Shown one piece after another: positions 1 through 64,000 of a stretch of DNA of 64,000 nt. The notes below the pieces were generated by a model, which had not been told where the DNA came from, made no database searches, and saw only the letters and a list, made by a program, of their open reading frames with translations. The stretch comes from Hanstruepera flava (GTDB lineage Bacteria; Bacteroidota; Bacteroidia; Flavobacteriales; Flavobacteriaceae). The DNA is taken from the NCBI RefSeq assembly GCF_023634025.1, contig NZ_JALJCW010000001.1, forward strand, positions 124,001 through 188,000. Direction: 5' to 3'. The stretch's first letter is position 1. Each line of letters begins with the position of its first letter. The translations under genes were made by a program, and so were the position numbers.

Positions 1-673
1 TTTCAAGTTTTCGCAGGTTTACCCTAAAATGTTTTAGGAAACTAACATAGTTCACATATGCATATTTTGTCAAAGAGCGAAAAACATGGTATTGGTCTGG
101 AGGCAATTTTGGTTCGCCAATAACTTTACACCAAGCCTCTTTTAATTTTTTATGGTCTATATGATCAAAATAGCCTTTGATATCTAATGCAATGACAGAA
201 CATTCTCCATGCTTTTTTACCATTTCATCAACCTCATCAAAGGTTTCATTAGCAAATTGAATATTACATTTACCATCTAAATCACTTCTGTAAGCCATAA
301 TTGCTTCCTCTATACCAATGTGATGAATATATTCCTGGTACTTACGGTTTAAAACAAAAGCATAGAAACCATAAATGTAGGTGTCAAAATGAGAAGCAAA
401 CAAAATTGGGCGAATTTTAGTTTCAAGGTCATAAATTCCATCCCCTTCCTGATATTTATATCTAGGTGTTTTTACAAGCACCTTTAGAAAAGGGGTGAAG
501 TCGTAACTATTAATACTTTTAAACGTTGAATCTGAAACTAGCTTGTGTAATTTCTCTTTATATAATGTGAAGTCAAAGTATGGGTCAAACTGTGGGTATG
601 TCTTTAGTTGAAAGTCATCTTCAACTTTCTTAACATAATCTTCCCAATCTTTTGTAGTATAAAGTTGTTCCAT
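1..673 (-). CDS. Reverse transcriptase, partial (probable antiphage DRT/'unknown group' type)
   Basis: An open frame runs from an ATG at 673 off the left edge of the window (224 codons seen, no stop). Residues 86-92 (KIRPILF) and 124-129 (EAIMAYR) fit the early fingers motifs of RTs. Residues 163-170 (LDIKGYFD) are motif A, with catalytic D164; the YxDD motif lies beyond the window. The N-terminus lacks the usual group II intron maturase start, and the motif spelling resembles the 'unknown group'/Abi-type RTs that act in antiphage defence, which would synthesise DNA from a partner RNA. A structured stretch lies directly upstream and a restriction operon follows, supporting a defence role. The exact DRT family is inference; a retron-type RT is an alternative. 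Confidence 0.75.
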   Translation of the reverse strand, partial: MEQLYTTKDWEDYVKKVEDDFQLKTYPQFDPYFDFTLYKEKLHKLVSDSTFKSINSYDFTPFLKVLVKTPRYKYQEGDGIYDLETKIRPILFASHFDTYIYGFYAFVLNRKYQEYIHHIGIEEAIMAYRSDLDGKCNIQFANETFDEVDEMVKKHGECSVIALDIKGYFDHIDHKKLKEAWCKVIGEPKLPPDQYHVFRSLTKYAYVNYVSFLKHFRVNLRKLE

Positions 674-699
674 AATATATTTTCAATGGGAGCATGGGT

Positions 700-905
700 C
701 ATGGATATACTATTAGCTAGCACCTTGAATAAACAAGCTCCCCAATCCATTGAGGGTTTTCACCTCACTGACCCTATCTCCAGCCCATGGTGGATCAAAG
801 ATTTCTCTCTGCCACACTCCAGGTCCAACTTGGTAGCAATGCTACTTAAAAACCTAACGTACTCAATGTACGGTATCTGGCTCTAGCTACACTAGGCGCG
901 CGGGG
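700..905 (-). ncRNA. Candidate structured RNA upstream of the reverse transcriptase
   Basis: This stretch ends about 27 bases before the RT start codon and is visibly richer in G+C than its AT-rich flanks. Read on the minus strand it contains several short hairpins: 763-767 with 751-755 (5 bp, 7-base loop), 841-845 with 833-837 (5 bp, 3-base loop) and 868-872 with 858-862 (5 bp). The last is extended by 879-883 pairing with 850-854 using two G-U pairs, which gives a long domain-V-like stem. No convincing gene is encoded. DRT and retron reverse transcriptases typically carry their template RNA directly 5' of the RT gene, so I infer that this is the partner RNA. The ends are approximate. Confidence 0.4.
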
Positions 906-925
906 AAAAATTGAACATTAGTATC

Positions 926-1087
926 ATGGAAGTATTAAACCTCTTAAACAACTTAATATTCTGCTTCTTGCAGATATTAATCCTTGTTGGTTTCATCCAA
1001 CTAGGTGCTCCTCTGACAATTCTGGCAAGTTTATTGCATATGTCAGTTAGATTTAGTAACTTAAACAATACACCAATAGGTCTTTAA
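926..1087 (+). CDS. Possible 53-residue hydrophobic peptide
   Basis: An ATG at 926 opens a 53-codon frame ending at TAA 1085-1087. Residues 10-37 form one or two hydrophobic stretches (LIFCFLQILILVGFIQ and following), so the product would be a small membrane peptide. It lies between the RT-associated RNA and the restriction operon, on the opposite strand to both. No ribosome-binding site or clear promoter is visible and I recognise no family. Small membrane peptides are common as toxins in defence loci, but an accidental open frame in AT-rich DNA is just as plausible. Confidence 0.25.
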   Translation: MEVLNLLNNLIFCFLQILILVGFIQLGAPLTILASLLHMSVRFSNLNNTPIGL

Positions 1088-1134
1088 TTATTATAAATTA
1101 ATATCCTAAAGCATTGTTTATAAAACAAGTATCG

Positions 1135-1163
1135 TGCCAAATAAAAAAAATGACAGTTTGGCA
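1135..1163 (-). terminator. Inverted repeat downstream of the restriction operon
   Basis: A 7-bp perfect inverted repeat (TGCCAAA at 1135-1141, TTTGGCA at 1157-1163) lies about 57 bases past the stop of the fused hsdMS gene. The loop read on the minus strand is T-rich. It may end the operon transcript, but the long loop and lack of a clean U-tract make it a weak terminator call. The rest of 1088-1219 is AT-rich with no gene that I can support. Confidence 0.3.
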
Positions 1164-1219
1164 TTACTTTATAAAAAGCATTCCTTGTCTTTTTACTCTA
1201 CTTAATATTTATAGATAGA

Positions 1220-3136
1220 TTAATTCCATACTTTCTTTCCTTCACTTTCAAGCTTTTTCAAATTAGCTTTTATTTTCTTTTTCATTTGAACTATTTCACT
1301 CTCTATACTCAATTGAGACCTTATAATTTCCTGTTGTATTTTAATACCTGGGCAAGGTATTTCAATATCATATAAATCGTCCTTATCAAGAGAAACATTA
1401 GACGTTCCAGTCATTAAAGATGCAATAATTTCTTCTTTCATAGCTGATAAAATGAAATATAAATATTTAGGCAATAATATAGTTTCATCCAAGACTTCGA
1501 TACCACACATAATATTTGCTAATGCAAATTTTCCCTCTATATAATGTAAGCGTCTCACACTAGCATGGCCATGACCTGTTGATGAAACTATTGGCACACA
1601 TATAGCTTTGCAATTAAAAGAATAACTCTTTGACGTTTTAAAATTTTCTGCTGTTACAACAAAAGGATATTCTCCTTCTTCCGTACTTTGAGCACCAGAT
1701 TTTCCTTTAAATACATTAATTAGCTTCTTATCTAACTTTCGAGTTGGATAATTTGAACTATTTGCATAGTGTATTGCTCTGTATCTTCTGCCAACTAAAC
1801 TCAAACATTTATCATTAAGTATTTCTGTTTTCTCTACTAAATTAAATTTCACTTTTTCGCTAAATACCTTTTTATGACTTTTAAAAGATTCCAAAAGAAA
1901 CTTGGTTTCAGATAAATCATTTTGCTTAATTGGCTTTCTAGCTCCAGTTTGGGTGAACCCATCATTTTTTATCTGAATAAACAAAATTTCACTTTTTTGT
2001 TTAGCAATAAATTGGTCAATAAACAAAATATGTGTTTTTACACTAGCATAGGGCTTAAAAACGCCATGCGGAAGTTCGACTACAGCATAAAGCAAATCTT
2101 CCTTAATAAGTTTTTCTCTAATTGATTTATACGAAGAGTAATTATTATGCAAAACTCCTTCAGGAATTATAATTCCTGCCTTTTTTGACCCATATAAATG
2201 TTCAATAATATAGTCTAAAAATAGTATTTCTGATTTATTGGCTTGAATACTAAATTTTTTATGTGGTCTGATACCTCCTTTTGGTGTCATAAAGGGTGGA
2301 TTGGCCAGAATGACATCAAAGTTTTCATTCCAGCGTTCTTCACTGCTTAAGGTGTCGTATTCATAAATGTGAGGTTCAGAAAATCCGTGTAAATACAAAT
2401 TAACCAAACTTAAGCGGACCATATCAGGTGAAATATCGTAACCCACAAAGTTTTTGATAATCTTTTTCTGCTCGTCAGGAGTGAACTGGTTGTTGTTCTT
2501 TACTTTCAGGTATTTAAAGGCTGAAATTAAAAAACCAGCTGTACCGCAAGCTGGGTCCATTATAGTGTCATCTTTACCTGGGTCTACAATAGCTACCAAA
2601 AAGTCTATAATATGCCTAGGTGTTCTGAATTGACCGGCATCGCCTTGCGAACCCATTACTGATAGTAAGTACTCAAATGCATCGCCCAGTTTTTCACTAT
2701 GTGTGTATTCAAACTCACCAATGGTTTTTAAAAACAGTTTCAGCGTTTCAGGGTCACGATATGGTAAATAGGCATTATTAAAGATATCTCTAAATAGTTG
2801 CGGAATGTTTGGGTTCTTTTCCATGCCCTCAATAGCTTCCGAATATAAACGTAGCATCTCAGATGCTGTGACTTTAGTATCAAATAATCTATCCCAACTG
2901 TAATTAGAAAAAGGGACCGTAATCTCTTTATCTTCATCTTTTGGGTCTGGTATGATATAATCTGAAAAGAACTTGGCTTTGCCTCCCAAGTTAATAGCCT
3001 CTTTGTCCATATCGTCCATAAACTTATAGATTAAGCCTATGGTAATCTGTTCAATTTGTGCCTTTGGGTCAGGAAGTTTGCCTACTAATATGTCACGGCA
3101 GTCATCAATTCTTTTTTTGGTAGTAGTATCTAGCAT
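1220..3136 (-). CDS. Type I-like restriction-modification fusion: N6-adenine methyltransferase (HsdM) + single specificity half (HsdS)
   Basis: 638 residues. Residues 1-130 resemble the HsdM N-terminal helical domain. The SAM-binding motif I is DPACGTAG (194-201) and the catalytic NPPF is at 279-282, both diagnostic for N6-adenine methyltransferases. From about residue 440 the sequence becomes a target-recognition domain of the HsdS type, ending in an amphipathic helix (about 605-638) like the conserved spacer helices of S subunits. Ordinary HsdM is about 500 residues and HsdS has two recognition domains, so this is an M-S fusion with half an S subunit. Two copies would be needed to read a bipartite and probably symmetric site. 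It is the last gene of the operon, 8 bases after the GIY-YIG gene. Confidence 0.88.
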   Translation of the reverse strand: MLDTTTKKRIDDCRDILVGKLPDPKAQIEQITIGLIYKFMDDMDKEAINLGGKAKFFSDYIIPDPKDEDKEITVPFSNYSWDRLFDTKVTASEMLRLYSEAIEGMEKNPNIPQLFRDIFNNAYLPYRDPETLKLFLKTIGEFEYTHSEKLGDAFEYLLSVMGSQGDAGQFRTPRHIIDFLVAIVDPGKDDTIMDPACGTAGFLISAFKYLKVKNNNQFTPDEQKKIIKNFVGYDISPDMVRLSLVNLYLHGFSEPHIYEYDTLSSEERWNENFDVILANPPFMTPKGGIRPHKKFSIQANKSEILFLDYIIEHLYGSKKAGIIIPEGVLHNNYSSYKSIREKLIKEDLLYAVVELPHGVFKPYASVKTHILFIDQFIAKQKSEILFIQIKNDGFTQTGARKPIKQNDLSETKFLLESFKSHKKVFSEKVKFNLVEKTEILNDKCLSLVGRRYRAIHYANSSNYPTRKLDKKLINVFKGKSGAQSTEEGEYPFVVTAENFKTSKSYSFNCKAICVPIVSSTGHGHASVRRLHYIEGKFALANIMCGIEVLDETILLPKYLYFILSAMKEEIIASLMTGTSNVSLDKDDLYDIEIPCPGIKIQQEIIRSQLSIESEIVQMKKKIKANLKKLESEGKKVWN

Positions 3137-3144
3137 TTATTATT

Positions 3145-3543
3145 CTATCCGTTTAATGGCGGAACTTCGCCATATAAGTCTCTGTATTCTTTAATTAATA
3201 TTTTTTCTTTTTCAGAAGGGTTGATGCAATACTCGGCAACGAAAAATAATTCAGAATTATTCATAGCTTCTCTTAAAGCGTTAGATGTTCTATACTTTAA
3301 GGCTCCTGAATGGTTTGTGCTTTTTAAAAAAGCGGTACATCGAAATTGATTGAGTCTGTTTCTGACAGTGCCATCTGTTTTACCAATATAAAGTAACCCT
3401 TCTTTATCTGTACCAAGAATTCTTGAAATGTGCTTTGGCTTACCATTATTTCTAATCCAGTAAATTTTATAAATACCTTTCTTTAATTTGGTATTAGCAT
3501 CTATTGAATTTTTACTGTCTATTTTAAACATTTTAAGCTGCAA
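3145..3543 (-). CDS. GIY-YIG domain protein embedded in the restriction operon
   Basis: 132 residues. The GIY motif is at 22-27 (KGIYKI) and YIGKT at 52-56. R61 and R64 follow and E119 sits near the end, matching the catalytic layout of GIY-YIG nucleases, so an active nuclease is plausible. The start overlaps the end of hsdR by 11 bases and the stop is 8 bases before the hsdMS start, so the three genes are almost certainly one transcript. A start at the internal Met5 is possible. The role beside HsdR, which has its own nuclease domain, is unknown: a second effector or an accessory nuclease are both possible. Confidence 0.75.
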   Translation of the reverse strand: MQLKMFKIDSKNSIDANTKLKKGIYKIYWIRNNGKPKHISRILGTDKEGLLYIGKTDGTVRNRLNQFRCTAFLKSTNHSGALKYRTSNALREAMNNSELFFVAEYCINPSEKEKILIKEYRDLYGEVPPLNG

Positions 3544-6061
3544 ATTGTTCTAGTTTAATATAATCTTTAATATATACTGGTATTACTTCGCGGTATTTTT
3601 TAGCCACTGCCTTAAATTGTAAAATGGTCAGAGTTGGATGTGTTTGTAGAGATTGAAAATCTTTAGCTTCAATAATCTTTCTTATATCCTGGTCAACTAT
3701 GTAAGCTTTGAAAAAATACTTCAATGCCCTTACATTTACATCTTCTTCTGGTGGGTAAATAGACATGAATTTGTCAAATTCTTCCTCTAGAATCTCATCT
3801 TTTGATTTGAACTTTGGAATGATACCAAATATTTTTTCTACTACTTCACGTATGGATATCTTTCTATCGATTTTTGCCGCTTTACGCAATTTTTCTAAAT
3901 TAAAATATTCATCCGGTTTATCAAAAATTTCTGCCTGAATATGGTTTACCACATGTTCCCAATTACCCAGTTCTACATTCTTTTTTATAATGTCGTCCAT
4001 AACAATTCGATTCTCAAACCTTCTAAACAGCTCACGGTCAATTCTCATGCCGTCATATCCAATTTGCTCTTCGTTGAGAGTTAAAATTGGGTCTGGTTTA
4101 AAACTTGTATACTTATCTAAATCCAAACCACCTCCGCCGCCTTCTGAACCACCACTTTTTGGTTTGGGCAATTTTAACTTTTCATCATAGTCAAACTTTT
4201 CTTCAAAGTACTCACAGTTAGCAAAGAAGTCAAAAAGCTTAAAAACCTCTTTTTCTTCTTTTATGGTTTCTTCATCGTTTAGCTCGTTCTTGTAAGTATG
4301 TGTGAATGTGTGCTTACGCGTTCCTCTTCCTTTAATTTGCACAAAATCAGCCGGGCTAAAAATAGGGCGCATCATACAGAGGTTTAATATGTCTGGGCAG
4401 TCATAACCTGTTGTCATCATGCCCACTGTTACACAAATACGGGTTTTACCTGTTTTATATCCATCTAACCAAGCAGATTTTCCATTCAGATTGTTGTTAG
4501 CAAAATTAATTGTCATTTGTTGGGCATCAGCAACCTGTGAAGTTACTTGCACCGCAAAGTCTGAATTATATTTATTAGGGAATAATTGTTCGGCAAATTC
4601 ATTCAGAATTTCGGTAATCTTTCTTGCATGATTCTGACTTACGGCAAACACAATTGTTTTACCAATTTCTTTTGTAATTGGATCGCGTAAAGCATTTTCT
4701 AAAAATGTTTTACAAAAAACACGATTGGTTTTTTCAGAAAAGAATTTTTTCTCAAAATCTCTTGAGACAAAGGTTTCTATTTCTTCACCTTCTTCTGTAT
4801 TAATAGCTACTGAATACCCTTCATCTGAAAGCAATTGTGTTGTTATTTCAGTTCGAGCATCTAAAACTTTAGGGTTAATTAAATAGCCATCTTTTACTCC
4901 GTCCAATAAAGAATAGCGAAACGTTGGTTCGCCCCCTTCACATCCGAATGTTGTGTAGGTATCTCTTAACATTCGTCTTTCAACTTCCCTTGGGTCGTTC
5001 TCTTTGACCTTATCAATATCTACACTCTTTAAATAATCTTTTGGTGTGGCTGTTAACCCTAATTTATAACCATGAAAATATTCAAAAACTGCTCTTGCAT
5101 TCCCTGAAATGGAGCGATGAGACTCGTCTGAAACTAATAAATCGAAATCTGTTGGTTTGAACCTGTATCTGTATTTGTTATTATGCATTAGCGATTGTAT
5201 TGTTGTAACTACAATCTCTGCTTTTCTCCAATCGCTTTTATGTTCCTTATAGATAAACGTAGTGTAATCTGGTTTTAGGTATTGTGTGAATGCTTTCCAT
5301 GCCTGGTCCTCTAATTCCAATCTATCAACTAGAAAAAGAACTCTACGTGCATTTTGAGTTCGTAAGAAGAGCCTGATAACACCTGCTGCTGTTAATGTTT
5401 TTCCAGTTCCCGTTGCCATTTCAAAAAGGAAACGGTCTCTATTATTTGCTACTGCTTCCTGCAATTTCTGAATTGCTTTTAACTGATATTTTCTTAAAAA
5501 ACGTAAGCCGTTATTCCAAATAAAGTCTTTGCTGTCAATTGGATTTCCTTTCCATTCTGGCCTCTGCGCGTAATCAGGCATTTGCACCACAGCAATAAAA
5601 TCATCACCAACCCTCTCATTTGCTAATTCTTGTCTGTCAGGATTCCATTCTTTTATCGCATCCATTTCAGATGGAGAAGGAAATTTATAGATTGGTTTTG
5701 GATTTCCTTTTTCTAAATCCCATAAAAAGTGTACAATTCCATTTGAGAGAATTATAAATTGTGCACCGACCGTTTTAGCATACTTTCTCGCTTGCTCTTT
5801 GGCTGTTAATGGATGTATGCTCTCTTTTTTAGCTTCTAAAACGCATTTCGGTTTATTATTATCGTCAACAAGTAAAAAATCTAATGAACCTGACTTTGTT
5901 TTCTCAAAATCATTTCCCCATGCATCTACTTCATTTTGAGTTATTTTAACATGGTTTTCGAGTAGGATATTGGCTGGTCCATGTTCATCGTCAAAAAATC
6001 TCCATCCAGCTTCTTCCAACAGCTGATTAATCTTTATTCTTGCATGTGCTTCGTTATTCAT
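3533..6061 (-). CDS. hsdR: Type I restriction endonuclease R subunit
   Basis: 842 residues. An N-terminal PD-(D/E)XK nuclease is visible: D61 in LDFLL, then E76-A-K78 in VLEAKKE. A superfamily 2 helicase/translocase follows, with Walker A ATGTGKT (216-222), DESH box (312-315) and a late QIKGRGTR motif typical of motif VI. The C-terminal 200 residues match the EcoEI-type R C-terminal domain. It should translocate DNA and cut unmodified foreign DNA together with the fused methyltransferase/specificity protein. It is the first gene of the operon; a minus-strand -7 box lies about 160 bases upstream. Confidence 0.92.
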   Translation of the reverse strand: MNNEAHARIKINQLLEEAGWRFFDDEHGPANILLENHVKITQNEVDAWGNDFEKTKSGSLDFLLVDDNNKPKCVLEAKKESIHPLTAKEQARKYAKTVGAQFIILSNGIVHFLWDLEKGNPKPIYKFPSPSEMDAIKEWNPDRQELANERVGDDFIAVVQMPDYAQRPEWKGNPIDSKDFIWNNGLRFLRKYQLKAIQKLQEAVANNRDRFLFEMATGTGKTLTAAGVIRLFLRTQNARRVLFLVDRLELEDQAWKAFTQYLKPDYTTFIYKEHKSDWRKAEIVVTTIQSLMHNNKYRYRFKPTDFDLLVSDESHRSISGNARAVFEYFHGYKLGLTATPKDYLKSVDIDKVKENDPREVERRMLRDTYTTFGCEGGEPTFRYSLLDGVKDGYLINPKVLDARTEITTQLLSDEGYSVAINTEEGEEIETFVSRDFEKKFFSEKTNRVFCKTFLENALRDPITKEIGKTIVFAVSQNHARKITEILNEFAEQLFPNKYNSDFAVQVTSQVADAQQMTINFANNNLNGKSAWLDGYKTGKTRICVTVGMMTTGYDCPDILNLCMMRPIFSPADFVQIKGRGTRKHTFTHTYKNELNDEETIKEEKEVFKLFDFFANCEYFEEKFDYDEKLKLPKPKSGGSEGGGGGLDLDKYTSFKPDPILTLNEEQIGYDGMRIDRELFRRFENRIVMDDIIKKNVELGNWEHVVNHIQAEIFDKPDEYFNLEKLRKAAKIDRKISIREVVEKIFGIIPKFKSKDEILEEEFDKFMSIYPPEEDVNVRALKYFFKAYIVDQDIRKIIEAKDFQSLQTHPTLTILQFKAVAKKYREVIPVYIKDYIKLEQFAA

Positions 6062-6221
6062 TTAAAAATATAACATAAATAAAGCGCCTCAATTAGAGTC
6101 GCTATTTTTTAGGGAGAGTTTAAAGATAATAAAAGTTAGTGATGCGCCAAGTCCTTGGGTGTTTTTTTGGTGTGGCGTTTTTGAGCAAGAAGTAATAGGC
6201 TTTTACTATTGTACAGCCTCC

Positions 6222-6229
6222 CAAAGGTA
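6222..6229 (-). promoter_or_regulatory. Predicted -7 box for the hsdR operon
   Basis: On the minus strand the sequence is TACCTTTG, a perfect match to the Bacteroidota -7 consensus TAnnTTTG. It lies about 160 bases before the hsdR ATG. No clear -33 element was seen, so this is a moderate prediction. Confidence 0.4.
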
Positions 6230-6260
6230 GATTCTATAAATCTCTTTAATACCTAAATAG

Positions 6261-6280
6261 ATTCCTGCCTACGCAGGAAT
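6261..6280. repeat. REP-like palindrome
   Basis: A perfect inverted repeat with 8-base arms (ATTCCTGC / GCAGGAAT) and a 4-base CTAC loop, in the gap between the restriction operon and the next gene. Short palindromes of this spelling look like dispersed REP-type elements. Only one copy occurs in this window, so repeat status is inference. Confidence 0.45.
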
Positions 6281-6348
6281 GACAAGAACACGTTAGTGTT
6301 TGGGCTTAACTATTCTATCGGTTTACTCCTAATTAACAAGAATAACTT

Positions 6349-7206
6349 TTATGTTACACCATTTAAAACAACCGCCTCTATCCTTTTAAAATCCGCAGTA
6401 CTAGGTACATGTTTAGACCCTTTAAGCAATTGCGTTTGCAAGAAATTAGGAAATAGGCGATTGGCACGCTTTATCATTTTTTTACCCGGAAACATCAAGT
6501 CCTTTTCGGCCGCAAAAATAGTGATGGGTGTTTGTATCTGTTGCGCCGCTTTTTTTGATAGTAAGGGCAATGGCGAAAAATCCATGTTGCAGTGCTGAAA
6601 CGTAGCCGACATAAACTGAAGCGCAAAAGTATCATACTCCGAAAAGAGAGCGTCCATAACCCGTTTGATATACTTTGGATTATTGGTCTTAATGAACTTT
6701 TTTAACGGGATGAACATCTTAACTAAACCAAGCAAAGGATTTCCGTTAACGATGTAAACAGGCGCTATTAAAAACACCTGCTTGATGGGTGTTTGGTTAA
6801 ATTCCAAAGTTTTTAAGCTAATCAATCCACCAAATGAAAAGCCTACCAAGGTAACGGCTTTAAGTCGTAACTTGATGATGATTTCGGTGAGCCATTTTCC
6901 ATAATCCAATGACTTCATATCTAAACGGGTTTCGGCACTTTTATTAGGCTGTGCCAACACATCTATGGCGTATACACAGTATTTAGTTGTGAGACTGGAA
7001 AGCGATTCCAATATGAGTGGTGCACAACCTCCAGTACCATGAATAAGCAGCAAAGGTGGGTTTTGTTTATCGCCCGACACGATGATATTGGTGTTACCAA
7101 AGCACGTTTCCAGCTGTTGCACTGAATAGGCTACCTCTAGTTGTTCTAATTTTTGATTGTAAAGCTTCAGAATCTTTTCTTTTCCTTCCTGTGATTTAAA
7201 AAACAT
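6349..7206 (-). CDS. Alpha/beta hydrolase
   Basis: 285 residues, no signal peptide. The oxyanion-hole motif HGTGG is at 56-60 and the nucleophile elbow GFSFGG at 122-127 (Ser124). The acid is probably D236 in AEKDLMFPG and the base H266 in GSKHVPS, so the catalytic triad is complete. The fold is the serine hydrolase/esterase type; the substrate cannot be told. It follows the oxidoreductase gene after 27 bases on the same strand and is probably co-transcribed. Confidence 0.85.
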   Translation of the reverse strand: MFFKSQEGKEKILKLYNQKLEQLEVAYSVQQLETCFGNTNIIVSGDKQNPPLLLIHGTGGCAPLILESLSSLTTKYCVYAIDVLAQPNKSAETRLDMKSLDYGKWLTEIIIKLRLKAVTLVGFSFGGLISLKTLEFNQTPIKQVFLIAPVYIVNGNPLLGLVKMFIPLKKFIKTNNPKYIKRVMDALFSEYDTFALQFMSATFQHCNMDFSPLPLLSKKAAQQIQTPITIFAAEKDLMFPGKKMIKRANRLFPNFLQTQLLKGSKHVPSTADFKRIEAVVLNGVT

Positions 7207-7233
7207 ATTGTTCGTTTTTTTGATTGATGAGTT

Positions 7234-8196
7234 TTATGGTTGACTAATGACTATATTGCCTACTTTACGGCCCGTTTCGAGATATTGATGCGCCTCAACA
7301 AGATGCTCCAACTTATAGGTTTTATCTATATGCGTTTGCAGGATTTCTTGCTCAAACAGGATTTGTAATTCGGATAGTAAAGCTTTCAGGTCTGGTCGTT
7401 TACGTATACCCGTTGCTGAAAACTTTACTTTTTTAGGCTTAAATAGGCTATATATTAAGGTTTCAAAACTTAATACCGGTGTTACGAATACTCCGTTATC
7501 ACTGATAACATTTTTACAGGCTTTATATGATGAAGTGCCTACGGTATCATAAACAACATCGTAGCGTGTTTGCCCTTTAGTAAAATCGGTTTTTCCATAA
7601 TCGATAACCACATCCGCTCCCAGTGCTTTTACCAATGCCGTATTTTTGGCACTACATACACCTGTTACTGTAGCTCCCAAAACTTTTGCTAATTGTATGG
7701 CTGCTGTTCCCAAACTCCCTGAAGCCCCATTGACCAAAATATGCTGACCAAATTGAAGCTTGGCAATATCTTTTAAAAAACTATAGGAAGTTAAGAAGCC
7801 ATCACAAATGGGTGCCGCCTGTTCATGAGACAACAGGTCTGGCTTTAAGGCTATAATACCATCTTGGTCTACACAGATGTACTCGGCATTGGTACCGTTA
7901 CTGAATAGCTTTTCACCAAATACGGCATCCCCTATTTTGAATTGGGTTATCTGATTACCTACTTCTTCCACAACACCCGAAAACCCTGTACCCAAGGCTG
8001 TATTTTTTGGTTTGAAAAGTCCCATAAACAACCTACCAAACTTTGGTTTGCCTTGGCGCATCATAGTATCGGCCCTAGTTATGGATGATGCCTTAATGTT
8101 TATTAAAACTTCGTTAGGTTTTGGCGTGGGCTTGTCTACTTCCTGTATTTGAATGACTTCCGGCGAACCATAAACGGTATATACTGCTGCTTTCAT
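7234..8196 (-). CDS. Zinc-independent medium-chain dehydrogenase/quinone oxidoreductase-like
   Basis: 320 residues. The N-terminal GroES-like domain begins MKAAVYTVYGSPEV, and the NAD(P)-binding Rossmann motif is GASGSLGTAAIQLAK near residues 156-170. The structural-zinc Cys cluster of classical alcohol dehydrogenases is absent, placing it with the quinone oxidoreductase branch, which reduces quinones or enones with NADPH. It is first in a two-gene unit with the hydrolase. A CAACTTTG -7-like box precedes it at 8215-8222 on the minus strand. Confidence 0.85.
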   Translation of the reverse strand: MKAAVYTVYGSPEVIQIQEVDKPTPKPNEVLINIKASSITRADTMMRQGKPKFGRLFMGLFKPKNTALGTGFSGVVEEVGNQITQFKIGDAVFGEKLFSNGTNAEYICVDQDGIIALKPDLLSHEQAAPICDGFLTSYSFLKDIAKLQFGQHILVNGASGSLGTAAIQLAKVLGATVTGVCSAKNTALVKALGADVVIDYGKTDFTKGQTRYDVVYDTVGTSSYKACKNVISDNGVFVTPVLSFETLIYSLFKPKKVKFSATGIRKRPDLKALLSELQILFEQEILQTHIDKTYKLEHLVEAHQYLETGRKVGNIVISQP

Positions 8197-8214
8197 ACTT
8201 GTAATTATTTACAA

Positions 8215-8222
8215 CAAAGTTG
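8215..8222 (-). promoter_or_regulatory. Possible -7 box for the oxidoreductase-hydrolase unit
   Basis: CAACTTTG on the minus strand, one mismatch from TAnnTTTG, about 20 bases before the ATG. The same variant precedes yceI at 32801-32808. Confidence 0.3.
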
Positions 8223-8269
8223 CAACTTGTTTGTGTGATTAAGGTTCGTGTTTGGAAATTGGAACTTCT

Positions 8270-9742
8270 TTAGCCTTTCAACAATTTGTTCAATGTACTT
8301 TGTGATCCTTCACTACCCAATTCAACTGCTTTTTTATAACTATATATGGCATCTTCTTTTTGGTTGTATTTTAAGTAAGCTTCACCCAATGAATCCCATA
8401 AATTACCATCGTCAGGAAATAATTTCACATTCAATTTAAACAGTGCTAATGCCCAATCAGGCTGGTCTTCTTTTTTCAATCTGCTGTACCCTAACCTATT
8501 TAACACCGCATGATCGTTAAATTCAGTTTTAAGTTCTTTATTTAAAAAATCAGGTAGTTTTCCGGCATCAGATGATGGATTGGTTCTCATAAATTCATGA
8601 ATCATTTCATAAATATTTCTGGGAATGGGAGTAGCCTTATAATTGGTATCGAAAACCATTTTACCAATTTCTCTCGCTACGTTTTCTGATTCAGGTCCTA
8701 AAAACGCATTTGTGATGTATATGACCACGACATCATCGTCTATAAACCTCACAAAATCTGCAAAGTACAAGCCATTACTACCATTATGGGCAACGATTTT
8801 TGTGTCGCTATCACTTTTGGATATGGCCCATCCATAACCATAATACGATGTCATGTTATTATTTTCAGCCACATAGGCCGTTTCTTGGATCTCTCTAGTT
8901 TTGGAGGTTAATACTGCATTGTTAATTAAAGCATTATGCCACTTATATAAATCTTCAATGGTAGAGTGAATGTCACCTTTGCCTATGCTATACCAATGAT
9001 TGTCATTATAAGGTAAGTGCTGTTGGGTTGTCCCCCAATCTGTCCATGTCTCATCATCTCGATTATAATAGTATCCATGTGCGAGCAGCTCTGTATTAAA
9101 GGTGATGCTTTTATACCCTGTGCTTGTCATCTGTGCAGGTTCAAATAAATACTCCTGGAGAAAAGTATTATAGGTTTGTCCTGAAACCAACTCCAATATA
9201 ACCGTTAACATAATATAGTTGGCATTTGCATATTGGTATGTTGTGCCAGGTGTAGATTGTAATTCTGATTCAAAAAACTCTTTTAGAAACTGTTCCTTGC
9301 TAGCTTCATGATATCTAAAACCGCCTGTTCTATTAGATATTCCCGATGTATGCGTTAGTAATTGATGAATGGTTATATCCTTTTTATTGCTGGGTGTCTG
9401 ATTAAAATAGGAGCTTATTTTATCCGATGTTTTCATTTTACCTTGCTCTACCAATTTTAAAATAGCCGACGCCGTAAATTGCTTGGTTACAGAACCAATA
9501 TTAAAAACGGTTGCTGGTGAGTTAGGGATTTTATTGTCCCTGTCTGCCCATCCATAGCCTTTAGATAATACCACCTCTCCTTTTTTAGCAACCAAGACAA
9601 CTCCGGAAAAGCCATTTGTTTCGCTTGCCTCCAAATACGAGTCAACTCTGTTGAATAGTTCTTTATTGGCGCTTTGAGCAAAAGCATTTAACACTGAAAG
9701 CGTGATAAAAGCAAAAAATACTATTTTAATAGGTGATTTCAT
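8270..9742 (-). CDS. Exported serine hydrolase (class C beta-lactamase fold) with C-terminal TPRs
   Basis: About 490 residues from the ATG at 9742. This start gives a clean signal peptide (MKSPIKIVFFAFITL...AFAQS) and sits one base after the stop of a small upstream gene; a longer in-frame start would overlap that gene. Catalytic motifs are S84-V-T-K87, Y171-A-N173 and a later HNG triad, all intact. The last 100 residues form TPR-like helices (ALALFKLNVKLFPDDGNLWDSLGEAYL). Members are periplasmic DD-peptidases, esterases or beta-lactamase-like enzymes; the substrate is unknown. A paralogue of the same architecture lies at 39282-41000. Confidence 0.88.
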   Translation of the reverse strand: MKSPIKIVFFAFITLSVLNAFAQSANKELFNRVDSYLEASETNGFSGVVLVAKKGEVVLSKGYGWADRDNKIPNSPATVFNIGSVTKQFTASAILKLVEQGKMKTSDKISSYFNQTPSNKKDITIHQLLTHTSGISNRTGGFRYHEASKEQFLKEFFESELQSTPGTTYQYANANYIMLTVILELVSGQTYNTFLQEYLFEPAQMTSTGYKSITFNTELLAHGYYYNRDDETWTDWGTTQQHLPYNDNHWYSIGKGDIHSTIEDLYKWHNALINNAVLTSKTREIQETAYVAENNNMTSYYGYGWAISKSDSDTKIVAHNGSNGLYFADFVRFIDDDVVVIYITNAFLGPESENVAREIGKMVFDTNYKATPIPRNIYEMIHEFMRTNPSSDAGKLPDFLNKELKTEFNDHAVLNRLGYSRLKKEDQPDWALALFKLNVKLFPDDGNLWDSLGEAYLKYNQKEDAIYSYKKAVELGSEGSQSTLNKLLKG

Positions 9743-9743
9743 T

Positions 9744-9902
9744 TTATGATTGTTTTTTGTTTGATCCATATTCTAAAGCAGCGCCTATAGCAATGCCTAG
9801 TACAAACCATAATTGCATATTTGAGGTTACATACCCTATAATAGTGCCTAGTATGATTCCTATTCCTAATCTAACGCCTTTCTTACTTTTTTTAGTTTTC
9901 AT
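9744..9902 (-). CDS. Small membrane protein, 52 residues
   Basis: ATG at 9902, TAA at 9744-9746, one base before the ATG of the serine hydrolase gene. After a basic start (MKTKKSKKGVR) two glycine-rich hydrophobic stretches follow (LGIGIILGTIIGYV and LWFVLGIAIGAAL), so it is a two-helix inner-membrane protein with glycine-zipper character. A perfect -7 box (TACTTTTG) lies about 20 bases upstream, so the mRNA has a very short leader. I know no function. The tight coupling suggests it works with or is co-regulated with the hydrolase. Confidence 0.65.
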   Translation of the reverse strand: MKTKKSKKGVRLGIGIILGTIIGYVTSNMQLWFVLGIAIGAALEYGSNKKQS

Positions 9903-9920
9903 GTTCCATACTTTAGACTA

Positions 9921-9928
9921 CAAAAGTA
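9921..9928 (-). promoter_or_regulatory. Predicted -7 box for the small membrane protein/serine hydrolase unit
   Basis: TACTTTTG on the minus strand matches TAnnTTTG exactly. The implied start site is about 10 bases before the ATG at 9902. Confidence 0.5.
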
Positions 9929-9970
9929 ATGTTGGAAGTTTTTATGATCGTTCTAATTATGAAATCGGAA

Positions 9971-11776
9971 CTAATTTTTCAGGGTGCTTTTGATGTACGC
10001 ATTTGGTGTTATCCCTTCTATTTTTTTGAAAAACGTATTAAAGACTGTTTTAGAATTAAAACCACTATCATATGCTACAGCCATAATGGTCAAGCCTTTG
10101 TTTTCCTCTAAAAGAATACGCTCTTTAAACGCTTTTACCCTATAAGAATTTACATATTCTGAAAAGTTTTTCTGAAAGCCCATATTTAACAATTGAGAGA
10201 CATAATTTGCCGGAAGCTCCAGATAAGATGCCAAGTCCTTTAATGCCAGATCGGGATTTAGGTACAGTTTGTAATCTACCATAATCTGTTCTAATTCTTT
10301 ACTAAACCTTTCAATTTCGTTGGTATCCAGTAATGCCTGTTTGTACTTTTTATTTTGTTTGTAGTTGACATTATCTGGAATGGCTTTCAGCATGATGTCT
10401 TTAAATCCTTTATGATTTTTTAAAGGCTTAAGAATTGGTGATGGATTTAATAATAAAATTAATGGCAACCGTTTATGGTATGCTTGAGTAATTAAATCAA
10501 CTACTTTTTCATAATTACCTAACAAGGCATTAACTAATATCAAAAATGTAAAAGCCTTATCTACTAGCGCTGTTGTTAAATAAGTTTCTAATTCCTTTAA
10601 TCCATCATTACATTTTTCCATTTCATTGAGCTTTGCATAGCACATGGTTTCACCTCCTAATTTAGTGAGGTCTTTTACAGAAAAGCCTTTAAGCGAACCG
10701 AAATATGCTAAAGCTTCATGTGGTTTACCTGATAGTAACAAACAAAGCCCAATATAAATGGGTGGAAATGGTAACTTTGCGTCCAGCTCCAATGCCTTTT
10801 TTAAGAAAGGTATGGCTGTGGTGTATTCTTCTTGTAAGTAATATAAAAACCCCTTATAATGATGGTTGATAGCGGCATAAGGGTCTAACTGTAAGGCTTT
10901 GTCAAGATAATTACGTGCCGCATCTAACTTACCCTCAACCGTTAAAAAGTTAGAAATGGTTAAGTAAATATCGTCTGCCTGTTGAATCTCCAATGCCTTA
11001 TGGGCATGTTCGTAAGCTTTCTTAAGATTCCAGTTCTGCCAGCATTCTATCCAAGCTAAATTTAATTGAGACCGTGATGATTTTGGGTCTAACTCCAATG
11101 CCTTTAACAAAAAAGGCTGGGCCTTCTCGTAGGCTTCAAATGCAGGTAACAATCCCATGGTTCCCAAATTAACATAGGCTAGATTAATATCTAGATAGGG
11201 ATTTGAAAAATTGGGTGCTTTTTTTATGAGATTTTGAAGAATATTGATACCCTTTATAGAGTTTTTATAATCCAACTTCATGATGTAATACCTCCCTTTC
11301 AGATATTCTCTATAAATATCTACAGGAACATCAATAGGCTCTACTAGTTTATCTTGAATTTCAATATGCCCAATATGCTCCCGTAAACGCTCGGCAATAA
11401 ATAAGCTTATTTCATCTTGTACAGCAAAAATATCATCCAGATTTCTATCGAATGTTTCGGACCAAAAATGGAAATCTTCTGCCGTATCTATCATCTGTAC
11501 TGTGATACGCATTTTGGATTTAGCTAATCTTACACTACCTTCTATAAAGGTTGCTACATTAAGTTTTTCTCGAACCTCGCTAGTAGTAACTTGTCTATTT
11601 TTAAAGTAAAATGATGATGTTCTTGAGGTCACAGCCAAAGCTTTGATTTTAGCCAAGGCATTAATGACTTCTTCCGTTAAACCATCGCAGAAGTACTCGT
11701 TGTCCTTACTTTTACTCATATTGACAAAAGGCAAAACGGCTACAGTAGTTTTGTTTGCGGATGTATTAGAAGGCAT
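9971..11776 (-). CDS. AraC-family regulator with TolB-like and TPR domains
   Basis: 601 residues, no signal peptide or membrane segment. Residues 10-140 match the TolB-N/FlgO-like domain seen in adenylate-cyclase and CadC-type regulators (VAVLPFVNMS...YFCDGLTEEVINAL). About 150-420 are TPR repeats. The C-terminal 110 residues are an AraC double helix-turn-helix (FSEYVNSYRVKAFKERI, then TIMAVAYDSGFNSKTVFN). This architecture is common in Bacteroidota regulators, where TPRs are thought to sense protein or peptide partners. It is encoded next to the small membrane protein/serine hydrolase pair on the same strand and may control it. The ligand is unknown. Confidence 0.85.
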   Translation of the reverse strand: MPSNTSANKTTVAVLPFVNMSKSKDNEYFCDGLTEEVINALAKIKALAVTSRTSSFYFKNRQVTTSEVREKLNVATFIEGSVRLAKSKMRITVQMIDTAEDFHFWSETFDRNLDDIFAVQDEISLFIAERLREHIGHIEIQDKLVEPIDVPVDIYREYLKGRYYIMKLDYKNSIKGINILQNLIKKAPNFSNPYLDINLAYVNLGTMGLLPAFEAYEKAQPFLLKALELDPKSSRSQLNLAWIECWQNWNLKKAYEHAHKALEIQQADDIYLTISNFLTVEGKLDAARNYLDKALQLDPYAAINHHYKGFLYYLQEEYTTAIPFLKKALELDAKLPFPPIYIGLCLLLSGKPHEALAYFGSLKGFSVKDLTKLGGETMCYAKLNEMEKCNDGLKELETYLTTALVDKAFTFLILVNALLGNYEKVVDLITQAYHKRLPLILLLNPSPILKPLKNHKGFKDIMLKAIPDNVNYKQNKKYKQALLDTNEIERFSKELEQIMVDYKLYLNPDLALKDLASYLELPANYVSQLLNMGFQKNFSEYVNSYRVKAFKERILLEENKGLTIMAVAYDSGFNSKTVFNTFFKKIEGITPNAYIKSTLKN

Positions 11777-11999
11777 TAAAATGTATTATTGATTGGTTAC
11801 AGGGTGGGTTTAAAGATAGGAAAAGAAAAAAAGTAAACTATACAGATTCTCAAATTTGTTACATTTACAAGACTATTAGGCTATACATCCCTGGCACATT
11901 ATGTGACAAAAGATACAGAAGCAAAAATTAATATGTTGTAACTTGCTCTTTTAAAAACAGAGCTTAACCCTTTAGTTAAAAAAAAGATAACACATAGCC

Positions 12000-12875
12000 A
12001 TGGAAAACTATATAGATGCTTTTGTAAACGCCTTTATGGGAACAGTAGATTGGACCTGGCGCTCCATAATTTTTGAAGTGCCCTGGTACACCAACTATTT
12101 CTGGGGACTTATAGCCATATCGCTAGCCGTTTGGCTTTTGGAGATTGCTTTCCCTTGGCGCAAGGAACAGGCCATTTTTAGACGCGATTTTTGGCTGGAT
12201 GCCTTTTACATGTTTTTTAACTTCTTTATTTTCTCAATCGTAATAAGTGGGGTTTACGAAATATTAGGTTTAGTATTTGCCAACTTTAATATTACGGCTA
12301 AAAGTCTAGCCCTAATAGATATGTCCAATTGGCCGCTTTGGACACAATTATTGGTCTTTTTTATAATATTGGATTTTGTACAGTGGTTTACCCATGTGTT
12401 GTTGCACCGGTATGGGTTTTTATGGAAGTTCCATAAGGTGCACCATAGTGTAAAGGAAATGGGGTTTGCAGCGCATTTACGTTACCACTGGATGGAGAAT
12501 GTGCTTTATAAGCCCTTAAAAACCTTTGGCGTTATGATTATTGGCGGGTTTGAACCCGAACAGGCTTATGTGGTACACTTTATAACCATAGCCATAGGGC
12601 ACCTAAACCATTCGAATATTAAAATTACCTGGGGCCCTTTAAAGTATATCTTTAACAACCCGGTTATGCACTTATACCACCATGCCTACCATTTACCTGA
12701 AGGCAAGCACGGCGTTAACTACGGTATAAGTTTAAGCCTTTGGGATTATATTTTTAAAACCAATTACATTCCTGAAGATAGCGGTACCATAGAACTGGGG
12801 TTTGAAGGTGATGATACATTTCCGCGGGACTTTATTGGTCAAAACACCTATGGTTTTAAAAAGGGGCAGCGGTAA
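12000..12875 (+). CDS. Fatty acid hydroxylase/sterol desaturase family membrane enzyme
   Basis: 291 residues, with several membrane helices in the first 130. The di-iron histidine clusters are present: HVLLHRYGFLWKFHKVHH near 130-147, then HLRYHW and HLNH, and HLYHHAYH near 220. Family members hydroxylate or desaturate lipids at the membrane surface with O2. The full set of His motifs suggests an active enzyme; the substrate is unknown, with hydroxylated fatty acids or aminolipids the usual guess in Bacteroidota. It stands alone as a transcription unit. Confidence 0.88.
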   Translation: MENYIDAFVNAFMGTVDWTWRSIIFEVPWYTNYFWGLIAISLAVWLLEIAFPWRKEQAIFRRDFWLDAFYMFFNFFIFSIVISGVYEILGLVFANFNITAKSLALIDMSNWPLWTQLLVFFIILDFVQWFTHVLLHRYGFLWKFHKVHHSVKEMGFAAHLRYHWMENVLYKPLKTFGVMIIGGFEPEQAYVVHFITIAIGHLNHSNIKITWGPLKYIFNNPVMHLYHHAYHLPEGKHGVNYGISLSLWDYIFKTNYIPEDSGTIELGFEGDDTFPRDFIGQNTYGFKKGQR

Positions 12876-12895
12876 TAATTAGCGAATTACGGACT

Positions 12896-13012
12896 ACAAA
12901 AACAAAGAGCCTCACAAGGGTGAGGCTCTTCTCAATCAACCAAAAAACTATTTGCTATTAATCAATCTATTGGTTTGCTATTAAACTATAAAACCTATGA
13001 TTCTTTATAACA
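12896..13012 (-). ncRNA. Candidate small RNA A (orphan promoter-terminator unit)
   Basis: On the minus strand a perfect -7 box (TACCTTTG, 13016-13023) is followed after about 85 bases by a strong hairpin and a U-rich tail, with no gene of that strand between. The RNA body has two copies of a TTAATAGCAAA motif and a TTTTTTGG stretch just before the hairpin. Candidate RNA B at 13458-13552 has the same order of parts. The flanking protein genes are on the plus strand. I infer a regulatory RNA of about 110 nt; ends are approximate. Confidence 0.45.
12905..12930 (-). terminator. Intrinsic terminator of candidate RNA A
   Basis: An 11-bp perfect stem (12905-12915 with 12920-12930) and 4-base loop. 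The T-rich run (TTTGTTTTTG) follows on the minus strand. On the plus strand the hairpin is followed by CTCAATC, so it serves minus-strand transcription best. Confidence 0.7.
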
Positions 13013-13015
13013 CTA

Positions 13016-13023
13016 CAAAGGTA
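13016..13023 (-). promoter_or_regulatory. -7 box of candidate RNA A
   Basis: TACCTTTG on the minus strand, exact TAnnTTTG. The paired operators upstream are centred near -42 and -59 relative to the implied start. Confidence 0.5.
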
Positions 13024-13041
13024 CAAGGCTATTACCTGTTG

Positions 13042-13083
13042 CCATATGACACGGGATGTCTTATGACACCGCATGTCATATGG
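13042..13083. promoter_or_regulatory. Double operator: two GACA-N5-TGTC palindromes
   Basis: Two imperfect palindromes repeat with a 17-base period (ATGACACGGGATGTC then ATGACACCGCATGTC), and the outer arms CCATATGACA/TGTCATATGG form a further 10-bp inverted repeat. A third copy of the same motif lies at 13585-13603 at the same distance from another minus-strand -7 box. The spacing suits an activator dimer. It could also affect the plus-strand lipoprotein gene at 13159. Confidence 0.55.
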
Positions 13084-13158
13084 TAAACCCTGTTTGCAGC
13101 CACAAGGTTTTAATAATTATTTACTACATTTAGTTGTTAACCCAAAAAACAAAACACG

Positions 13159-13458
13159 TTGAAATACCTAAAGAGAACCCTTACCTTATGTGTTTTTGCA
13201 TTAGCACTAATGCAATGTAAAGACCAAAAAGACTATGACATTAAAGCCAGTGGTATTGTTCAAGAAAGTGGCATTACCAGTTACCAATATGGCACCCACA
13301 CTTTGGAAGGTGATACCTTTTATGCCCTAAAAAGTGATAGCATTGACTTGAATGACTACATGGGCAAATTAGTAACCATTGAAGGCCAAAGCATTTCAGG
13401 CTATCCAGTTGATGGTGGTCCTGACTTTATTTTGGTACTTACAATAAGCGAAGACTAA
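13159..13458 (+). CDS. Small lipoprotein of unknown function
   Basis: 99 residues from a TTG start at 13159; no ATG gives a complete signal sequence. The signal ends in a lipobox (ALMQC, Cys20), so it should be lipid-anchored. The rest is a compact beta-rich domain (residues 30-97) reminiscent of an OB fold (KLVTIEGQSISGYPVDGGP). I recognise no named family. A strong hairpin terminator follows 8 bases after the stop. Confidence 0.7.
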   Translation: MKYLKRTLTLCVFALALMQCKDQKDYDIKASGIVQESGITSYQYGTHTLEGDTFYALKSDSIDLNDYMGKLVTIEGQSISGYPVDGGPDFILVLTISED

Positions 13459-13552
13459 ATAAAAAGCCTTGCTACAGTAGCAAGGCCTTTTTTTACTAAC
13501 CAAAAAAAACTAACACTATCAATCAAATCTTTCTTATTCATTGATCTTTACA
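13458..13552 (-). ncRNA. Candidate small RNA B (orphan promoter-terminator unit)
   Basis: Same layout as candidate RNA A: operator centred near -42, -7 box TAGCTTTG (13556-13563), about 65 bases without a gene, a TAGTTTTTTTTGGTT stretch, then a 10-bp hairpin with a T-run on the minus strand (GGCTTTTTATTT). The hairpin also ends the plus-strand lipoprotein gene. Similar bases after the -7 box (CTTTGTA.TGT) suggest A and B are related. Size about 90 nt, ends approximate. Confidence 0.42.
13466..13486. terminator. Bidirectional hairpin terminator
   Basis: GCCTTGCTA pairs with TAGCAAGGC (9 bp, extendable by one pair). A T-run follows on the plus strand (CTTTTTTTT) and a shorter one on the minus strand (TTTTTATTT). 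It ends the lipoprotein gene and probably candidate RNA B. Confidence 0.75.
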
Positions 13553-13555
13553 GTA

Positions 13556-13563
13556 CAAAGCTA
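13556..13563 (-). promoter_or_regulatory. -7 box of candidate RNA B
   Basis: TAGCTTTG on the minus strand, exact TAnnTTTG, about 30 bases from the operator at 13585-13603. Confidence 0.5.
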
Positions 13564-13584
13564 ATTATAAAAGCGCTAGTTTTT

Positions 13585-13603
13585 TATGACATGGTATGTC
13601 GCA
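13585..13603. promoter_or_regulatory. Third copy of the GACA-N5-TGTC operator
   Basis: TATGACATGGTATGTCGCA shares the GACA-N5-TGTC core and GG centre with the two copies at 13042-13083. It is centred about 34 bases from the -7 box, near -42. It lies between candidate RNA B and the end of the patatin gene. Confidence 0.5.
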
Positions 13604-13625
13604 CTTGCCATGCCCAAACACAGTA

Positions 13626-15965
13626 TTAAGGAATACTTAATCGTAAGCCCACACTAAAGAACAGGTTAAACATATTCTCGTTATTCAGATAGGCAATATC
13701 AAAATTTACGGGGCCCAAAAGCGAATCGTAAGACAGCGTTGTCCCAGCAGAAAAAAGGAAGCTCGTGGTATTGGTGTCTATCCATTTACCATCGGGAGAA
13801 AATAGCTCCTTAAGATACGCATCAGCATCGCCAAAGCCCACCGATCCCATATTTAAATACGGTGTGGCATAAATATTACGCAGTATCTGGATTTGGGCAG
13901 CTGCACGAGCCATAATAAATTGCGTGACAATAAGTTCTGAATCACGCAGACCGTTAAATCTATAGGAATCACGTCTGTTGTGCGGCAAAAAGCCGCCCAG
14001 ATAATATTGGGCTCCCGAACCCAAAGCCACAAAAGACAAGTCACTGGAATCCCTACTATCAATAAAGGTTAACCCTGAATTGGCAGCAAGTACAAAGCTT
14101 ATCGATTTGTTTAACGGCAGTCGCTTTTCAAACGTAAGCGTAGTTTTGGTAAACCCATTGGTACTGCCATTGGTATTAAAGTCGTTAAATTGATCGTACT
14201 CTACATCTGCATGATTATATACTGATCTGGAAAGCCGTGCCATAATAAAAGTCCCTTGTGTTGGAAAGAAAACACTGTTTAAACTATTATGCTGAAAATA
14301 CACACTGATCTCCAAGTTTTTATAACTATAGCGTCTTAAATCGTATACATTATTGTTAATAGAAGGGTCGAGTTTGGGTTTTATTTTGGTGTATTCGTAA
14401 TTAAAATCCAACCCCACATAGTTATACAGTGTATGCAGGTCTCTATTAAACTGTAAATTCGATTTAAAGAAATTGCGTTTAAGCTCATCGCCTTTATTAC
14501 CAAATGAATAAAAACTCTGTCTGATTTTTTCGCCAAATAGCTGCGCGCGCCACCACCAATTTTTAGTATCGCCAATATTTTGTTGGTACTGTACCCTAAA
14601 CTTGGGCTGCTCGGCTATATCCAGCCCCAATAGCAACCTTGAGGAATGTCCTAAAATATTACGCCCTGTATAGTTTACTACCAAGCCCACTCCTTGATTG
14701 GTATCGTAATGCAAGGCTCCGCTTATTTGATTGGGTGACTTTTCGTACCCTGTTAAAATTAATATGTTTTGGCCATTTACAACCCGAACCCTATAGGTTA
14801 ATTGATAAAAAAGCTCGGTGCCCATAGCACGATCAACGGCTTTGCGCAAAGCCTTTGAAGTATAGGTCACTTGGGTCTTGAGCCCCATTCTGGCTTTAAC
14901 CAAACTTAAATTTTCTGGACTTATGTTTTCGTATGTAATTTCCGTAAACACCATTTCGTCCTTCGTATTGGGTAGTTTATGGTCGCGTTGAGGGAAAGGC
15001 ACAATTTGTTGGGCTAGCTTTTCCAGTTCTGGCAAACTATTATGGGTAGCAATTAAGCCTTGCTTGTAAATATCAACACCACTATTAAAGTCTTGAGTTG
15101 AATAGGTTAAATTGGGGTAATGATTTATTAAAACATCACACAGTGCTCTGTTTTCCGGCACCCGTAAATTACTGGTTAGCATAGAGGTTTGAAATAAAAT
15201 TGTCGCTATATTATCTAGCTTCTCTATGGGTTCCAGCCCACCACCTACATCGCTACCAATAATAATATCGGCTCCCATTTTCTTGGCAATATCTGTAGGG
15301 AAATTATTTAAAACACCACCATCTACCAATAAAACATCGTTATACCTAACCGGTTCAAACACACTGGGTATAGACATACTTGACCTTATGGCCAATAACA
15401 GAGAGCCTTCAGATAGGACAACCTCTTTTCCGTTGACCAAATCGGTTGATACAGAGCGAAAGGGAATGGATAGATCATCAAAATTAGTAACATCATAAAC
15501 CGGATATAAAAGGGCTGATAAAAACTCCCTTAAGTTTTGGTCCTTTAATAAAGCGGCCTTTATTTTAGGCCTGCCGTTTATAACATCAAAATTCACCAAG
15601 TATCTGCCAAACTCACTTTTCTCTTCAACACTAACATCGGTTAAAGACACCTCCCCTCCCAATAATTTATCCCAATCCACATTTTGGGTCATTTGGGCAA
15701 TACTATCACCAGAGTAGCCTGCCGCATACAATCCGCCAATAACACTCCCCATACTCGTACCAACAATTAAATCGGGTACAATACCCAAACTATCCAGTTT
15801 TTGCAATACGGGAATATGCGCAATACCCTTAGCGCCTCCTCCACTTAAAACCAAGGCTACTTTAGGTTTTTCTTCTTGTGAAAACGCTTGGAAAGAAGTA
15901 GCAAAAAACGCAATAAAAAGAAAAACTAAATAAATGGATTGGGTTGAAAAATGCGGTTTTAACAT
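13626..15965 (-). CDS. Patatin-like phospholipase with POTRA and outer-membrane beta-barrel
   Basis: 779 residues with a signal peptide (about 1-30). The patatin domain has the oxyanion motif GGGAKG (42-47), the nucleophile GTSMG (Ser71) and the DGG of the Ser-Asp dyad near residue 215 (LLVDGGVLNNF). A POTRA-like segment (about 330-390) leads to a BamA/surface-antigen-type 16-strand barrel. This resembles type Vd autotransporters (PlpD type), but many Bacteroidota keep the lipase at the outer membrane. It would hydrolyse phospholipid acyl chains. Single-gene unit. Confidence 0.9.
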   Translation of the reverse strand: MLKPHFSTQSIYLVFLFIAFFATSFQAFSQEEKPKVALVLSGGGAKGIAHIPVLQKLDSLGIVPDLIVGTSMGSVIGGLYAAGYSGDSIAQMTQNVDWDKLLGGEVSLTDVSVEEKSEFGRYLVNFDVINGRPKIKAALLKDQNLREFLSALLYPVYDVTNFDDLSIPFRSVSTDLVNGKEVVLSEGSLLLAIRSSMSIPSVFEPVRYNDVLLVDGGVLNNFPTDIAKKMGADIIIGSDVGGGLEPIEKLDNIATILFQTSMLTSNLRVPENRALCDVLINHYPNLTYSTQDFNSGVDIYKQGLIATHNSLPELEKLAQQIVPFPQRDHKLPNTKDEMVFTEITYENISPENLSLVKARMGLKTQVTYTSKALRKAVDRAMGTELFYQLTYRVRVVNGQNILILTGYEKSPNQISGALHYDTNQGVGLVVNYTGRNILGHSSRLLLGLDIAEQPKFRVQYQQNIGDTKNWWWRAQLFGEKIRQSFYSFGNKGDELKRNFFKSNLQFNRDLHTLYNYVGLDFNYEYTKIKPKLDPSINNNVYDLRRYSYKNLEISVYFQHNSLNSVFFPTQGTFIMARLSRSVYNHADVEYDQFNDFNTNGSTNGFTKTTLTFEKRLPLNKSISFVLAANSGLTFIDSRDSSDLSFVALGSGAQYYLGGFLPHNRRDSYRFNGLRDSELIVTQFIMARAAAQIQILRNIYATPYLNMGSVGFGDADAYLKELFSPDGKWIDTNTTSFLFSAGTTLSYDSLLGPVNFDIAYLNNENMFNLFFSVGLRLSIP

Positions 15966-16048
15966 AGCTGAATCTCAATATGCTAGTAAAAATAACAATT
16001 CATTTATAACTTCTGTTATCAAATTGTAATCTTTAGACCATTTGCTAT

Positions 16049-16675
16049 TTAAATAACATACCAAAACACCATAAAAAAATGGGATAGGGCTCCCGCTAAA
16101 ACAAATAGATGCCAAATAACATGGTTATACGGAATACGTTCTATGGCATAAAACACAATACCCAAGGTATAAAATAGTCCGCCAGCAAATAACCACAACA
16201 CACCTTTAGGCCCTAAAACTTCAGATAAATACGTAAAATCGAAGACAACCAACCAACCCATTGCCAAGTATAATACCAAGGACAAGGCTTCGTATTTACC
16301 CGTAAAGAATATTTTTAAGATAAGCCCCAATGCGGCAATACCCCAAACAATCCAGAACAACAACCAGCCTTTACTTTGCTCCAATAGAATTAAACATACC
16401 GGAGAATAGGTTCCTGCAATTAACAGGTAAATACTAATGTGATCTAAAACTCGAAAATAGTGCTTGTGCTTTTCGCGTTTTATGGCATGGTATAGGGTTG
16501 AAGCCGAAAACAATACAATTATTGATATACCGTAAATCACAACACTAAACAGACTGTACGGTGTTTTATTGGTATTAAAAACAATTAACAGAACAAGTGC
16601 TACAATTCCCAAAAGTGCAGCAATACCATGAGTTCCTGCATTAAGTTGTTCCTCTAATGGAGTTTGTTGACGCAT
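16049..16675 (-). CDS. Haemolysin III/PAQR family membrane protein
   Basis: 208 residues with seven predicted membrane helices. Conserved PAQR features are the N-terminal E-x-x-N-x-x-T-H-G (EEQLNAGTHG), STLYHAI, the HISIYLLIAGTY helix and the C-terminal HxxWHLFVLAGALSHF, which holds the putative metal-binding His residues. Family members are called haemolysin III, but a membrane hydrolase (ceramidase-like) role is suspected. Its ATG overlaps the stop of the DUF4294 gene by one base, so the two are translationally coupled. Confidence 0.88.
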   Translation of the reverse strand: MRQQTPLEEQLNAGTHGIAALLGIVALVLLIVFNTNKTPYSLFSVVIYGISIIVLFSASTLYHAIKREKHKHYFRVLDHISIYLLIAGTYSPVCLILLEQSKGWLLFWIVWGIAALGLILKIFFTGKYEALSLVLYLAMGWLVVFDFTYLSEVLGPKGVLWLFAGGLFYTLGIVFYAIERIPYNHVIWHLFVLAGALSHFFMVFWYVI

Positions 16676-17352
16676 TATGGTTTTTTATTTTCGTATAACC
16701 ACTTTTGAGTAAGTTCTAAAAAATCAAAATCTAAAGCTGATTTTTGGGGTTCTAATGTTCCTCCAATAAAGTTGCGTTGCAAGACATCTTCAATTAAATA
16801 ATCTTCTTTATTGTTATAGGGGTCAAACTCTTCCTTTAAGGAAATATCAAATAAGTTGGCCGTACTGTTAAACCAGAAGGCACGCCAGCCACTTCGCAAC
16901 TCTTTGATCAATTCAAAAGCCGTTTGTCCGGTTTGCCTATGGATAAGCTTAACCAATATCTGCCCTTCGGTTCGCGTGAGTTTTTTTAGCTCTTCTGAAA
17001 ATTCCTCTTCAATATACTTTTGAATCATTTTCATGTACTTGCGTTTCTCACTTTGCTTTTCCAAAGTCTTTAAACGTTCATTTAAGGACTCCAATCGCTC
17101 TGCTGCCAGTTTTGCGTAAGGATACACCTTAATGGTTTTCCGTCTAATAATTAAGTAACGTCGCCGGTCTTCTTTACTATCAAATTTCAACTTGTGAAGC
17201 AGTGTAACCTCATCTAAATTAATAGCCGACTGTGGAATGGAATCGCCTTCCACGATTATATAATACGTGTCTGTTGAATCTTGTACGTTTGCGTTAATTT
17301 GAGCAAACAAAAAACACGGAAATAAGAGAAATATCAATACAATTTTATTCAT
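16675..17352 (-). CDS. DUF4294 family secreted protein
   Basis: 225 residues with a signal peptide ending near FAQ (18). The body has DUF4294 features: DRRRYLIIRRKTIKVYPYAKLAAERL (split around 62-87) and GQILVKLIHRQTGQTAFELIKELRSGWRAFW, with many basic and aromatic residues. The family is restricted to Bacteroidota, has no known function and is probably periplasmic. It is first of a pair with the PAQR protein. Confidence 0.8.
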   Translation of the reverse strand: MNKIVLIFLLFPCFLFAQINANVQDSTDTYYIIVEGDSIPQSAINLDEVTLLHKLKFDSKEDRRRYLIIRRKTIKVYPYAKLAAERLESLNERLKTLEKQSEKRKYMKMIQKYIEEEFSEELKKLTRTEGQILVKLIHRQTGQTAFELIKELRSGWRAFWFNSTANLFDISLKEEFDPYNNKEDYLIEDVLQRNFIGGTLEPQKSALDFDFLELTQKWLYENKKP

Positions 17353-17465
17353 GTAATAATGGGCAACTAAAATTGTTCCAAAAGCGATTGTAAAATTAAT
17401 AATTTACATGAGCATAAACCTTAAAATCGTATTAATATTATTATTTTAGTCCAAAATATTGAAAC

Positions 17466-18554
17466 ATGGCAAAAAAGAGTGTACTCAACAAAAAGTCGAT
17501 GGACTTTTTAGAAAAATATTTAAACAATGCATCGCCAACAGGTTACGAATGGGAAGGTCAGAAAATTTGGATGGACTATTTAAAACCATATGTCGATGAG
17601 TTTATTACCGATACCTACGGAACTGCTGTAGGAGTTATAAACCCTAAAGCGAAATACAAAGTAGTTATTGAAGGTCATGCCGATGAAATTTCGTGGTATG
17701 TCAATTATATTACGGATAACGGCTTAATTTACGTTATTCGTAACGGTGGAAGCGACCACCAAATTGCACCTAGTAAAATTGTAGATATCCACACTAAAAA
17801 AGGGATTGTAAAAGGTGTTTTTGGATGGCCAGCCATTCACACAAGAAATAAATCTAAAGAAGAAGCCCCAAAGCCTGATAATATTACCATAGACATTGGT
17901 GCCAAAGATAAAGCTGAAGTAGAAAAAATGGGTGTTCATGTAGGTTGTGTTATTACCTATCCTGATGAATTTCATATCCTTAATAAGGATAAGTTTGTTT
18001 GTCGTGCTTTAGATAACCGAATGGGTGGTTTTATGATTGCAGAAGTGGCGCGTTTGTTAAAGGAGAATAAAAAATCCTTACCCTTTGGTTTATATATTAC
18101 AAACTCGGTACAAGAAGAAATTGGTTTGCGTGGTGCCGAAATGATTACCCAAACCATTAAACCTAACGTGGCGATAGTTACCGATGTAACCCACGATACC
18201 ACGACACCCATGATTGAAAAGAAAAAAGAAGGCCATTTGGAATTAGGTCTTGGTCCTGTTGTTGCCTATGCACCTGCTGTACAACAAAAATTGCGCGATT
18301 TAATTACCGATACAGCCGAAGAAAAAAATATACCATTTCAGCGTTCGGCATTATCACGAGCTACAGGAACCGATACCGATGCATTTGCTTATAGTAATGG
18401 AGGTGTTGCCTCGGCTTTAATTTCGTTACCATTACGTTATATGCATACCACAGTGGAAATGGTTCATAAAGACGACGTTGAAAATGTTATTCGATTAATT
18501 TATGAAACCTTACTTAAAATAGAAGACGGTGAAACATTTTCGTATTTTAAGTAA
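17466..18554 (+). CDS. M42 family metallopeptidase (glutamyl aminopeptidase/cellulase M-like)
   Basis: 362 residues, cytoplasmic. Metal-binding and catalytic features are in order: EGHADEISW (His-x-Asp), CRALDNRMGG (bridging Asp), NSVQEEIGLRGA (catalytic Glu-Glu), VTDVTHDT and the final His in LRYMHTTVEMV. M42 enzymes are large tetrahedral aminopeptidases that trim peptides. All key residues are present. A hairpin terminator follows the gene. Confidence 0.9.
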   Translation: MAKKSVLNKKSMDFLEKYLNNASPTGYEWEGQKIWMDYLKPYVDEFITDTYGTAVGVINPKAKYKVVIEGHADEISWYVNYITDNGLIYVIRNGGSDHQIAPSKIVDIHTKKGIVKGVFGWPAIHTRNKSKEEAPKPDNITIDIGAKDKAEVEKMGVHVGCVITYPDEFHILNKDKFVCRALDNRMGGFMIAEVARLLKENKKSLPFGLYITNSVQEEIGLRGAEMITQTIKPNVAIVTDVTHDTTTPMIEKKKEGHLELGLGPVVAYAPAVQQKLRDLITDTAEEKNIPFQRSALSRATGTDTDAFAYSNGGVASALISLPLRYMHTTVEMVHKDDVENVIRLIYETLLKIEDGETFSYFK

Positions 18555-18575
18555 GACATAAACACACATTACATT

Positions 18576-18595
18576 AAGCCTCTTGAATGAGGCTT
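18576..18595 (+). terminator. Intrinsic terminator after the M42 peptidase
   Basis: AAGCCTC / GAGGCTT stem (7 bp, 6-base loop) followed by a T-run on the plus strand. It lies 8 bases before the NUDIX ATG, which argues against any earlier TTG start for that gene. Confidence 0.7.
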
Positions 18596-18603
18596 TTTTA
18601 ATC

Positions 18604-19155
18604 ATGGACGAACGTATTGACATTGTTGATAAAAATGGTGAACCCACAGGACAAACAGCCTTAAAATCTGAAATCCACACCCAAGGGTTTTACCATAATA
18701 CGGCCCATTTATGGTTATATACAGCAAGTGGCGACATACTCTTGGCACAACGCGCTGCAACAAAAGCTATTTGCCCTTTGTTATGGGATGTATCTGTTGC
18801 CGGGCATGTAGATGCTGGAGAGACTATTGTGGAAGCAGCTATTCGCGAAACCCTAGAAGAAATTGGCTTGGCAATACGCGAGTCTGATTTACAGAAAATA
18901 GGTGTTTTTCCGTGTTTTCAAACCTATGATAACGGAATAGTCGATAATGAATTCCACCATACGTTTATTGTAGAATTACAAACACCCATTGATCAACTTA
19001 AACCACAACAGGGTGAAGTTGAAGCCTTAAAACTATTAAGCATTTCAGCGTGTTTAAAAGCTTTGGATACCAGTGATTATAACAAGCATTTTATATCAAG
19101 TAATAGACCCTATTATGAGTTTGTGTTCCATACCATTGCACAATTAACTTCATGA
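18604..19155 (+). CDS. NUDIX hydrolase (IPP-isomerase-like branch)
   Basis: 183 residues from the ATG at 18604. An upstream TTG would place the start inside the terminator hairpin. The Nudix box G-x5-E-x7-REUxEExGU is complete (residues 67-89, ending RETLEEIGL). The N-terminus MDERIDIVDKNGEPTG and the spacing match YfcD-type NUDIX proteins, which resemble isopentenyl-diphosphate isomerase but hydrolyse nucleoside-diphosphate-like substrates. The substrate is uncertain. The PrsW gene follows after 25 bases. Confidence 0.85.
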   Translation: MDERIDIVDKNGEPTGQTALKSEIHTQGFYHNTAHLWLYTASGDILLAQRAATKAICPLLWDVSVAGHVDAGETIVEAAIRETLEEIGLAIRESDLQKIGVFPCFQTYDNGIVDNEFHHTFIVELQTPIDQLKPQQGEVEALKLLSISACLKALDTSDYNKHFISSNRPYYEFVFHTIAQLTS

Positions 19156-19180
19156 TTTTTTCTATTTTTATAACCCGATT

Positions 19181-19858
19181 ATGAATTTATTACTTTTTGC
19201 CATAGCTCCCGTTTGCGTTATTATATTATACATCTACTTAAAGGATAAGTATGATAAAGAACCCAAGCTCCTACTCTTTTACTGCTTTATGTTCGGTGGT
19301 TTTGTAAGTATAATTATCACCACCATTTTGTATATGATGTTTGATTATGTGGTTACTTTAGATAAACTAGATATTATGCAGCAATTTATAAGGGCCTTTT
19401 TTGTTGTTGGATTTACCGAAGAGTTTAGTAAATACATTATAGTAAGGTATTATGCGCAAACCAAAGACGCCTTTAACGAACCTTTTGACGGTATAGTCTA
19501 TGCTGTGATGGTATCGATGGGTTTTGCAGCTACAGAAAATATTTTCTATGTCCTGGAAGGTGGTTACGAAATTGCCATTTTACGTGCCTTTACCGCAATA
19601 CCTGCACATGCTACGTTTGCCATACTTATGGGCTATTTTATGGGGCAAGCCAAGTTTTCCAATAATCGGGCGCAACTTAATTTAAAAGGCCTTTTGTTGG
19701 CCATTGTATTCCATGGAGCCTATGACTTTTTCTTATTCATTGACTTTGTACCAGGAGTTTGGATTGGCGCATTTGTGTCTTTAATTGTAGGTATTATATT
19801 GTCTAGAAACGCCATTAAGGCCCATCAAATCAATTCGCATTTACGCCAAAAATTATAG
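19181..19858 (+). CDS. PrsW-family intramembrane metalloprotease
   Basis: 225 residues, about seven membrane helices. The catalytic EExxK motif is in FTEEFSKY (about residues 84-91). The later NEPFDGIVYA, ATENIFY and IPAHATFAILMGY motifs supply the conserved Glu/His residues of the family. In Bacillus, PrsW cleaves an anti-sigma factor; related proteins are CAAX-protease-like. No sigma/anti-sigma pair is nearby, so the target is unknown. Confidence 0.85.
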   Translation: MNLLLFAIAPVCVIILYIYLKDKYDKEPKLLLFYCFMFGGFVSIIITTILYMMFDYVVTLDKLDIMQQFIRAFFVVGFTEEFSKYIIVRYYAQTKDAFNEPFDGIVYAVMVSMGFAATENIFYVLEGGYEIAILRAFTAIPAHATFAILMGYFMGQAKFSNNRAQLNLKGLLLAIVFHGAYDFFLFIDFVPGVWIGAFVSLIVGIILSRNAIKAHQINSHLRQKL

Positions 19859-19986
19859 TTTGGCAAAACCTGATTTTCTTCATATAATCTTAATTAGGAG
19901 AGTTGTAATTTTACCCGTATTTTTAAACCATCAAAAAAAAACGAATCTAGTATTCGTTTCGTATTACAATAATTAAATTTTTATTC

Positions 19987-20466
19987 ATGACCTATAAAAC
20001 TATTGTTAATGGCGACTTGACATTTGATATTAATCAAGAAGCGCTCAATCAATTCGATGCCATTAAAATTTCAGATTCCCAGTTTCATGTTTTAAATCAT
20101 AACGAAACCTTTAACGCCAAAATAACCAAAAGTAATTTTAACAAGAAAACCTATACCGTTACTGTTAATAACAACACCTATGACGTTGCTATAATGAGCG
20201 ATCTGGATATCTTGATTAAAGATATGGGCTTCGAGGTTGGTGCAGCCAAACGTGTTAACGATGTAAAAGCACCTATGCCTGGTTTAATACTTGAAATAAG
20301 TGTAAAAGAAGGACAAGAAGTAAAAGAAGACGACCCGATACTCATTCTTGAAGCCATGAAAATGGAAAATGTAATTACAGCACCAAGAGATGCTGTTATA
20401 AAACATATAGCCGTAAAGAATGGAAATGCAGTAGATAAAAACCAACTCTTAATAGAATTAGAATAG
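19987..20466 (+). CDS. Biotin carboxyl carrier protein of an acyl-CoA carboxylase
   Basis: 159 residues. The C-terminal biotinyl domain has EAMKMEN with the biotin-accepting Lys125, preceded by the APMPGLI turn typical of these domains. The N-terminal 85 residues look like the linker/BT-type domain found in carriers of propionyl-CoA and related carboxylases. It is first of a three-gene operon (2 bases to the next gene) and carries CO2 between the other two subunits. Confidence 0.9.
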   Translation: MTYKTIVNGDLTFDINQEALNQFDAIKISDSQFHVLNHNETFNAKITKSNFNKKTYTVTVNNNTYDVAIMSDLDILIKDMGFEVGAAKRVNDVKAPMPGLILEISVKEGQEVKEDDPILILEAMKMENVITAPRDAVIKHIAVKNGNAVDKNQLLIELE

Positions 20467-20467
20467 A

Positions 20468-21910
20468 ATGAAAAAGATACTTATCGCCAACCGAGGTGAA
20501 ATTGCTATTCGTGTTATGCGTACAGCCAAGAAAATGGGCATTAAAACGGTTGCCGTATATTCTACAGCCGATAGGCATGCACCGCATGTTAAGTACGCCG
20601 ATGAAGCGGTATTGTTGGGAGAAGCCCCTTCAAGCCAATCGTATTTAAGAGCCGATAAAATTATTGAAGCTTGTAAAGATTTAGATGTGGATGCCATACA
20701 TCCAGGTTATGGATTTTTAAGTGAAAATGCCGAGTTTGCCGAGTTATGTGAAAAAAACAACATTGTTTTTATTGGTCCACGCTCTAAGGCCATTCGGGTT
20801 ATGGGTAGTAAATTGGCAGCTAAAGAAACCGTAAAAGCATACAATATTCCTATGGTACCTGGTATTGATGAAGCCATTACCGATGTTGCTAAAGCCAAAA
20901 GCATTGCTCAAGAAATTGGTTTTCCCATTTTAATTAAAGCATCAGCTGGTGGTGGCGGAAAAGGCATGCGTGTTGTTGAAAAGGAAAGCGATTTAGAATC
21001 GCAAATGGAACGCGCTATTAGCGAAGCGACTTCGGCTTTTGGTGATGGTTCCGTATTTATCGAAAAATATGTAAGCTCGCCTCGCCATATTGAAATTCAA
21101 GTTATGGCAGACGACCATGGCAATGTTCTTCATTTTTTTGAACGCGAATGTAGTATTCAACGGCGTCATCAAAAAGTAGTTGAAGAAGCGCCTTCTTCAG
21201 TATTAACTCCAGAATTACGCGATAAAATGGGAGAAGCGGCCATTAATGTAGCACGTTCTTGTGATTACATTGGTGCTGGTACCGTTGAGTTTTTATTGGA
21301 TGACCAGCATAACTTCTACTTTCTGGAAATGAATACACGCTTACAGGTTGAACACCCTGTTTCTGAAATTATTGCGGGTGTTGACCTGGTTGAACTTCAA
21401 ATACGTGTAGCACGTGGTGAAGCCCTAAAGATGCAACAAGAAGACTTAAAAATTCACGGACATGCTTTAGAACTACGTGTATATGCTGAAGATCCATTAA
21501 ATAACTTTTTACCTAGTGTAGGAACACTAGACACCTATAAATTGCCTGTTGGTAAAGGTATTCGAGTAGATAACGGATTTGAGGAAGGCATGGAAGTTCC
21601 TATTTATTACGATCCCATGCTTTCAAAATTAATTACCTATGGTAACACAAGAGAAGAAGCCATTCAACTTATGATTCAAGCCATTGATGCTTATAAGGTA
21701 AGAGGTGTTGAAACCACATTACCATTTGGTAGGTTTGTATGCGAACATGAAGCCTTTAGGTCTGGACATTTTGATACCCATTTCGTGAAAAAATACTATT
21801 CTCCAGAGGCTTTGTTGGATGATCAAAAACGAGAAGCCGAAATTGCTGCCCATATTGCACTTAAGCAATATTTGGAAGACAAAAAACTATTACGCTTACC
21901 AAAACAATAA
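20468..21910 (+). CDS. accC: Biotin carboxylase subunit of acyl-CoA carboxylase
   Basis: 480 residues, the normal length. It starts KKILIANRGEIAIRVMRTAK. The ATP-grasp glycine loop is KASAGGGGKGMRV, and EMNTRLQVEHPVSE carries catalytic and metal-binding residues, with CSIQRRHQKVVEEAPS nearby. It carboxylates biotin on the carrier protein with ATP and bicarbonate. Because it sits with a decarboxylase-type beta subunit, the complex is more likely propionyl-/acyl-CoA carboxylase than a dedicated fatty-acid-synthesis acetyl-CoA carboxylase. Confidence 0.93.
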   Translation: MKKILIANRGEIAIRVMRTAKKMGIKTVAVYSTADRHAPHVKYADEAVLLGEAPSSQSYLRADKIIEACKDLDVDAIHPGYGFLSENAEFAELCEKNNIVFIGPRSKAIRVMGSKLAAKETVKAYNIPMVPGIDEAITDVAKAKSIAQEIGFPILIKASAGGGGKGMRVVEKESDLESQMERAISEATSAFGDGSVFIEKYVSSPRHIEIQVMADDHGNVLHFFERECSIQRRHQKVVEEAPSSVLTPELRDKMGEAAINVARSCDYIGAGTVEFLLDDQHNFYFLEMNTRLQVEHPVSEIIAGVDLVELQIRVARGEALKMQQEDLKIHGHALELRVYAEDPLNNFLPSVGTLDTYKLPVGKGIRVDNGFEEGMEVPIYYDPMLSKLITYGNTREEAIQLMIQAIDAYKVRGVETTLPFGRFVCEHEAFRSGHFDTHFVKKYYSPEALLDDQKREAEIAAHIALKQYLEDKKLLRLPKQ

Positions 21911-21950
21911 ACCTTAAGATATTTCAAATAGAAATAGACTTTATACTATT

Positions 21951-23492
21951 ATGGAAGACAAAATAAAAATACTAAACGATAAACTAACCCAAGCCTATTT
22001 AGGTGGCGGACAACAACGTATTGACAAACAACACGAAAAGAAAAAACTAACGGCTCGCGAACGCGTAGACTATTTAATGGACGAAGGTTCGTTTGAAGAA
22101 ATAGGCGCATTGGTTACACACCGTACCAAGGACTTTGGCATGGAAAACCAAAAGTTTTATGGCGATGGTGTTATTACAGGTTATGGTACAGTAGATGGCC
22201 GTTTAGTTTATGTATTTGCTCAAGATTTTACAGTTTTTGGTGGATCTCTTTCTGAAACACATGCCGAAAAAATATGTAAAATAATGGACTTGGCTGTAAA
22301 GGTTGGTGCGCCATTAATTGGGCTTAACGATTCTGGCGGTGCGCGTATACAAGAAGGTGTTCGTTCGTTGGGTGGTTATGCTGATATATTTTATAGAAAC
22401 GTACAGGCCTCTGGAGTCATTCCACAAATATCGGCTATTATGGGACCTTGTGCCGGTGGGGCCGTCTATTCGCCTGCCATGACCGATTTTACCATTATGG
22501 TTCAAGATACCAGCTATATGTTTGTTACGGGTCCTAATGTGGTGAAAACCGTTACTAACGAAGAGGTTTCATCAGAAGAACTAGGTGGTGCAAGCACCCA
22601 TTCCGTAAAATCTGGAGTGGCACACAAAACGGCTTCCAATGATATTGAATGTTTAGAATCGGTTAAGCAACTTTTAAGCTATATGCCACAGAGCAATACC
22701 GAAAAAGCTTTGGATATTCCTTTTGAATTGCAAGATGAAATTCGAGATGTCTTATCTAATATCGTTCCAGATAATGCCAACAAGCCCTATGATATGCATG
22801 ATGTTATTGCTGGTATTATAGACCAAGATTCGTTTTATGAAATCCATAAAGATTATGCCGAAAACATTATTGTAGGCTTTGCCAGATTGGGTGGAAAAAG
22901 TATAGGCATAGTAGCCAATCAGCCTATGTTTCTTGCAGGCGTTTTAGATGTAAACAGCTCCAAAAAAGGGGCGCGTTTTGTCCGTTTTTGCGATGCCTTT
23001 AATATCCCCTTATTGGTGTTAGAAGATGTACCAGGCTTTTTACCGGGAACAGACCAAGAGTGGAACGGTATTATTGTACATGGTGCGAAATTACTATATG
23101 CCTTTAGCGAAGCAACTGTACCTAGGGTAACTGTTATTACGCGAAAAGCTTATGGCGGTGCCTATGATGTGATGAACTCTAAACACATTGGTGCCGATAT
23201 GAATTTTGCATGGCCTAGTGCCGAAATTGCCGTTATGGGTGCCAAAGGCGCTGCCGAAATTATATTTAAACGCGATATTCAAGCTGCCGAAGATAAGGAG
23301 GCCAAATGGAAAGAGAAAGAAGCCGAGTATGCCGATCTATTTGCCAATCCGTATAGCGCTGCAGAACGTGGCTTTATAGATGAAGTGATTTTACCAAAAG
23401 ACACGCGACGGAAATTGATAAAGGCTTTTGCTATGTTGGAAGATAAAGACGTGAATAGACCTAAACGTAAACATGGTAATATTCCATTGTAA
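21951..23492 (+). CDS. Acyl-CoA (propionyl-CoA) carboxylase carboxyltransferase beta subunit
   Basis: 513 residues, the size and pattern of PccB-type fused carboxyltransferases. Oxyanion-hole glycine motifs are visible in both halves: [30 protein letters not shown], and later [13 protein letters not shown] and [11 protein letters not shown]. The zinc finger of AccD is absent. It transfers CO2 from biotin to an acyl-CoA, probably propionyl-CoA to methylmalonyl-CoA. This fits with the PrpE-like ligase at 45.7-47.6 kb. It lies 40 bases after accC. Confidence 0.92.
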
Positions 23493-23531
23493 TTTAGTAT
23501 CTTTATTTTTACTAATTAATCTTGTAACATC

Positions 23532-24095
23532 ATGAAAAAATTAATTCTCTTAAGCGTTTGCCTAGTAATGGGTATAACTGCTTTTTCTCAAACCCCTGAA
23601 GAAATGAAAGCCTGGCAAGAAAACATGACGCCAGGGGAACATCACAAATGGCTAGCCTCAATGAATGGTAATTGGGACGCTACGGTAAAATTCTGGATGG
23701 CTCCAGACCAACCACCTACGGTTTCAAAAGCCACTACTAAAAACGAAATGATTATGAATGGCTTGTACCAACGCTCACAGCATTCTGGTGAAATGATGGG
23801 GCAACCTTTTTTTGGTGAAAGCATTACGGCTTATGATAATGCCAAAAAAAAGTTTTTAAGCACATGGATTGACAATTTTGGTAGTAGTATCATGTTTATG
23901 GAAGGGCAATATAATCCTAAAGCTGATGTCCTAACCCTAGAAGGTAAAATGATGGATCCTGCCACAGGAAAAGACATGCATGTAAAATATGTTTTAACTA
24001 AAAAATCTGAAGACAAGCATGTATTTGAAATGTATATGGTTACGGATGGTAATGAATTTAAAACTATGGAAATCACCTATAATAGAGATCAATAA
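23532..24095 (+). CDS. DUF1579 family exported protein
   Basis: 187 residues with a signal peptide (MKKLILLSVCLVMGITAFSQ). The DUF1579 pattern is clear: GEHHKWLASMNGNWDATVKFW, then NGLYQRSQHSGEMMGQPFFG and NAKKKFLSTWIDNFGSS. These are lipocalin-like beta-barrels of unknown function in the envelope. It follows the carboxylase operon by 39 bases and may be read through; a strong terminator follows. Confidence 0.85.
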   Translation: MKKLILLSVCLVMGITAFSQTPEEMKAWQENMTPGEHHKWLASMNGNWDATVKFWMAPDQPPTVSKATTKNEMIMNGLYQRSQHSGEMMGQPFFGESITAYDNAKKKFLSTWIDNFGSSIMFMEGQYNPKADVLTLEGKMMDPATGKDMHVKYVLTKKSEDKHVFEMYMVTDGNEFKTMEITYNRDQ

Positions 24096-24112
24096 ATTTT
24101 TTTTTAAATACT

Positions 24113-24147
24113 AAAAACCTTCTTTATGTACTATAAAGAAGGTTTTT
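24113..24147. terminator. Bidirectional terminator between DUF1579 and marC
   Basis: A 15-base inverted repeat (24113-24127 with 24133-24147) with a 5-base loop. T-runs flank it on both strands, so it ends the two convergent genes. Confidence 0.85.
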
Positions 24148-24777
24148 TTATAGTATTGCACCAATAACTGCTATAACTGACGATAAAATATACTCCACAC
24201 CTATTGCTATCACGATAAAACCAATAATACGTGACAGGGCATTTATACCTGAAGCACCCAAAAACTTCACTATAAAATGTGCCGATTTTAAAATCAAATA
24301 AATGGCAACCGTTACCAATACCATAGCTCCTAAAATAGTACCTATTTGTACTGCTGATTGATACTCCTGGTTATAGGTAATCAATAACGAAATGGTTCCT
24401 GGTCCGGCCAGCATAGGTATCGCCAAAGGGGTTAACGAAATGGCGTCGCGAGATTCAATATCCTTTTGTACCTTCTCGCGCTTCATGCCCTTATGCTCTC
24501 TAAACTTTCCTGTTAACAACGCAAAACCCGAAGAGGCGATAATTAGTCCGCCAGCTATTTTTAAAGCGTTTAAACTAATGCCAAAAAAAGACAAAATATA
24601 TTTCCCGGCAAAGAAGGACAATAATAAAATAACTAACACATCAATAGCGGTCCAAAAAGCGGTTACCGCACGTTCTTTTTTAGTGTTTTCTTGTGTGAGT
24701 CCTACAAAAACGGGTACCGTTCCCAGAGGATTCATAATGGAGAATAAAGCACCAAAACTAATTAAAAATAAGTCCAT
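24148..24777 (-). CDS. MarC family inner-membrane protein
   Basis: 209 residues from the ATG at 24777 (MDLFLISFGALFSIMNPLG), which is where the family homology begins; the 26 codons upstream are poorly supported. There are six membrane helices, with the conserved NPLGTVPVF in helix 1 and the central TPLAIPMLAGPGTISLLI. MarC proteins were once linked to multidrug resistance; their role is not established. Last gene of the minus-strand run, 78 bases after the C45 gene. Confidence 0.88.
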   Translation of the reverse strand: MDLFLISFGALFSIMNPLGTVPVFVGLTQENTKKERAVTAFWTAIDVLVILLLSFFAGKYILSFFGISLNALKIAGGLIIASSGFALLTGKFREHKGMKREKVQKDIESRDAISLTPLAIPMLAGPGTISLLITYNQEYQSAVQIGTILGAMVLVTVAIYLILKSAHFIVKFLGASGINALSRIIGFIVIAIGVEYILSSVIAVIGAIL

Positions 24778-24855
24778 AGTTTTTGCTGCAAATTCCGTGT
24801 TTTTTACACAAACAAACGTTACCAAATATTTAAACTTTGGTAAGGAAACAATCAA

Positions 24856-26034
24856 TTATTTACTACTGAATGTTACCGATTTGTATTGGGATTCATCTGG
24901 TGGTCCTGCTGTAATCTGAAAATTGAGATTGCCTGTTAAGGTCATGATAACCGAAGCAAAGGTAAAGCCTCTACCATCATGATTATTCGTGTTGCAAACC
25001 GGGTTGTCTGGGTCGTCTTTAGAGCGTAAGGCATCCATAATAATGTTATCATTAATTTCTGGAGTTGCAACCATACGCTTTTTAAGTGCTGCGAGCCTTA
25101 AATAGCTATTTGTGTTTTGTAATTGGCTTTTATTTTCATCGGTTGGTTTATGTTTTTCATACCATGATTTTACATCGGTATTGACAATGGGATGATTGGT
25201 ATGGTATACGGTACCATTGGTGTTTTTAGGATTAAATCGCACTACTTGGTTGGCCGATGCTTCAAAGTCATAAACTTCTCCACGAATTCCAATAATATAA
25301 TTCTGCCCAGAGGCATGCTTGACGTTTTGAATAAATTGCAACAGATCTGCTTTATCTGTTGAATTGATAATCCGCCTTACCACAAAGGCCACAGGTAAAC
25401 CACTGTTTGATGCCTGTAACTGCATAATGGTATTTAACACAACACCTACGCCTGTTTCGTTCATGCCGTTAAGGGCAATTAATCCAGGGTGTGTTAGTAT
25501 TAATTGTTCGGGTCTGTTTGTGGTTCGTTCCAATCGAATTAAGGTTTGATACCCATCGGTATAACTTTCGATATCCATATTTTGGGCAATGTAACTGGTA
25601 CTGCCATTTATGCTTGGTACGCCTACATCGCTACAATGGTGATTGTACAACTCGTCAATATACACCCAAAACTCATCTAATAAATTTAATACCAAGATAT
25701 CCCTAAAGGCTTGACCAGAACCATCGGCTATACCCCTAACCTCTTCATATAAACTGGGTGTGTGTTCTTTTATGGCTGCTTCATAATTGGCTTGTTTATA
25801 AAAGGCGTCTAGGGTTAACTCGGCATCCTTTTTAAAATATTTAGTGGTGTTGGCTTTCCACTTGGTAACAATTTCTGCTATTTCTGTTTTAAAGTGTTTA
25901 CCATGCTGTAAACCCAAGTCGTAGCCAGTGCCTGATAAGGTGATTTCTTTTAATACGCGATTAGAATTCTTGTTCTGCCCTAAAGCATTTAGAACAACCA
26001 ACACAAGAATGATTAGTAAGATTCTTTTTTTCAT
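24856..26034 (-). CDS. C45-family autoproteolytic acyltransferase/hydrolase
   Basis: 392 residues with a signal peptide (1-19). A chain-start Cys is likely at C134 (NHHCSDVGV), after which Ntn-hydrolases of the C45/penicillin acyltransferase family self-cleave. The following AQNMDIES matches the conserved Asn-x-Asp segment, and ALNGMNETGVGVVLN fits the core. It would hydrolyse an amide such as an N-acyl amino acid in the periplasm; the substrate is unknown. It is 11 bases after the SUMF1-like gene and probably co-transcribed. Confidence 0.8.
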   Translation of the reverse strand: MKKRILLIILVLVVLNALGQNKNSNRVLKEITLSGTGYDLGLQHGKHFKTEIAEIVTKWKANTTKYFKKDAELTLDAFYKQANYEAAIKEHTPSLYEEVRGIADGSGQAFRDILVLNLLDEFWVYIDELYNHHCSDVGVPSINGSTSYIAQNMDIESYTDGYQTLIRLERTTNRPEQLILTHPGLIALNGMNETGVGVVLNTIMQLQASNSGLPVAFVVRRIINSTDKADLLQFIQNVKHASGQNYIIGIRGEVYDFEASANQVVRFNPKNTNGTVYHTNHPIVNTDVKSWYEKHKPTDENKSQLQNTNSYLRLAALKKRMVATPEINDNIIMDALRSKDDPDNPVCNTNNHDGRGFTFASVIMTLTGNLNFQITAGPPDESQYKSVTFSSK

Positions 26035-26045
26035 AATATATTGTT

Positions 26046-27473
26046 TTAATGCGATGAACGACCGCCTCTATACCCATACGCTATGGAATGTGGTCCGCCA
26101 GACCAAGCTCCATAAAACCGATACCCTATAGGTGAATGTGGATTAAAATCGGAATATGGTGTGCCCATCTCATAATACCCACCACCACGATACCCAAAGC
26201 CTCCCACTTCGTTATCGCTAGTAGGCCAATCGGGATTGGTAGCACTACCAAAACGTAAACTACCATCGCCATGGCTACCTTTAAACTCGCGACCTATTGG
26301 GTTACCAATAGTAATTACTTTTTCCCAAAGGCTACCACTCAAATCCATAACCCAATAATACGAGGCCCCAAAAACGTCCCTATTATCATCATTCAATTGG
26401 CTTTCGTCCCAGTTATTCGCTAAAATAAGTTCTCCAGAACTGTCAACATAACGTTCCAGATTGGTATACGTATTGGTCCCCCAAACAAACTCGGCAGGAA
26501 TGGGTTTATCGGGACCACGTGCTGCTTTTTCGTATTCCAATTCAGTTATGGGTCTTATAGCTGCCCAGTCTGAAAATGCCAAGCCATCGGTAAAGCTTAT
26601 ATAATTCATGGGGCGGTTTGGCGTATTCGTTTTATAAACACCGTTTACCAATGTTATAGTGCCTCGATTATCCTGATAGGTTCTACCGCTTATAGCTGCC
26701 CGCTTAAAGGTATCGGTATCTGGCAGGCTATTAAGAAAGGCTGCATACTGCCCTTGGGTTAGTTCGTACTTCATAATATAAAAGGCCTCATATCCTTTTG
26801 GGAAGTCTTCTGGAATGGTTCCTTTTTGGTCACCGTTGTACATTGGGTTTCTACTCCAATAGTATAAACTACCCGCTGTTGGTGCTACCGTAAATGCTTG
26901 TTCTGAAGTTATTGTAATTAACCCATCTGGCTCTCCGTTGCTATCGCTTTTATAAAATGCAGCCTTCTCTTTAGCAGCTGGGTCTGGACTTCCTAATGTA
27001 AATGGCCCTTGTGGGATATATACCATTTCTAATCCGTAAACCGACAATCCGGTTAACTTATTACGGTCTATATCTTTGCCTTCGGTATCAATTAGTATTT
27101 GCAGTTTAAAATTCATACTACCACGATAGTTTTTTTGTGGGTATATAAAAAAACCCAAACCATCTTCAGAAAATTCAATGGTTGGTTGTGAAGCAGCTCC
27201 GGACCGGTTTACCAAAACCTTATAGTCTTTAGGCAACAGTTTTACATGGTTGTTGTAATAGCCATTGTATTTCATAAATACCCAAACCGCATCGTGATTT
27301 TTTTGGTTATGCCAAGCGTTATCCCATTGTATATCAAACATAACGCTTATAGGTGTGTTTATTACTTCTGTTCTATTTAGGGTACGTACATTTGTAATCT
27401 TTAGGTCGGTAGCTTGTAAGGTTTGCCCACAGATACAGGCCAAAACGATGCATAATAATAGGTACTTTTTCAT
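26046..27473 (-). CDS. SUMF1/formylglycine-enzyme-like secreted protein lacking the catalytic cysteine
   Basis: 475 residues. Signal peptide (1-21), a beta-sandwich segment (about 22-150, ITNVRTLNRTEVINTPISV), then an FGE-sulfatase fold: YIPQGPFTLGSPD, MKYELTQGQYAAFLNSLP, RPMNYISFTDGLAFSDWAA, DLSGSLWEKV and a GYRFYGAW end. True formylglycine enzymes need cysteines in this domain. I see none outside the signal peptide, so it is probably a binding protein of the FGE/C-type-lectin type, not an enzyme. No sulfatase is nearby. It sits in a tight operon with DinB (9 bases) and C45 (11 bases). Confidence 0.82.
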   Translation of the reverse strand: MKKYLLLCIVLACICGQTLQATDLKITNVRTLNRTEVINTPISVMFDIQWDNAWHNQKNHDAVWVFMKYNGYYNNHVKLLPKDYKVLVNRSGAASQPTIEFSEDGLGFFIYPQKNYRGSMNFKLQILIDTEGKDIDRNKLTGLSVYGLEMVYIPQGPFTLGSPDPAAKEKAAFYKSDSNGEPDGLITITSEQAFTVAPTAGSLYYWSRNPMYNGDQKGTIPEDFPKGYEAFYIMKYELTQGQYAAFLNSLPDTDTFKRAAISGRTYQDNRGTITLVNGVYKTNTPNRPMNYISFTDGLAFSDWAAIRPITELEYEKAARGPDKPIPAEFVWGTNTYTNLERYVDSSGELILANNWDESQLNDDNRDVFGASYYWVMDLSGSLWEKVITIGNPIGREFKGSHGDGSLRFGSATNPDWPTSDNEVGGFGYRGGGYYEMGTPYSDFNPHSPIGYRFYGAWSGGPHSIAYGYRGGRSSH

Positions 27474-27482
27474 GGTTATGCT

Positions 27483-27926
27483 TTAAGGTATTAAACGCCT
27501 ATGGTAATTAATTTGCCCCAAATGGTAGGCCAAATGCATACTTAAATGTACCAAAAAATATTCGGTAGTCATATAATCTTCAAACGGACGACGTTTGTAC
27601 TCCTGCTGCAGGTCTGCTTCGGTTAGGGTTGGCAATACCTGTTCTAGCATGGTTTTGGTGTCTTCAATTTGGTTTATAATGGTGTTTTTGGGTACGTTTT
27701 TACTGGAAAACTCTAAATCGCGTTGCCTGATGTAACCGGTGTTTCCCAATGTGGCTCCTATAAAATGGTTGAGATTGCCTACTATGTGCAAGGCCAAGTT
27801 GCCTGCGGAATTTGAAATACCATGGGTAACTTGCCACATTTGGCTTTCGGTGGTGTACAGATTGATTTCCTCTTGTAGTTTGGAAAGGTCGCGTACAAAT
27901 AGCTTGGTTAGGGTTTGTGTTAGCAT
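27483..27926 (-). CDS. DinB-family protein
   Basis: 147 residues from the ATG at 27926, one base after the NYN gene stop; longer starts would run into that gene. The DinB four-helix fold shows three spaced histidines that bind metal: HIVGNLNHFIG (about 50-60) and the final LVHLSMHLAYHLGQINYHRR. Related proteins include bacillithiol and mycothiol S-transferases. The exact substrate is unknown. Confidence 0.82.
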   Translation of the reverse strand: MLTQTLTKLFVRDLSKLQEEINLYTTESQMWQVTHGISNSAGNLALHIVGNLNHFIGATLGNTGYIRQRDLEFSSKNVPKNTIINQIEDTKTMLEQVLPTLTEADLQQEYKRRPFEDYMTTEYFLVHLSMHLAYHLGQINYHRRLIP

Positions 27927-27927
27927 A

Positions 27928-28689
27928 TTACTTTTTGCGTCTTCGGGTTTTACGTTGTTTGTTGCGTACATATACGAGTTTAAAGCGTCCGTTACCACTT
28001 TCGCGTTTATCTATTTCGAAGTCTTTTATGGATTCGATTAGTGGTGTAAGCTTTTGAAAGCCGTAGTTACGGGAGTCGAAATTGGGTTGTTTTTTTTGCA
28101 GGAGGCTGCCCACATCGCCAAGAAATGCCCAGCCGTCATCGTCTGCGAGGTCTTGAATGGTATGGGCTATAAAGCGGATGTCTTTTGGGGTAATGGTATC
28201 GTAATTGGGTTTGGTTGTTTTTTTGGAGCCACTGGAGCCTGCGGTGTCATCATCGGCCTGTTGTTTTAATATTTCGATGTAAATAAACTTATCGCAGGCC
28301 ACTATAAAAGGGTCTGGTGTTTTTTTCTCGCCTATGCCATAGACTTGCATACCGGCTTCGCGCAAACGGGTTGCCAGGCGAGTAAAATCGGAATCGGAGG
28401 ATACGAGGCAAAAACCGTTAACCTTTTGGCTGTAGAGTATATCCATGGCATCGATAATCATGGCAGAGTCTGTGGCGTTTTTACCTTGGGTGTAGCCGTA
28501 TTGTTGTATGGGTGTTATGGCATTTTCCAACAGGACGTTTTTCCATTTGGTAAGGTGTGGTTTGGTCCAGTCGCCATAAATACGTTTTATGGTTGGGTTG
28601 CCGTATTTGGCTATTTCTTCCATCATTTCTTTTACGTAAGCTGATGGTATGTTGTCGCCATCGATAAGGACGGCCAGTTTAATATCCAT
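27928..28689 (-). CDS. NYN-domain (LabA-like) nuclease with C-terminal OST-HTH/LOTUS domain
   Basis: 253 residues. The N-terminal NYN/PIN fold is clear: LAVLIDGDNIP with acidic IDGDN, GKNATDSAMIIDAMD, and GFCLVSSDSDFTRLATRLREAG with the SSDSDF acidic cluster. A basic linker with GSSGSKK leads to an OST-HTH (LOTUS) domain near 170-240 (DDDGWAFLGDVGSLL...FDSRNYG), and the tail is strongly basic (RKTRRRKK). Such proteins are predicted RNases or RNA-binding regulators. First gene of the DinB/SUMF1/C45 operon. Confidence 0.88.
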   Translation of the reverse strand: MDIKLAVLIDGDNIPSAYVKEMMEEIAKYGNPTIKRIYGDWTKPHLTKWKNVLLENAITPIQQYGYTQGKNATDSAMIIDAMDILYSQKVNGFCLVSSDSDFTRLATRLREAGMQVYGIGEKKTPDPFIVACDKFIYIEILKQQADDDTAGSSGSKKTTKPNYDTITPKDIRFIAHTIQDLADDDGWAFLGDVGSLLQKKQPNFDSRNYGFQKLTPLIESIKDFEIDKRESGNGRFKLVYVRNKQRKTRRRKK

Positions 28690-28840
28690 TATATAGTAGT
28701 TTAAACTTTAAAGGTAATCATAAATGTTTTTACACTATAACATATTGACAAAAACAACCGTAACTGTTCATTTTCAGTATGTTATCAACAAGATTTGTTA
28801 ATAATTTTAATTTTAAGCTTGGATACTAACCTAACTTTAA

Positions 28841-29014
28841 GATGCATAACCGCATTTGCTTCGTCAGTCGCTACGCTCTTGTCGGCGGATTCGACTATCC
28901 CTCGACTATGCTCGAGACAGGCTAGAATCCACTCGAAATTGCACCCGCTTGTTTTTAACCGAAAATCATTATTTTTAATCCCTAAACTGATGGTTATAGG
29001 AGACCGTTGTACGC
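28841..29014 (+). repeat. attC-like site 1 (left end, with insertion)
   Basis: The right half matches sites 2 and 3 (AACCGAAAATCATTA..., GGTTATAGGAGACCGTTG) and the left half starts CATAACCGCATTTGCTT. Between them lie about 90 extra GC-richer bases (about 28862-28950) absent from sites 2 and 3. Arms ATAACC (28846-28851) and GGTTAT (28992-28997) can pair. The usual left AAC box is not recognisable, so the left end looks worn or truncated. Confidence 0.55.
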
Positions 29015-29031
29015 AAGCTAAAGAAATAGAT

Positions 29032-29508
29032 TTGATAAGGAAAATTGTAATAGGAGTTATAGCATTTATTTTTGGAATGGGACTTGGATTTTATTTTGAG
29101 GGCTACTTTCGCGGAATAATTCAAGATGTTTTTCGATTCTCAACCTCTGATAGAATCCAGTTTGTGGGAAAAAACATTTTAATATTTTCGGACAGAACTT
29201 TCGAATATATTTTCGGACTTGCTTTAATGATTTTTTCTTTGGCGAACATCGGTCTTAAACCAAAACGGATTTTAAAAAACATTATGCTTTTTCTGTTAAT
29301 CTTTGGAATTTCTATAATCGGAATTTCTGCTATCGATGGCAATATAAAAGTTGCAGAATGTACTGCCTGTGATAACGGCATTAGAAAAATACATTGGAAC
29401 GAAATAAATTACGGATTGATTATAAGCATAAGTGCTATTATTTCGATTGTTCCGAGTTTGATAAGAATAATAAAGCGAATAAAAAAGCCAGCTTACAACA
29501 TTGTATAA
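29032..29508 (+). CDS. Cassette 1: four-helix membrane protein of unknown function
   Basis: 158 residues if started at the TTG 29032, about 25 bases inside the cassette as in its neighbours. An in-frame ATG at 28990 lies inside the recombination site and is less likely. There are four hydrophobic helices (KIVIGVIAFIFGMGLGF, IFGLALMIFSLANIG, IMLFLLIFGISIIGISAI, YGLIISISAIISIVPSLI) and one CTAC pair of cysteines in a loop. The stop lies inside attC-like site 2. No family recognised. Confidence 0.6.
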   Translation: MIRKIVIGVIAFIFGMGLGFYFEGYFRGIIQDVFRFSTSDRIQFVGKNILIFSDRTFEYIFGLALMIFSLANIGLKPKRILKNIMLFLLIFGISIIGISAIDGNIKVAECTACDNGIRKIHWNEINYGLIISISAIISIVPSLIRIIKRIKKPAYNIV

Positions 29509-29577
29509 CCGTATTTGTTTAACCGAAATTATTAACTTTAAAACCGTAACTGGCGGTTATAAGAGACCGTTACAAGC
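29491..29577 (+). repeat. attC-like site 2
   Basis: 87 bases. Left box GCTTACAAC (29491-29499), right box GTTACAAGC (29569-29577), inner arms TATAACCG (29504-29511) and CGGTTATA (29554-29561), a perfect 8-bp stem. About 85% identical to site 3 by eye. Confidence 0.7.
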
Positions 29578-29592
29578 AAGATAAACCAAACA

Positions 29593-30159
29593 ATGAGCGA
29601 AAGTATATTATTTGAGATTTTAAATAAATCAAAAGAGAGCAAGGAAATTATCGGAATTTGGAAATATAATGACGATGACGGATTTTGGGCTGGATATGTG
29701 AAAGATTATAATGAAGAATTAGTTACAATCCAACACTATACTAAATATGGAAAATCGGACGGAATTATTATTGAGCGAATCGAAAACATAAAAAGTGTTG
29801 ACTTCGACGATGATTACGCAAAAGCAATGCAATGTCTTATTGACTATTCATCGGAACTTGATAAAGATGAAAAATTTGAATTGGAATTAAACGATGACGA
29901 AGAATGGCAAACTGGAATATTAAAACAACTCGAAGGAACTGACCGAATTGCTCGCTTGGAAATTAATGGTTCTGATTATTTTTCTGGATTCATTACCAAA
30001 CTATCTGAATCGGACTTGATTCTGCATTGCGTTGGGAAAATGGGAGAAGACGAAGGAACTGTAATTTACCGAATTGAAGATGTGACTGCTGTACGAGTTA
30101 ATGACATTGAAAATCGGAAAAGAGTAATGCTGTTTAAATGGAGAAAAGCTAGCTTATAA
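29593..30159 (+). CDS. Cassette 2: acidic protein with two internal beta-domain repeats
   Basis: 188 residues, no signal peptide, very acidic. The two halves resemble each other: residues 20-75 (IGIWKYNDDDGFWAGYVKDY...IERIENIKSVDFDDDY) and 105-175 (YFSGFITKLSESDLILHCVG...IYRIEDVTAVRVNDIE). Each looks like a small SH3- or Sm-like barrel. The ATG follows the GTT boundary by 24 bases and the stop overlaps the left box of site 3, so the gene fills the cassette. No named family recognised. Confidence 0.75.
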   Translation: MSESILFEILNKSKESKEIIGIWKYNDDDGFWAGYVKDYNEELVTIQHYTKYGKSDGIIIERIENIKSVDFDDDYAKAMQCLIDYSSELDKDEKFELELNDDEEWQTGILKQLEGTDRIARLEINGSDYFSGFITKLSESDLILHCVGKMGEDEGTVIYRIEDVTAVRVNDIENRKRVMLFKWRKASL

Positions 30160-30240
30160 CATTGTATAACCGTATTTGCTTAACCGAAAATCATTAAATT
30201 TAAAACTGTAACTGACGGTTATAGGAGACCGTTGGGCAAC
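30152..30240 (+). repeat. attC-like site 3
   Basis: 89 bases. Left box GCTTATAAC (30152-30160), right box GTTGGGCAAC (30231-30240; GTTGGGC fits the GTTRRRY consensus), inner arms TATAACCGT (30165-30173) and ACGGTTATA (30215-30223), a perfect 9-bp stem. Confidence 0.75.
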
Positions 30241-30242
30241 AT

Positions 30243-31082
30243 ATGAACAAACCTATGAAATACATATTATTACTCGGAATTCTGATTTCCTTTTCCGGAA
30301 CAAATCTTATTGCTCAATCGAATTCTGACAGTCTGAAACCAAAAATGAAAATGGTAAAGGAAGTTTTGTATAAACCTGAAAATGGTGAATTAAAAAGCCG
30401 AGAAAATCTATTTGAAACTGATTTAAGTTCTTATAAGGTTTATGATAAAAATGAGAAGATAATCGAATTGGGACAATATGAAATAGATGGCTCTATTTAC
30501 GAAACGACTTTTTATGAGAGAGATGAAAATGGCAAGGCATTAAAAACTATGCAAAAGAATTCTTCTGGAGAATTAAAAGGTTATTGGACTTACACATATG
30601 ATGACAACGATAATATGATTGAAGTTAAAACCTATGATTCAAGCGATAATTTGGTTAAAATACAATCAAACAAATACGATGAAAAAGGTAATAATGTAGA
30701 GATGATATTAAAAAGTCCTGAAAGTGAAAACGGCTGGAAATATCTCTATAAATATAATTTTGACAATAAATTGGTTGAGAGATTTAGATATAAACCAGAT
30801 GGGAGTTTAAAAGACCGTAGAACATATTCTTACGATAAAGACGGAAATGAGAATTTACAGTTCAAATTCAATCCTGATGGAAGTTTTATGAAGTTTGTTT
30901 CCGAATATGACGAAATGAATAATATGACTATTCAGAACTGGTTTAACGAACAAGACGAACAAACACACCAAACATCTTTTGAGTATGTATATGACGAAAA
31001 TGGAAATTGGATTTCTAAAAGGAGAAGTTCTAATGGAGAGTTAGGAATGGTTTGGGAAAGACAAATAGAATATTATGAATAA
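30243..31082 (+). CDS. Cassette 3: exported YD-repeat-like protein
   Basis: 279 residues. A signal peptide ends near IAQ (24). From about residue 100 on there are repeats of the YD type (YTYDDNDNMIEVKTYDSSDN, NKYDEKGNNVEMI, YSYDKDGNENLQFKFN, YVYDENGNWISKR), spaced about 25-35 residues, as in RHS-like and bacterial YD proteins. It is far too short for an RHS toxin and has no visible toxin tip, so it is probably a periplasmic beta-solenoid-like protein. The ATG is three bases after the right box of site 3. Confidence 0.75.
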   Translation: MNKPMKYILLLGILISFSGTNLIAQSNSDSLKPKMKMVKEVLYKPENGELKSRENLFETDLSSYKVYDKNEKIIELGQYEIDGSIYETTFYERDENGKALKTMQKNSSGELKGYWTYTYDDNDNMIEVKTYDSSDNLVKIQSNKYDEKGNNVEMILKSPESENGWKYLYKYNFDNKLVERFRYKPDGSLKDRRTYSYDKDGNENLQFKFNPDGSFMKFVSEYDEMNNMTIQNWFNEQDEQTHQTSFEYVYDENGNWISKRRSSNGELGMVWERQIEYYE

Positions 31083-31090
31083 AAAAACAC

Positions 31091-31225
31091 GTTGCACAAC
31101 AACGTGTATAGCTCATTGCGGCTGAATTCCTAATCGGAATTCATTGCAATTTGCTATCTTTCGGTTACGGCGGAAAATCATAGCTGATTTCCCGCAACAA
31201 GCCATACACAAAACCGTTGAATCAC
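31091..31225 (+). repeat. attC-like site 4
   Basis: 135 bases. Left box GTTGCACAAC (31091-31100), right box GTTGAATCAC (31216-31225), inner arms GTGTATAGC near 31104-31112 and GCCATACAC at 31201-31209 (8/9). It contains the 20-base stretch at 31142-31161 that recurs exactly at 35482-35501. Confidence 0.65.
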
Positions 31226-31283
31226 ATTCAGCTAAAGCTGACCAAAGTTACTACGTGCTGCGCACTCCCGTCCCTTTGGATAT
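31226..31283 (+). other. Gene-less cassette 4
   Basis: The bases between two perfectly complementary cassette ends (GTTGAATCAC at 31216-31225 and GTGATTCAAC at 31284-31293) carry no open frame. They hold a short hairpin (TCAGC/GCTGA) and a GC-richer stretch. Gene-less cassettes are known in integrons; it may carry a promoter or be a decayed cassette. Confidence 0.45.
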
Positions 31284-31500
31284 GTGATTCAACGACAGCG
31301 TTATGCCAAATGGCGCACGACGCGGGAATCTTGGGGATTGTACTAATTACAGCTTCCGCTGCCCATCGAGGGAAAACGTGAACCAACTGCCATTATACGC
31401 AATTTGTTTACGTTTACTCTGTATTTATAAAAATTAGCGAATAAATTCGCTATTTTTAAAATCCAAAACGTAACTACGCATAACGCTGTCGTTGGCTACA
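31284..31500 (+). repeat. attC-like site 5 (long, perfect 13-bp arms)
   Basis: 217 bases, longer than usual attC sites. Left box GTGATTCAAC (31284-31293), right box GTTGGCTACA (31491-31500), inner arms GACAGCGTTATGC (31294-31306) and GCATAACGCTGTC (31478-31490), perfectly complementary. With the flanking AAC/GTT this makes a 16-bp stem. A terminator-like hairpin lies inside at 31435-31452. Confidence 0.65.
31435..31452. terminator. Hairpin inside attC-like site 5
   Basis: TAGCGAAT / ATTCGCTA arms with a 2-base centre. T-rich DNA follows on the plus strand and A-rich DNA precedes it. It could stop cassette read-through. Confidence 0.4.
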
Positions 31501-31502
31501 AT

Positions 31503-32084
31503 ATGAAAAGAACTCGCAGAAATAATCAAAAACGAAATCGATATTCGATTTTATTCCCGATTTTGACAATTGTCGGAATCGGAATTATTACTGCATTTGT
31601 GAGCAACTACGAACCGAATTGGAGTTATAATTGGAACGGAATTAGAACAGAAATAAAAGACTCTATACAGGTCGCAGAATTACGTGGAATTACAAGTGGA
31701 GTTGGCGGAATGGGAGTTTCAACGAAAAGCGAAGTTGACAGAAGACGATGGATTATGAGAAACGCTACGGAATCTGAACTTCTAAAACTGACTGAATACC
31801 CAAATGGAACTGTAAAAGCGATTGCATACGAGGGACTTTTGAGAAAAAGAGAATTTGCCGATAGAACTGAATTGACCTTGAGAGCAATTCAAGACACAAC
31901 ATATATGGTCGACTATCAATCAGGTTGTATTGGTTGGAATAGAGAAATCGGAGAATATTTAGTTCAAGATGTGCTTATGATTGACGACCAAATCCCACCA
32001 TTTCCACCTGAAATGCAAACTGAATTTGGACTGACTGAAATAGATAAAGAAAAAATATTATCGGAATACAAAAAACGTCCGTAA
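31503..32084 (+). CDS. Cassette 5: membrane-anchored protein of unknown function
   Basis: 193 residues. A basic start (MKRTRRNNQKRNRY) precedes one membrane helix (SILFPILTIVGIGIITAFV), so the rest (about 40-193) is outside the cytoplasm. That domain has a HEAT-like helical segment (ATESELLKLTEYPNGTVKAI, AYEGLLRKREF) also seen in other Bacteroidota hypothetical proteins. The ATG is three bases after the right box of site 5. The complementary cassette end is at 32104-32113, where the array stops without a complete next site. Confidence 0.7.
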   Translation: MKRTRRNNQKRNRYSILFPILTIVGIGIITAFVSNYEPNWSYNWNGIRTEIKDSIQVAELRGITSGVGGMGVSTKSEVDRRRWIMRNATESELLKLTEYPNGTVKAIAYEGLLRKREFADRTELTLRAIQDTTYMVDYQSGCIGWNREIGEYLVQDVLMIDDQIPPFPPEMQTEFGLTEIDKEKILSEYKKRP

Positions 32085-32149
32085 AGAGAATACTAAAAAA
32101 TACTGTAGCCAACAAAGTACTGTGGTAAAAAACAACCTAATAACCAACA

Positions 32150-32177
32150 AAAAAGCCACCTTTAAGGGTGGCTTTTT
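32150..32177 (-). terminator. Terminator of yceI
   Basis: GCCACC / GGTGGC core (32155-32160 with 32167-32172), extended by A/T pairs, with a T-run on the minus strand. It follows the yceI stop by about 30 bases. Confidence 0.75.
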
Positions 32178-32205
32178 AATTGGGTTGCTTGCTGTTTGCT
32201 ATTAA

Positions 32206-32763
32206 TTAGAACTGTAAGTCTGCTATGATGTCGAATTCATCATAGATTACCTTGTCCTGTAAGTTATCGAAAAAGCTACTAGATCTATAACGTACATCGT
32301 ACTTACTACGGTCTATTTTTAGGTTTGCCGTGGCTTTACTACCGTAAACAGACATGGTAAATGTTACTGGATGCGTGGTGTTTTTTATGGTTAAATCTCC
32401 TATAACTTCGTAGGCATTTTTACCTGTAGCTTTAACTTCAGTAAAAACTAATTGTGACGTTGGGTATTTTTCAACTCCGAAGAAATCGTCTGATTTTAAG
32501 TGACCGTCTAGTTTCCCTTTGTACTCTCCGGATAAGTCTGTAGAACCAATAGTGGTCATATCCATTACAAAACTTCCACCTGTTAAGGTTTCGCCATTAA
32601 ACACCAGATTACCTGATTTAATGGCTATGGTACCCTCATGTGAGCCCGTTACTTTGTAGCCTTTCCACTGTACTTGGCTATCGTCTTTTTTGATGTCTTT
32701 TTTTTGAGCATTCATAGTTGTGAATGTTGCGAATGCAACCATAATGAGTGTTAATCGTTTCAT
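32206..32763 (-). CDS. yceI: YceI-family exported lipid-binding protein
   Basis: 185 residues from the ATG at 32763. This start gives a signal peptide (MKRLTLIMVAFATFTTMNA); an extended frame upstream crosses the promoter. The YceI pattern is complete: DDSQVQWKGYKVTGSHEGTI, GGSFVMDMTTIGSTDLSG, HLKSDDFFGVEKYP and ATANLKIDRSKYDVRY. These are lipocalin-like barrels that bind polyprenyl lipids in the periplasm. A 20-bp palindrome and a Crp/Fnr gene lie just upstream. Confidence 0.9.
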   Translation of the reverse strand: MKRLTLIMVAFATFTTMNAQKKDIKKDDSQVQWKGYKVTGSHEGTIAIKSGNLVFNGETLTGGSFVMDMTTIGSTDLSGEYKGKLDGHLKSDDFFGVEKYPTSQLVFTEVKATGKNAYEVIGDLTIKNTTHPVTFTMSVYGSKATANLKIDRSKYDVRYRSSSFFDNLQDKVIYDEFDIIADLQF

Positions 32764-32800
32764 TGTATTTAAATTATTTAGTGTATTTAATTTTACACTA

Positions 32801-32808
32801 CAAAGTTG
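32801..32808 (-). promoter_or_regulatory. -7 box of yceI
   Basis: CAACTTTG on the minus strand, one base from TAnnTTTG, about 38 bases before the ATG. The palindrome at 32851-32870 is centred near -63 from the implied start. Confidence 0.4.
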
Positions 32809-32850
32809 CCACAAGTACATGGTTTAAAAAATGAACTAGTTTATGAAATG

Positions 32851-32870
32851 ATGTTAAACTAGTTTAACAT
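32851..32870. promoter_or_regulatory. Perfect 20-bp palindrome, probable activator site for yceI
   Basis: ATGTTAAACTAGTTTAACAT is a perfect palindrome. A half-like copy of its core (AACTAGTTTA) lies at about 32834-32843. It sits between yceI and a Crp/Fnr-type gene of the same strand, at the distance usual for class I Crp-family activation. Confidence 0.6.
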
Positions 32871-32884
32871 GTGTGCTGGAGGGT

Positions 32885-33490
32885 TTATTGAGCGGCCAAT
32901 TGGCTTTTTATTTTACTCAAGAACTCTTTGGTAATGCCTAAATAGGACGCTAATAAGTATTGCGGAATGCGTTGCTCTATATTGGGATAAGTGCTTTTAA
33001 AATAGAGATAGCGCTCTTTGGCCGTCATGCTAAAGTTTCGGATGATACGCTTTTGGGAAGCTGCCAAACCACGCTCTAACAGTTTTCTAAAAAACCGCTC
33101 TAGGGATGGGATTTTTTGAAAGACATCATCAATAGTATCGACATGGAATTGTGCCAAAACGGTATCTTCTAAACATTGAATGTTGAACTGGGCCGGTTTT
33201 TGCTCAATAAAACTACCAATATCTGACACCCACCAATCTTCTACACCCAACATGATGATGTGTTCTTGACCGGTATCGTCCACAAAGAACATTTTGGTAC
33301 AGCCCTGTAAAATAAAACTACTGTGTTTGCAAATATCGCCTTGCTGCAGGATGTACTGACCCTTTAGATACTTTCTTTGGGAAACATAGGTAGACAACAA
33401 CTCTTGTTCTTGAGCTGTTAACGCAATGTAATTACTGATATAATGGAATAACCGCTGGATGATTTTTTGGTTTAGACATTTGAATATCAA
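32885..33490 (-). CDS. Crp/Fnr-family transcriptional regulator
   Basis: 201 residues, with a TTG start at 33490 since no usable ATG precedes the cNMP-binding fold. Residues 30-125 form that fold (LKGQYILQQGDICKHSSFILQG). A dimer helix follows, then a poorly conserved C-terminal HTH (ERYLYFKSTYPNIEQRIPQYLLASYLGITKEFLSKIKSQL). There is no Cys cluster, so it is not an FNR-type oxygen sensor. The arginine that binds cAMP is not obvious. It probably regulates yceI through the palindrome next to it. Confidence 0.85.
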   Translation of the reverse strand: MIFKCLNQKIIQRLFHYISNYIALTAQEQELLSTYVSQRKYLKGQYILQQGDICKHSSFILQGCTKMFFVDDTGQEHIIMLGVEDWWVSDIGSFIEQKPAQFNIQCLEDTVLAQFHVDTIDDVFQKIPSLERFFRKLLERGLAASQKRIIRNFSMTAKERYLYFKSTYPNIEQRIPQYLLASYLGITKEFLSKIKSQLAAQ

Positions 33491-33607
33491 AAATAGTAAA
33501 TAATGCTATTGTTTAATACTATACATACTTTTTATAGGTAAAGAAAACCACAACGGCTACAACAAAGGGGCATAAAAGCCGTTTATATACTACTAAACCA
33601 AAAGATT

Positions 33608-34204
33608 ATGAAAACCCTACTAAAGCTTTTAGGCGCTGCCTTATTGATTATTACCTTATCCTTTACAACTTCTTCCAAACAAAAAACGGTGGTTATTGAT
33701 GTGAGCCATGGTGGTCATGACCAAGGACAGCAAGGACATAGTATTACTGAAAAAGAGATTGCCCTAAAGGTTGCCCTTAAACTGCAAGAGCTGGCAGAGA
33801 ACAGTCCTGTTGAAATTATTTTGACAAGAGATTCTGATACGTTTTTAAGTTTAAAAGATCGAATGGCCTTTATTAACAAACAGAATCCCCATTATATGCT
33901 GTCGTTACATGCCAATGGCTATAAAGATGAATCGGTTTCTGGATATGAACTGTTTTATGGCGACAATGACTTTCATGAGGAATCTAAAAAATTGGCTTCA
34001 AATATTTCAGAACGTTTGGACATTCAACCAAAGTCTAGGGGCATACATCAAGTTGGATTCTACCTGTTAAAAAATACCACATGTCCTTCGGTATTTTTAG
34101 AAATGGGGTTTTTATCGAATATGAACGATAGAAACTACCTAACCAGTAAAACTGGACAAACAGCCATAGCTACAGGTATTTTAAAAGCGCTGGAGCAGTT
34201 GTAG
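33608..34204 (+). CDS. N-acetylmuramoyl-L-alanine amidase (Amidase_3)
   Basis: 198 residues with an N-terminal hydrophobic signal (LLGAALLIITLSF). The zinc ligands and catalytic Glu of Amidase_3 are present: DVSHGGHDQG (first His), TEKEIAL (Glu), LSLHAN (second His) and FLEMGFLSN (catalytic Glu). It cleaves the amide between MurNAc and the stem peptide in the periplasm. There is no extra binding domain. Single-gene unit. Confidence 0.9.
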   Translation: MKTLLKLLGAALLIITLSFTTSSKQKTVVIDVSHGGHDQGQQGHSITEKEIALKVALKLQELAENSPVEIILTRDSDTFLSLKDRMAFINKQNPHYMLSLHANGYKDESVSGYELFYGDNDFHEESKKLASNISERLDIQPKSRGIHQVGFYLLKNTTCPSVFLEMGFLSNMNDRNYLTSKTGQTAIATGILKALEQL

Positions 34205-34315
34205 TTAACTGTATAATATTACTCAAGCGGGTAATTCACCCCTATTTACGCAGATGTTATTTACCTAATTTAGTACGGTGTGTTTTGGTGCATTAACCAC
34301 AAATAGACTTTGTGA

Positions 34316-34349
34316 TTACGTATGTAAAGATTACCTACACTTACGTATG
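34316..34349. promoter_or_regulatory. Direct repeat TTACGTATG, 25 bases apart
   Basis: TTACGTATG occurs at 34316-34324 and 34341-34349 in a 325-base gap without genes (34205-34529). Short direct repeats spaced by about 2.5 helical turns can be operator pairs; the regulator is unknown. Apart from this and the hairpin at 34422-34460 I see nothing else in the gap. Confidence 0.3.
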
Positions 34350-34421
34350 GGTAGAGTAAGTAAAATTGAGTAGATTTGAAAACCTTATTCGCCTATGTAG
34401 GTGGATATTATTAACGTTTTA

Positions 34422-34460
34422 AAATAAACACAATGGGAATACACGCCATTGTGTTTATTT
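34422..34460. repeat. Perfect 14-bp inverted repeat
   Basis: AAATAAACACAATG (34422-34435) and CATTGTGTTTATTT (34447-34460), loop 11 bases. It lies between the amidase and CPBP genes. It could be a weak terminator (T-rich right side) or an operator. It is followed at once by GTTGGCAAC (34465-34473), which resembles a cassette boundary. Confidence 0.5.
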
Positions 34461-34529
34461 GATTGTTGGCAACAATGTAACAAAAATACTACCCTATCGT
34501 CTTGCTAAAATAAACCAAACCTAAACCAA

Positions 34530-35384
34530 ATGCTTAAAAATTTATCGGAACGAAAAGAAACGTGGAAAACAATCTTTTTGTTTCTTGCTCTAGTTATTGT
34601 TCTAACTTCACCTTTTCATTATGCCCTAGTAAATTTATACCCTTCACGAATTTATGTTGGAGCTATAATGTGGTGTCCTGCAATTGCTGCATTTATTACC
34701 TTAAAAATAAAAGGACGTAAAATTTCTTCGCTAAATTGGAATTGGGGAGATTGGAAATATATTCGATGGTCTTATTTTATTCCTGCCTTATATGGATTAA
34801 TCACTTATATCCTAATCTGGGTTTTGGGGTTCGGACATCTAGCTAATGAAGAGTCTATTACAGCATGGGGGAAAGAACTTGGTTTGTTTGGAATAGGAAC
34901 TTTAAGTCCAGCGGCAATCACAATTTTAGCTATTATCTTACTAGGAACTGTAGAAGTGATAAGAGCTTCTGCAACAACTTTAGGTGAAGAAATTGGATGG
35001 CGAGGGTTTTTCATTTATGAATTAAGAAAGGTGCTTTCCTTCACCGGTGTATCTATTTTTAGTGGAATTATTTGGGCTGCTTGGCATTGGCCGCTGCTAG
35101 TATACTATAGCAATAATGTGCTATTGGAGTTTATAACATTCTTTATAGTAATTATTTCTATGTCATTTATTATGGCCTATTACACTTTTAAATCTAATAG
35201 TCTATGGCCAGCAGTCATTTTTCATGCAGTGAGTAATGTCTATATTCAAAAAATAATGCCTCCACTAACCACGAAAATTGAAGAAACTGAACATTGGCTT
35301 GGCGAAAACGGTATTATGTTTGCTATTGTAACTTCTGTTTTTGGAATTTATTTTTGGAGAAAAGCTATAAAAGAAAAATTGTAA
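34530..35384 (+). CDS. CPBP-family intramembrane metalloprotease
   Basis: 284 residues, eight predicted helices. Catalytic motifs: EEIGWRGFFIYEL (Glu-Glu-x3-Arg), IWAAWHWPLLV (His) and FHAVSNV (His-x3-Asn). CPBP (CAAX/Abi type) proteases cut prenylated or membrane peptides and often serve in bacteriocin immunity or maturation; the target is unknown. Because it follows GTTGGCAAC and is followed by TTGCGCAAC, it might be an old cassette gene. That is weak evidence. Confidence 0.85.
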   Translation: MLKNLSERKETWKTIFLFLALVIVLTSPFHYALVNLYPSRIYVGAIMWCPAIAAFITLKIKGRKISSLNWNWGDWKYIRWSYFIPALYGLITYILIWVLGFGHLANEESITAWGKELGLFGIGTLSPAAITILAIILLGTVEVIRASATTLGEEIGWRGFFIYELRKVLSFTGVSIFSGIIWAAWHWPLLVYYSNNVLLEFITFFIVIISMSFIMAYYTFKSNSLWPAVIFHAVSNVYIQKIMPPLTTKIEETEHWLGENGIMFAIVTSVFGIYFWRKAIKEKL

Positions 35385-35394
35385 GTAAAGGCAT

Positions 35395-35558
35395 ATTGCG
35401 CAACACATTATATAATTTATAGCCAGTTTTAGGCAACCTATAAAAATTGGCTAACACACAGTTGGTACGTACTGCTCGTATCATTGCAATTTGCTATCTT
35501 TACTTCGCTGGTAAATTTTAGAATTTTTCCGTAATGAATTTGCTAAAAATTGTTGGCA
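35395..35558 (+). repeat. Possible relic of an attC-like site
   Basis: Begins TTGCGCAAC after the CPBP gene and contains a 20-base exact copy (35482-35501) of the inside of attC-like site 4; GTTGGCATACG occurs near 35549. The complementary arms are not clean, so this is probably a decayed site or a promoter-bearing repeat of the same family. Confidence 0.4.
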
Positions 35559-35581
35559 TACGTTTAAAAGCACCCAAACCT

Positions 35582-37480
35582 ATGAAGTCTAATTTCCTTG
35601 CTATTGTTTTCGCTCTGCTTTGTTGCAACCTATTTATTGCCCAAAATACCCCATCAAGCTATTTACTATTTCAACCGCAGGAGATTACCCATGGCGATAC
35701 TGTAGCGTTCTCAAATTCGCAACTGATAGACTTACAAAAATTTTTGAAAGTGAGCATACAAGAGACTTCTACAGGAATTTGGATTTTGAACACTGGTGAT
35801 TCTGATATAAGTATCTGTTTTCAAATGGATGCCACCTTGCCGCACTTTGATACTTACCGATTAGAAATTGAAAAATCTAGAATTCATCTTTTTGCCAAAA
35901 ACCAAAATGCCTTACGCTACGGAAAGCAAAGCTTATGGCAACTGCTTGAATTTGCCAAAGTAGAAAACAAACCCGTAAAGACGACAACTATAACCGATTG
36001 GGCTAATTTTGAAAAGCGTGGTTATATGCTGGATATCAGCCGTAATAAGGTACCAACCATGAAAAGCCTCTATCAACTTATAGACCAACTTGCGGAATGG
36101 CGCATTAATGAGTTACAACTTTACACCGAACACACCTTTGCATATCGTAATCATCCTGTAGTTTGGGAACATGCCAGCCCACTTACTGCTTTAGAAATAA
36201 AGGAACTAGACTATTACTGTTTAAAAAAAGGCATTGATTTGGTGCCCAATCAAAACTCCTTTGGCCATATGGAAAATTGGCTTAAACATGATGACTATTT
36301 AGATTTGAGTGAATGTGAAACTGATTGTAAAACCAAATGGGGCAATAAAAGTAGAACGGCTTTATCGCCTGTAAAACCCGAATCGTTTGAATTAATGCAG
36401 GAGCTTTATGCCGAATTGTTACCAAATTTTTCAAGTCGCTATGCCAATATTGGTGGTGATGAAACTTTGGAACTAGGCTTGGGGAAATCAAAAGCCCTTT
36501 GCGATTCCATAGGCAAGGGCCAAGTATATTTGGACTTCCTTAAAAAACTAAACGCTGAAGTGATTAAAAACGGCAAACAAACCCAATTTTGGGGTGATAT
36601 TGTTTTAAACCATCCGGAACTTATTAAAGATATACCCAAGGATATGATTGCTTTGGTTTGGGGCTATGATGCCACCTACCCTTTTGATAAAAATCTGGCT
36701 AAATTCCATGAAGCTGATTTAGATTTTTATGTTTGTCCAGGTACCTCAAGTTGGCGTTCTGAAATTGGACGAAACCACAATGGGTTTATAAACCTCAAAA
36801 AGGCCGCTATTGCTGGAAAGAAATATGAAGCCAAAGGCTATTTGATAACCGATTGGGGCGACTATGGGCATTTTCAGCCTAAGTCGGTAAGCTATGCCAC
36901 TTTGGTATTGGGTGCCAACTATGCTTGGAACTATTCAGAAAATACGGTGAACCATTTAGAAAATCTACTCAATCGTTATGTATTTAAAGATTCTTCTGGT
37001 TATACCGCCAAAGCCCTACTCACATTGGGTGATGCCTATTTAAAAGCTGATATCCCTGAAGGTAATGCCAATGCTTACCACTTAATGATTCGACGGTTTA
37101 AGTGGACGATGCAAGGGCACTACCAAACCACGCATTTAAATAAAAATGGCTTAATGGCTGCCCAAAAAGAAATAGTGAAAGGATTGGAACAACTTCAAAA
37201 AGCCAAACCCACCTCTGAAGATGGCAAAACCATTTTAAAAGAAATGAAACAGGCTTCCAAATTGGCACTTTTTGGTATTCAATTAGGATTGGCGCGTTTG
37301 GAAGCCAAAGATATGGCTACCAAAAACATACCTATGCGTAAACGCAAAGAACTTGCACAGGAACTATCTAACCTAATAGAATCGCACAAAACTATCTGGG
37401 TTTTACGAAATCGACCTGGTGGATTACAGGATTCTACTGAAAAACTTGAAGATTTGGTAGCTTATTTAAAAACCAAATAA
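35582..37480 (+). CDS. GH20-family beta-N-acetylhexosaminidase-like enzyme
   Basis: 632 residues from the ATG at 35582. That start opens a signal peptide (KSNFLAIVFALLCCNLFIAQ); the 16 codons upstream overlap the repeat. Residues 30-150 are the GH20b-like beta domain, then a TIM barrel starts at FEKRGYMLDISRNKVPTMKSL. The catalytic Asp-Glu pair is in NIGGDETLELG, as in GH20. It removes terminal GlcNAc/GalNAc or related sugars outside the cytoplasm. The last 150 residues are helical. Confidence 0.85.
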   Translation: MKSNFLAIVFALLCCNLFIAQNTPSSYLLFQPQEITHGDTVAFSNSQLIDLQKFLKVSIQETSTGIWILNTGDSDISICFQMDATLPHFDTYRLEIEKSRIHLFAKNQNALRYGKQSLWQLLEFAKVENKPVKTTTITDWANFEKRGYMLDISRNKVPTMKSLYQLIDQLAEWRINELQLYTEHTFAYRNHPVVWEHASPLTALEIKELDYYCLKKGIDLVPNQNSFGHMENWLKHDDYLDLSECETDCKTKWGNKSRTALSPVKPESFELMQELYAELLPNFSSRYANIGGDETLELGLGKSKALCDSIGKGQVYLDFLKKLNAEVIKNGKQTQFWGDIVLNHPELIKDIPKDMIALVWGYDATYPFDKNLAKFHEADLDFYVCPGTSSWRSEIGRNHNGFINLKKAAIAGKKYEAKGYLITDWGDYGHFQPKSVSYATLVLGANYAWNYSENTVNHLENLLNRYVFKDSSGYTAKALLTLGDAYLKADIPEGNANAYHLMIRRFKWTMQGHYQTTHLNKNGLMAAQKEIVKGLEQLQKAKPTSEDGKTILKEMKQASKLALFGIQLGLARLEAKDMATKNIPMRKRKELAQELSNLIESHKTIWVLRNRPGGLQDSTEKLEDLVAYLKTK

Positions 37481-37484
37481 AAAA

Positions 37485-37868
37485 CTAGTTTTGAATTTTA
37501 TAAATTATATAAGGGCAAATGGTAACCCAAATAAGTGCCAGTAGCCACAATCTTCCCTTAAAAATGTTATAGTCCTGTAGTAATCTGTCCCAAGAATGAC
37601 CTGCTACAAAATGTCCAAATAGAAATTCAAAGACTATGGTAAGAATCAACCATAGTACGCCTATATAAATTGTTTGCGTTAAAGAGATTGGTTGCAATAG
37701 TTTAAACAAACCCCAAACGTATACACCCATAAGCAATATAAAACTTAAGGTAGAAACCTGATGGGCTTGGAGCTCCTTAAAATAATTGGTTAGTATCTTT
37801 TCCCGAAAGAGACCATTTGCTATAGCCACAATAACCATGGGAAACCATGCTAAAACATACTTCCACAT
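37485..37868 (-). CDS. Small four-helix membrane protein
   Basis: 127 residues with four hydrophobic helices (WFPMVIVAIANGLF, LSFILLMGVYVWGLFKLL, IGVLWLILTIVFEFLF, RLWLLALIWVTICPYIIY). Between helices 3 and 4 is FGHFVAGHSWDRLLQDYNI. I recognise no named family. It is convergent with the GH20 gene, with four bases between the stops. Confidence 0.7.
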   Translation of the reverse strand: MWKYVLAWFPMVIVAIANGLFREKILTNYFKELQAHQVSTLSFILLMGVYVWGLFKLLQPISLTQTIYIGVLWLILTIVFEFLFGHFVAGHSWDRLLQDYNIFKGRLWLLALIWVTICPYIIYKIQN

Positions 37869-38005
37869 ATTTTGTTTTTTTTGGTTGATTAAGAAAACAC
37901 TTTATTATAATAAAATTAATCAAAAAACAAGTAAATAACAATGTTACATGGTATTCAGCCTGTATAAACTATGCTGCTTGTTATACTTGTGGAAAGTCAG
38001 CACAA

Positions 38006-38033
38006 AATTGCTATCTTTCGGCTACAGTGAAAC
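38006..38033 (+). repeat. Fragment of the site-4 repeat family
   Basis: TTGCTATCTTTCGG (38008-38021) matches 31151-31164 exactly and 35491-35501 in part. It lies about 55 bases before a lipoprotein ATG. TATCTTTC is one step from the TAnnTTTG -7 box, so the conserved piece could be a promoter. Confidence 0.4.
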
Positions 38034-38077
38034 CCACTGCCAAAATTGTTTTAAATATTAGAAAACCATATTCTGCA

Positions 38078-38590
38078 ATGACATTAAAATATTTAAGTAT
38101 ACTCGTAGCAATTCTTCTTTTTAATTGTAAAGAAAAACCGAATGAAAAGAGTTCTATTAACCCTGAAAATTGGTCTAAACGGGCTATTGATATTACCCAA
38201 AAAGATTCTTTAGAATATGGAAAAACCTATTTATCTGTATACTCACAAATTTACAGTATAAACGAGCATAGAACCCATAGTTTAACCTCTATGATAAGCA
38301 TGAGAAATACCAGTGAAACAGACACCATTTACTTGTTGAGAGCAGAATATTATGACACACACGGAACATCGGTAAGAACATATTTCAATTCGCCCATATA
38401 TTTAGCTCCTATGGAAACTTCAGAAATAATAATTGACGAAATTGATGTTTCTGGAGGAACAGGCTCAAACTTTATTTTTGAATGGAAAACACCTAAAACC
38501 TGTCCTGAACCTTTGTTTGAAGGCATTATGTCGTCCACTATGGGGCAACAGGGGCTGTCTTTTACCACCCAGGGCAAAAGGGTTAAATAA
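38078..38590 (+). CDS. DUF3124 family lipoprotein
   Basis: 170 residues from the ATG at 38078, chosen because it begins a lipoprotein signal with the lipobox LLFNC (MTLKYLSILVAILLFNC). The body follows the DUF3124 pattern: YLSVYSQIYSINEHRTHSL, MISMRNTSETDTIYLLRAEY, IYLAPMETSEIIIDE and GSNFIFEW. Function unknown; predicted periplasmic beta-sandwich. The next gene starts two bases later. Confidence 0.8.
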   Translation: MTLKYLSILVAILLFNCKEKPNEKSSINPENWSKRAIDITQKDSLEYGKTYLSVYSQIYSINEHRTHSLTSMISMRNTSETDTIYLLRAEYYDTHGTSVRTYFNSPIYLAPMETSEIIIDEIDVSGGTGSNFIFEWKTPKTCPEPLFEGIMSSTMGQQGLSFTTQGKRVK

Positions 38591-38591
38591 T

Positions 38592-39239
38592 ATGAACAAA
38601 GACGTTAATAGATACCTAAACACACTTAAAAAATGGAAGCCTGAATTGTCCAAGCTTCGGGATATTATAAGTGATTCTGGTTTAAATGAAGAGTTTAAAT
38701 GGATGCATCCTTGCTATACCTATAATGGAAAAAACATTGTATTGATTCACGAATTTAAAAATTACTGTGCCATTTTATTTCATAAAGGTGTCTTGCTTAA
38801 CGACCCTGCTAAACTATTGGTACAGCAAACTAAAAACGTACAATCTGCAAGACAGATACGGTTTACGGACTTACCAGAAATTGAAGAGCTAGAACCAACC
38901 ATAAAGTCGTATATTAATGAAGCCATACAAATCGAAAAATCAGGCAAACAGGTTGAGAAAAAAAGCACTTCAGAATATAAAACACCTAAAGAATTGAAAC
39001 AGAAATTTTCTGAAGATCTCAACTTTAAAAAAGCATTCGAAAATTTGACTCCAGGACGTCAACGTGGTTATCTATTGTATTTTAACAAACCTAAACAATC
39101 TAAAACCAAAACATCCCGAATAGAGAAAAACATTAATCGTATTATGAATGGCTATGGCCTTAACGATTGCGTTTGCGGGCTTTCAAAGCGAAAACCTAAT
39201 TGCGATGGCTCGCATAAACAATTAGACAAAGTTTTATAG
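38592..39239 (+). CDS. YdeI/OmpD-associated-family protein with C-terminal CDGSH iron-sulphur motif
   Basis: 215 residues from the ATG at 38592. Residues 1-120 are a DUF1801-like fold (FKWMHPCYTYNGKNIVLIHEFK). Residues 130-185 match the YdeI C-terminal helical domain (FKKAFENLTPGRQRGYLLYF). The tail has CVCGLSKRKPNCDGSH (193-208), an exact CxCx2(S/T)x3PxCDG(S/A/T)H signature, which in mitoNEET-type proteins binds a 2Fe-2S cluster with three Cys and one His. So the protein probably holds a redox-active cluster. Coupled to the DUF3124 gene. Confidence 0.82.
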   Translation: MNKDVNRYLNTLKKWKPELSKLRDIISDSGLNEEFKWMHPCYTYNGKNIVLIHEFKNYCAILFHKGVLLNDPAKLLVQQTKNVQSARQIRFTDLPEIEELEPTIKSYINEAIQIEKSGKQVEKKSTSEYKTPKELKQKFSEDLNFKKAFENLTPGRQRGYLLYFNKPKQSKTKTSRIEKNINRIMNGYGLNDCVCGLSKRKPNCDGSHKQLDKVL

Positions 39240-39281
39240 AACCCTATAATTTAAATTATACAATGGGAATGTGTTTCACGC

Positions 39282-41000
39282 CTATTCTATACGCTTTGCT
39301 GGCATATTTTGGCCATTTTGATGCAAGGTTAAACTATCTATTTTGCCCTTGTCATTAGCTTTAAAGGTTACTTGTGCCTCAACCACCTTTAAATAAAACT
39401 TATTATATGCCGATGCAAACAACTCAAATTGTGGCTGACCAGTAGCTTGAGCAAATAATTGTTTTTCTTGGCGAGTAACTGTAATAATAAATCCAGGTTG
39501 TAATTCATACTGGCCACAGTAAGTGTCCAACACATTTTCGGGCACCTCAACATCAGTAACTAGTTCTGATTTAGCAACGCCTAAATTTAAAAGAACGGTT
39601 TTGGCATTATCATTTGCAGGATTTAATTCCAAGGATTTCTTGTAATTGGTAATAGCCTGTGTGGTATCACCCACTTTTAAATAGCCTTCACCCAATGAAT
39701 CATAAGGATTGGAAGCTTTTGGGAATGAAGTTACATTCAATTTAAATAGCTCTAAAGCAATCGTATTATGCCCTTCTGATAGATACTTATAACCCAAAGT
39801 GTTTAATTGACTTTCATCAAATTTATAGGCATCCGATTGTTCCGTCTTTAATTGCTGATACAGTTTTATAGCTGATTTAATACTATTAGCCTCAATTTCT
39901 TTATTAATTACGGTTGCAATAGAAGGTTTTGGTACTTCCAATGGTCTTGGGTCGCCCAATAATTTCATACCTAAACGACCTATATCAGTATCGGCATTAC
40001 CTAAAACCACAACACCTTTTTGTGTTCCTTCTATAAAACCAGTGAATGATTTATAACCACCTGTTGCACCATTATGCCAGATTATGGTATCATCACCGTT
40101 TTGGGCATAATGCCAACCTAAACCAATTTTAAATTGATCAGTTTGCTTTTCATAAGCTACCTGTTGACTCAATGTCATGGCTTCATATATATTCGGTTTT
40201 AACACACCCATATTGGCCATTAAAAACTTCACCATATCTTCAGTTGTCGAACGAATACCTCCTGCTCCAGCCAAGCCTGTTATATCCCAATTAGACACTT
40301 CAACACCTTGTGCATGGGGCTTTGCTAAATGGTTTTTCATACTATCGGTTAATGCCAACCTGGTACTAATCATGTTGCAAGGATGCGCTATTTTTTCAAT
40401 TAATAGGGTTTCATAGCTTTTACCCGTATGTAATTCCAAAATATGCCCCAATAAGCCCATGGCGTAATTAGAATACTCATAATCCGAACCAATATCCCGA
40501 GTTAATTCATAGGAAGACATAAATTCATAAATGTGTTCTGGTGTGTAATCCACATAAGGATTTCTTGGGTCTCTAGGATTAAAATTATCAGGCATTCTGG
40601 GCAATGCCGATGTATGTGTAGCTAAATCCAACAAGGTGATTTCTCTTCCATTACGCGTCGGGACCTTAACAGTATTTGGCAGATAGTTTACAATGGGATC
40701 CGATAGTTTCATACTGCCTTTCAAAACTTCATCCGCCAACATGATACAGGTAAAAACTTTAGAGATAGAACCTATTTCATAAACAGTATGCTCATTTACT
40801 GGAATGTTATGTTTTAAATCGGTTGTGCCATAACTAAAAAAATCAACTTTATCGCCTTCCACATAAGCTATGGAAATTCCAACATTCTCACCAGCCTCAA
40901 CTCTGGCTTGAATATTTTCTTTTATGGCATCTGGTATTTGAACTTGAGAAATTGCATGAACACTTAATAAAAGTAATAGACAGCTAACTATATATTTCAT
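39282..41000 (-). CDS. Exported serine hydrolase (class C beta-lactamase fold) with TPRs
   Basis: 572 residues with a signal peptide (1-18). Catalytic motifs are intact: S-I-S-K in SISKVFTC, Y-S-N in YEYSNYAMG and HNG in IIWHNGATGG. Residues 365-470 are TPR-like (LELFKLNVTSFPKASNPYDSLGEGYL), and a beta-rich end domain follows (ENVLDTYCGQYELQPGFIITV), typical of the DUF3471-type tail. Likely a periplasmic peptidase or esterase. Same architecture as the gene at 8270-9742 plus the extra end domain. Confidence 0.88.
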   Translation of the reverse strand: MKYIVSCLLLLLSVHAISQVQIPDAIKENIQARVEAGENVGISIAYVEGDKVDFFSYGTTDLKHNIPVNEHTVYEIGSISKVFTCIMLADEVLKGSMKLSDPIVNYLPNTVKVPTRNGREITLLDLATHTSALPRMPDNFNPRDPRNPYVDYTPEHIYEFMSSYELTRDIGSDYEYSNYAMGLLGHILELHTGKSYETLLIEKIAHPCNMISTRLALTDSMKNHLAKPHAQGVEVSNWDITGLAGAGGIRSTTEDMVKFLMANMGVLKPNIYEAMTLSQQVAYEKQTDQFKIGLGWHYAQNGDDTIIWHNGATGGYKSFTGFIEGTQKGVVVLGNADTDIGRLGMKLLGDPRPLEVPKPSIATVINKEIEANSIKSAIKLYQQLKTEQSDAYKFDESQLNTLGYKYLSEGHNTIALELFKLNVTSFPKASNPYDSLGEGYLKVGDTTQAITNYKKSLELNPANDNAKTVLLNLGVAKSELVTDVEVPENVLDTYCGQYELQPGFIITVTRQEKQLFAQATGQPQFELFASAYNKFYLKVVEAQVTFKANDKGKIDSLTLHQNGQNMPAKRIE

Positions 41001-41143
41001 CTTTATTGATTTTTATTAATAGCAAGATACCAAAAAAGGCGCAAAATCATCTATTTAACATTCTGATTTATAATGTATATCATTTTACCAATTTTATGAT
41101 ATTTCTCATAGTTATACCTAACAATTATGACTAACTTTCTGTC

Positions 41144-43036
41144 ATGAATACCATTGCACTGCGTATATCGGATTTCTTAAAACAATATCCACCATTCAAC
41201 ATGCTCCAGCAAGACCAATTACTTGCTATATCTGGAGCTGTTGAAGTGATTTATGTGGAACCTGAAAACTTTGTTTTTAAAACTACCGAAGACGTTAAAA
41301 GTGTATTTTATGTTGTTCGTGAGGGAGCCATTGGTTTATATCGAGAAGACACCCAAAACTTGGTTGATGAGTGCGATGAAGGTGATATCTTTGGATTACG
41401 TGCACTAATAAGACAAGGCAACTATAAACTCACGGCCAAAGCATTGGAGGAAAGCATTGTTTATAGTATATCATCCGACCTACTAGAAGAATATATTACC
41501 TCAAACATGGAAGCTAATAAGTTTTTAATGAAATCCTTTGCCTCCAATATCTCATTAAGGCCAGATAGTACGTGGCAAAGCCCACCTTCAACAATGTCTA
41601 TTGGTGACTTCAATGAAGCTGAAAGTATAACCTACAGTAAAAACCCCATAACCTGTAATCCGAATACCCTAATACAACATGCTGCTAAAACCATGACTGA
41701 CAATCGTGTGGGAAGTATCATTATCACCGATAATCAAAAACCCATTGGCATTATAACGGACAAAGATTTACGGGTTAAGATTGCTACAGGGCAAGTTAGT
41801 ATTAAGGCTTCAGTTACTGAAATTATGTCCTCACCCGTTATTACCTATCTTGAAACTATTTCTGTGGCTGAAGCCCAAATTGCCATGTTGGAGCACAAAA
41901 TCACCCACTTATGCATCACCAAAGATGGTACACCGAATTCCATATTAACAGGTATTCTGTCTGAACACGATATTTTGGTCATTCGAGAGAACAATGCCTC
42001 GGTATTGGTTAAAGAAATTAAACGTTGTCAAACCAGCCTTGAGCTACAACAAATTCGAATACGTAGTGAAGCTTTATTAAAACGCTATTTGGAACAAAAT
42101 TTACCTATCAACCATATTTCTAAAATTATTTCGGCCATTAACGATAATATCACCAAGCAAGTTATCAGTTTGGTACAAAAAGACATGCCAACGAAACCTC
42201 CAACTGCCTATGCTTGGATGTCTATGGGTAGTCAGGGTAGACATGAGCAATTACTATTAACTGATCAAGATAATTTTTTGGTTTTCGACAATGTTCAGGA
42301 AGCAGACTATGAAACAACACAAAACTACTTTTTAGAATTTGCTAAAAAAATCACCGAGAATCTCAATACCGTAGGTTTTGAGTATTGTCCTGCCAATATG
42401 ATGGGCAGTAATCCCAAATGGTGCCTATCACTATCGGAATGGCAATCCCAATTTAAACGTTGGATTACCCATCCTGATCAAGACCATTTGATGCTGTGCA
42501 CCATATTTTTTGATTTTGCATTTGTTTATGGTGACCAAACTCTGGCTGACAAACTAACTGAAAACATATTTGATGCTATTGATTCCCATGATATTTTTTT
42601 AAATTATTTAGGTTTAAATGCCCTTAACAATCCGCCACCTTTAAGTTTCTTTAGGAACTTTTTGGTTGAATCTTCTGGCGAGCACAAAGATCAATTTGAT
42701 ATTAAGGCACGTGCTATGGTGCCTTTGGTTGATGCTGCACGTTTGCTGATTCTCTCCAAACACATAGCGTCTATCAATAATACTACAGCGCGCTATCAAA
42801 AATTAATGGCATTAGAACCTCAAAACAAGGATATTTACGAAGCCTGCTTATTGAGTTATGAAGATTTGTTGCGCTTTAGAACCAGGCAAGGTCTCAAACA
42901 TAAGGATTCTGGACGTTTCATAGATTTACAACAGTTAAGTAAGGCAGATAGATTGGAGCTTAAAAGTAGTTTCAAAGCCATAAAATCGGTTCAAGAACTT
43001 ATTCAAACCCGATTTAAATTATCACAACTTATGTAA
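41144..43036 (+). CDS. CNB-CBS-DUF294 nucleotidyltransferase-like protein
   Basis: 630 residues. Residues 15-140 are a cyclic-nucleotide-binding fold and 165-285 a pair of CBS domains (CNPNTLIQHAAKTMTDNRVGS). Residues 300-450 are DUF294 with a nucleotidyltransferase signature (GSQGRHEQLLLTDQDN), and 480-620 the DUF294 C-terminal domain. In many bacteria this protein is encoded beside acs and actP and is thought to sense energy or nucleotide state. Here the exonuclease gene follows after one base and acs is convergent. Confidence 0.9.
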   Translation: MNTIALRISDFLKQYPPFNMLQQDQLLAISGAVEVIYVEPENFVFKTTEDVKSVFYVVREGAIGLYREDTQNLVDECDEGDIFGLRALIRQGNYKLTAKALEESIVYSISSDLLEEYITSNMEANKFLMKSFASNISLRPDSTWQSPPSTMSIGDFNEAESITYSKNPITCNPNTLIQHAAKTMTDNRVGSIIITDNQKPIGIITDKDLRVKIATGQVSIKASVTEIMSSPVITYLETISVAEAQIAMLEHKITHLCITKDGTPNSILTGILSEHDILVIRENNASVLVKEIKRCQTSLELQQIRIRSEALLKRYLEQNLPINHISKIISAINDNITKQVISLVQKDMPTKPPTAYAWMSMGSQGRHEQLLLTDQDNFLVFDNVQEADYETTQNYFLEFAKKITENLNTVGFEYCPANMMGSNPKWCLSLSEWQSQFKRWITHPDQDHLMLCTIFFDFAFVYGDQTLADKLTENIFDAIDSHDIFLNYLGLNALNNPPPLSFFRNFLVESSGEHKDQFDIKARAMVPLVDAARLLILSKHIASINNTTARYQKLMALEPQNKDIYEACLLSYEDLLRFRTRQGLKHKDSGRFIDLQQLSKADRLELKSSFKAIKSVQELIQTRFKLSQLM

Positions 43037-43037
43037 T

Positions 43038-43706
43038 ATGGGATGGTTTAAAAAACATAGCTATCCACCTTTCTGGAATGAGTATATATCGTCGTTTGAC
43101 AACCATTCTGAAAAAGAGCTTCATCATATCAGGTTCGTTGTTTTTGATACCGAAACCACGGGATTAAACCCTAAAAGTGATCGGATACTATCCATTGGAA
43201 CCATTGCTATTATAAACAATACCATTATTATTTCTGATCAATTGGAAGTCTATTTAAAGCAAGACACGTTTAATGCGGAAACCGTTAAAATTCATGGACT
43301 TCTAAAAGCAGGTAAGCTAGAGAAAGTCACCGAAGAAGCTGCTATCATGGAATTTTTAAAGCATATTAAAAATGCGGTACTAGTGGCACATCATGCGGCC
43401 TTTGATATTGCGATGGTAAATGCCTGCTTGAAACGAATGGGCTTACCCAATCTCAAAAACAAGGTTGTTGATTCAGGATTTGTTTATCAAAACACCTTGA
43501 ATTCAGCAAACCCAAACCTGCATTTCAGTTTAGATGACCTATCCAAACAATTTAATATTCCACAACATGATAGGCACACAGCTTCTGGTGATGCCTATAT
43601 TACAGCCGTTCTGTTTTTGAAATTGATAGCCCTTTTAAGACATCAAAAAGCTAACTTAAAACTTGATGACCTCATCATACCTAAAAAGCGCATCGGTTTA
43701 TTATAA
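43038..43706 (+). CDS. DnaQ-like 3'-5' exonuclease
   Basis: 222 residues. DEDDh motifs are in order: VFDTETTGL (Asp, Glu), HHAAFDIAMVN (Asp) and HTASGDAYIT (His, Asp). A conserved partner of DUF294-CBS proteins in acetate gene clusters, but its role there is not established; it is not likely to be the replicative epsilon subunit. One base separates it from the gene before. Confidence 0.88.
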   Translation: MGWFKKHSYPPFWNEYISSFDNHSEKELHHIRFVVFDTETTGLNPKSDRILSIGTIAIINNTIIISDQLEVYLKQDTFNAETVKIHGLLKAGKLEKVTEEAAIMEFLKHIKNAVLVAHHAAFDIAMVNACLKRMGLPNLKNKVVDSGFVYQNTLNSANPNLHFSLDDLSKQFNIPQHDRHTASGDAYITAVLFLKLIALLRHQKANLKLDDLIIPKKRIGLL

Positions 43707-43711
43707 AAAAA

Positions 43712-43729
43712 GCGCTTCAACCGAAGCGC
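43712..43729 (-). terminator. Terminator of the acs operon
   Basis: GCGCTTC / GAAGCGC, 4-base loop, followed by seven T on the minus strand. It lies 25 bases past the acs stop and can also serve the convergent exonuclease gene. Confidence 0.8.
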
Positions 43730-43753
43730 CTTCATTGCTATTAATTTCTGCTC

Positions 43754-45661
43754 TTATAGGGCATTATCCATAATATCTTGAACCACTTCTGGATTGAGCA
43801 ATGTGCTAATATCTCCTAGGTTACTCGTGTCCTTATGGGCTATCTTTCGTAAGATGCGTCTCATAATCTTACCCGATCGCGTCTTTGGTAAGCCTTGGGT
43901 AAATTGAATTTTATCTAATTTGGCAATAGGTCCAATATGTTCGGTGATTATCTGGTTGATTTCTTTACGCAAATTATCATGATTCCGGGTTTCACCAGTA
44001 TCTTTTAAGATTACATAACCGTAAAGGGCATTACCTTTTACATCATGAGGGAATCCAACAATAGCCGATTCAGATACCGCTGGATGCTCATTAATGGCAT
44101 CCTCTATTGGTGCCGTTCCTAAATTATGACCAGAAACAATAATGACATCATCCACACGACCGGTTATACGGTAATAACCAACCTCATCCCTTAAAGCGCC
44201 ATCACCTGTAAAGTACTTGTTTTCAAACGCTGAAAAATAAGTGTCCTTATAGCGTTGATGATTACCCCAAATGGTTCGTGCCATACTAGGCCATGGGAAT
44301 TTGATACATAGACGTCCCTCTACTTGATTGCCTTTTAATTCTTCACCATTTTCATCCATCAATGCAGGTTGGATACCAATAAATGGTAAGGTAGCATAGG
44401 TAGGTTTTGTTGGTGTGACATAAGGGATTGGCGTAATCATAATACCGCCTGTTTCCGTTTGCCACCAGGTATCCACAATCGGACTATTTTTCTTACCGAC
44501 ATTATCGTTATACCAGTGCCATGCCTCTTCATTGATAGGTTCTCCCACGGAACCCAATACTTTTAATGAGGATAAATCATATTTTTCAACTAGTTCTGAA
44601 CCTTGCTTCGCCAAAGCCCTGATAGCTGTAGGTGCTGTATAAAACTGATTGATCCTATGCTTTTCAACAATCTCCCAAAAACGCCCAAAATCTGGATAAC
44701 TCGGCACACCTTCAAACATCACGGTGGTTGCACCATTACATAATGGTCCATAGACTATATAACTATGCCCAGTAATCCAACCAATATCTGCTGTACACCA
44801 ATACACATCATGTTCACGGTACTGAAATACATTTTTAAACGTATAAGCCGTATACACCATATAGCCTGCCGTAGAATGTACCATACCTTTTGGCTGTCCT
44901 GTTGAACCCGATGTGTATAAAATGAACAAAGGATCTTCAGCCTTCATCAATTCAGCCTTGCATTGATCTGATGCTTTATCCAATAAAGGTTGCAACCATT
45001 CATCGCGACCATCCTTCATTGTGATATCACTATGGATGCGTTTGGCTACCAAAACGGTTTCCACACCAGGACACGATTCTAAAGCATCATCTACGATACC
45101 TTTTAAATCAATCGTTTTGGCGCCACGATAAGAACCATCGCTAGTAATAACCATTTTACAATCGCAGTCATTGATTCGCGTTGCTAAAGCTGTAGATGAA
45201 AATCCGGCAAATACTACAGAATGTACTGCGCCAATTCTAGCACAAGCCAATACAGCAATAGCCAATTCCGGAATCATAGGCACATAGATACAAACCCTAT
45301 CGCCTTTTTGAACACCTTTGGATTTTAACACATTGGCCATTTTATTTACCCGATGGTATAGTTGTCTATAGGTGATATGTTCGGCTTTTTCGTTAGGATC
45401 ATTTGCCTCAAACAGAATAGCTGTTTTATCACCTCTAGTTGCCAAATGTCTATCAATACAATTTTCGGTGATATTTAGTTCGGCTCCTTCGAACCACTTG
45501 ATTTCTGGTTTTGAAAAATCCCAACTTAAAACATTATTCCATTTTTTACGCCAAAGGAAATGTTCTTCGGCTACTTCTTCCCAAAAATTTTCAGGATCCC
45601 GAACCGATTTCCTATAGACTTGATAATATTCTTCTAAATGTTTGATATGATAATTACTCAT
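43754..45661 (-). CDS. acs: Acetyl-CoA synthetase
   Basis: 635 residues, standard length. AMP-forming ligase motifs: LYTSGSTGQPKGMVHS, the GSVGEPIN acyl-pocket segment, DTWWQTETGG, and the C-terminal KTRSGKIMRR carrying the catalytic lysine that is also the usual acetylation target. It makes acetyl-CoA from acetate, ATP and CoA. Its start overlaps the PrpE-like gene by 8 bases. It is the last gene of an operon with the 76-residue protein and the PrpE-like ligase. Confidence 0.95.
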   Translation of the reverse strand: MSNYHIKHLEEYYQVYRKSVRDPENFWEEVAEEHFLWRKKWNNVLSWDFSKPEIKWFEGAELNITENCIDRHLATRGDKTAILFEANDPNEKAEHITYRQLYHRVNKMANVLKSKGVQKGDRVCIYVPMIPELAIAVLACARIGAVHSVVFAGFSSTALATRINDCDCKMVITSDGSYRGAKTIDLKGIVDDALESCPGVETVLVAKRIHSDITMKDGRDEWLQPLLDKASDQCKAELMKAEDPLFILYTSGSTGQPKGMVHSTAGYMVYTAYTFKNVFQYREHDVYWCTADIGWITGHSYIVYGPLCNGATTVMFEGVPSYPDFGRFWEIVEKHRINQFYTAPTAIRALAKQGSELVEKYDLSSLKVLGSVGEPINEEAWHWYNDNVGKKNSPIVDTWWQTETGGIMITPIPYVTPTKPTYATLPFIGIQPALMDENGEELKGNQVEGRLCIKFPWPSMARTIWGNHQRYKDTYFSAFENKYFTGDGALRDEVGYYRITGRVDDVIIVSGHNLGTAPIEDAINEHPAVSESAIVGFPHDVKGNALYGYVILKDTGETRNHDNLRKEINQIITEHIGPIAKLDKIQFTQGLPKTRSGKIMRRILRKIAHKDTSNLGDISTLLNPEVVQDIMDNAL

Positions 45662-47567
45662 GACTCGTTAAATTTTTATGAATTCCTATTTGATTGATTT
45701 TATAAACTGTAGTTATTTCATTTATGATTTCAGGATCATCGATTGTCGATGGAATATTATAACTCATCTCATCGGCTATATTGCGTAACAATTTACGAAG
45801 AATTTTCCCGGATCGTGTCTTTGGCAACCTATCTACTACGAGAACATCCCGAAATGAAGCAACAGCTCCAATTTCATGACGTACATCTTGAATAATCTGC
45901 TTTTGGATATCCTCCACACTATCATTACTTTCTGCTTTTAACACCACTAATCCCATTGGCTTTTGGCCTTTTAAATCACAATGAACACCAAAAACGGCAC
46001 ACTCTGCAACAGCTTTATGCGACGCGACAATTTCCTCCATTTCAGCCGTTGACAAACGATGTCCGGCAACATTGATAATATCATCTACACGACCAGTAAT
46101 AAACACATAACCATCTTCATCCTTATAGCCTCCATCTCCCGAAAAATAATAGCCCGGGAATTTTTCCAAATAACCTGATTTAAATCGTTCCGGATTTCCC
46201 CAGAGATTCATTAGAGTTCCAGGTGGCAGTGGTAGTTTAACTGCCACATAGCCCTCACTACTGGATGGGACTTCTTGGCCTTCTTCATTTAATATTTGAA
46301 TATCATAACCACACACCGGAAATCCTGCTGATCCTGGTTGTACATCCTGTAATTCCAAACCAGCCATATTGGCCAACATGGGCCAGCCACTTTCGGTTTG
46401 CCACCAATGGTCAATGACAGGAACTTGAAGTTTTTCTTCTGTCCATTTTAAAGTAGCCACATCGCAGCGCTCACCTGCCAAAAACTGATATTTCAAGCAA
46501 GACATATCAAACTGTTTTAAAAACTTGCCGTTTGGGTCTTCTTTTTTAATGGCACGAATTGCTGTTGGTGCAGTAAACATAACCTTAACTCGATGCTCAC
46601 TAATGACCCGCCAAAAGGTTGATGCATCAGGTGTTTTAATAGGTTTTCCCTCAAAAATAACGGTTGTATTACGGTTGATTAATGGTGCATAAACAATGTA
46701 GCTATGACCAACTACCCAACCAACATCGCTGGCAGCCCAGTACACATCTCCAGGTTCTACCCCATAGATATATTTCATAGAAAATTTTAAAGCTGTGGCA
46801 TAACCTCCAGTATCACGAATAATCCCCTTGGGTTTTCCTGTTGTACCAGATGTATATAAAATGTATGATGGATGCGTTGAAGGAACAGAAATAGCATCCG
46901 CTGGAATAGAACTTTCAACCAGCGTTTGATAATCCACATCATAATCCTTTTTAGGGATTTCGGCATTCAGATTTCTATTAAAAACTATGACCTTTTGGGG
47001 CTTGTGTTTAGCCAATTTTATGGCCTCATCCACATATGGTTTGTAAGGTATTATGCGCTGAATTTCAATGCCACTAGATGCGGTAATAACCGCTTTTGGT
47101 TGACAGTCATCAATGCGAATGGCTAATTCATTGGGGGCAAATCCCCCAAATACTACAGAATGAATCACACCAATTCGAACGCAAGCCAACATGGCGTAAA
47201 TAGCCTGTGGAATCATGGGCATATAAATGATGGCTGTGTCACCTTTTTGTAAACCTAATGATTGGAGTCCTCCAGCTAATTTGGCGACTTCATCATGTAA
47301 TTCGTTAAAGGTTATATGTTGTTTGGTTTGAGTAACAGGTGAATCATAAATAACAGCTGTCTGACTTCCAAAACCATCTTTAATGTGTTTGTCGATACAG
47401 AGATAGCTTAAATTTAATTCACCATCCTGAAACCATTGATAATAATCATGCTGATCTTTAGACACAATAGTTTCTGGTTTTTTAAACCACTCCAGTGCTT
47501 CGCTTTGGGTTTTCCAAAATCCTTCAGGATCTTGAATACTGCTATTGTAAAATTGTTGATAGGTCAT
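45654..47567 (-). CDS. Propionyl-CoA synthetase-like AMP-forming ligase
   Basis: 637 residues. LYTSGTTGKPKGIIRDTGGY has the R-D-T-G-G spelling of PrpE-type enzymes, and DHWWQTESGWP and KTRSGKILRK complete the motif set. Propionyl- or short-chain acyl-CoA synthesis is the best guess, feeding the acyl-CoA carboxylase at 20-23.5 kb. It overlaps the 76-residue gene by 4 bases and acs by 8, so the three are co-translated. Confidence 0.88.
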   Translation of the reverse strand: MTYQQFYNSSIQDPEGFWKTQSEALEWFKKPETIVSKDQHDYYQWFQDGELNLSYLCIDKHIKDGFGSQTAVIYDSPVTQTKQHITFNELHDEVAKLAGGLQSLGLQKGDTAIIYMPMIPQAIYAMLACVRIGVIHSVVFGGFAPNELAIRIDDCQPKAVITASSGIEIQRIIPYKPYVDEAIKLAKHKPQKVIVFNRNLNAEIPKKDYDVDYQTLVESSIPADAISVPSTHPSYILYTSGTTGKPKGIIRDTGGYATALKFSMKYIYGVEPGDVYWAASDVGWVVGHSYIVYAPLINRNTTVIFEGKPIKTPDASTFWRVISEHRVKVMFTAPTAIRAIKKEDPNGKFLKQFDMSCLKYQFLAGERCDVATLKWTEEKLQVPVIDHWWQTESGWPMLANMAGLELQDVQPGSAGFPVCGYDIQILNEEGQEVPSSSEGYVAVKLPLPPGTLMNLWGNPERFKSGYLEKFPGYYFSGDGGYKDEDGYVFITGRVDDIINVAGHRLSTAEMEEIVASHKAVAECAVFGVHCDLKGQKPMGLVVLKAESNDSVEDIQKQIIQDVRHEIGAVASFRDVLVVDRLPKTRSGKILRKLLRNIADEMSYNIPSTIDDPEIINEITTVYKINQIGIHKNLTSHE

Positions 47568-47794
47568 GACTTTGTTTTTTTTGAATTAAACAAACCAAAC
47601 CAATTGGGATTTAATACCTTCAGCTTAATTAAAACCCAAATAATCACAATAAAACAAACACCAATAACCATAGAGTTAACGGTACTTATGGGTGTGTCAT
47701 TTTCAAATTTAAAACGAAGATATAGGGTAATAAGCACGTAGATACTAATAATAATATCTGACGCTAATGGGTTGATACGAAATTTCATAATCAA
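47564..47794 (-). CDS. Two-helix membrane protein, first gene of the acs operon
   Basis: 76 residues. Two hydrophobic stretches (DIIISIYVLITLYLRF and VNSMVIGVCFIVIIWVLIKL) flank a short loop, and the tail is basic. The stop overlaps the ATG of the PrpE-like gene by 4 bases. No named family recognised. Its tight coupling suggests a role in the ligase operon. Confidence 0.65.
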   Translation of the reverse strand: MIMKFRINPLASDIIISIYVLITLYLRFKFENDTPISTVNSMVIGVCFIVIIWVLIKLKVLNPNWFGLFNSKKTKS

Positions 47795-47819
47795 TACTAC
47801 TTTTCAAATAAGCACACTA

Positions 47820-47827
47820 CAAATCTG
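47820..47827 (-). promoter_or_regulatory. Possible -7 box of the acs operon
   Basis: CAGATTTG on the minus strand, one base from TAnnTTTG, about 26 bases before the ATG at 47794. The shared 13-base element at 47856-47868 is centred near -46. Confidence 0.4.
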
Positions 47828-47855
47828 TGACTTATTCTATTAAACATTGTTTGTT

Positions 47856-47868
47856 TGCACACAAAACC
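47856..47868. promoter_or_regulatory. 13-base element shared with the porin promoter region
   Basis: TGCACACAAAACC on the plus strand. Its exact reverse complement is at 54587-54599 upstream of the porin-DUF4212-ActP genes. Both copies lie in front of acetate genes, so it is a candidate common operator. Confidence 0.5.
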
Positions 47869-47873
47869 AATGG

Positions 47874-48236
47874 TTAATTGAGTAGTTCAAGAATTTCTGA
47901 AACTATTTTTTTTACTGAAAACGGCTTGAGTAAATATTTATCTGCTCCGAGTTTTAAGCCTTTTTCAATATCTGAAGCTTTATTTTTAGCCGTTAAAAAT
48001 ACTACTTTGGTATTTTTTAAACTGGCTTGTTCTTTTATAAATTTCAAGGTTTGATAGCCATCTACATTCGGCATCATAATGTCCAGCAAAACAACATCTG
48101 GCACATTCCTTTCTAATATTTGAAGAGCCTCACTCCCATCTCTCGCAATATACACTTCAAAGTCTTGTTTTTTAAAAGCGTATTCCAACGTCATAACTAT
48201 GTTGGGCTCATCATCTACAATTAAAATCTTCTTCAT
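47874..48236 (-). CDS. Receiver-only response regulator
   Basis: 120 residues, a single CheY-like domain. Acidic D8-D9, phosphoacceptor D52 (LLDIMMPNVDG), T82 and K104 (LLKPF) are all present. There is no DNA-binding domain, unlike CrbR of Vibrio/Pseudomonas, which carries a LuxR-type HTH. It is 18 bases after the SSS-kinase gene, so that kinase is its probable partner, and the output must go through another protein. Confidence 0.9.
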   Translation of the reverse strand: MKKILIVDDEPNIVMTLEYAFKKQDFEVYIARDGSEALQILERNVPDVVLLDIMMPNVDGYQTLKFIKEQASLKNTKVVFLTAKNKASDIEKGLKLGADKYLLKPFSVKKIVSEILELLN

Positions 48237-48254
48237 ATTTTACAGCAGTACAAT

Positions 48255-50942
48255 TTAGTCAAAAGGTAGCTTAAAACCAAAGGTTACGCCACTTTTTTGA
48301 TTGTTTTTAACCCATATTTTTCCATGATGTTTTTTAACGATTTGCCTACTAATAGCTAGCCCTAAACCACTACCTTGAGGTTTAATGGTGTTCTGGTCAC
48401 TGGTTTGATAAAACTTATCAAAAATAAATTCCAAATCTTTATCCGAAATACCTCTACCGTTATCGCTAACCAACACCTCAACAGAAGCATTTCCAAGCTT
48501 ATAGTCAACCACTATCTTGCCAGTATTTGGTTCGCAAAACTTAATGGCATTGGAAAGTAAATTGGTTAACACCTGAATGATTCGATCTTCATCGTAATTC
48601 AGCTTACACTTATGTGGATTTTTAACTACTATTTCAATATGCTTTTTAGCGGCAATCTGACTCACACTATTAATTGCTTTTTCTATGGTTAACTTAATAT
48701 CATGCTGCTTGATGTCTAATTCCTGCCTTCCTGTTTCTAATTTTTCAAAATCCAAGATATTATGAATCAATCGCGATAATCGATCTGAATCCTGAAGAAT
48801 ATTGCTTAAAAATTGAGCCTTTACTTCAGCTGGCATATCGGTATCTTCCATAATCAATTCGGTTGCCGCACGTATACCTGTTATTGGTGTTTTTAACTCA
48901 TGGGCTACCGTATCCAAAAACTCATCCTTTTGTTGGTCCTTCAGAATTAGCTCATCGTTGGCGTTTTTAAGTCTGTTGGTTAAATGCTGAAGTTCATCAG
49001 ACTTCTCCTTTAACAGCTTATTACTGGCAATAGCTTCTTTAGATTCCTCTAAAATTTTCAACACTTCAACCAAACTAATCTGTTCTTCCTTCACCACACT
49101 CGATATCAGAATTTTGGCTGAAGAACTTCCAATACTTCCTGTCAAGAGTTTTTCTGAAAAATTAATGAGTCGAGCATCTGCCAATTGCGTGTCTTGTGGT
49201 AATTTATATTTAGTAAAAAAGATACTCAAGGCGCGCTGCGCACGTTGTTCGCCTAAAAATCGGTTGAGAACATTTTTGATATCAGACACATAAGCTTCCC
49301 CTTTCCAAACCAAGGCATTATCCTGAAGCGATGCATAGTTTTTGCTATCCACAAACATTTCGGCATAATTCCGCTCCCTATAATTTCCTTTAAACATGAG
49401 AGAAACAGTGAGATATAATAACGTATTGATACTCAAACTCCAGAAAAAAGCATGTGCTGGTGGACTTAAAAAGTCAATACCAAATAAGGCGCTTGGCCGC
49501 AATGCCTTAATATGAAACAAACCATAATCAGAAAATTCAGAAGTTCCGGTGAGCACCTGCATGACAAATGGTAAAACCAAGGTATAGAGGGTTGTTAAAA
49601 AACCGGCAATAATACCGACTTTAGTTGCTCGAGAGGATCCTCTATTCCAAAATATTCCTATAAAAAACGATGGTGCCAACTGGGCAATAATCACAAATGA
49701 AATCAAGCCTATAGAATATAAGGATAAGGCTTTTGAAAATGACACGTAGAAGAAATAGGCTAAAATGATAATACTAAAAATAGAAACCCGTCTGATGATC
49801 TTGATGTATTTGGCATTCTTTTCTGGCTGACTTTTACTGAACTTGTCTAAAAACCCATAAGGTATAATGAGGTTATTGCTAACCATAGTTGACAGCGCCA
49901 AAGTTGACACAACGACCATAGAAATAACTGCTGAAAAGCCTCCCAAAAAAACCAATAAGGCTAATATTGTATTGCTTTGTTGCAATGGCAACAGCAAGGT
50001 ATAATACTCGGCATTAACATTATCACTGAATGATAACTTCCCAGCCCATGCAATAAATATCACGAACACATTAAACAGCAATAGGTATAGCGGAAATAAC
50101 CAAATAGCTTGTTTTAAATATTTTTCTCGATTGTTTTCCAAAACCGATACTTGAAATTGTCTAGGCAATAAGAATATGGCTAAAAAGGACAACATTATCA
50201 TAAAGAACCAATTGAATCCGTTTCCAATATCTCCAAATGTGGACAAGCTCTTAAATGACTCCATAGTTGAGATCCTATCATAAATATCTGTCGTACCATC
50301 AAAGAGGTAAAAAGTGACATATAACCCAATAACCAAAAAGAATATTAATTTTAAAACCGACTCAAAAGCAACAGACGCCACGATACCACGATGTTTTTCA
50401 GAGGCATCTGTGGCCTGCGTTCCGAAGAAAGTAGCAAAAACAGCCAAGAGAACCGCAATGTAAAATGTGGAATCGTCCCAAATACTCTTTGAAATATAAC
50501 TGGTTTCATCGACCATAATTTCAAAGGTTTCTGAAACGGCCTTTAATTGAAGGGATATATAGGGTACAATACCCACCAAACAAACTACAGTTACCAAGGC
50601 ACCAATAAACCGATTGTTTCCATAACGTAAAGAAATAAAATCGGCAATAGACGAAATTTTATGCTGTTTGGAAATTCGAATAATCTTTCGCAAAACGATA
50701 ATCCATAAAGGTGCCGCAATTACAGGCCCTAAATAAATAGGCAGAAACTGCATTCCCGAGTTAGCCGCGATACCAATACTGCCATAATAGGTCCAAGCAG
50801 AACAATAAACCGCCAATGATAAAGTATAGATGTAAGGATTGTTTACCCATTTACTTTTGGCATTTTTTTCAGCAATAAAAGCGATGTAGAATAGTATTGC
50901 CAGATAGATGATAATAATTATGAACAAACTATAATTACTCAT
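48255..50942 (-). CDS. SSS-transporter/histidine kinase fusion (CrbS/CbrA-like sensor)
   Basis: 895 residues. Residues 1-530 form a 12-13-helix sodium-solute symporter domain. A linker with coiled-coil character leads to HisKA (DTVAHELKTPITGIRAATEL, phospho-His) and an HATPase (NLLSNAIKF, DNGRGI, GSGLGLAI). No PAS domain is evident. CrbS-type sensors respond to acetate or its metabolism and activate acs, which fits the setting here. It overlaps the 64-residue gene upstream by 8 bases. Confidence 0.92.
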   Translation of the reverse strand: MSNYSLFIIIIIYLAILFYIAFIAEKNAKSKWVNNPYIYTLSLAVYCSAWTYYGSIGIAANSGMQFLPIYLGPVIAAPLWIIVLRKIIRISKQHKISSIADFISLRYGNNRFIGALVTVVCLVGIVPYISLQLKAVSETFEIMVDETSYISKSIWDDSTFYIAVLLAVFATFFGTQATDASEKHRGIVASVAFESVLKLIFFLVIGLYVTFYLFDGTTDIYDRISTMESFKSLSTFGDIGNGFNWFFMIMLSFLAIFLLPRQFQVSVLENNREKYLKQAIWLFPLYLLLFNVFVIFIAWAGKLSFSDNVNAEYYTLLLPLQQSNTILALLVFLGGFSAVISMVVVSTLALSTMVSNNLIIPYGFLDKFSKSQPEKNAKYIKIIRRVSIFSIIILAYFFYVSFSKALSLYSIGLISFVIIAQLAPSFFIGIFWNRGSSRATKVGIIAGFLTTLYTLVLPFVMQVLTGTSEFSDYGLFHIKALRPSALFGIDFLSPPAHAFFWSLSINTLLYLTVSLMFKGNYRERNYAEMFVDSKNYASLQDNALVWKGEAYVSDIKNVLNRFLGEQRAQRALSIFFTKYKLPQDTQLADARLINFSEKLLTGSIGSSSAKILISSVVKEEQISLVEVLKILEESKEAIASNKLLKEKSDELQHLTNRLKNANDELILKDQQKDEFLDTVAHELKTPITGIRAATELIMEDTDMPAEVKAQFLSNILQDSDRLSRLIHNILDFEKLETGRQELDIKQHDIKLTIEKAINSVSQIAAKKHIEIVVKNPHKCKLNYDEDRIIQVLTNLLSNAIKFCEPNTGKIVVDYKLGNASVEVLVSDNGRGISDKDLEFIFDKFYQTSDQNTIKPQGSGLGLAISRQIVKKHHGKIWVKNNQKSGVTFGFKLPFD

Positions 50943-51129
50943 AATGTCGTTTTAGAATCATGTATGATATAATAATAGCCGCAAACCAAATGGTAAATAT
51001 GGAAAAATAGATAATTGGAATTCCCAAAACCTGACCTTCCACATTAAAGATCAATAAAAAGGGAACGTTGAACAATAGCAACAGTGCCAATGCCAAAACC
51101 ACCAATTTCTGCTCGTGTCTTTTTTTCAT
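50935..51129 (-). CDS. Two-helix membrane protein before the sensor kinase
   Basis: 64 residues. After a basic start (MKKRHEQK) come two helices (VVLALALLLLFNVPFLLIF and IPIIYFSIFTIWFAAIIIS). The layout resembles DUF485/DUF4212-like small partners of SSS transporters, and it overlaps the SSS-kinase gene by 8 bases, so it may be an accessory subunit. That is inference. Confidence 0.7.
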   Translation of the reverse strand: MKKRHEQKLVVLALALLLLFNVPFLLIFNVEGQVLGIPIIYFSIFTIWFAAIIISYMILKRHYE

Positions 51130-51160
51130 AATTACAAATGCAGTTAAATGTAAGAAAAAA

Positions 51161-51187
51161 ACAGTATGGTCGAAAGAACCATACTGT
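51161..51187 (-). terminator. Terminator of the porin-actP operon
   Basis: ACAGTATGGT / ACCATACTGT, 10-bp stem, 7-base loop, with T7 on the minus strand. It lies about 50 bases past the actP stop. Confidence 0.85.
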
Positions 51188-51234
51188 TTTAACTAACTAA
51201 ACAAACTTTCAAATTTTTTATAAATCTGAAACGA

Positions 51235-53010
51235 TTAATGACTGGAAGCTTCACCTGCTCCCGAAGGTATTCTAATATTCTCAACGATTTCTTGAACATC
51301 AGCAGGTGGTGCTGCTGTCATTCTAGAAACTACTACAGAAACAACAACATTTACAATCATAGCTACCGTACCAAAACCTTCTGGCGAAGTTCCAAACCAC
51401 CATTCACTGGCAGGTCTTGGATCCATCACACCAATCAATCCGGTTTTATAGCGTATCATGTAGAACAACATTAAGGTAATACCCACAATCATACCAGCTA
51501 TGGCACCCTGTTTGTTCATACGTTTATCAAAAATTCCTAAAATAATGGCCGGAAAAAAGGATGCTGCTGCCAAACCAAAAGCCAGAGCAACAACGGCTGC
51601 CACGAAACCAGGCGGATAAATACCAAATAGTCCCGCAATGATAATAGCTACTAAAATAGCAATACGTGCTGCCATTAATTCGCCTTTTTCAGAAATATTG
51701 GGCTTTAATTGCTTTTTAATCAAATCGTGAGAAATTGATGTTGAAATCACTAACAATAAACCAGCTGCTGTTGATAATGCTGCTGCCAATCCACCAGCTG
51801 CCACTAATGCAATAACCCAATTAGGTAATTTGGCTATTTCTGGATTTGCCAGTACCATAATATCTCTATCAACATATAATTCGTTTACCTCTGCATTGGC
51901 ATTGGAGATCATACGTTCACCATGAGCACCGCGTTCACTCGTGTAAACTGGTTTCTTGCCATCAATAGCGCTTCCAGCTACATATTGAATTTTACCATCA
52001 TTATTCTTGTCTGACCAAGCAATCAACCCAGTGTCTTCCCAATTCTTAAACCACTCTGGAATCTCACTATATTGTTGCTCGCTAACGGTTTCAATTAAGT
52101 TGGTTCTGGCGAAAACGGCAATTGCTGGAGCTGTTGTATATAGAATAGCAATAAACAACAAGGCTAAACCAGCTGATTTACGCGCATCTTTTACTTTGGG
52201 CACCGTAAAGAAACGTACAATTACGTGAGGTAAACCTGCTGTTCCAACCATCAATGCCAAAGTGATGGCAAATACATCCCACGTAGATTTGGTACCATCA
52301 GTATATTCATTAAATCCTAATTGTGTGTGCAACGTATCTAGTTTATCTAAAAGGTATGCTCCACCTTCCAACTTGCCTCCCATACCAATTTGAGGAATTG
52401 GGTTTCCGGTCATTTGCATAGAGATAAAGAATGCAGGTACCATAAAGGCAAAAATCAAGACACAATATTGTGCTACTTGCGTATAGGTAATACCTTTCAT
52501 ACCTCCCAAAAAGGCAAATACCAATACAACTGACATACCAATGATAACGCCTAGATTGATGTCCACTTGAAGAAATTGTGAAAATACAATACCAACACCT
52601 CTCATTTGCCCAGCTACATAGGTAAATGAAACAATTAACGCACAAATAACAGCTACTGTTCTAGCGGTATTGGAATAGTAACGATCACCTATAAAGTCGG
52701 GTACTGTAAACTTTCCAAACTTTCGTAAATAAGGCGCTAATAGTAAAGCCAGTAATACATAGCCACCGGTCCATCCCATTAGAAAAACCGAGCCATCATA
52801 ACCCATGAAGGAAATCAATCCTGCCATGGAAATAAAGGAAGCGGCACTCATCCAATCGGCTGCAGTTGCCATACCATTTGCCAATGGCGATACACCACCA
52901 CCAGCAACATAAAAATCTTTCGTTGAGCCTGCTCTGGCCCAAATAGCGATTCCAAAATATAGAGCGAATGTAAGCCCTACTAAAATCCATGTCCATGTTT
53001 GTACACTCAT
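51235..53010 (-). CDS. actP: Cation/acetate symporter (ActP-like SSS family)
   Basis: 591 residues, 13 predicted helices. SSS core motifs are present: MATAADWMSAASFISMAGL, GYVLLALLLAPYLRKFGKF, and VAAGGLAAALSTAAGLLLVI near the sodium site. A large extracytoplasmic loop (about 300-380) is typical of the DUF4212-partnered subgroup. It takes up acetate or other short monocarboxylates with Na+. The DUF4212 gene lies 25 bases upstream and a terminator follows. Confidence 0.9.
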   Translation of the reverse strand: MSVQTWTWILVGLTFALYFGIAIWARAGSTKDFYVAGGGVSPLANGMATAADWMSAASFISMAGLISFMGYDGSVFLMGWTGGYVLLALLLAPYLRKFGKFTVPDFIGDRYYSNTARTVAVICALIVSFTYVAGQMRGVGIVFSQFLQVDINLGVIIGMSVVLVFAFLGGMKGITYTQVAQYCVLIFAFMVPAFFISMQMTGNPIPQIGMGGKLEGGAYLLDKLDTLHTQLGFNEYTDGTKSTWDVFAITLALMVGTAGLPHVIVRFFTVPKVKDARKSAGLALLFIAILYTTAPAIAVFARTNLIETVSEQQYSEIPEWFKNWEDTGLIAWSDKNNDGKIQYVAGSAIDGKKPVYTSERGAHGERMISNANAEVNELYVDRDIMVLANPEIAKLPNWVIALVAAGGLAAALSTAAGLLLVISTSISHDLIKKQLKPNISEKGELMAARIAILVAIIIAGLFGIYPPGFVAAVVALAFGLAAASFFPAIILGIFDKRMNKQGAIAGMIVGITLMLFYMIRYKTGLIGVMDPRPASEWWFGTSPEGFGTVAMIVNVVVSVVVSRMTAAPPADVQEIVENIRIPSGAGEASSH

Positions 53011-53035
53011 AATAATTTGTTTTAATAGTTAAGGC

Positions 53036-53296
53036 TTACTCGTCGAAACCGTATTTTTTATCTAATTTGTTCATAATTCTTACGTACACGAAAATGAGGA
53101 TTACGAATACGTATATAGAGCCCTGTTGGGCGAACCAAAATCCTAATTTGAATCCGCCAAGACGAATTTCATTTAAAGCATCTTTAAATAAAATTCCACA
53201 ACCATAGGAAACGATAAACCAAATAGACAGAAGTATTACTAAATACTTCAGGTTCTCTTTCCAATAGGCCGATGCGTGTTTTTGTTTATCTGACAT
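53036..53296 (-). CDS. DUF4212 small subunit of SSS symporter
   Basis: 86 residues. AYWKENLKYLVILLSIWFIVSYG and the second helix WFAQQGSIYVFVILIFVYVR match DUF4212, a small two-helix membrane protein always next to an ActP-like symporter. Predicted accessory subunit. It follows the porin gene by 13 bases. Confidence 0.9.
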   Translation of the reverse strand: MSDKQKHASAYWKENLKYLVILLSIWFIVSYGCGILFKDALNEIRLGGFKLGFWFAQQGSIYVFVILIFVYVRIMNKLDKKYGFDE

Positions 53297-53309
53297 AATT
53301 TTCTGTTTT

Positions 53310-54557
53310 TTATAGGTAAATCATTGCTTGAAGTGTTATCGTACCAACACTATCGTTGTCACCATATTTTGTGTTTTGGTACTCTAATGTTAATTTGGAA
53401 TGATGCCCACTGAAATATGCGTTTGCGCCAATACCAAATTGATTTGCATCATCGTTAATCGCATCTATAGACCTGTTGGTATAATGTAAATACGGTTGGA
53501 ACTTGGTGCTTTTTTGAGTTGGAATAACATATCCTACATGCGCATGAAACATATTACCAGTTTCATAGGTTTGACCTAACGTGTAATTGTCTCCATAGTC
53601 ATTGGTTTGAAATAAACCATAAGCTGTAATAGCCGAACCGTTATCTCCTATTGGTGCATCATAAAAAGCATCAACAGCAAAAATGGCGACATCTTGCCCT
53701 TCTAGGACACCTAAATTATCTGCAGTAACCGCGCCTTTTGGATGTAAAAAGAAACCAGCTCCAACGTTGAATACCCGTTTACCACCCAAGTAGGTTCCCA
53801 CTTTATAGGGTAAAAAATTAGATTCCTGATCAAAAAAGTTGAAATCAAAATAACCTGCATATGTTCTTCCAGCTTCTTTAGAACCTAAAAGGCGTCTTCC
53901 TGAATAAATGGCATCTCCACCGTTAACTGGTGTTGCAGATGCTTGCAGGTTATTGGTTACGGCGTCATTTATAGCTAATCTATATTGAAGCTTTCCGAAC
54001 TTTCCTTTAAGGTAAATACCCATATGTCTTGCAAATTGATCAGACAAGCCTATGGTCGCCCATGCTTGGCGTGTGTTATCTAAAGTCAACATGTTTAAGG
54101 TACTTTGGTTGTTTGCCCTGGAAATTCCATTCCAATAATGCAAACCACCACCTATGGAAATGTAATCTTTAAAAACGGTATATTCACCCCAAACATCATG
54201 GAAAAACAGCTGTGAGCTATCCCCTTTTCCTGTTGGTGATAAATTATTTCCATTTAAATTGTTAAGTCCAAAATGGGTAAGGATTAAAAACTTTTTATTT
54301 AATTGAGCATACATAAGCACACGTGCACGACGTATGCTAAAATTTAAATCGCTTTGCTCATTTCCATTGGCATCAAGCGGTCTATCAGCATTATGCTGAG
54401 CCCAAAATTGCGCCCAAGAGATAATCCTAAAATACTTGGTACCATCCTCATTGAGTTTTACTTTCATCCCTCCAGTATAATCTGGTGCTCCTTGAGAATA
54501 AACCATTCCCAAAAAGGTGAAAGTCAAAATGGTAAATAACCATAGTTTTTTCTTCAT
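53310..54557 (-). CDS. Outer-membrane porin of the acetate operon
   Basis: 415 residues with a signal peptide (MKKKLWLFTILTFTFLGMVYSQG). The rest is a series of amphipathic beta-strands and ends in ITLQAMIYL, as expected for a phosphate-selective-porin-like barrel. It probably admits acetate or other small anions. First gene of the porin-DUF4212-actP operon. Confidence 0.85.
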   Translation of the reverse strand: MKKKLWLFTILTFTFLGMVYSQGAPDYTGGMKVKLNEDGTKYFRIISWAQFWAQHNADRPLDANGNEQSDLNFSIRRARVLMYAQLNKKFLILTHFGLNNLNGNNLSPTGKGDSSQLFFHDVWGEYTVFKDYISIGGGLHYWNGISRANNQSTLNMLTLDNTRQAWATIGLSDQFARHMGIYLKGKFGKLQYRLAINDAVTNNLQASATPVNGGDAIYSGRRLLGSKEAGRTYAGYFDFNFFDQESNFLPYKVGTYLGGKRVFNVGAGFFLHPKGAVTADNLGVLEGQDVAIFAVDAFYDAPIGDNGSAITAYGLFQTNDYGDNYTLGQTYETGNMFHAHVGYVIPTQKSTKFQPYLHYTNRSIDAINDDANQFGIGANAYFSGHHSKLTLEYQNTKYGDNDSVGTITLQAMIYL

Positions 54558-54558
54558 A

Positions 54559-54617
54559 ATTTTAAGAGTTAATTAGTTAATTAATTGGTTTTGTGTGCAC
54601 CACTAATCTCTTAAAAT
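54559..54617. promoter_or_regulatory. Inverted repeat in the leader of the porin operon, containing the shared 13-base element
   Basis: ATTTTAAGAG (54559-54568) and CTCTTAAAAT (54608-54617) are a perfect 10-bp inverted repeat 39 bases apart, immediately before the porin ATG. GGTTTTGTGTGCA (54587-54599) in the loop is the reverse complement of 47856-47868. The leader could fold into a hairpin that hides the start region, or the arms could be operators. Confidence 0.5.
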
Positions 54618-54665
54618 GTATGAGTTAAATAAAAGTTGTTATAGGTAATTGCTAATTTAAAATAT

Positions 54666-55085
54666 TTAATCGCGGAAACGTTCCCATTTTATAAGCATAA
54701 ATTTATCACCCAATTCGGTAACCAACACACCAGCACCCGATAAATTTTCGGTGTTTTGAAAGTATTTGGACAACTCGTTTGCGTTCAAAATTTTATAGGT
54801 AGGATGGTAATCGGTTTTATAAGGTCGTTTAATGTTGTATTTCTTTACCCAATTCATAATACTCACATGGGAAATTCCCAAAATGCGTTCAATCTCTCTA
54901 TAAGTCAGCCCCTCTAAATACAACTGTAATGCTTTATTAACGTAGTAATCATCAATCCGTTTGCCTAGCTTATTTACGGTAAAGAAATATCCGCAAGATT
55001 TACACTTATAACGTTGCCGATTGTTGACAATACCACTTTTAATATATCGGTCTGAATTACAATTTGGGCAGAGATTAATTTTCAT
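54666..55085 (-). CDS. Domesticated IS1-type zinc-ribbon/HTH protein (putative regulator)
   Basis: 139 residues from the ATG at 55085 (MKINLCPNC); an earlier start lacks family homology. A zinc ribbon with CPNC and CKSC (C6, C9, C26, C29) is followed by a helix-turn-helix (EGLTYREIERILGISHVSIMNWVKKY), as in InsA of IS1. There is no transposase catalytic domain, no partner frame and no terminal inverted repeats. The extra C-terminal 50 residues (LSGAGVLVTELGDKFMLIKWERF) are not IS1. I infer a transposase-derived transcription factor, possibly for the adjacent acetate genes. Confidence 0.75.
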   Translation of the reverse strand: MKINLCPNCNSDRYIKSGIVNNRQRYKCKSCGYFFTVNKLGKRIDDYYVNKALQLYLEGLTYREIERILGISHVSIMNWVKKYNIKRPYKTDYHPTYKILNANELSKYFQNTENLSGAGVLVTELGDKFMLIKWERFRD

Positions 55086-55142
55086 ATATACTAATTTAGC
55101 ATAAATATAGTAATTTAGCAATAATTAATCACAATGATTTCA

Positions 55143-56513
55143 TTAAAGTTTACTCCGTTGTTTATAAACTTTAATCTCCTTCACCACCCTTGGCGCCATT
55201 ATTAGCGTAGCTGTCATAGTGGGTATTGCCATTAAAGCAAACACACCATCTATAAGATTAATCATCATACTTAACGAGGTGGTAGCTCCCAAAATAATGC
55301 TTGCTATGTAGATATAGTTGTAGTAATGCTTGTTCTGGGAGCCCATTAAAAAAGACAGACACTTACTACCATAATAAGAATAGGAAAACAAGGAGGATAC
55401 ACTAAACACCACAATACATAGCAACAACAAGTATTTACCCACGCCAGAGAATACTTGCCCAAAAGCCGAAGCCGTTAAACTCACCCCATTGGCATCGGTG
55501 GTTTGCCAGACGCCTGTAACTAAAATAGCCAATGCCGTTAATGTACAGATGACAATGGTGTCGATAAAAGGACCTAACATAGCAACCAAACCTTCGCGAA
55601 CCGGTTCGGTTGTTTTGGCGGCACCATGTGCCATGGGTGCTGTACCAATTCCTGCTTCATTGGAAAAAGCCCCACGACGTATTCCCAATAGGATTAAACC
55701 ACCAACCACACCACCCAAAAAGGCATCGCCTGTATAATTTTCGGCTGCAAAGGCATCGGTGAAAATCAGAGCCAAATAATGTGGTACTTCGTGAATGTTG
55801 ACAATGAGTATAATTAATACAAGGACAAAGTACAGCAACACCATACTAGGTACCAACCGTGCTGCCGTTTTACTAATGCGGTTGAGTCCGCCCAAGATTA
55901 CCACAGCAGTAATGGCCACTAATACCAAACCAATAATCAAATTGGTGGTAAAACCGGTAGCCACACCATTGGGTGCCAAAAGAATATCGTTGATGGCCTG
56001 CGTCAATTGGTTCACGTTAAATACGGGTAAGGCACCAACCAAACCGCAGACACTAAAAAAGGCCGCCAAGGGTTTCCAGTTTTTTCCCAAACCTTCCGTA
56101 ATAAAGTACATGGGACCACCTTGAATATCACCATTACTATCCTTACCGCGATACATGATAGCCAAAGAGGACGTAAAAAACTTGGTAGACATCCCAATAA
56201 TGGCACTAACCCACATCCAAAACACAGCACCAGGACCACCAATGGAAATAGCTACTGCTACACCTGCAATATTACCCATACCAATGGTTGACGATAAAGC
56301 GGTTGTTAAGGCCTGAAAGTGATTGATTTCACCAGGGTCGTTGGGGTTGTCATATTTACCACGGAGCACCTGTAATGCGTGCCCAAACATACGAAATGGC
56401 AAAAAGCGAGACAGGATTAATAAGTAGAGTCCACCACCGATAAGTAGGATGAGTAAGGGTAGGCCCCAAGCCAAAGATGAAAAATCTGATAGTAATTGAT
56501 CAAGTTGTTGCAT
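55143..56513 (-). CDS. Alanine/glycine:cation symporter (AGCS family)
   Basis: 456 residues from the ATG at 56513 (MQQLDQLLSDFSSLAWG); an earlier start adds unrelated residues. AGCS features: FQALTTALSSTIGMGNIAGV, GPGAVFWMWVSAIIGMSTKF, RRGAFSNEAGIGTAPMAHGA. It imports alanine or glycine with Na+ or H+, and also D-alanine in some cases. Single-gene unit. Confidence 0.92.
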   Translation of the reverse strand: MQQLDQLLSDFSSLAWGLPLLILLIGGGLYLLILSRFLPFRMFGHALQVLRGKYDNPNDPGEINHFQALTTALSSTIGMGNIAGVAVAISIGGPGAVFWMWVSAIIGMSTKFFTSSLAIMYRGKDSNGDIQGGPMYFITEGLGKNWKPLAAFFSVCGLVGALPVFNVNQLTQAINDILLAPNGVATGFTTNLIIGLVLVAITAVVILGGLNRISKTAARLVPSMVLLYFVLVLIILIVNIHEVPHYLALIFTDAFAAENYTGDAFLGGVVGGLILLGIRRGAFSNEAGIGTAPMAHGAAKTTEPVREGLVAMLGPFIDTIVICTLTALAILVTGVWQTTDANGVSLTASAFGQVFSGVGKYLLLLCIVVFSVSSLFSYSYYGSKCLSFLMGSQNKHYYNYIYIASIILGATTSLSMMINLIDGVFALMAIPTMTATLIMAPRVVKEIKVYKQRSKL

Positions 56514-56652
56514 GGTTATAAAAATAGTGAAGTGCAAACACTTTTGAGTACAATAGAGCAATTTCTTATTCCATTAAAAACCAAATCTATTTTTTCTTTT
56601 CAATTTTCTTTCATTAAATTCACATAAACATATTAATCCAATACTTATTATA

Positions 56653-57021
56653 ATGAAGGTTACGGCTGAAAAAAATGAAAAAGTTGCAAACATGATTTTT
56701 GGATCTATTTATCCTCTTTACCTAAATAGATTGGAAAAAAACGGTAGGACAAAAGATGAACTCAACAAGGTTATTGAATGGTTAACTGGTTTTGATGAAA
56801 CCAAAATACAAGCCTTTATTGACGAAAAAGCTACTTTTAGAACATTTTTTGAAAAAGCAAACATGCATCCTAATGCCCATATGATTAAAGGTGTTGTTTG
56901 CGGTTACAGAATTGAAGAAATAGAGGATGAATTTGCATTGTACAAACAGTGTAGGCAAATGGAAAAACTGATTGATGAATTGGCCAAAGGCCGTAAAATA
57001 GAGAAAATTTTAAGAACATAA
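56653..57021 (+). CDS. DUF2200 family protein
   Basis: 122 residues, cytoplasmic. The family pattern is clear: KVANMIFGSIYPLYLNRLEKNGRTKDEL, VIEWLTGFDE and ANMHPNAHMIKGVVCGYRIEEI. The function is unknown. It precedes the NmrA-like gene by 42 bases on the same strand. Confidence 0.88.
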   Translation: MKVTAEKNEKVANMIFGSIYPLYLNRLEKNGRTKDELNKVIEWLTGFDETKIQAFIDEKATFRTFFEKANMHPNAHMIKGVVCGYRIEEIEDEFALYKQCRQMEKLIDELAKGRKIEKILRT

Positions 57022-57063
57022 TTAGTAATAAATTAATCCGGACTTCGTACCAACTAATTATAA

Positions 57064-57936
57064 ATGGCTAAAACACTTATAACAGGCGCAACAGGGAATA
57101 TTGGATTTCAAGTTATTCGATTCTTATTACAAACAAAAACTTCCAATCAAATTATTGCAGGTGTTAGAAACATTGACAAGGCAAAATTAATATTTCAAGA
57201 TCATCAAAATTTAGAGTTTGTCCGTTTTGATCTTGGTGACCCAAATACGTATGACGAAGCATTAGAAGACGTTGATAAAATTTTTCTTCTAAGACCACCA
57301 CAAATTACCGATATTAATCGCTACTTCAGACCATTTATTTTAAGGATACGAAACCGTAAAATTTTAAAGCTAGTTTTTCTTTCTGTTCAAGGAGCTGATA
57401 GAAGCAAAATAATACCTCATTATAAAATTGAACAACTGATTAAAAGCCAAAATCTTAATTATATTTTTTTACGCCCAAGCTATTTCATGCAAAACTTAAC
57501 AACCACTTTGTATCAAGACATTAAAACAAAACGGCAGATTATTTTACCTGCAGGCAAAGCAAAATTCAACTGGATTGACATAAATAATATTGGTGAAGTG
57601 GCCGCCTTTGTATTAAATAATTTTGAGGCTCATAGCAACAGAGTTTATGACATAACTGGATTAGAGAATAAAAGTTTTTACGAAGTAACCCAATTAATAA
57701 ATTCTGAAATTAGTAATAACATTATCTACAAAAGTGTAAACCCTATTCATTTCTTAATTCTGAAAATGAAAGCAGGTATGTCTTTCGGTAAAACTATGGT
57801 TTTAATAATACTTCATTATTTACCACGTTTTCAAAAAGAACCTAAAATATCAAATAACTACGAAGTCCTTATGGGAAAAGAGCCAACAACACTTCAATCA
57901 TTTATCGAACGTGAAAAGAAACTATTTGAAGATTAA
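57064..57936 (+). CDS. NmrA-like NAD(P)-binding protein
   Basis: 290 residues. Dinucleotide-binding motif TGATGNIGFQVI (8-19) and the NmrA/atypical SDR pattern (KLVFLSVQGADRSKIIPHYKIEQLIK, FLRPSYFMQNLT, WIDINNIGEVAAFVL). The catalytic YxxxK of classical SDRs is absent, so it is probably a redox sensor or a reductase of the isoflavone-reductase type. It is convergent with purC. Confidence 0.85.
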   Translation: MAKTLITGATGNIGFQVIRFLLQTKTSNQIIAGVRNIDKAKLIFQDHQNLEFVRFDLGDPNTYDEALEDVDKIFLLRPPQITDINRYFRPFILRIRNRKILKLVFLSVQGADRSKIIPHYKIEQLIKSQNLNYIFLRPSYFMQNLTTTLYQDIKTKRQIILPAGKAKFNWIDINNIGEVAAFVLNNFEAHSNRVYDITGLENKSFYEVTQLINSEISNNIIYKSVNPIHFLILKMKAGMSFGKTMVLIILHYLPRFQKEPKISNNYEVLMGKEPTTLQSFIEREKKLFED

Positions 57937-57943
57937 AATTTGA

Positions 57944-58894
57944 TTATGACTTTAAATAAGCAATTACATTTTTATCAATTCGTTCCTGAATATTACTAAC
58001 ATCAGCTTTCACAAAGGTTTCACCCGTTATATTTTCGTATAGTTCAATGTATCGTTCACTCACCGATGTAATATAGTCGTCAGTCATTTCAGGAACTTTT
58101 TGACCTTCCAATCCTTGAAAACCATTTGAAATCAACCATTGTCTAACAAATTCTTTGGATAATTGTTTTTGAGCTTCTCCTCTATCTTGACGCTCTTGAT
58201 AACCATCAGCATAAAAATAGCGAGAAGAGTCTGGGGTGTGAATTTCATCAATCAAAACAATTTTACCGTCCTTGGTTTTACCAAATTCATATTTGGTGTC
58301 CACTAGAATCAGGCCTCTTGAGGCAGCAATTTCAGTACCACGTTGGAATAACTTACGGGTGTAATCTTCCAAAATCACATAATCTTCCTCTGATACAATG
58401 CCGCGTTTTAAAATATCTTCACGTGAAATATCTTCATCATGATCACCCATTTCTGCTTTTGTAGCAGGAGTAATAATAGGCTGCGGAAATTTATCATTCT
58501 CTTTCATGCCTTCTGGCATGGCAACCCCACAAAGCATACGTTTTCCTGCCTTATATTCGCGTGCTGCATGCCCTGACATATAACCGCGAATTACCATTTC
58601 CACCTTAAATGGTTCACATAAATGGCCCACGGCAACGTTGGGATCTGGAGTAGCTGTCAGCCAATTAGGCACTAAATCTTCAGTAGCTTCCATCATTTTA
58701 GTTGCTATTTGATTCAATATCTGCCCTTTATACGGTATACCCTTGGGCATAACAACATCAAAAGCACTCAATCTGTCGGTAGCAATCATGACTAATTGCT
58801 CATCGTTAATATTATAAACTTCCCTAACCTTTCCTTTATAAACACTTTTTTGACCCGGAAAATTAAAATTGGTATCTATTATGGTATTACTCAT
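57944..58894 (-). CDS. purC: Phosphoribosylaminoimidazole-succinocarboxamide synthase
   Basis: 316 residues, the longer (eukaryote/Bacteroidota-type) SAICAR synthase. [13 protein letters not shown] (start), [28 protein letters not shown] and [21 protein letters not shown] (split) mark the ATP- and CAIR-binding regions. It condenses CAIR and aspartate in purine synthesis. The ATG overlaps the phoH stop by one base. Confidence 0.93.
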
Positions 58895-59847
58895 TACTCC
58901 CTATTCTCTATACTTTTATAAGCCTCTATAACCTTCTTAACTAGTTTATGGCGAATTACATCTTTATCATCTAAAAATATAATACCTACACCTTCAACAT
59001 TTTTTAAAATCAACAACGCTTCTTTTAAACCAGAAATAGTACGTCTTGGTAAATCAATCTGTCCAGGGTCGCCTGTTAGTAAAAACTTGGCATTCTTACC
59101 CATTCGGGTTAAAAACATTTTCATTTGGGCATGTGTGGTATTTTGTCCTTCGTCCAAAATGACAAACGCATTATCTAAAGTACGACCACGCATAAAAGCT
59201 AATGGTGCAATTTGGATGGTACCATTCTCAATATAATGTGCCAGTTTTTCTGGTGCAATCATATCACGTAGGGCATCATACAAAGGTTGCATGTAAGGAT
59301 CTAACTTCTCTTTTAAATCACCCGGAAGAAATCCAAGGTTTTCACCCGCTTCAACCGCAGGACGCGTTAAGATAATACGCTTAACCTCTTTATTTTTTAA
59401 AGCCTGAACAGCTAGAGCCACACCTGTATAGGTTTTACCTGTACCCGCTGGTCCAATAGCGAAAACCATATCGTTTTTTCGCATACTTTCAACCAACTTT
59501 CTTTGATTGGCTGTTTGTGCTTTTATAATTCTTCCGCTAACACCATGAACAATAACTTCACCACTGGATTCACTAGTAGTGTAATCGTCTTTACTCTGAC
59601 TGGTTAAAACACGCTCAATAACATTCTCATCAAGTTTGTTATACTTCATATAATGCTCCATAAGCATATTAAACCTACGGTCAAACTCCTCCAGCATATC
59701 CTCATCGCCATAGGCTTTTATTTTAGTACCACGGGCTACAATTTTAAGTTTGGGAAAATATTTTTTTAGGAGCGTAATGTTTGCGTTTTGAGCTCCAAAA
59801 AAATCCTTTGGAGATACCTCTTCAAGTTCGATAATGATTTCGTTCAA
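58894..59847 (-). CDS. phoH: PhoH-family ATPase
   Basis: 317 residues from a TTG start at 59847; no earlier Met and no later one keeps the N-terminal domain. Walker A GPAGTGKT (about 134-141) and Walker [11 protein letters not shown], with [11 protein letters not shown] typical of PhoL/YbeZ. The N-terminal KH-like region (about 1-100) suggests an RNA-linked ATPase. It is translationally coupled to purC. Confidence 0.92.
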
Positions 59848-59887
59848 AAGCTAGGTGATTTAATTAAAATTATCTATTTACTTTTAT

Positions 59888-59895
59888 TAGATTTG
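59888..59895 (+). promoter_or_regulatory. -7 box of the SAM hydrolase gene
   Basis: TAGATTTG on the plus strand, exact TAnnTTTG, about 63 bases before the ATG at 59959. Confidence 0.5.
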
Positions 59896-59958
59896 TGTCT
59901 AAACAAAACTACACATTTTTACGGTGTGTTAGGTTAAAAAAATATCAACAATTCTTAT

Positions 59959-60795
59959 ATGGCGATAATAACTTTGACGACCGACTTTGGAGAGAAAGAT
60001 TACTTTGCTGGTGCGACAAAGGGAGCCATTTACAATGAATTGCCCGATGTTAGAATTGTTGATATCTCGCATTCTGTTTCACCGTTTAGTATTCCAGAAG
60101 CGGCTTATATAATTTTAAATGCCTATAGTAGTTTCCCAAAAGGGACCATTCATATAATTGGTATTGATTCTGAAATAAATGAGGAAAATAAACATATTGC
60201 CGTATTGCTGGATGGCCACTATTTTATTTGTGCCAACAATGGTATTATGAGTATGATATGTTCCGAAATTGCTCCCGAAAAGATTGTTGAAATTAATATT
60301 CACGATAAAATTCAAACCAGTTTTCCCGTTTTAGATGTATTTGTAAAAGTAGCTTGCCATATTGCGCGTGGAGGAACCCTTGAGGTAGTTGGTAAAATTA
60401 TAGATAAAATCAAACCGATTAAAAACTTGATTCCGTTTGTAAACGAAGACCAAACACAAATCATTGGAAGTATTATTTACATTGATAATTATGGTAATGT
60501 AATAACCAATATTAAGCGGTCATTTTTTGAAACCATCCAAAAAGGGCGCGACTATGTTATATCGGCACGCAATAATAAATTTAAAACCATTCACACCAAG
60601 TACAGCGACATAGTTGACTTTAAGATTCCAGCGGACAAAAGACATGATGAAGGTCGTGGTTTGGTGGTATATAATTCTGCCGATTATATTGAAATAGCCG
60701 TTTATAAAAGTAACCCGCAAACCGTTGGTAGTGCATCCACACTTATGGGATTAAAATTAATGGACACTATAACTGTTAACTTTACAAAAAAATAA
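59959..60795 (+). CDS. SAM hydrolase/SAM hydroxide adenosyltransferase (DUF62)
   Basis: 278 residues. TLTTDFGEKDYFAGATKGAI with the D-F-G-x-x-D core, then VDISHSVSPFSIPEAAYIL and FICANNGIMSMI match the DUF62 (chlorinase/fluorinase-like) fold. Most members hydrolyse S-adenosyl-methionine to adenosine and methionine with water. The final HDEGRGLVVYNSADYIEIAV is also typical. The ABM gene follows after three bases. Confidence 0.88.
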   Translation: MAIITLTTDFGEKDYFAGATKGAIYNELPDVRIVDISHSVSPFSIPEAAYIILNAYSSFPKGTIHIIGIDSEINEENKHIAVLLDGHYFICANNGIMSMICSEIAPEKIVEINIHDKIQTSFPVLDVFVKVACHIARGGTLEVVGKIIDKIKPIKNLIPFVNEDQTQIIGSIIYIDNYGNVITNIKRSFFETIQKGRDYVISARNNKFKTIHTKYSDIVDFKIPADKRHDEGRGLVVYNSADYIEIAVYKSNPQTVGSASTLMGLKLMDTITVNFTKK

Positions 60796-60798
60796 GGC

Positions 60799-61095
60799 AT
60801 GTTTGTACGCATAGTAAAAATGAGTTTTGATGATAAGTTTATAGATGTTTTTTTAAATAATTTTCATGCCAACAAAGAAGCTATTCGCGGTTTTAGAGGC
60901 TGCCAATTATTAGAACTCTACAGAGACAAGCACAATACCAATGTGTTTTTTGCGTATAGTTATTGGAATTCTGAAGCTGATCTGGAACGTTACAGGCATT
61001 CTGAATTATTTAAATCGGTTTGGTCCAAAACCAAACCTTTATTTAATGCTAAACCTGAAGCCTGGAGTGTTGATAAAGTAGTTTCACTCAAATAA
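60799..61095 (+). CDS. Antibiotic biosynthesis monooxygenase (ABM)-domain protein
   Basis: 98 residues. A ferredoxin-like fold with FVRIVKMSFDDKFIDVFLNNF and RGCQLLELYRDKHNTNVFFAYSYW, then a HSELFKSVWSKTKPLF end. Small ABM proteins are monooxygenases or haem-handling proteins; the substrate is unknown. It probably shares a transcript with the SAM hydrolase gene. Confidence 0.82.
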   Translation: MFVRIVKMSFDDKFIDVFLNNFHANKEAIRGFRGCQLLELYRDKHNTNVFFAYSYWNSEADLERYRHSELFKSVWSKTKPLFNAKPEAWSVDKVVSLK

Positions 61096-61104
61096 AATAA
61101 TGAA

Positions 61105-61112
61105 TAGCTTTG
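61105..61112 (+). promoter_or_regulatory. -7 box of the gldF-gldG gene
   Basis: TAGCTTTG on the plus strand, exact TAnnTTTG and followed by C as in the strongest flavobacterial promoters, 49 bases before the ATG at 61162. Confidence 0.5.
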
Positions 61113-61161
61113 CGTTATTAAAAGTATTGAAGATTTTAAAAACCAACATAACAAACAATAG

Positions 61162-63543
61162 ATGTTTGCCATTTTAAAAAAAGAGATAAATACGTTTTTT
61201 ACTTCCATTATTGGGTATTTGGTCATAGCCTTGTTTTTAACGATAAACAGCCTCTTTTTATGGCTGTTTCATGGAGAATTTAATGTTCTGGATAATGGAT
61301 TTGCCGATTTAAACAGCTTTTTTCTATTGGCGCCTTGGATATTCATCTTTTTAATTTCTGCTGTTACCATGCGCAGTTTTGCAGATGAAAAAAAACAAGG
61401 CACATTAGAATTACTGCTCACCAAACCTATTAGTCTTTTTAAAATTGTATTGGGCAAATATCTTGGTGCTTTAGTATTAATAATTTTAGCCTTAATACCT
61501 ACGCTACTCTATGTTTACACAGTTTATGAATTAGGAAACCCTATGGGCAATATAGATCTGGCAAGTACTTTTGGTTCGTATTTAGGACTATTATTCTTAG
61601 CCGCTGCTTTTACTGCCATTGGGCTGTTTTGCTCTAGCCTAACCGACAATCAAATAGTTGCTTTTATTGCGAGTATATTTATAAGTCTATTGTTATACAT
61701 AGGCTTTGAAGGTCTTGCCGATTTTGTGTCGAATAATTTAGTGGAACAAGTAGGCATGAATGCCCATTACAAGAGTATGAGTCGTGGCGTCATAGACACT
61801 CGTGATGTTGCTTATTTTTTAAGTGTAACTATACTGTTTTTAATACTATCCCAAATAATCATAAGCCAAAAGACATTCAATAAAAAAACCTACCTCCCTT
61901 CTATTGTTTTGGTATTGGCTTTTGGTGTATTAACCTTTACAAAATCGATTTACAAACGGTTTGATTTAACTTCGGATAAACGCTATACCTTAAGCCCTGC
62001 TGCCATAGACATCGTACAATCTGCTGAATCTCCTTTAATTGTTGATGTCTTTTTACAATCTGAAAATTTGCCTTCAGAATTTAGGCGTCTGCAAACGGAA
62101 ACTAAACAAATACTTGAAGAGTTTGCTGCTAAAAATAATCAGATTAACTTTCAGTTTATCAACCCCTTGGAAGACGATGCCATTCGCGAGCAGAACATCC
62201 AACAGTTAATGAATCGTGGGTTAACACCTATGCAAGTTACGGTTCAAGAATCAGGAAAATCAAGTCAAGAAGTTATTTTTCCATGGGCATTGGCCAGTTA
62301 TAATGGTGTAACGGTTAAAATTCCTTTGGTAAAAAATAAAATTGGTGCTGCCATTCAAGAATTAGCCACCAATTCCATTCAGCATTTGGAATATACGTTT
62401 GCCGATGGCTTTAGCAAATTAATCAATCCAAAACGTAAAAAAATAGCTATTTTAAAAGGTAACGGGCAATTACAGGATGCGTACATTTTCGACTTTGTAA
62501 AAAGCATTAAAGACTATTATTTTATTGCGCCATTTACATTAGATAGCGTGTCAAGCAATCCAATTAAAACCTTGATAGCGTTGCAGGATTACGATTTAAT
62601 AATTTCTGCAAAACCAACCAAACCGTTTACCGAAGAAGAAAAGTACGTACTCGATCAGTACACTATGTCTGGTGGAAAGAGCCTTTGGTTAATGGATGCT
62701 GTAGCCATGGAAAAGGACAGTTTATATAACGAAACGGGTACTGCTATAGCCACCCGCAGAGATTTAAGTTTAACCGATTTCTTTTTTAAGTATGGTGTGC
62801 GTGTTAATCCAGTTTTGGTAAATGATTTATATTCGGCAAAAATCACATTAGCGACAGGAGAAGGTAGTCAGTCGCAGTTTCAGCAATTACCCTGGTTTTA
62901 TTCGCCTTTGATAAACGCTTCAGTAAATCACCCTGTAGTAAACAACCTCAACCTAATTCGATTTGATTTTGCCAATCAGATCGATACATTAGAAAATGAC
63001 ATCACAAAAACCGTGCTGTTGGAAAGCTCTATTTTGAGTAAGTTAGACGGTACGCCTCGGGAAATAAGTCTAGACATGACAACCCAAGAACCGAAACCTG
63101 ATTTGTATACCAATGGCAATCAGAATTTAGCGGTATTGTTGGAAGGTAATTTTACATCTGTTTATAACAATAGAATTAAGCCCCTTAATTATAACAATGA
63201 CAAAACTATAAGCCCGCCAACCAAAATGTTAGTGATAGCAGATGGCGATGTCATAAAAAATGATCTAGGTAAAAATGGCCCTCAAGAATTAGGATTTGAT
63301 AGATGGACTGGTCAAACCTATGGTAATAAAGAATTTTTAGTTAATGCTGTAAATTATCTGTTGGATGAAAACGGACTTATAAACATTCGTACCAAAGAAG
63401 TTGCTGTAGCCTTTTTGGATGTTCAAAAAACAAGTAACGAAAAAACAAAATGGCAAATACTAAATATTTTAGCACCTCTAGCTGTTTTAGTGGTATTCGG
63501 GCTTATTTTTAATTTTATGCGACGAAAAAAGTATGCAAAATAA
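61162..63543 (+). CDS. GldF-GldG fusion, gliding-motility ABC transporter permease and auxiliary protein
   Basis: 793 residues. Residues 1-238 are GldF: an ABC-2 permease with six helices and the FADEKKQGTLELLLTKPIS turn. From about 242 the GldG part begins with its own membrane helix (YLPSIVLVLAFGVLTF), followed by RFDLTSDKRYTLSP, a large extracytoplasmic domain (about 270-770) and a C-terminal helix (ILAPLAVLVVFGLIF). In Flavobacterium johnsoniae the two are separate proteins of about 240 and 560 residues that work with the ATPase GldA. Here they form one frame. No gldA is in the window. Confidence 0.9.
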   Translation: MFAILKKEINTFFTSIIGYLVIALFLTINSLFLWLFHGEFNVLDNGFADLNSFFLLAPWIFIFLISAVTMRSFADEKKQGTLELLLTKPISLFKIVLGKYLGALVLIILALIPTLLYVYTVYELGNPMGNIDLASTFGSYLGLLFLAAAFTAIGLFCSSLTDNQIVAFIASIFISLLLYIGFEGLADFVSNNLVEQVGMNAHYKSMSRGVIDTRDVAYFLSVTILFLILSQIIISQKTFNKKTYLPSIVLVLAFGVLTFTKSIYKRFDLTSDKRYTLSPAAIDIVQSAESPLIVDVFLQSENLPSEFRRLQTETKQILEEFAAKNNQINFQFINPLEDDAIREQNIQQLMNRGLTPMQVTVQESGKSSQEVIFPWALASYNGVTVKIPLVKNKIGAAIQELATNSIQHLEYTFADGFSKLINPKRKKIAILKGNGQLQDAYIFDFVKSIKDYYFIAPFTLDSVSSNPIKTLIALQDYDLIISAKPTKPFTEEEKYVLDQYTMSGGKSLWLMDAVAMEKDSLYNETGTAIATRRDLSLTDFFFKYGVRVNPVLVNDLYSAKITLATGEGSQSQFQQLPWFYSPLINASVNHPVVNNLNLIRFDFANQIDTLENDITKTVLLESSILSKLDGTPREISLDMTTQEPKPDLYTNGNQNLAVLLEGNFTSVYNNRIKPLNYNNDKTISPPTKMLVIADGDVIKNDLGKNGPQELGFDRWTGQTYGNKEFLVNAVNYLLDENGLINIRTKEVAVAFLDVQKTSNEKTKWQILNILAPLAVLVVFGLIFNFMRRKKYAK

Positions 63544-63626
63544 AGGTGGTATTTAAAGTCTGTTCAAGGCTTGTTTTACCCTTTTATTTGTTAATAAGTT
63601 TGTTTCCAATATTAATAGCTTTAAGA

Positions 63627-63634
63627 TATATTTG
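63627..63634 (+). promoter_or_regulatory. -7 box of dnaN
   Basis: TATATTTG on the plus strand, exact TAnnTTTG, 39 bases before the dnaN ATG. A TTTG occurs at 63599-63602 but is a little far for a -33 element. Confidence 0.45.
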
Positions 63635-63673
63635 TAGTAGTATTCATTTGAACAAATAAAGTATTTTAAATAG

Positions 63674-64000
63674 ATGAAATTTATAGTATCGAGTACCTAT
63701 TTACTAAAACAATTACAAGTTCTGGGTGGTGTTATTAATAATTCAAATACCCTGCCTATTTTAGATAATTTCCTTTTTGAATTAAATAATACCGAATTAA
63801 CTATTTCGGCCAGTGATTTAGAAACTACAATGTCTGCCAAGTTAGACGTAGAAAGTGATAACAGTGGTAGTGTTGCTGTCCCAGCGCGTTTGCTACTTGA
63901 TACCTTAAAAACATTTCCAGAGCAACCTTTAACCTTTGTTGTTGAAGATAACAATACTGTTGAAATCAGTTCAAACCATGGTAAGTATGCATTGGCTTAT
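63674..64000 (+). CDS. dnaN: DNA polymerase III beta subunit (sliding clamp), partial
   Basis: 109 codons seen from the ATG at 63674; the frame runs off the right edge. MKFIVSSTYLLKQLQVLGGVI, NSNTLPILDNFLFEL and TISASDLETTMSA are the first clamp domain of DnaN. It forms the ring that tethers the replicase to DNA. Confidence 0.93.
   Translation, partial: MKFIVSSTYLLKQLQVLGGVINNSNTLPILDNFLFELNNTELTISASDLETTMSAKLDVESDNSGSVAVPARLLLDTLKTFPEQPLTFVVEDNNTVEISSNHGKYALAY

Follow-up and report, generated by a model that had tools for sequence, protein, structure and literature searches.

A cluster of small genes lying between two chromosomal genes of Hanstruepera flava, within the 64,000 nucleotides analyzed here (the window), raises the question of whether these genes are carried by cassettes of an integron, a type of gene-capture system known to spread resistance genes, and, if so, what kind of recombinase could have assembled them. 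The answer that we propose, to which we assign a probability of roughly 0.85, is that the array is composed of integron-type cassettes and belongs to an integron lineage of Bacteroidota in which the recombinase functions without the insertion that defines the integron integrase IntI.

Five cassettes with self-complementary ends

Comparison of the cassette ends in the window delineates five cassettes at 29006-32113 that pair with their own ends and not with those of their neighbors (Table 1). All five run in the same direction, as stated in the initial annotation, and the self-complementarity described there was reproduced over the same lengths (8/9, 8/9, 9/10, 10/10, and 10/10). Over ten bases, the pairing of each start with its own end (45 matches of 50) is the best among all 120 start-to-end pairings, and the boxes abutting at the junctions match at 7, 3, 6, and 5 positions per ten, which agrees with the poor fit noted earlier. 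The suggestion that ten-base boxes are unusually long did not hold, because several sites beside true IntI genes also show own-end identity of about ten bases; the unusual feature is that own-end pairing continues as far as base 14, interrupted by a single fixed mismatch at position 11. In cassette 5, 13 of the first 14 bases match, with the sole mismatch at position 11. Two closing boxes are possible for cassette 4, namely the one placed by the covariance model, which carries the A/G typical of the family at position 11, and a better-matching one without this A/G.

Table 1. Cassettes, truncated site, and flanking genes of the array in the window.
Feature	Coordinates	Strand	Closing-box end	Own-end matches	Content
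Left flank	27928..28689	-			NYN/OST-HTH protein gene (PF01936, 143 bits); chromosomal, outside the array
Site 0	28841..29005	+			Right-hand portion of a recombination site (L'' to G), left box absent; start of truncated array
Cassette 1	29006..29568	+	29499	8/10	Small membrane-protein-like ORF, end 29508, start uncertain; site 1 ~29490-29578; no Pfam match
Cassette 2	29569..30230	+	30160	8/10	ORF 29593-30159 (188 aa); site 2 ~30151-30240; no Pfam match
Cassette 3	30231..31215	+	31100	9/10	ORF 30243-31082 (279 aa, RHS-repeat-like; PF05593, 27 bits, cut-off 22); site 3 ~31091-31225
Cassette 4	31216..31490	+	31293 or 31387 (model)	10/10 or 8/10	Mostly long site 4; no ORF of at least 60 aa
Cassette 5	31491..32113	+	32113	10/10	ORF 31503-32084 (193 aa); closing site cut off past left box; no Pfam match
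Right flank	32206..32820	-			YceI-like protein gene (PF04264, 94.6 bits); chromosomal, outside the array

When the window was scanned with a covariance model derived from 59 sites in other genomes, the model matched the minus strand of the array at site 3 (31095-31221, E = 4e-22), site 2 (30155-30236, 7e-7), site 1 (29494-29574, 1.5e-6), and part of site 4 (7e-5), with a weak minus-strand match at the truncated site 0 (28845-29011, E = 0.17); outside the array, plus-strand matches were detected at 34410-34470 (2.9e-5) and 39591-39666 (0.003). A scan of the window with Rfam families gave no matches. Site 0 shares 157 nt at 86% identity with a site on another contig (C5) of the same genome. With the left box missing from the first site and the right half from the last, the array is truncated at both ends.

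No integrase was matched by tblastn in the window or in L030-L042, and the nearest array-type recombinases of this genome are encoded on other contigs, so that the absence of an integrase, as claimed in the initial annotation, is valid locally and not genome-wide. With sites 1-4 and no recombinase match in the window, the locus has the two or more attC sites without a nearby integrase by which a CALIN is defined. The window array is integrase-less (CALIN-like) and is not a remnant of a classical IntI integron: the earlier reading as a flavobacterial CALIN stands with respect to the integron-type cassettes and the lack of an adjacent integrase, but the sites are of another type than those of CALINs, and the recombinases of the system lack the IntI insertion and score below the IntI cut-off.

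The cassettes occur in changing contexts, and the constant gene order that had been named as evidence against mobile units was not observed. An exactly 275 bp, 100% identical copy of cassette 4 adjoins a recombinase gene on contig C4, and its first 91 bp recur at the end of contig C9; this cassette occupies three places in the genome, with three different left neighbors. Cassette 2 is found with an unchanged left boundary in L030, L031, L032, and L033 and adjoins different neighbors in other genera; it had no match in phage records. A clean empty site at the NYN/YceI flanks was not found in the related genomes compared. Among three genomes of the same genus, one (L302) has a NYN-YceI gap of 7.9 kb that holds other genes and no cassette recognized by our detector, and none was seen in another (L301). 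In the third (L300), which has no YceI gene within 11.5 kb, that side of the NYN gene is occupied by a restriction-modification pair and a DUF6630 cassette, besides a copy of cassette 4 at 85%. The distance from the NYN gene to a recombinase gene with cassettes is about 2.2 kb in a different genus (L303/L100).

Recombinases heading related arrays

Tyrosine recombinase genes head two other arrays of this genome (contigs C3 and C4), which also has two further Xer-like genes. The array-heading recombinases retain the catalytic R, K, H, R, H, and Y residues and carry an extra N-terminal stretch relative to IntI; the spacing between the catalytic K and H is 63-64 residues in 78 of 78 family members, compared to 105 in 20 of 20 true IntI, and the IntI insertion is missing from all 78. 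Both proteins score below the 265-bit cut-off of the IntI model TIGR02249 (C4, 214 bits; C3, 197 bits), and, together with the missing insertion, this sets the system apart from IntI integrons. The best curated family is NF040815 (XerA, "site-specific tyrosine recombinase/integron integrase"), for which C3 passes (242 bits, cut-off 220) and C4 just misses (215 bits), yet the recombinases described here head cassette arrays. Xer proteins are described as resolving chromosome dimers (PMC8138268). A dimer-resolution recombinase would act at a single chromosomal dif site, and the association with arrays argues for a different role. In the tree, IntI is monophyletic and adjoins the C4-like group (90/84), whereas the C3-like group stands separately; monophyly of the family was not rejected (p = 0.30), and therefore both a nested and a sister position of IntI are compatible with the data. 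The N-terminal stretch, which we took to resemble the HARP domain, matched PF07443 in just 2 of 59 members (best E = 8e-5), so that HARP remains a lead only; DUF5710 was matched in 7 of 59 members (best E = 0.002), and a profile search against solved structures reached a best E-value of 0.018.

Relatives of these recombinases (E<=1e-40) were identified in 126 of the 199 genomes sampled in Flavobacteriaceae. None of the 199 yielded an IntI above the cut-off, in a run whose control genomes were silent and with a model that is positive elsewhere in the phylum; true IntI was detected in 105 of 395 genomes of the GTDB phylum. We retrieved 80 recombinase loci and counted the 64 in which the downstream sequence reached 1 kb or more: 58 of these possess at least one linked cassette, 56 do so by the strict test, and 8 have no strict cassette. 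In total, 225 strict cassettes were found downstream, and the three controls (the opposite strand, reversed DNA, and block-shuffled DNA) yielded 0 each. Among 20 genomes that have no close recombinase, 11 also contain model matches, with a maximum of 37. Xer-like recombinase loci on contigs labeled viral had been chosen as a negative control and failed as such, because 45 of 80 hold strict cassettes (171, none of them on the coding strand of the recombinase gene). Ten proteins from two such contigs gave replication-type and other PHROG matches; given that none of the ten matched a terminase, portal, or capsid protein, we do not claim these contigs to be viral.

Strand-coded sites and cassette differences among phages

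A match of 9/10 between own ends was the initial criterion for picking cassettes, which leaves positions 11-14 as the only ones unaffected by this selection. Own ends match through position 14 with the fixed mismatch at 11, and the ends of neighbors resemble random pairs. The coding of the sites favors folding of the bottom strand: on the top strand, positions 11-14 of the outer arm contain 229 A.C against 1 G.T mismatches. In folding calculations, the bottom strand is the more stable one for 120 of 120 sites in the circle form and for 111 of 120 in the array form, and double changes that preserve the pair occur at 12 of 18 consensus pairs. For one of the arms, pairing takes place only by way of a long internal hairpin, the wobbles of which are strand-coded. 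The inner arm shows no conserved single-base bulge in 59 aligned sites, and sites near true IntI show single-base bulges in a comparison comprising a handful of classical sites; unpaired bases do exist in the folded site because its spacers are unequal (3 and 6 nt). Complementary cassette ends with a G/TT core are present as in IntI integrons, with starts that conform to GTTR in 303 of 316 cassettes and to the classical core consensus GTTRRRY in just 16. The first cassette begins within a fixed range past the recombinase stop codon, and TATAAC precedes it in 24 of 47 loci, compared to 24 of 8135 other GTT.

An attI-like position beside the integrase gene is marked by this TATAAC and by whole-unit differences in Freya, a genuine Polaribacter phage. 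Among seven sibling isolates, of ten from a single study, entire units vary at one position next to the integrase gene: 47 nt are identical up to the junction, after which the first units differ, with length differences of 307 (F9/F10), 472 (F5/F6), 842 (F1/F2), and 902 nt (F2/F5). Isolate F8 lacks, inside the array, only the 902-nt unit of F10. The 307-nt unit has own ends matching at 9/10 without extension to 14, and the integrase of Freya is only distantly related and does not have the N-terminal extension. This series is compatible with gain and loss of units alike, entry and exit being indistinguishable. The Cellulophaga phage Ingeline encodes a related integrase and has no convincing site. 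A CALIN has been reported in the Polaribacter phage P12002L, where class 1 IntI1 recombined the bottom strand and not the top strand of attC2 (PMC9892861), and the passages of that report on this CALIN name no native recombinase; our covariance model finds five sites in this phage, which may include the published attC1 and attC2.

A proposed recombination scheme and its alternatives

Like IntI integrons (classes 1-5 and the sedentary chromosomal ones), the system has tandem one-way cassettes with a GTT core, complementary own ends, and a bottom-strand hairpin, an attI beside a tyrosine recombinase gene, changes at attI, and large arrays in some genomes. It differs from them, besides the recombinase itself, in that stem wobbles appear to replace the conserved extrahelical bases of the inner arm and that, in the bacterial layout, the recombinase gene faces toward the cassettes. 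We infer the following scheme. The two ends of a cassette would join in a circle, the bottom strand of which would fold into a single long hairpin; a tyrosine recombinase of the Xer-like type, devoid of the IntI insertion, would bind this hairpin, cleave it presumably at G/TT, and join it to the short attI beside its own gene. The strand could be chosen through G.T wobbles at fixed stem positions, which become A.C on the other strand, together with the 3- versus 6-nt spacers, in the place of the extrahelical bases that the IntI insertion reads in classical integrons. In the array, pairing would be weaker, each box now facing the unrelated box of a neighbor. The outlying, truncated window cluster may have been deposited at a distance by the C4 or C3 recombinase acting in trans or, alternatively, might be what remained after the loss of an integrase.

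If, instead, an ordinary IntI had placed the cassettes and was then lost or acted from elsewhere, the shared site logic (GTT core, hairpin, bottom strand), the true IntI of other members of the phylum, and the recombination by IntI1 of a site in P12002L, where our model also finds sites, would be readily explained. Such an origin by degradation appears unlikely given that no IntI above the cut-off was found in the 199 family genomes, that the insertion is missing from 78 of 78 array-heading recombinases, and that the neighborhoods of true IntI contain 0 strict cassettes in 20 loci, the sites there showing single-base bulges. Separate transposon-like elements with terminal inverted repeats that became tandem by chance would account for the 14-nt inverted ends and for unit copies at several places, but the units abut without a spacer and in one direction, the distance between their start and a tyrosine recombinase is fixed, those of Freya change at one point, and one arm pairs only through a strand-coded internal hairpin, which makes this explanation very improbable. 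The view that unrelated small genes are simply separated by ordinary terminators, or by palindromes that arose by chance, draws on the intergenic location of the sites and the terminator-like appearance of some; being contradicted by own-end pairing that is the best of 120 and by 225 strict links versus 0 in three controls, it can hardly be sustained.

Surveys define integrons by an IntI with the insertion, and very few have been reported in Bacteroidetes; IntegronFinder 2.0 is described as detecting one complete integron in Bacteroidetes proper, in Salinibacter ruber (PMC9024848), and the insertion has been called essential, though it is not fully conserved in an integron-like subgroup (PMC8138268). 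For the integron-type, IntI-independent reading favored here, a broader formulation toward which we lean slightly is that this lineage extends through the class Bacteroidia and phages, with Vibrio-sized arrays, polarity encoded in G.T wobbles, and no IntI insertion, IntI being a sister or offshoot of its recombinases. The insertion would then be a later refinement rather than what makes an integron, and many Flavobacteriaceae and other Bacteroidia would carry integron systems, some with more than 100 sites, that surveys have missed. Given that the IntI insertion and the conserved inner-arm bulges are missing together, the system would offer a natural comparison for the open question of how the recombinogenic strand is chosen, and the sibling Freya isolates differing by whole cassettes would allow the turnover of cassettes to be followed in a host kept in the laboratory.

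The largest arrays comprise at least 135 model matches in a genome. The cargo of 120 of the 277 ORF-bearing cassettes is varied, each of the 25 Pfam families listed being represented by at most two members.

The window array and its counterparts in the same genome

The initial annotation had delimited five cassettes, each starting with a box complementary to its own end, and both the positions and the pairing were recovered in our analysis; the own start-end pairing of the five cassettes surpasses all other 119 start/end pairings. For cassette 4, the outer boundaries stand; for its closing box, formerly placed at 31293, the site model built from 59 sites of other genomes favours 31387. On the minus strand, this model recognizes attC-like sites 1, 2 and 3 and part of site 4, and its match to site 0 is weak. 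Cassette 4 lacks any ORF of at least 60 aa, yet is recurrent; it might contain a promoter or another control element. Between two other genes of the window, the site model also gives a plus-strand match (E 2.9e-5) to a hairpin with AAC...GTT ends, which could be either a solitary site or a terminator.

The array used as a DNA query against its own genome yielded 21 matches, self included. Given the arrays on other contigs (see the table) and at least 33 site-model matches in the whole genome at E<=0.01 (150 of 2994 candidates scored), the window array is one of several clusters. The first cassette after the C3 recombinase has its ORF running against the cassette direction. The first cassette is clear in 47 loci, and in 24 of them TATAAC lies at most 12 nt ahead of it; of the 8135 GTT found elsewhere in these loci, 24 have the motif. 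In C3-like loci, other, palindromic sequences occupy the attI-like position.

Features of the window, of other contigs and of Polaribacter phage Freya isolates (u and x, cassette units)
Feature	Position or extent	Content
Cassette 4 of the window	31216-31490	
Hairpin of the window	34410-34470	
C4 contig		393-aa tyrosine recombinase gene, then attI-like stretch, then cassettes, same direction
C3 contig		375-aa tyrosine recombinase gene, then same layout as C4
Contig C9	9.4 kb	Array, nine cassettes by the detector
First cassette after C3 recombinase	L037:11676-12127	
Site-rich chromosomal stretch	G113:C1:168000-239000	
Freya F1		u8
Freya F2		u6-u8
Freya F5		u5-u8
Freya F6		x + u5-u8
Freya F9		u2-u8
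Freya F10		u1-u8
Freya F8		F10 set minus u5

Anatomy and strand asymmetry of the sites

In 316 cassettes of other loci, the own ends agree in 97-100% of cases at positions 4-9, in 78% at position 10 and in 2% at position 11, and again in 86, 90 and 81% at positions 12, 13 and 14, with background beyond; the cassettes were selected on positions 1-10, positions 11-14 being free of selection. Abutting boxes agree about as often as random pairs. On the top strand, positions 11-14 show A.C in 229 cells and G.T in 1, and the inner arm of the 176 sites with 3/6 spacing has 384 A.C vs 14 G.T at positions 1-16 and 80 vs 65 at positions 17-22. Because a top-strand A.C is a bottom-strand G.T, the bottom strand retains the stem. 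Of 248 sites, 120 were folded, each joined to the own end of its cassette, and the bottom strand came out more stable in all of them; in the array form it did so in 111 of 120. RNAalifold on 59 sites yielded 18 pairs, 12 of them with compensated changes; two G-U pairs hardly vary, and the inner arm has no conserved bulge. A few classical sites taken from true-IntI loci have single-base bulges and differ little between their strands.

A cassette-linked recombinase family distinct from IntI

A search with the C4 protein yields matches at E<=1e-40 in 126 of 199 Flavobacteriaceae genomes and in 146 of 295 genomes of the class Bacteroidia. Of the 80 family loci fetched, 13 end within 300 nt and are uninformative; another 64 extend for 1 kb or more downstream, and of these 58 contain one or more linked cassettes by the first test and 56 contain strict ones (for which A/G at position 11 is further required, as well as two of positions 12-14). 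Within the 543 kb of downstream DNA there are 267 linked and 225 strict cassettes, compared to no strict cassettes on the other strand (5 linked), in reversed (18) or block-shuffled DNA (8), in the window outside the array (2), in own Xer loci (2) and in 20 true-IntI loci (43). Outside the family, the downstream DNA of 14 out of 20 class-level loci contains one or more linked cassettes.

Site-model matches at E<=1e-6 were found in all 20 chosen recombinase-bearing genomes, 10 of which had contributed sites to the model (median 25.5, maximum 135, with large counts as lower bounds), and in 11 of 20 genomes without a close recombinase match (median 2.5, maximum 37). It is therefore common for an array to lack a close recombinase, as is the case with CALINs. 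The closed genome G071, with 34 matches and no close recombinase match, has a large array but no evident integrase. Dozens of matches fall within one chromosomal stretch in G113 and other genomes, a scale similar to that of Vibrio superintegrons, and 4 of the 20 genomes listed exceed 100 matches.

In the GTDB phylum, IntI above the TIGR02249 cut-off is present in 105 of 395 genomes, and of the matching rows one belongs to the window's class and none to its family; a search of 199 family genomes yielded none above the cut-off, its control genomes being also silent. The C4 and C3 proteins score 214 and 197 bits (cut-off 265). The catalytic K and H are separated by 63-64 residues in all 78 family proteins compared vs 105 in 20 of 20 IntI (4 of 80 family proteins were dropped from this comparison as too short), and an alignment of 55 members shows no variation at any catalytic residue. 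Ahead of the SAM-like domain, family proteins have 88-116 residues; the IntI rows were trimmed to the model match, so that N-termini are not comparable. In L036 and its relatives, residues 1-95 comprise an N-terminal stretch with conserved F and W; few members show weak HARP and DUF5710 matches there.

In the tree, IntI forms one clade (100/100) that adjoins the C4-like group (90/84), the C3-like group lies outside, and monophyly of the recombinase family is not rejected; IntI could have originated either inside this family or beside it. On mechanism, our central inference is that the IntI insertion and conserved inner-arm bulges are jointly absent; the unequal spacers could still serve as extrahelical bases. 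Integron-type recombination through a recombinase that lacks the IntI insertion appears likely (probability of about 0.85). The Flavobacteriaceae system appears integron-like in its working, yet falls outside the IntI family by two tests that define it. No account of such a system was found in searches of open PubMed Central text, subscription journals and bioRxiv being outside this scope. Kinship to integron integrases has already been noted in annotation, given that NCBI names such proteins 'site-specific tyrosine recombinase/integron integrase'. In genome G203, a Bacteroidota-type end pair (L186; A/G at position 11) lies ~7 kb from a true IntI gene; this genome may possess both systems.

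Movement of cassettes in bacteria and phages

A copy of cassette 4 identical (100%) over exactly positions 1-275 adjoins the C4 recombinase, and a further copy, limited to the first 91 bases, lies at the end of C9. The three left neighbours of the cassette all differ (a site, an attI-like stretch and another site), as do the two right neighbours that are visible. Cassette 2 is matched from the first base in Psychroserpens (91%), a Winogradskyella MAG (97%), Subsaxibacter (93%) and Aquimarina (84%), and at two loci (L030, L033) is set among other cassettes; four cassette pairs are common to different genomes among the 316 cassettes. In a genome of the same genus (G832, L300), the NYN gene has four neighbours of note: a cytosine methylase, an MvaI/BcnI-type restriction enzyme, a DUF6630 cassette and a copy of cassette 4 (85%).

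The longest ORF follows the cassette direction in 271 of the 316 cassettes and opposes it in 6; 39 lack an ORF of 60 aa. Pfam and PADLOC matches for 120 ORF-bearing cassettes indicate varied cargo, including cation efflux, heavy-metal domains, superoxide dismutase, methylases, and nSTAND and SLATT proteins.

The family-profile search of viral contigs identified 80 loci with more distant recombinases; 45 of these contain 171 strict cassettes, all on the strand opposite to the recombinase and 166 past its 5' end. Polaribacter phage P12002L has five sites by the site model and, according to PMC9892861, carries a CALIN in which IntI1 joined the bottom strand of attC2 but not the top strand; those attC sites and our five are paired by phage alone, not by coordinates.

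Polaribacter phage Freya, for which the available text of PMC8776804 describes ten isolates with circular records of 44.0-48.9 kb and does not contain the words 'integron' or 'cassette', encodes a 272-aa integrase of the more distant recombinase kind with the catalytic residues kept and a K-to-H distance of 62 residues. Seven of the ten isolates were compared (loci L340-L354); they share 47 nt up to one junction, after which the first unit differs. The differences among these siblings lie beside the integrase and consist of entire cassette units. The changes begin at G/TT-type boundaries, and three of four inserts have own ends matching at 9/10 and extending to position 14, the 307-nt insert being without the extension. 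The nested unit sets are compatible with insertion at attI as well as with loss from it, and the gap in F8 fits internal excision.
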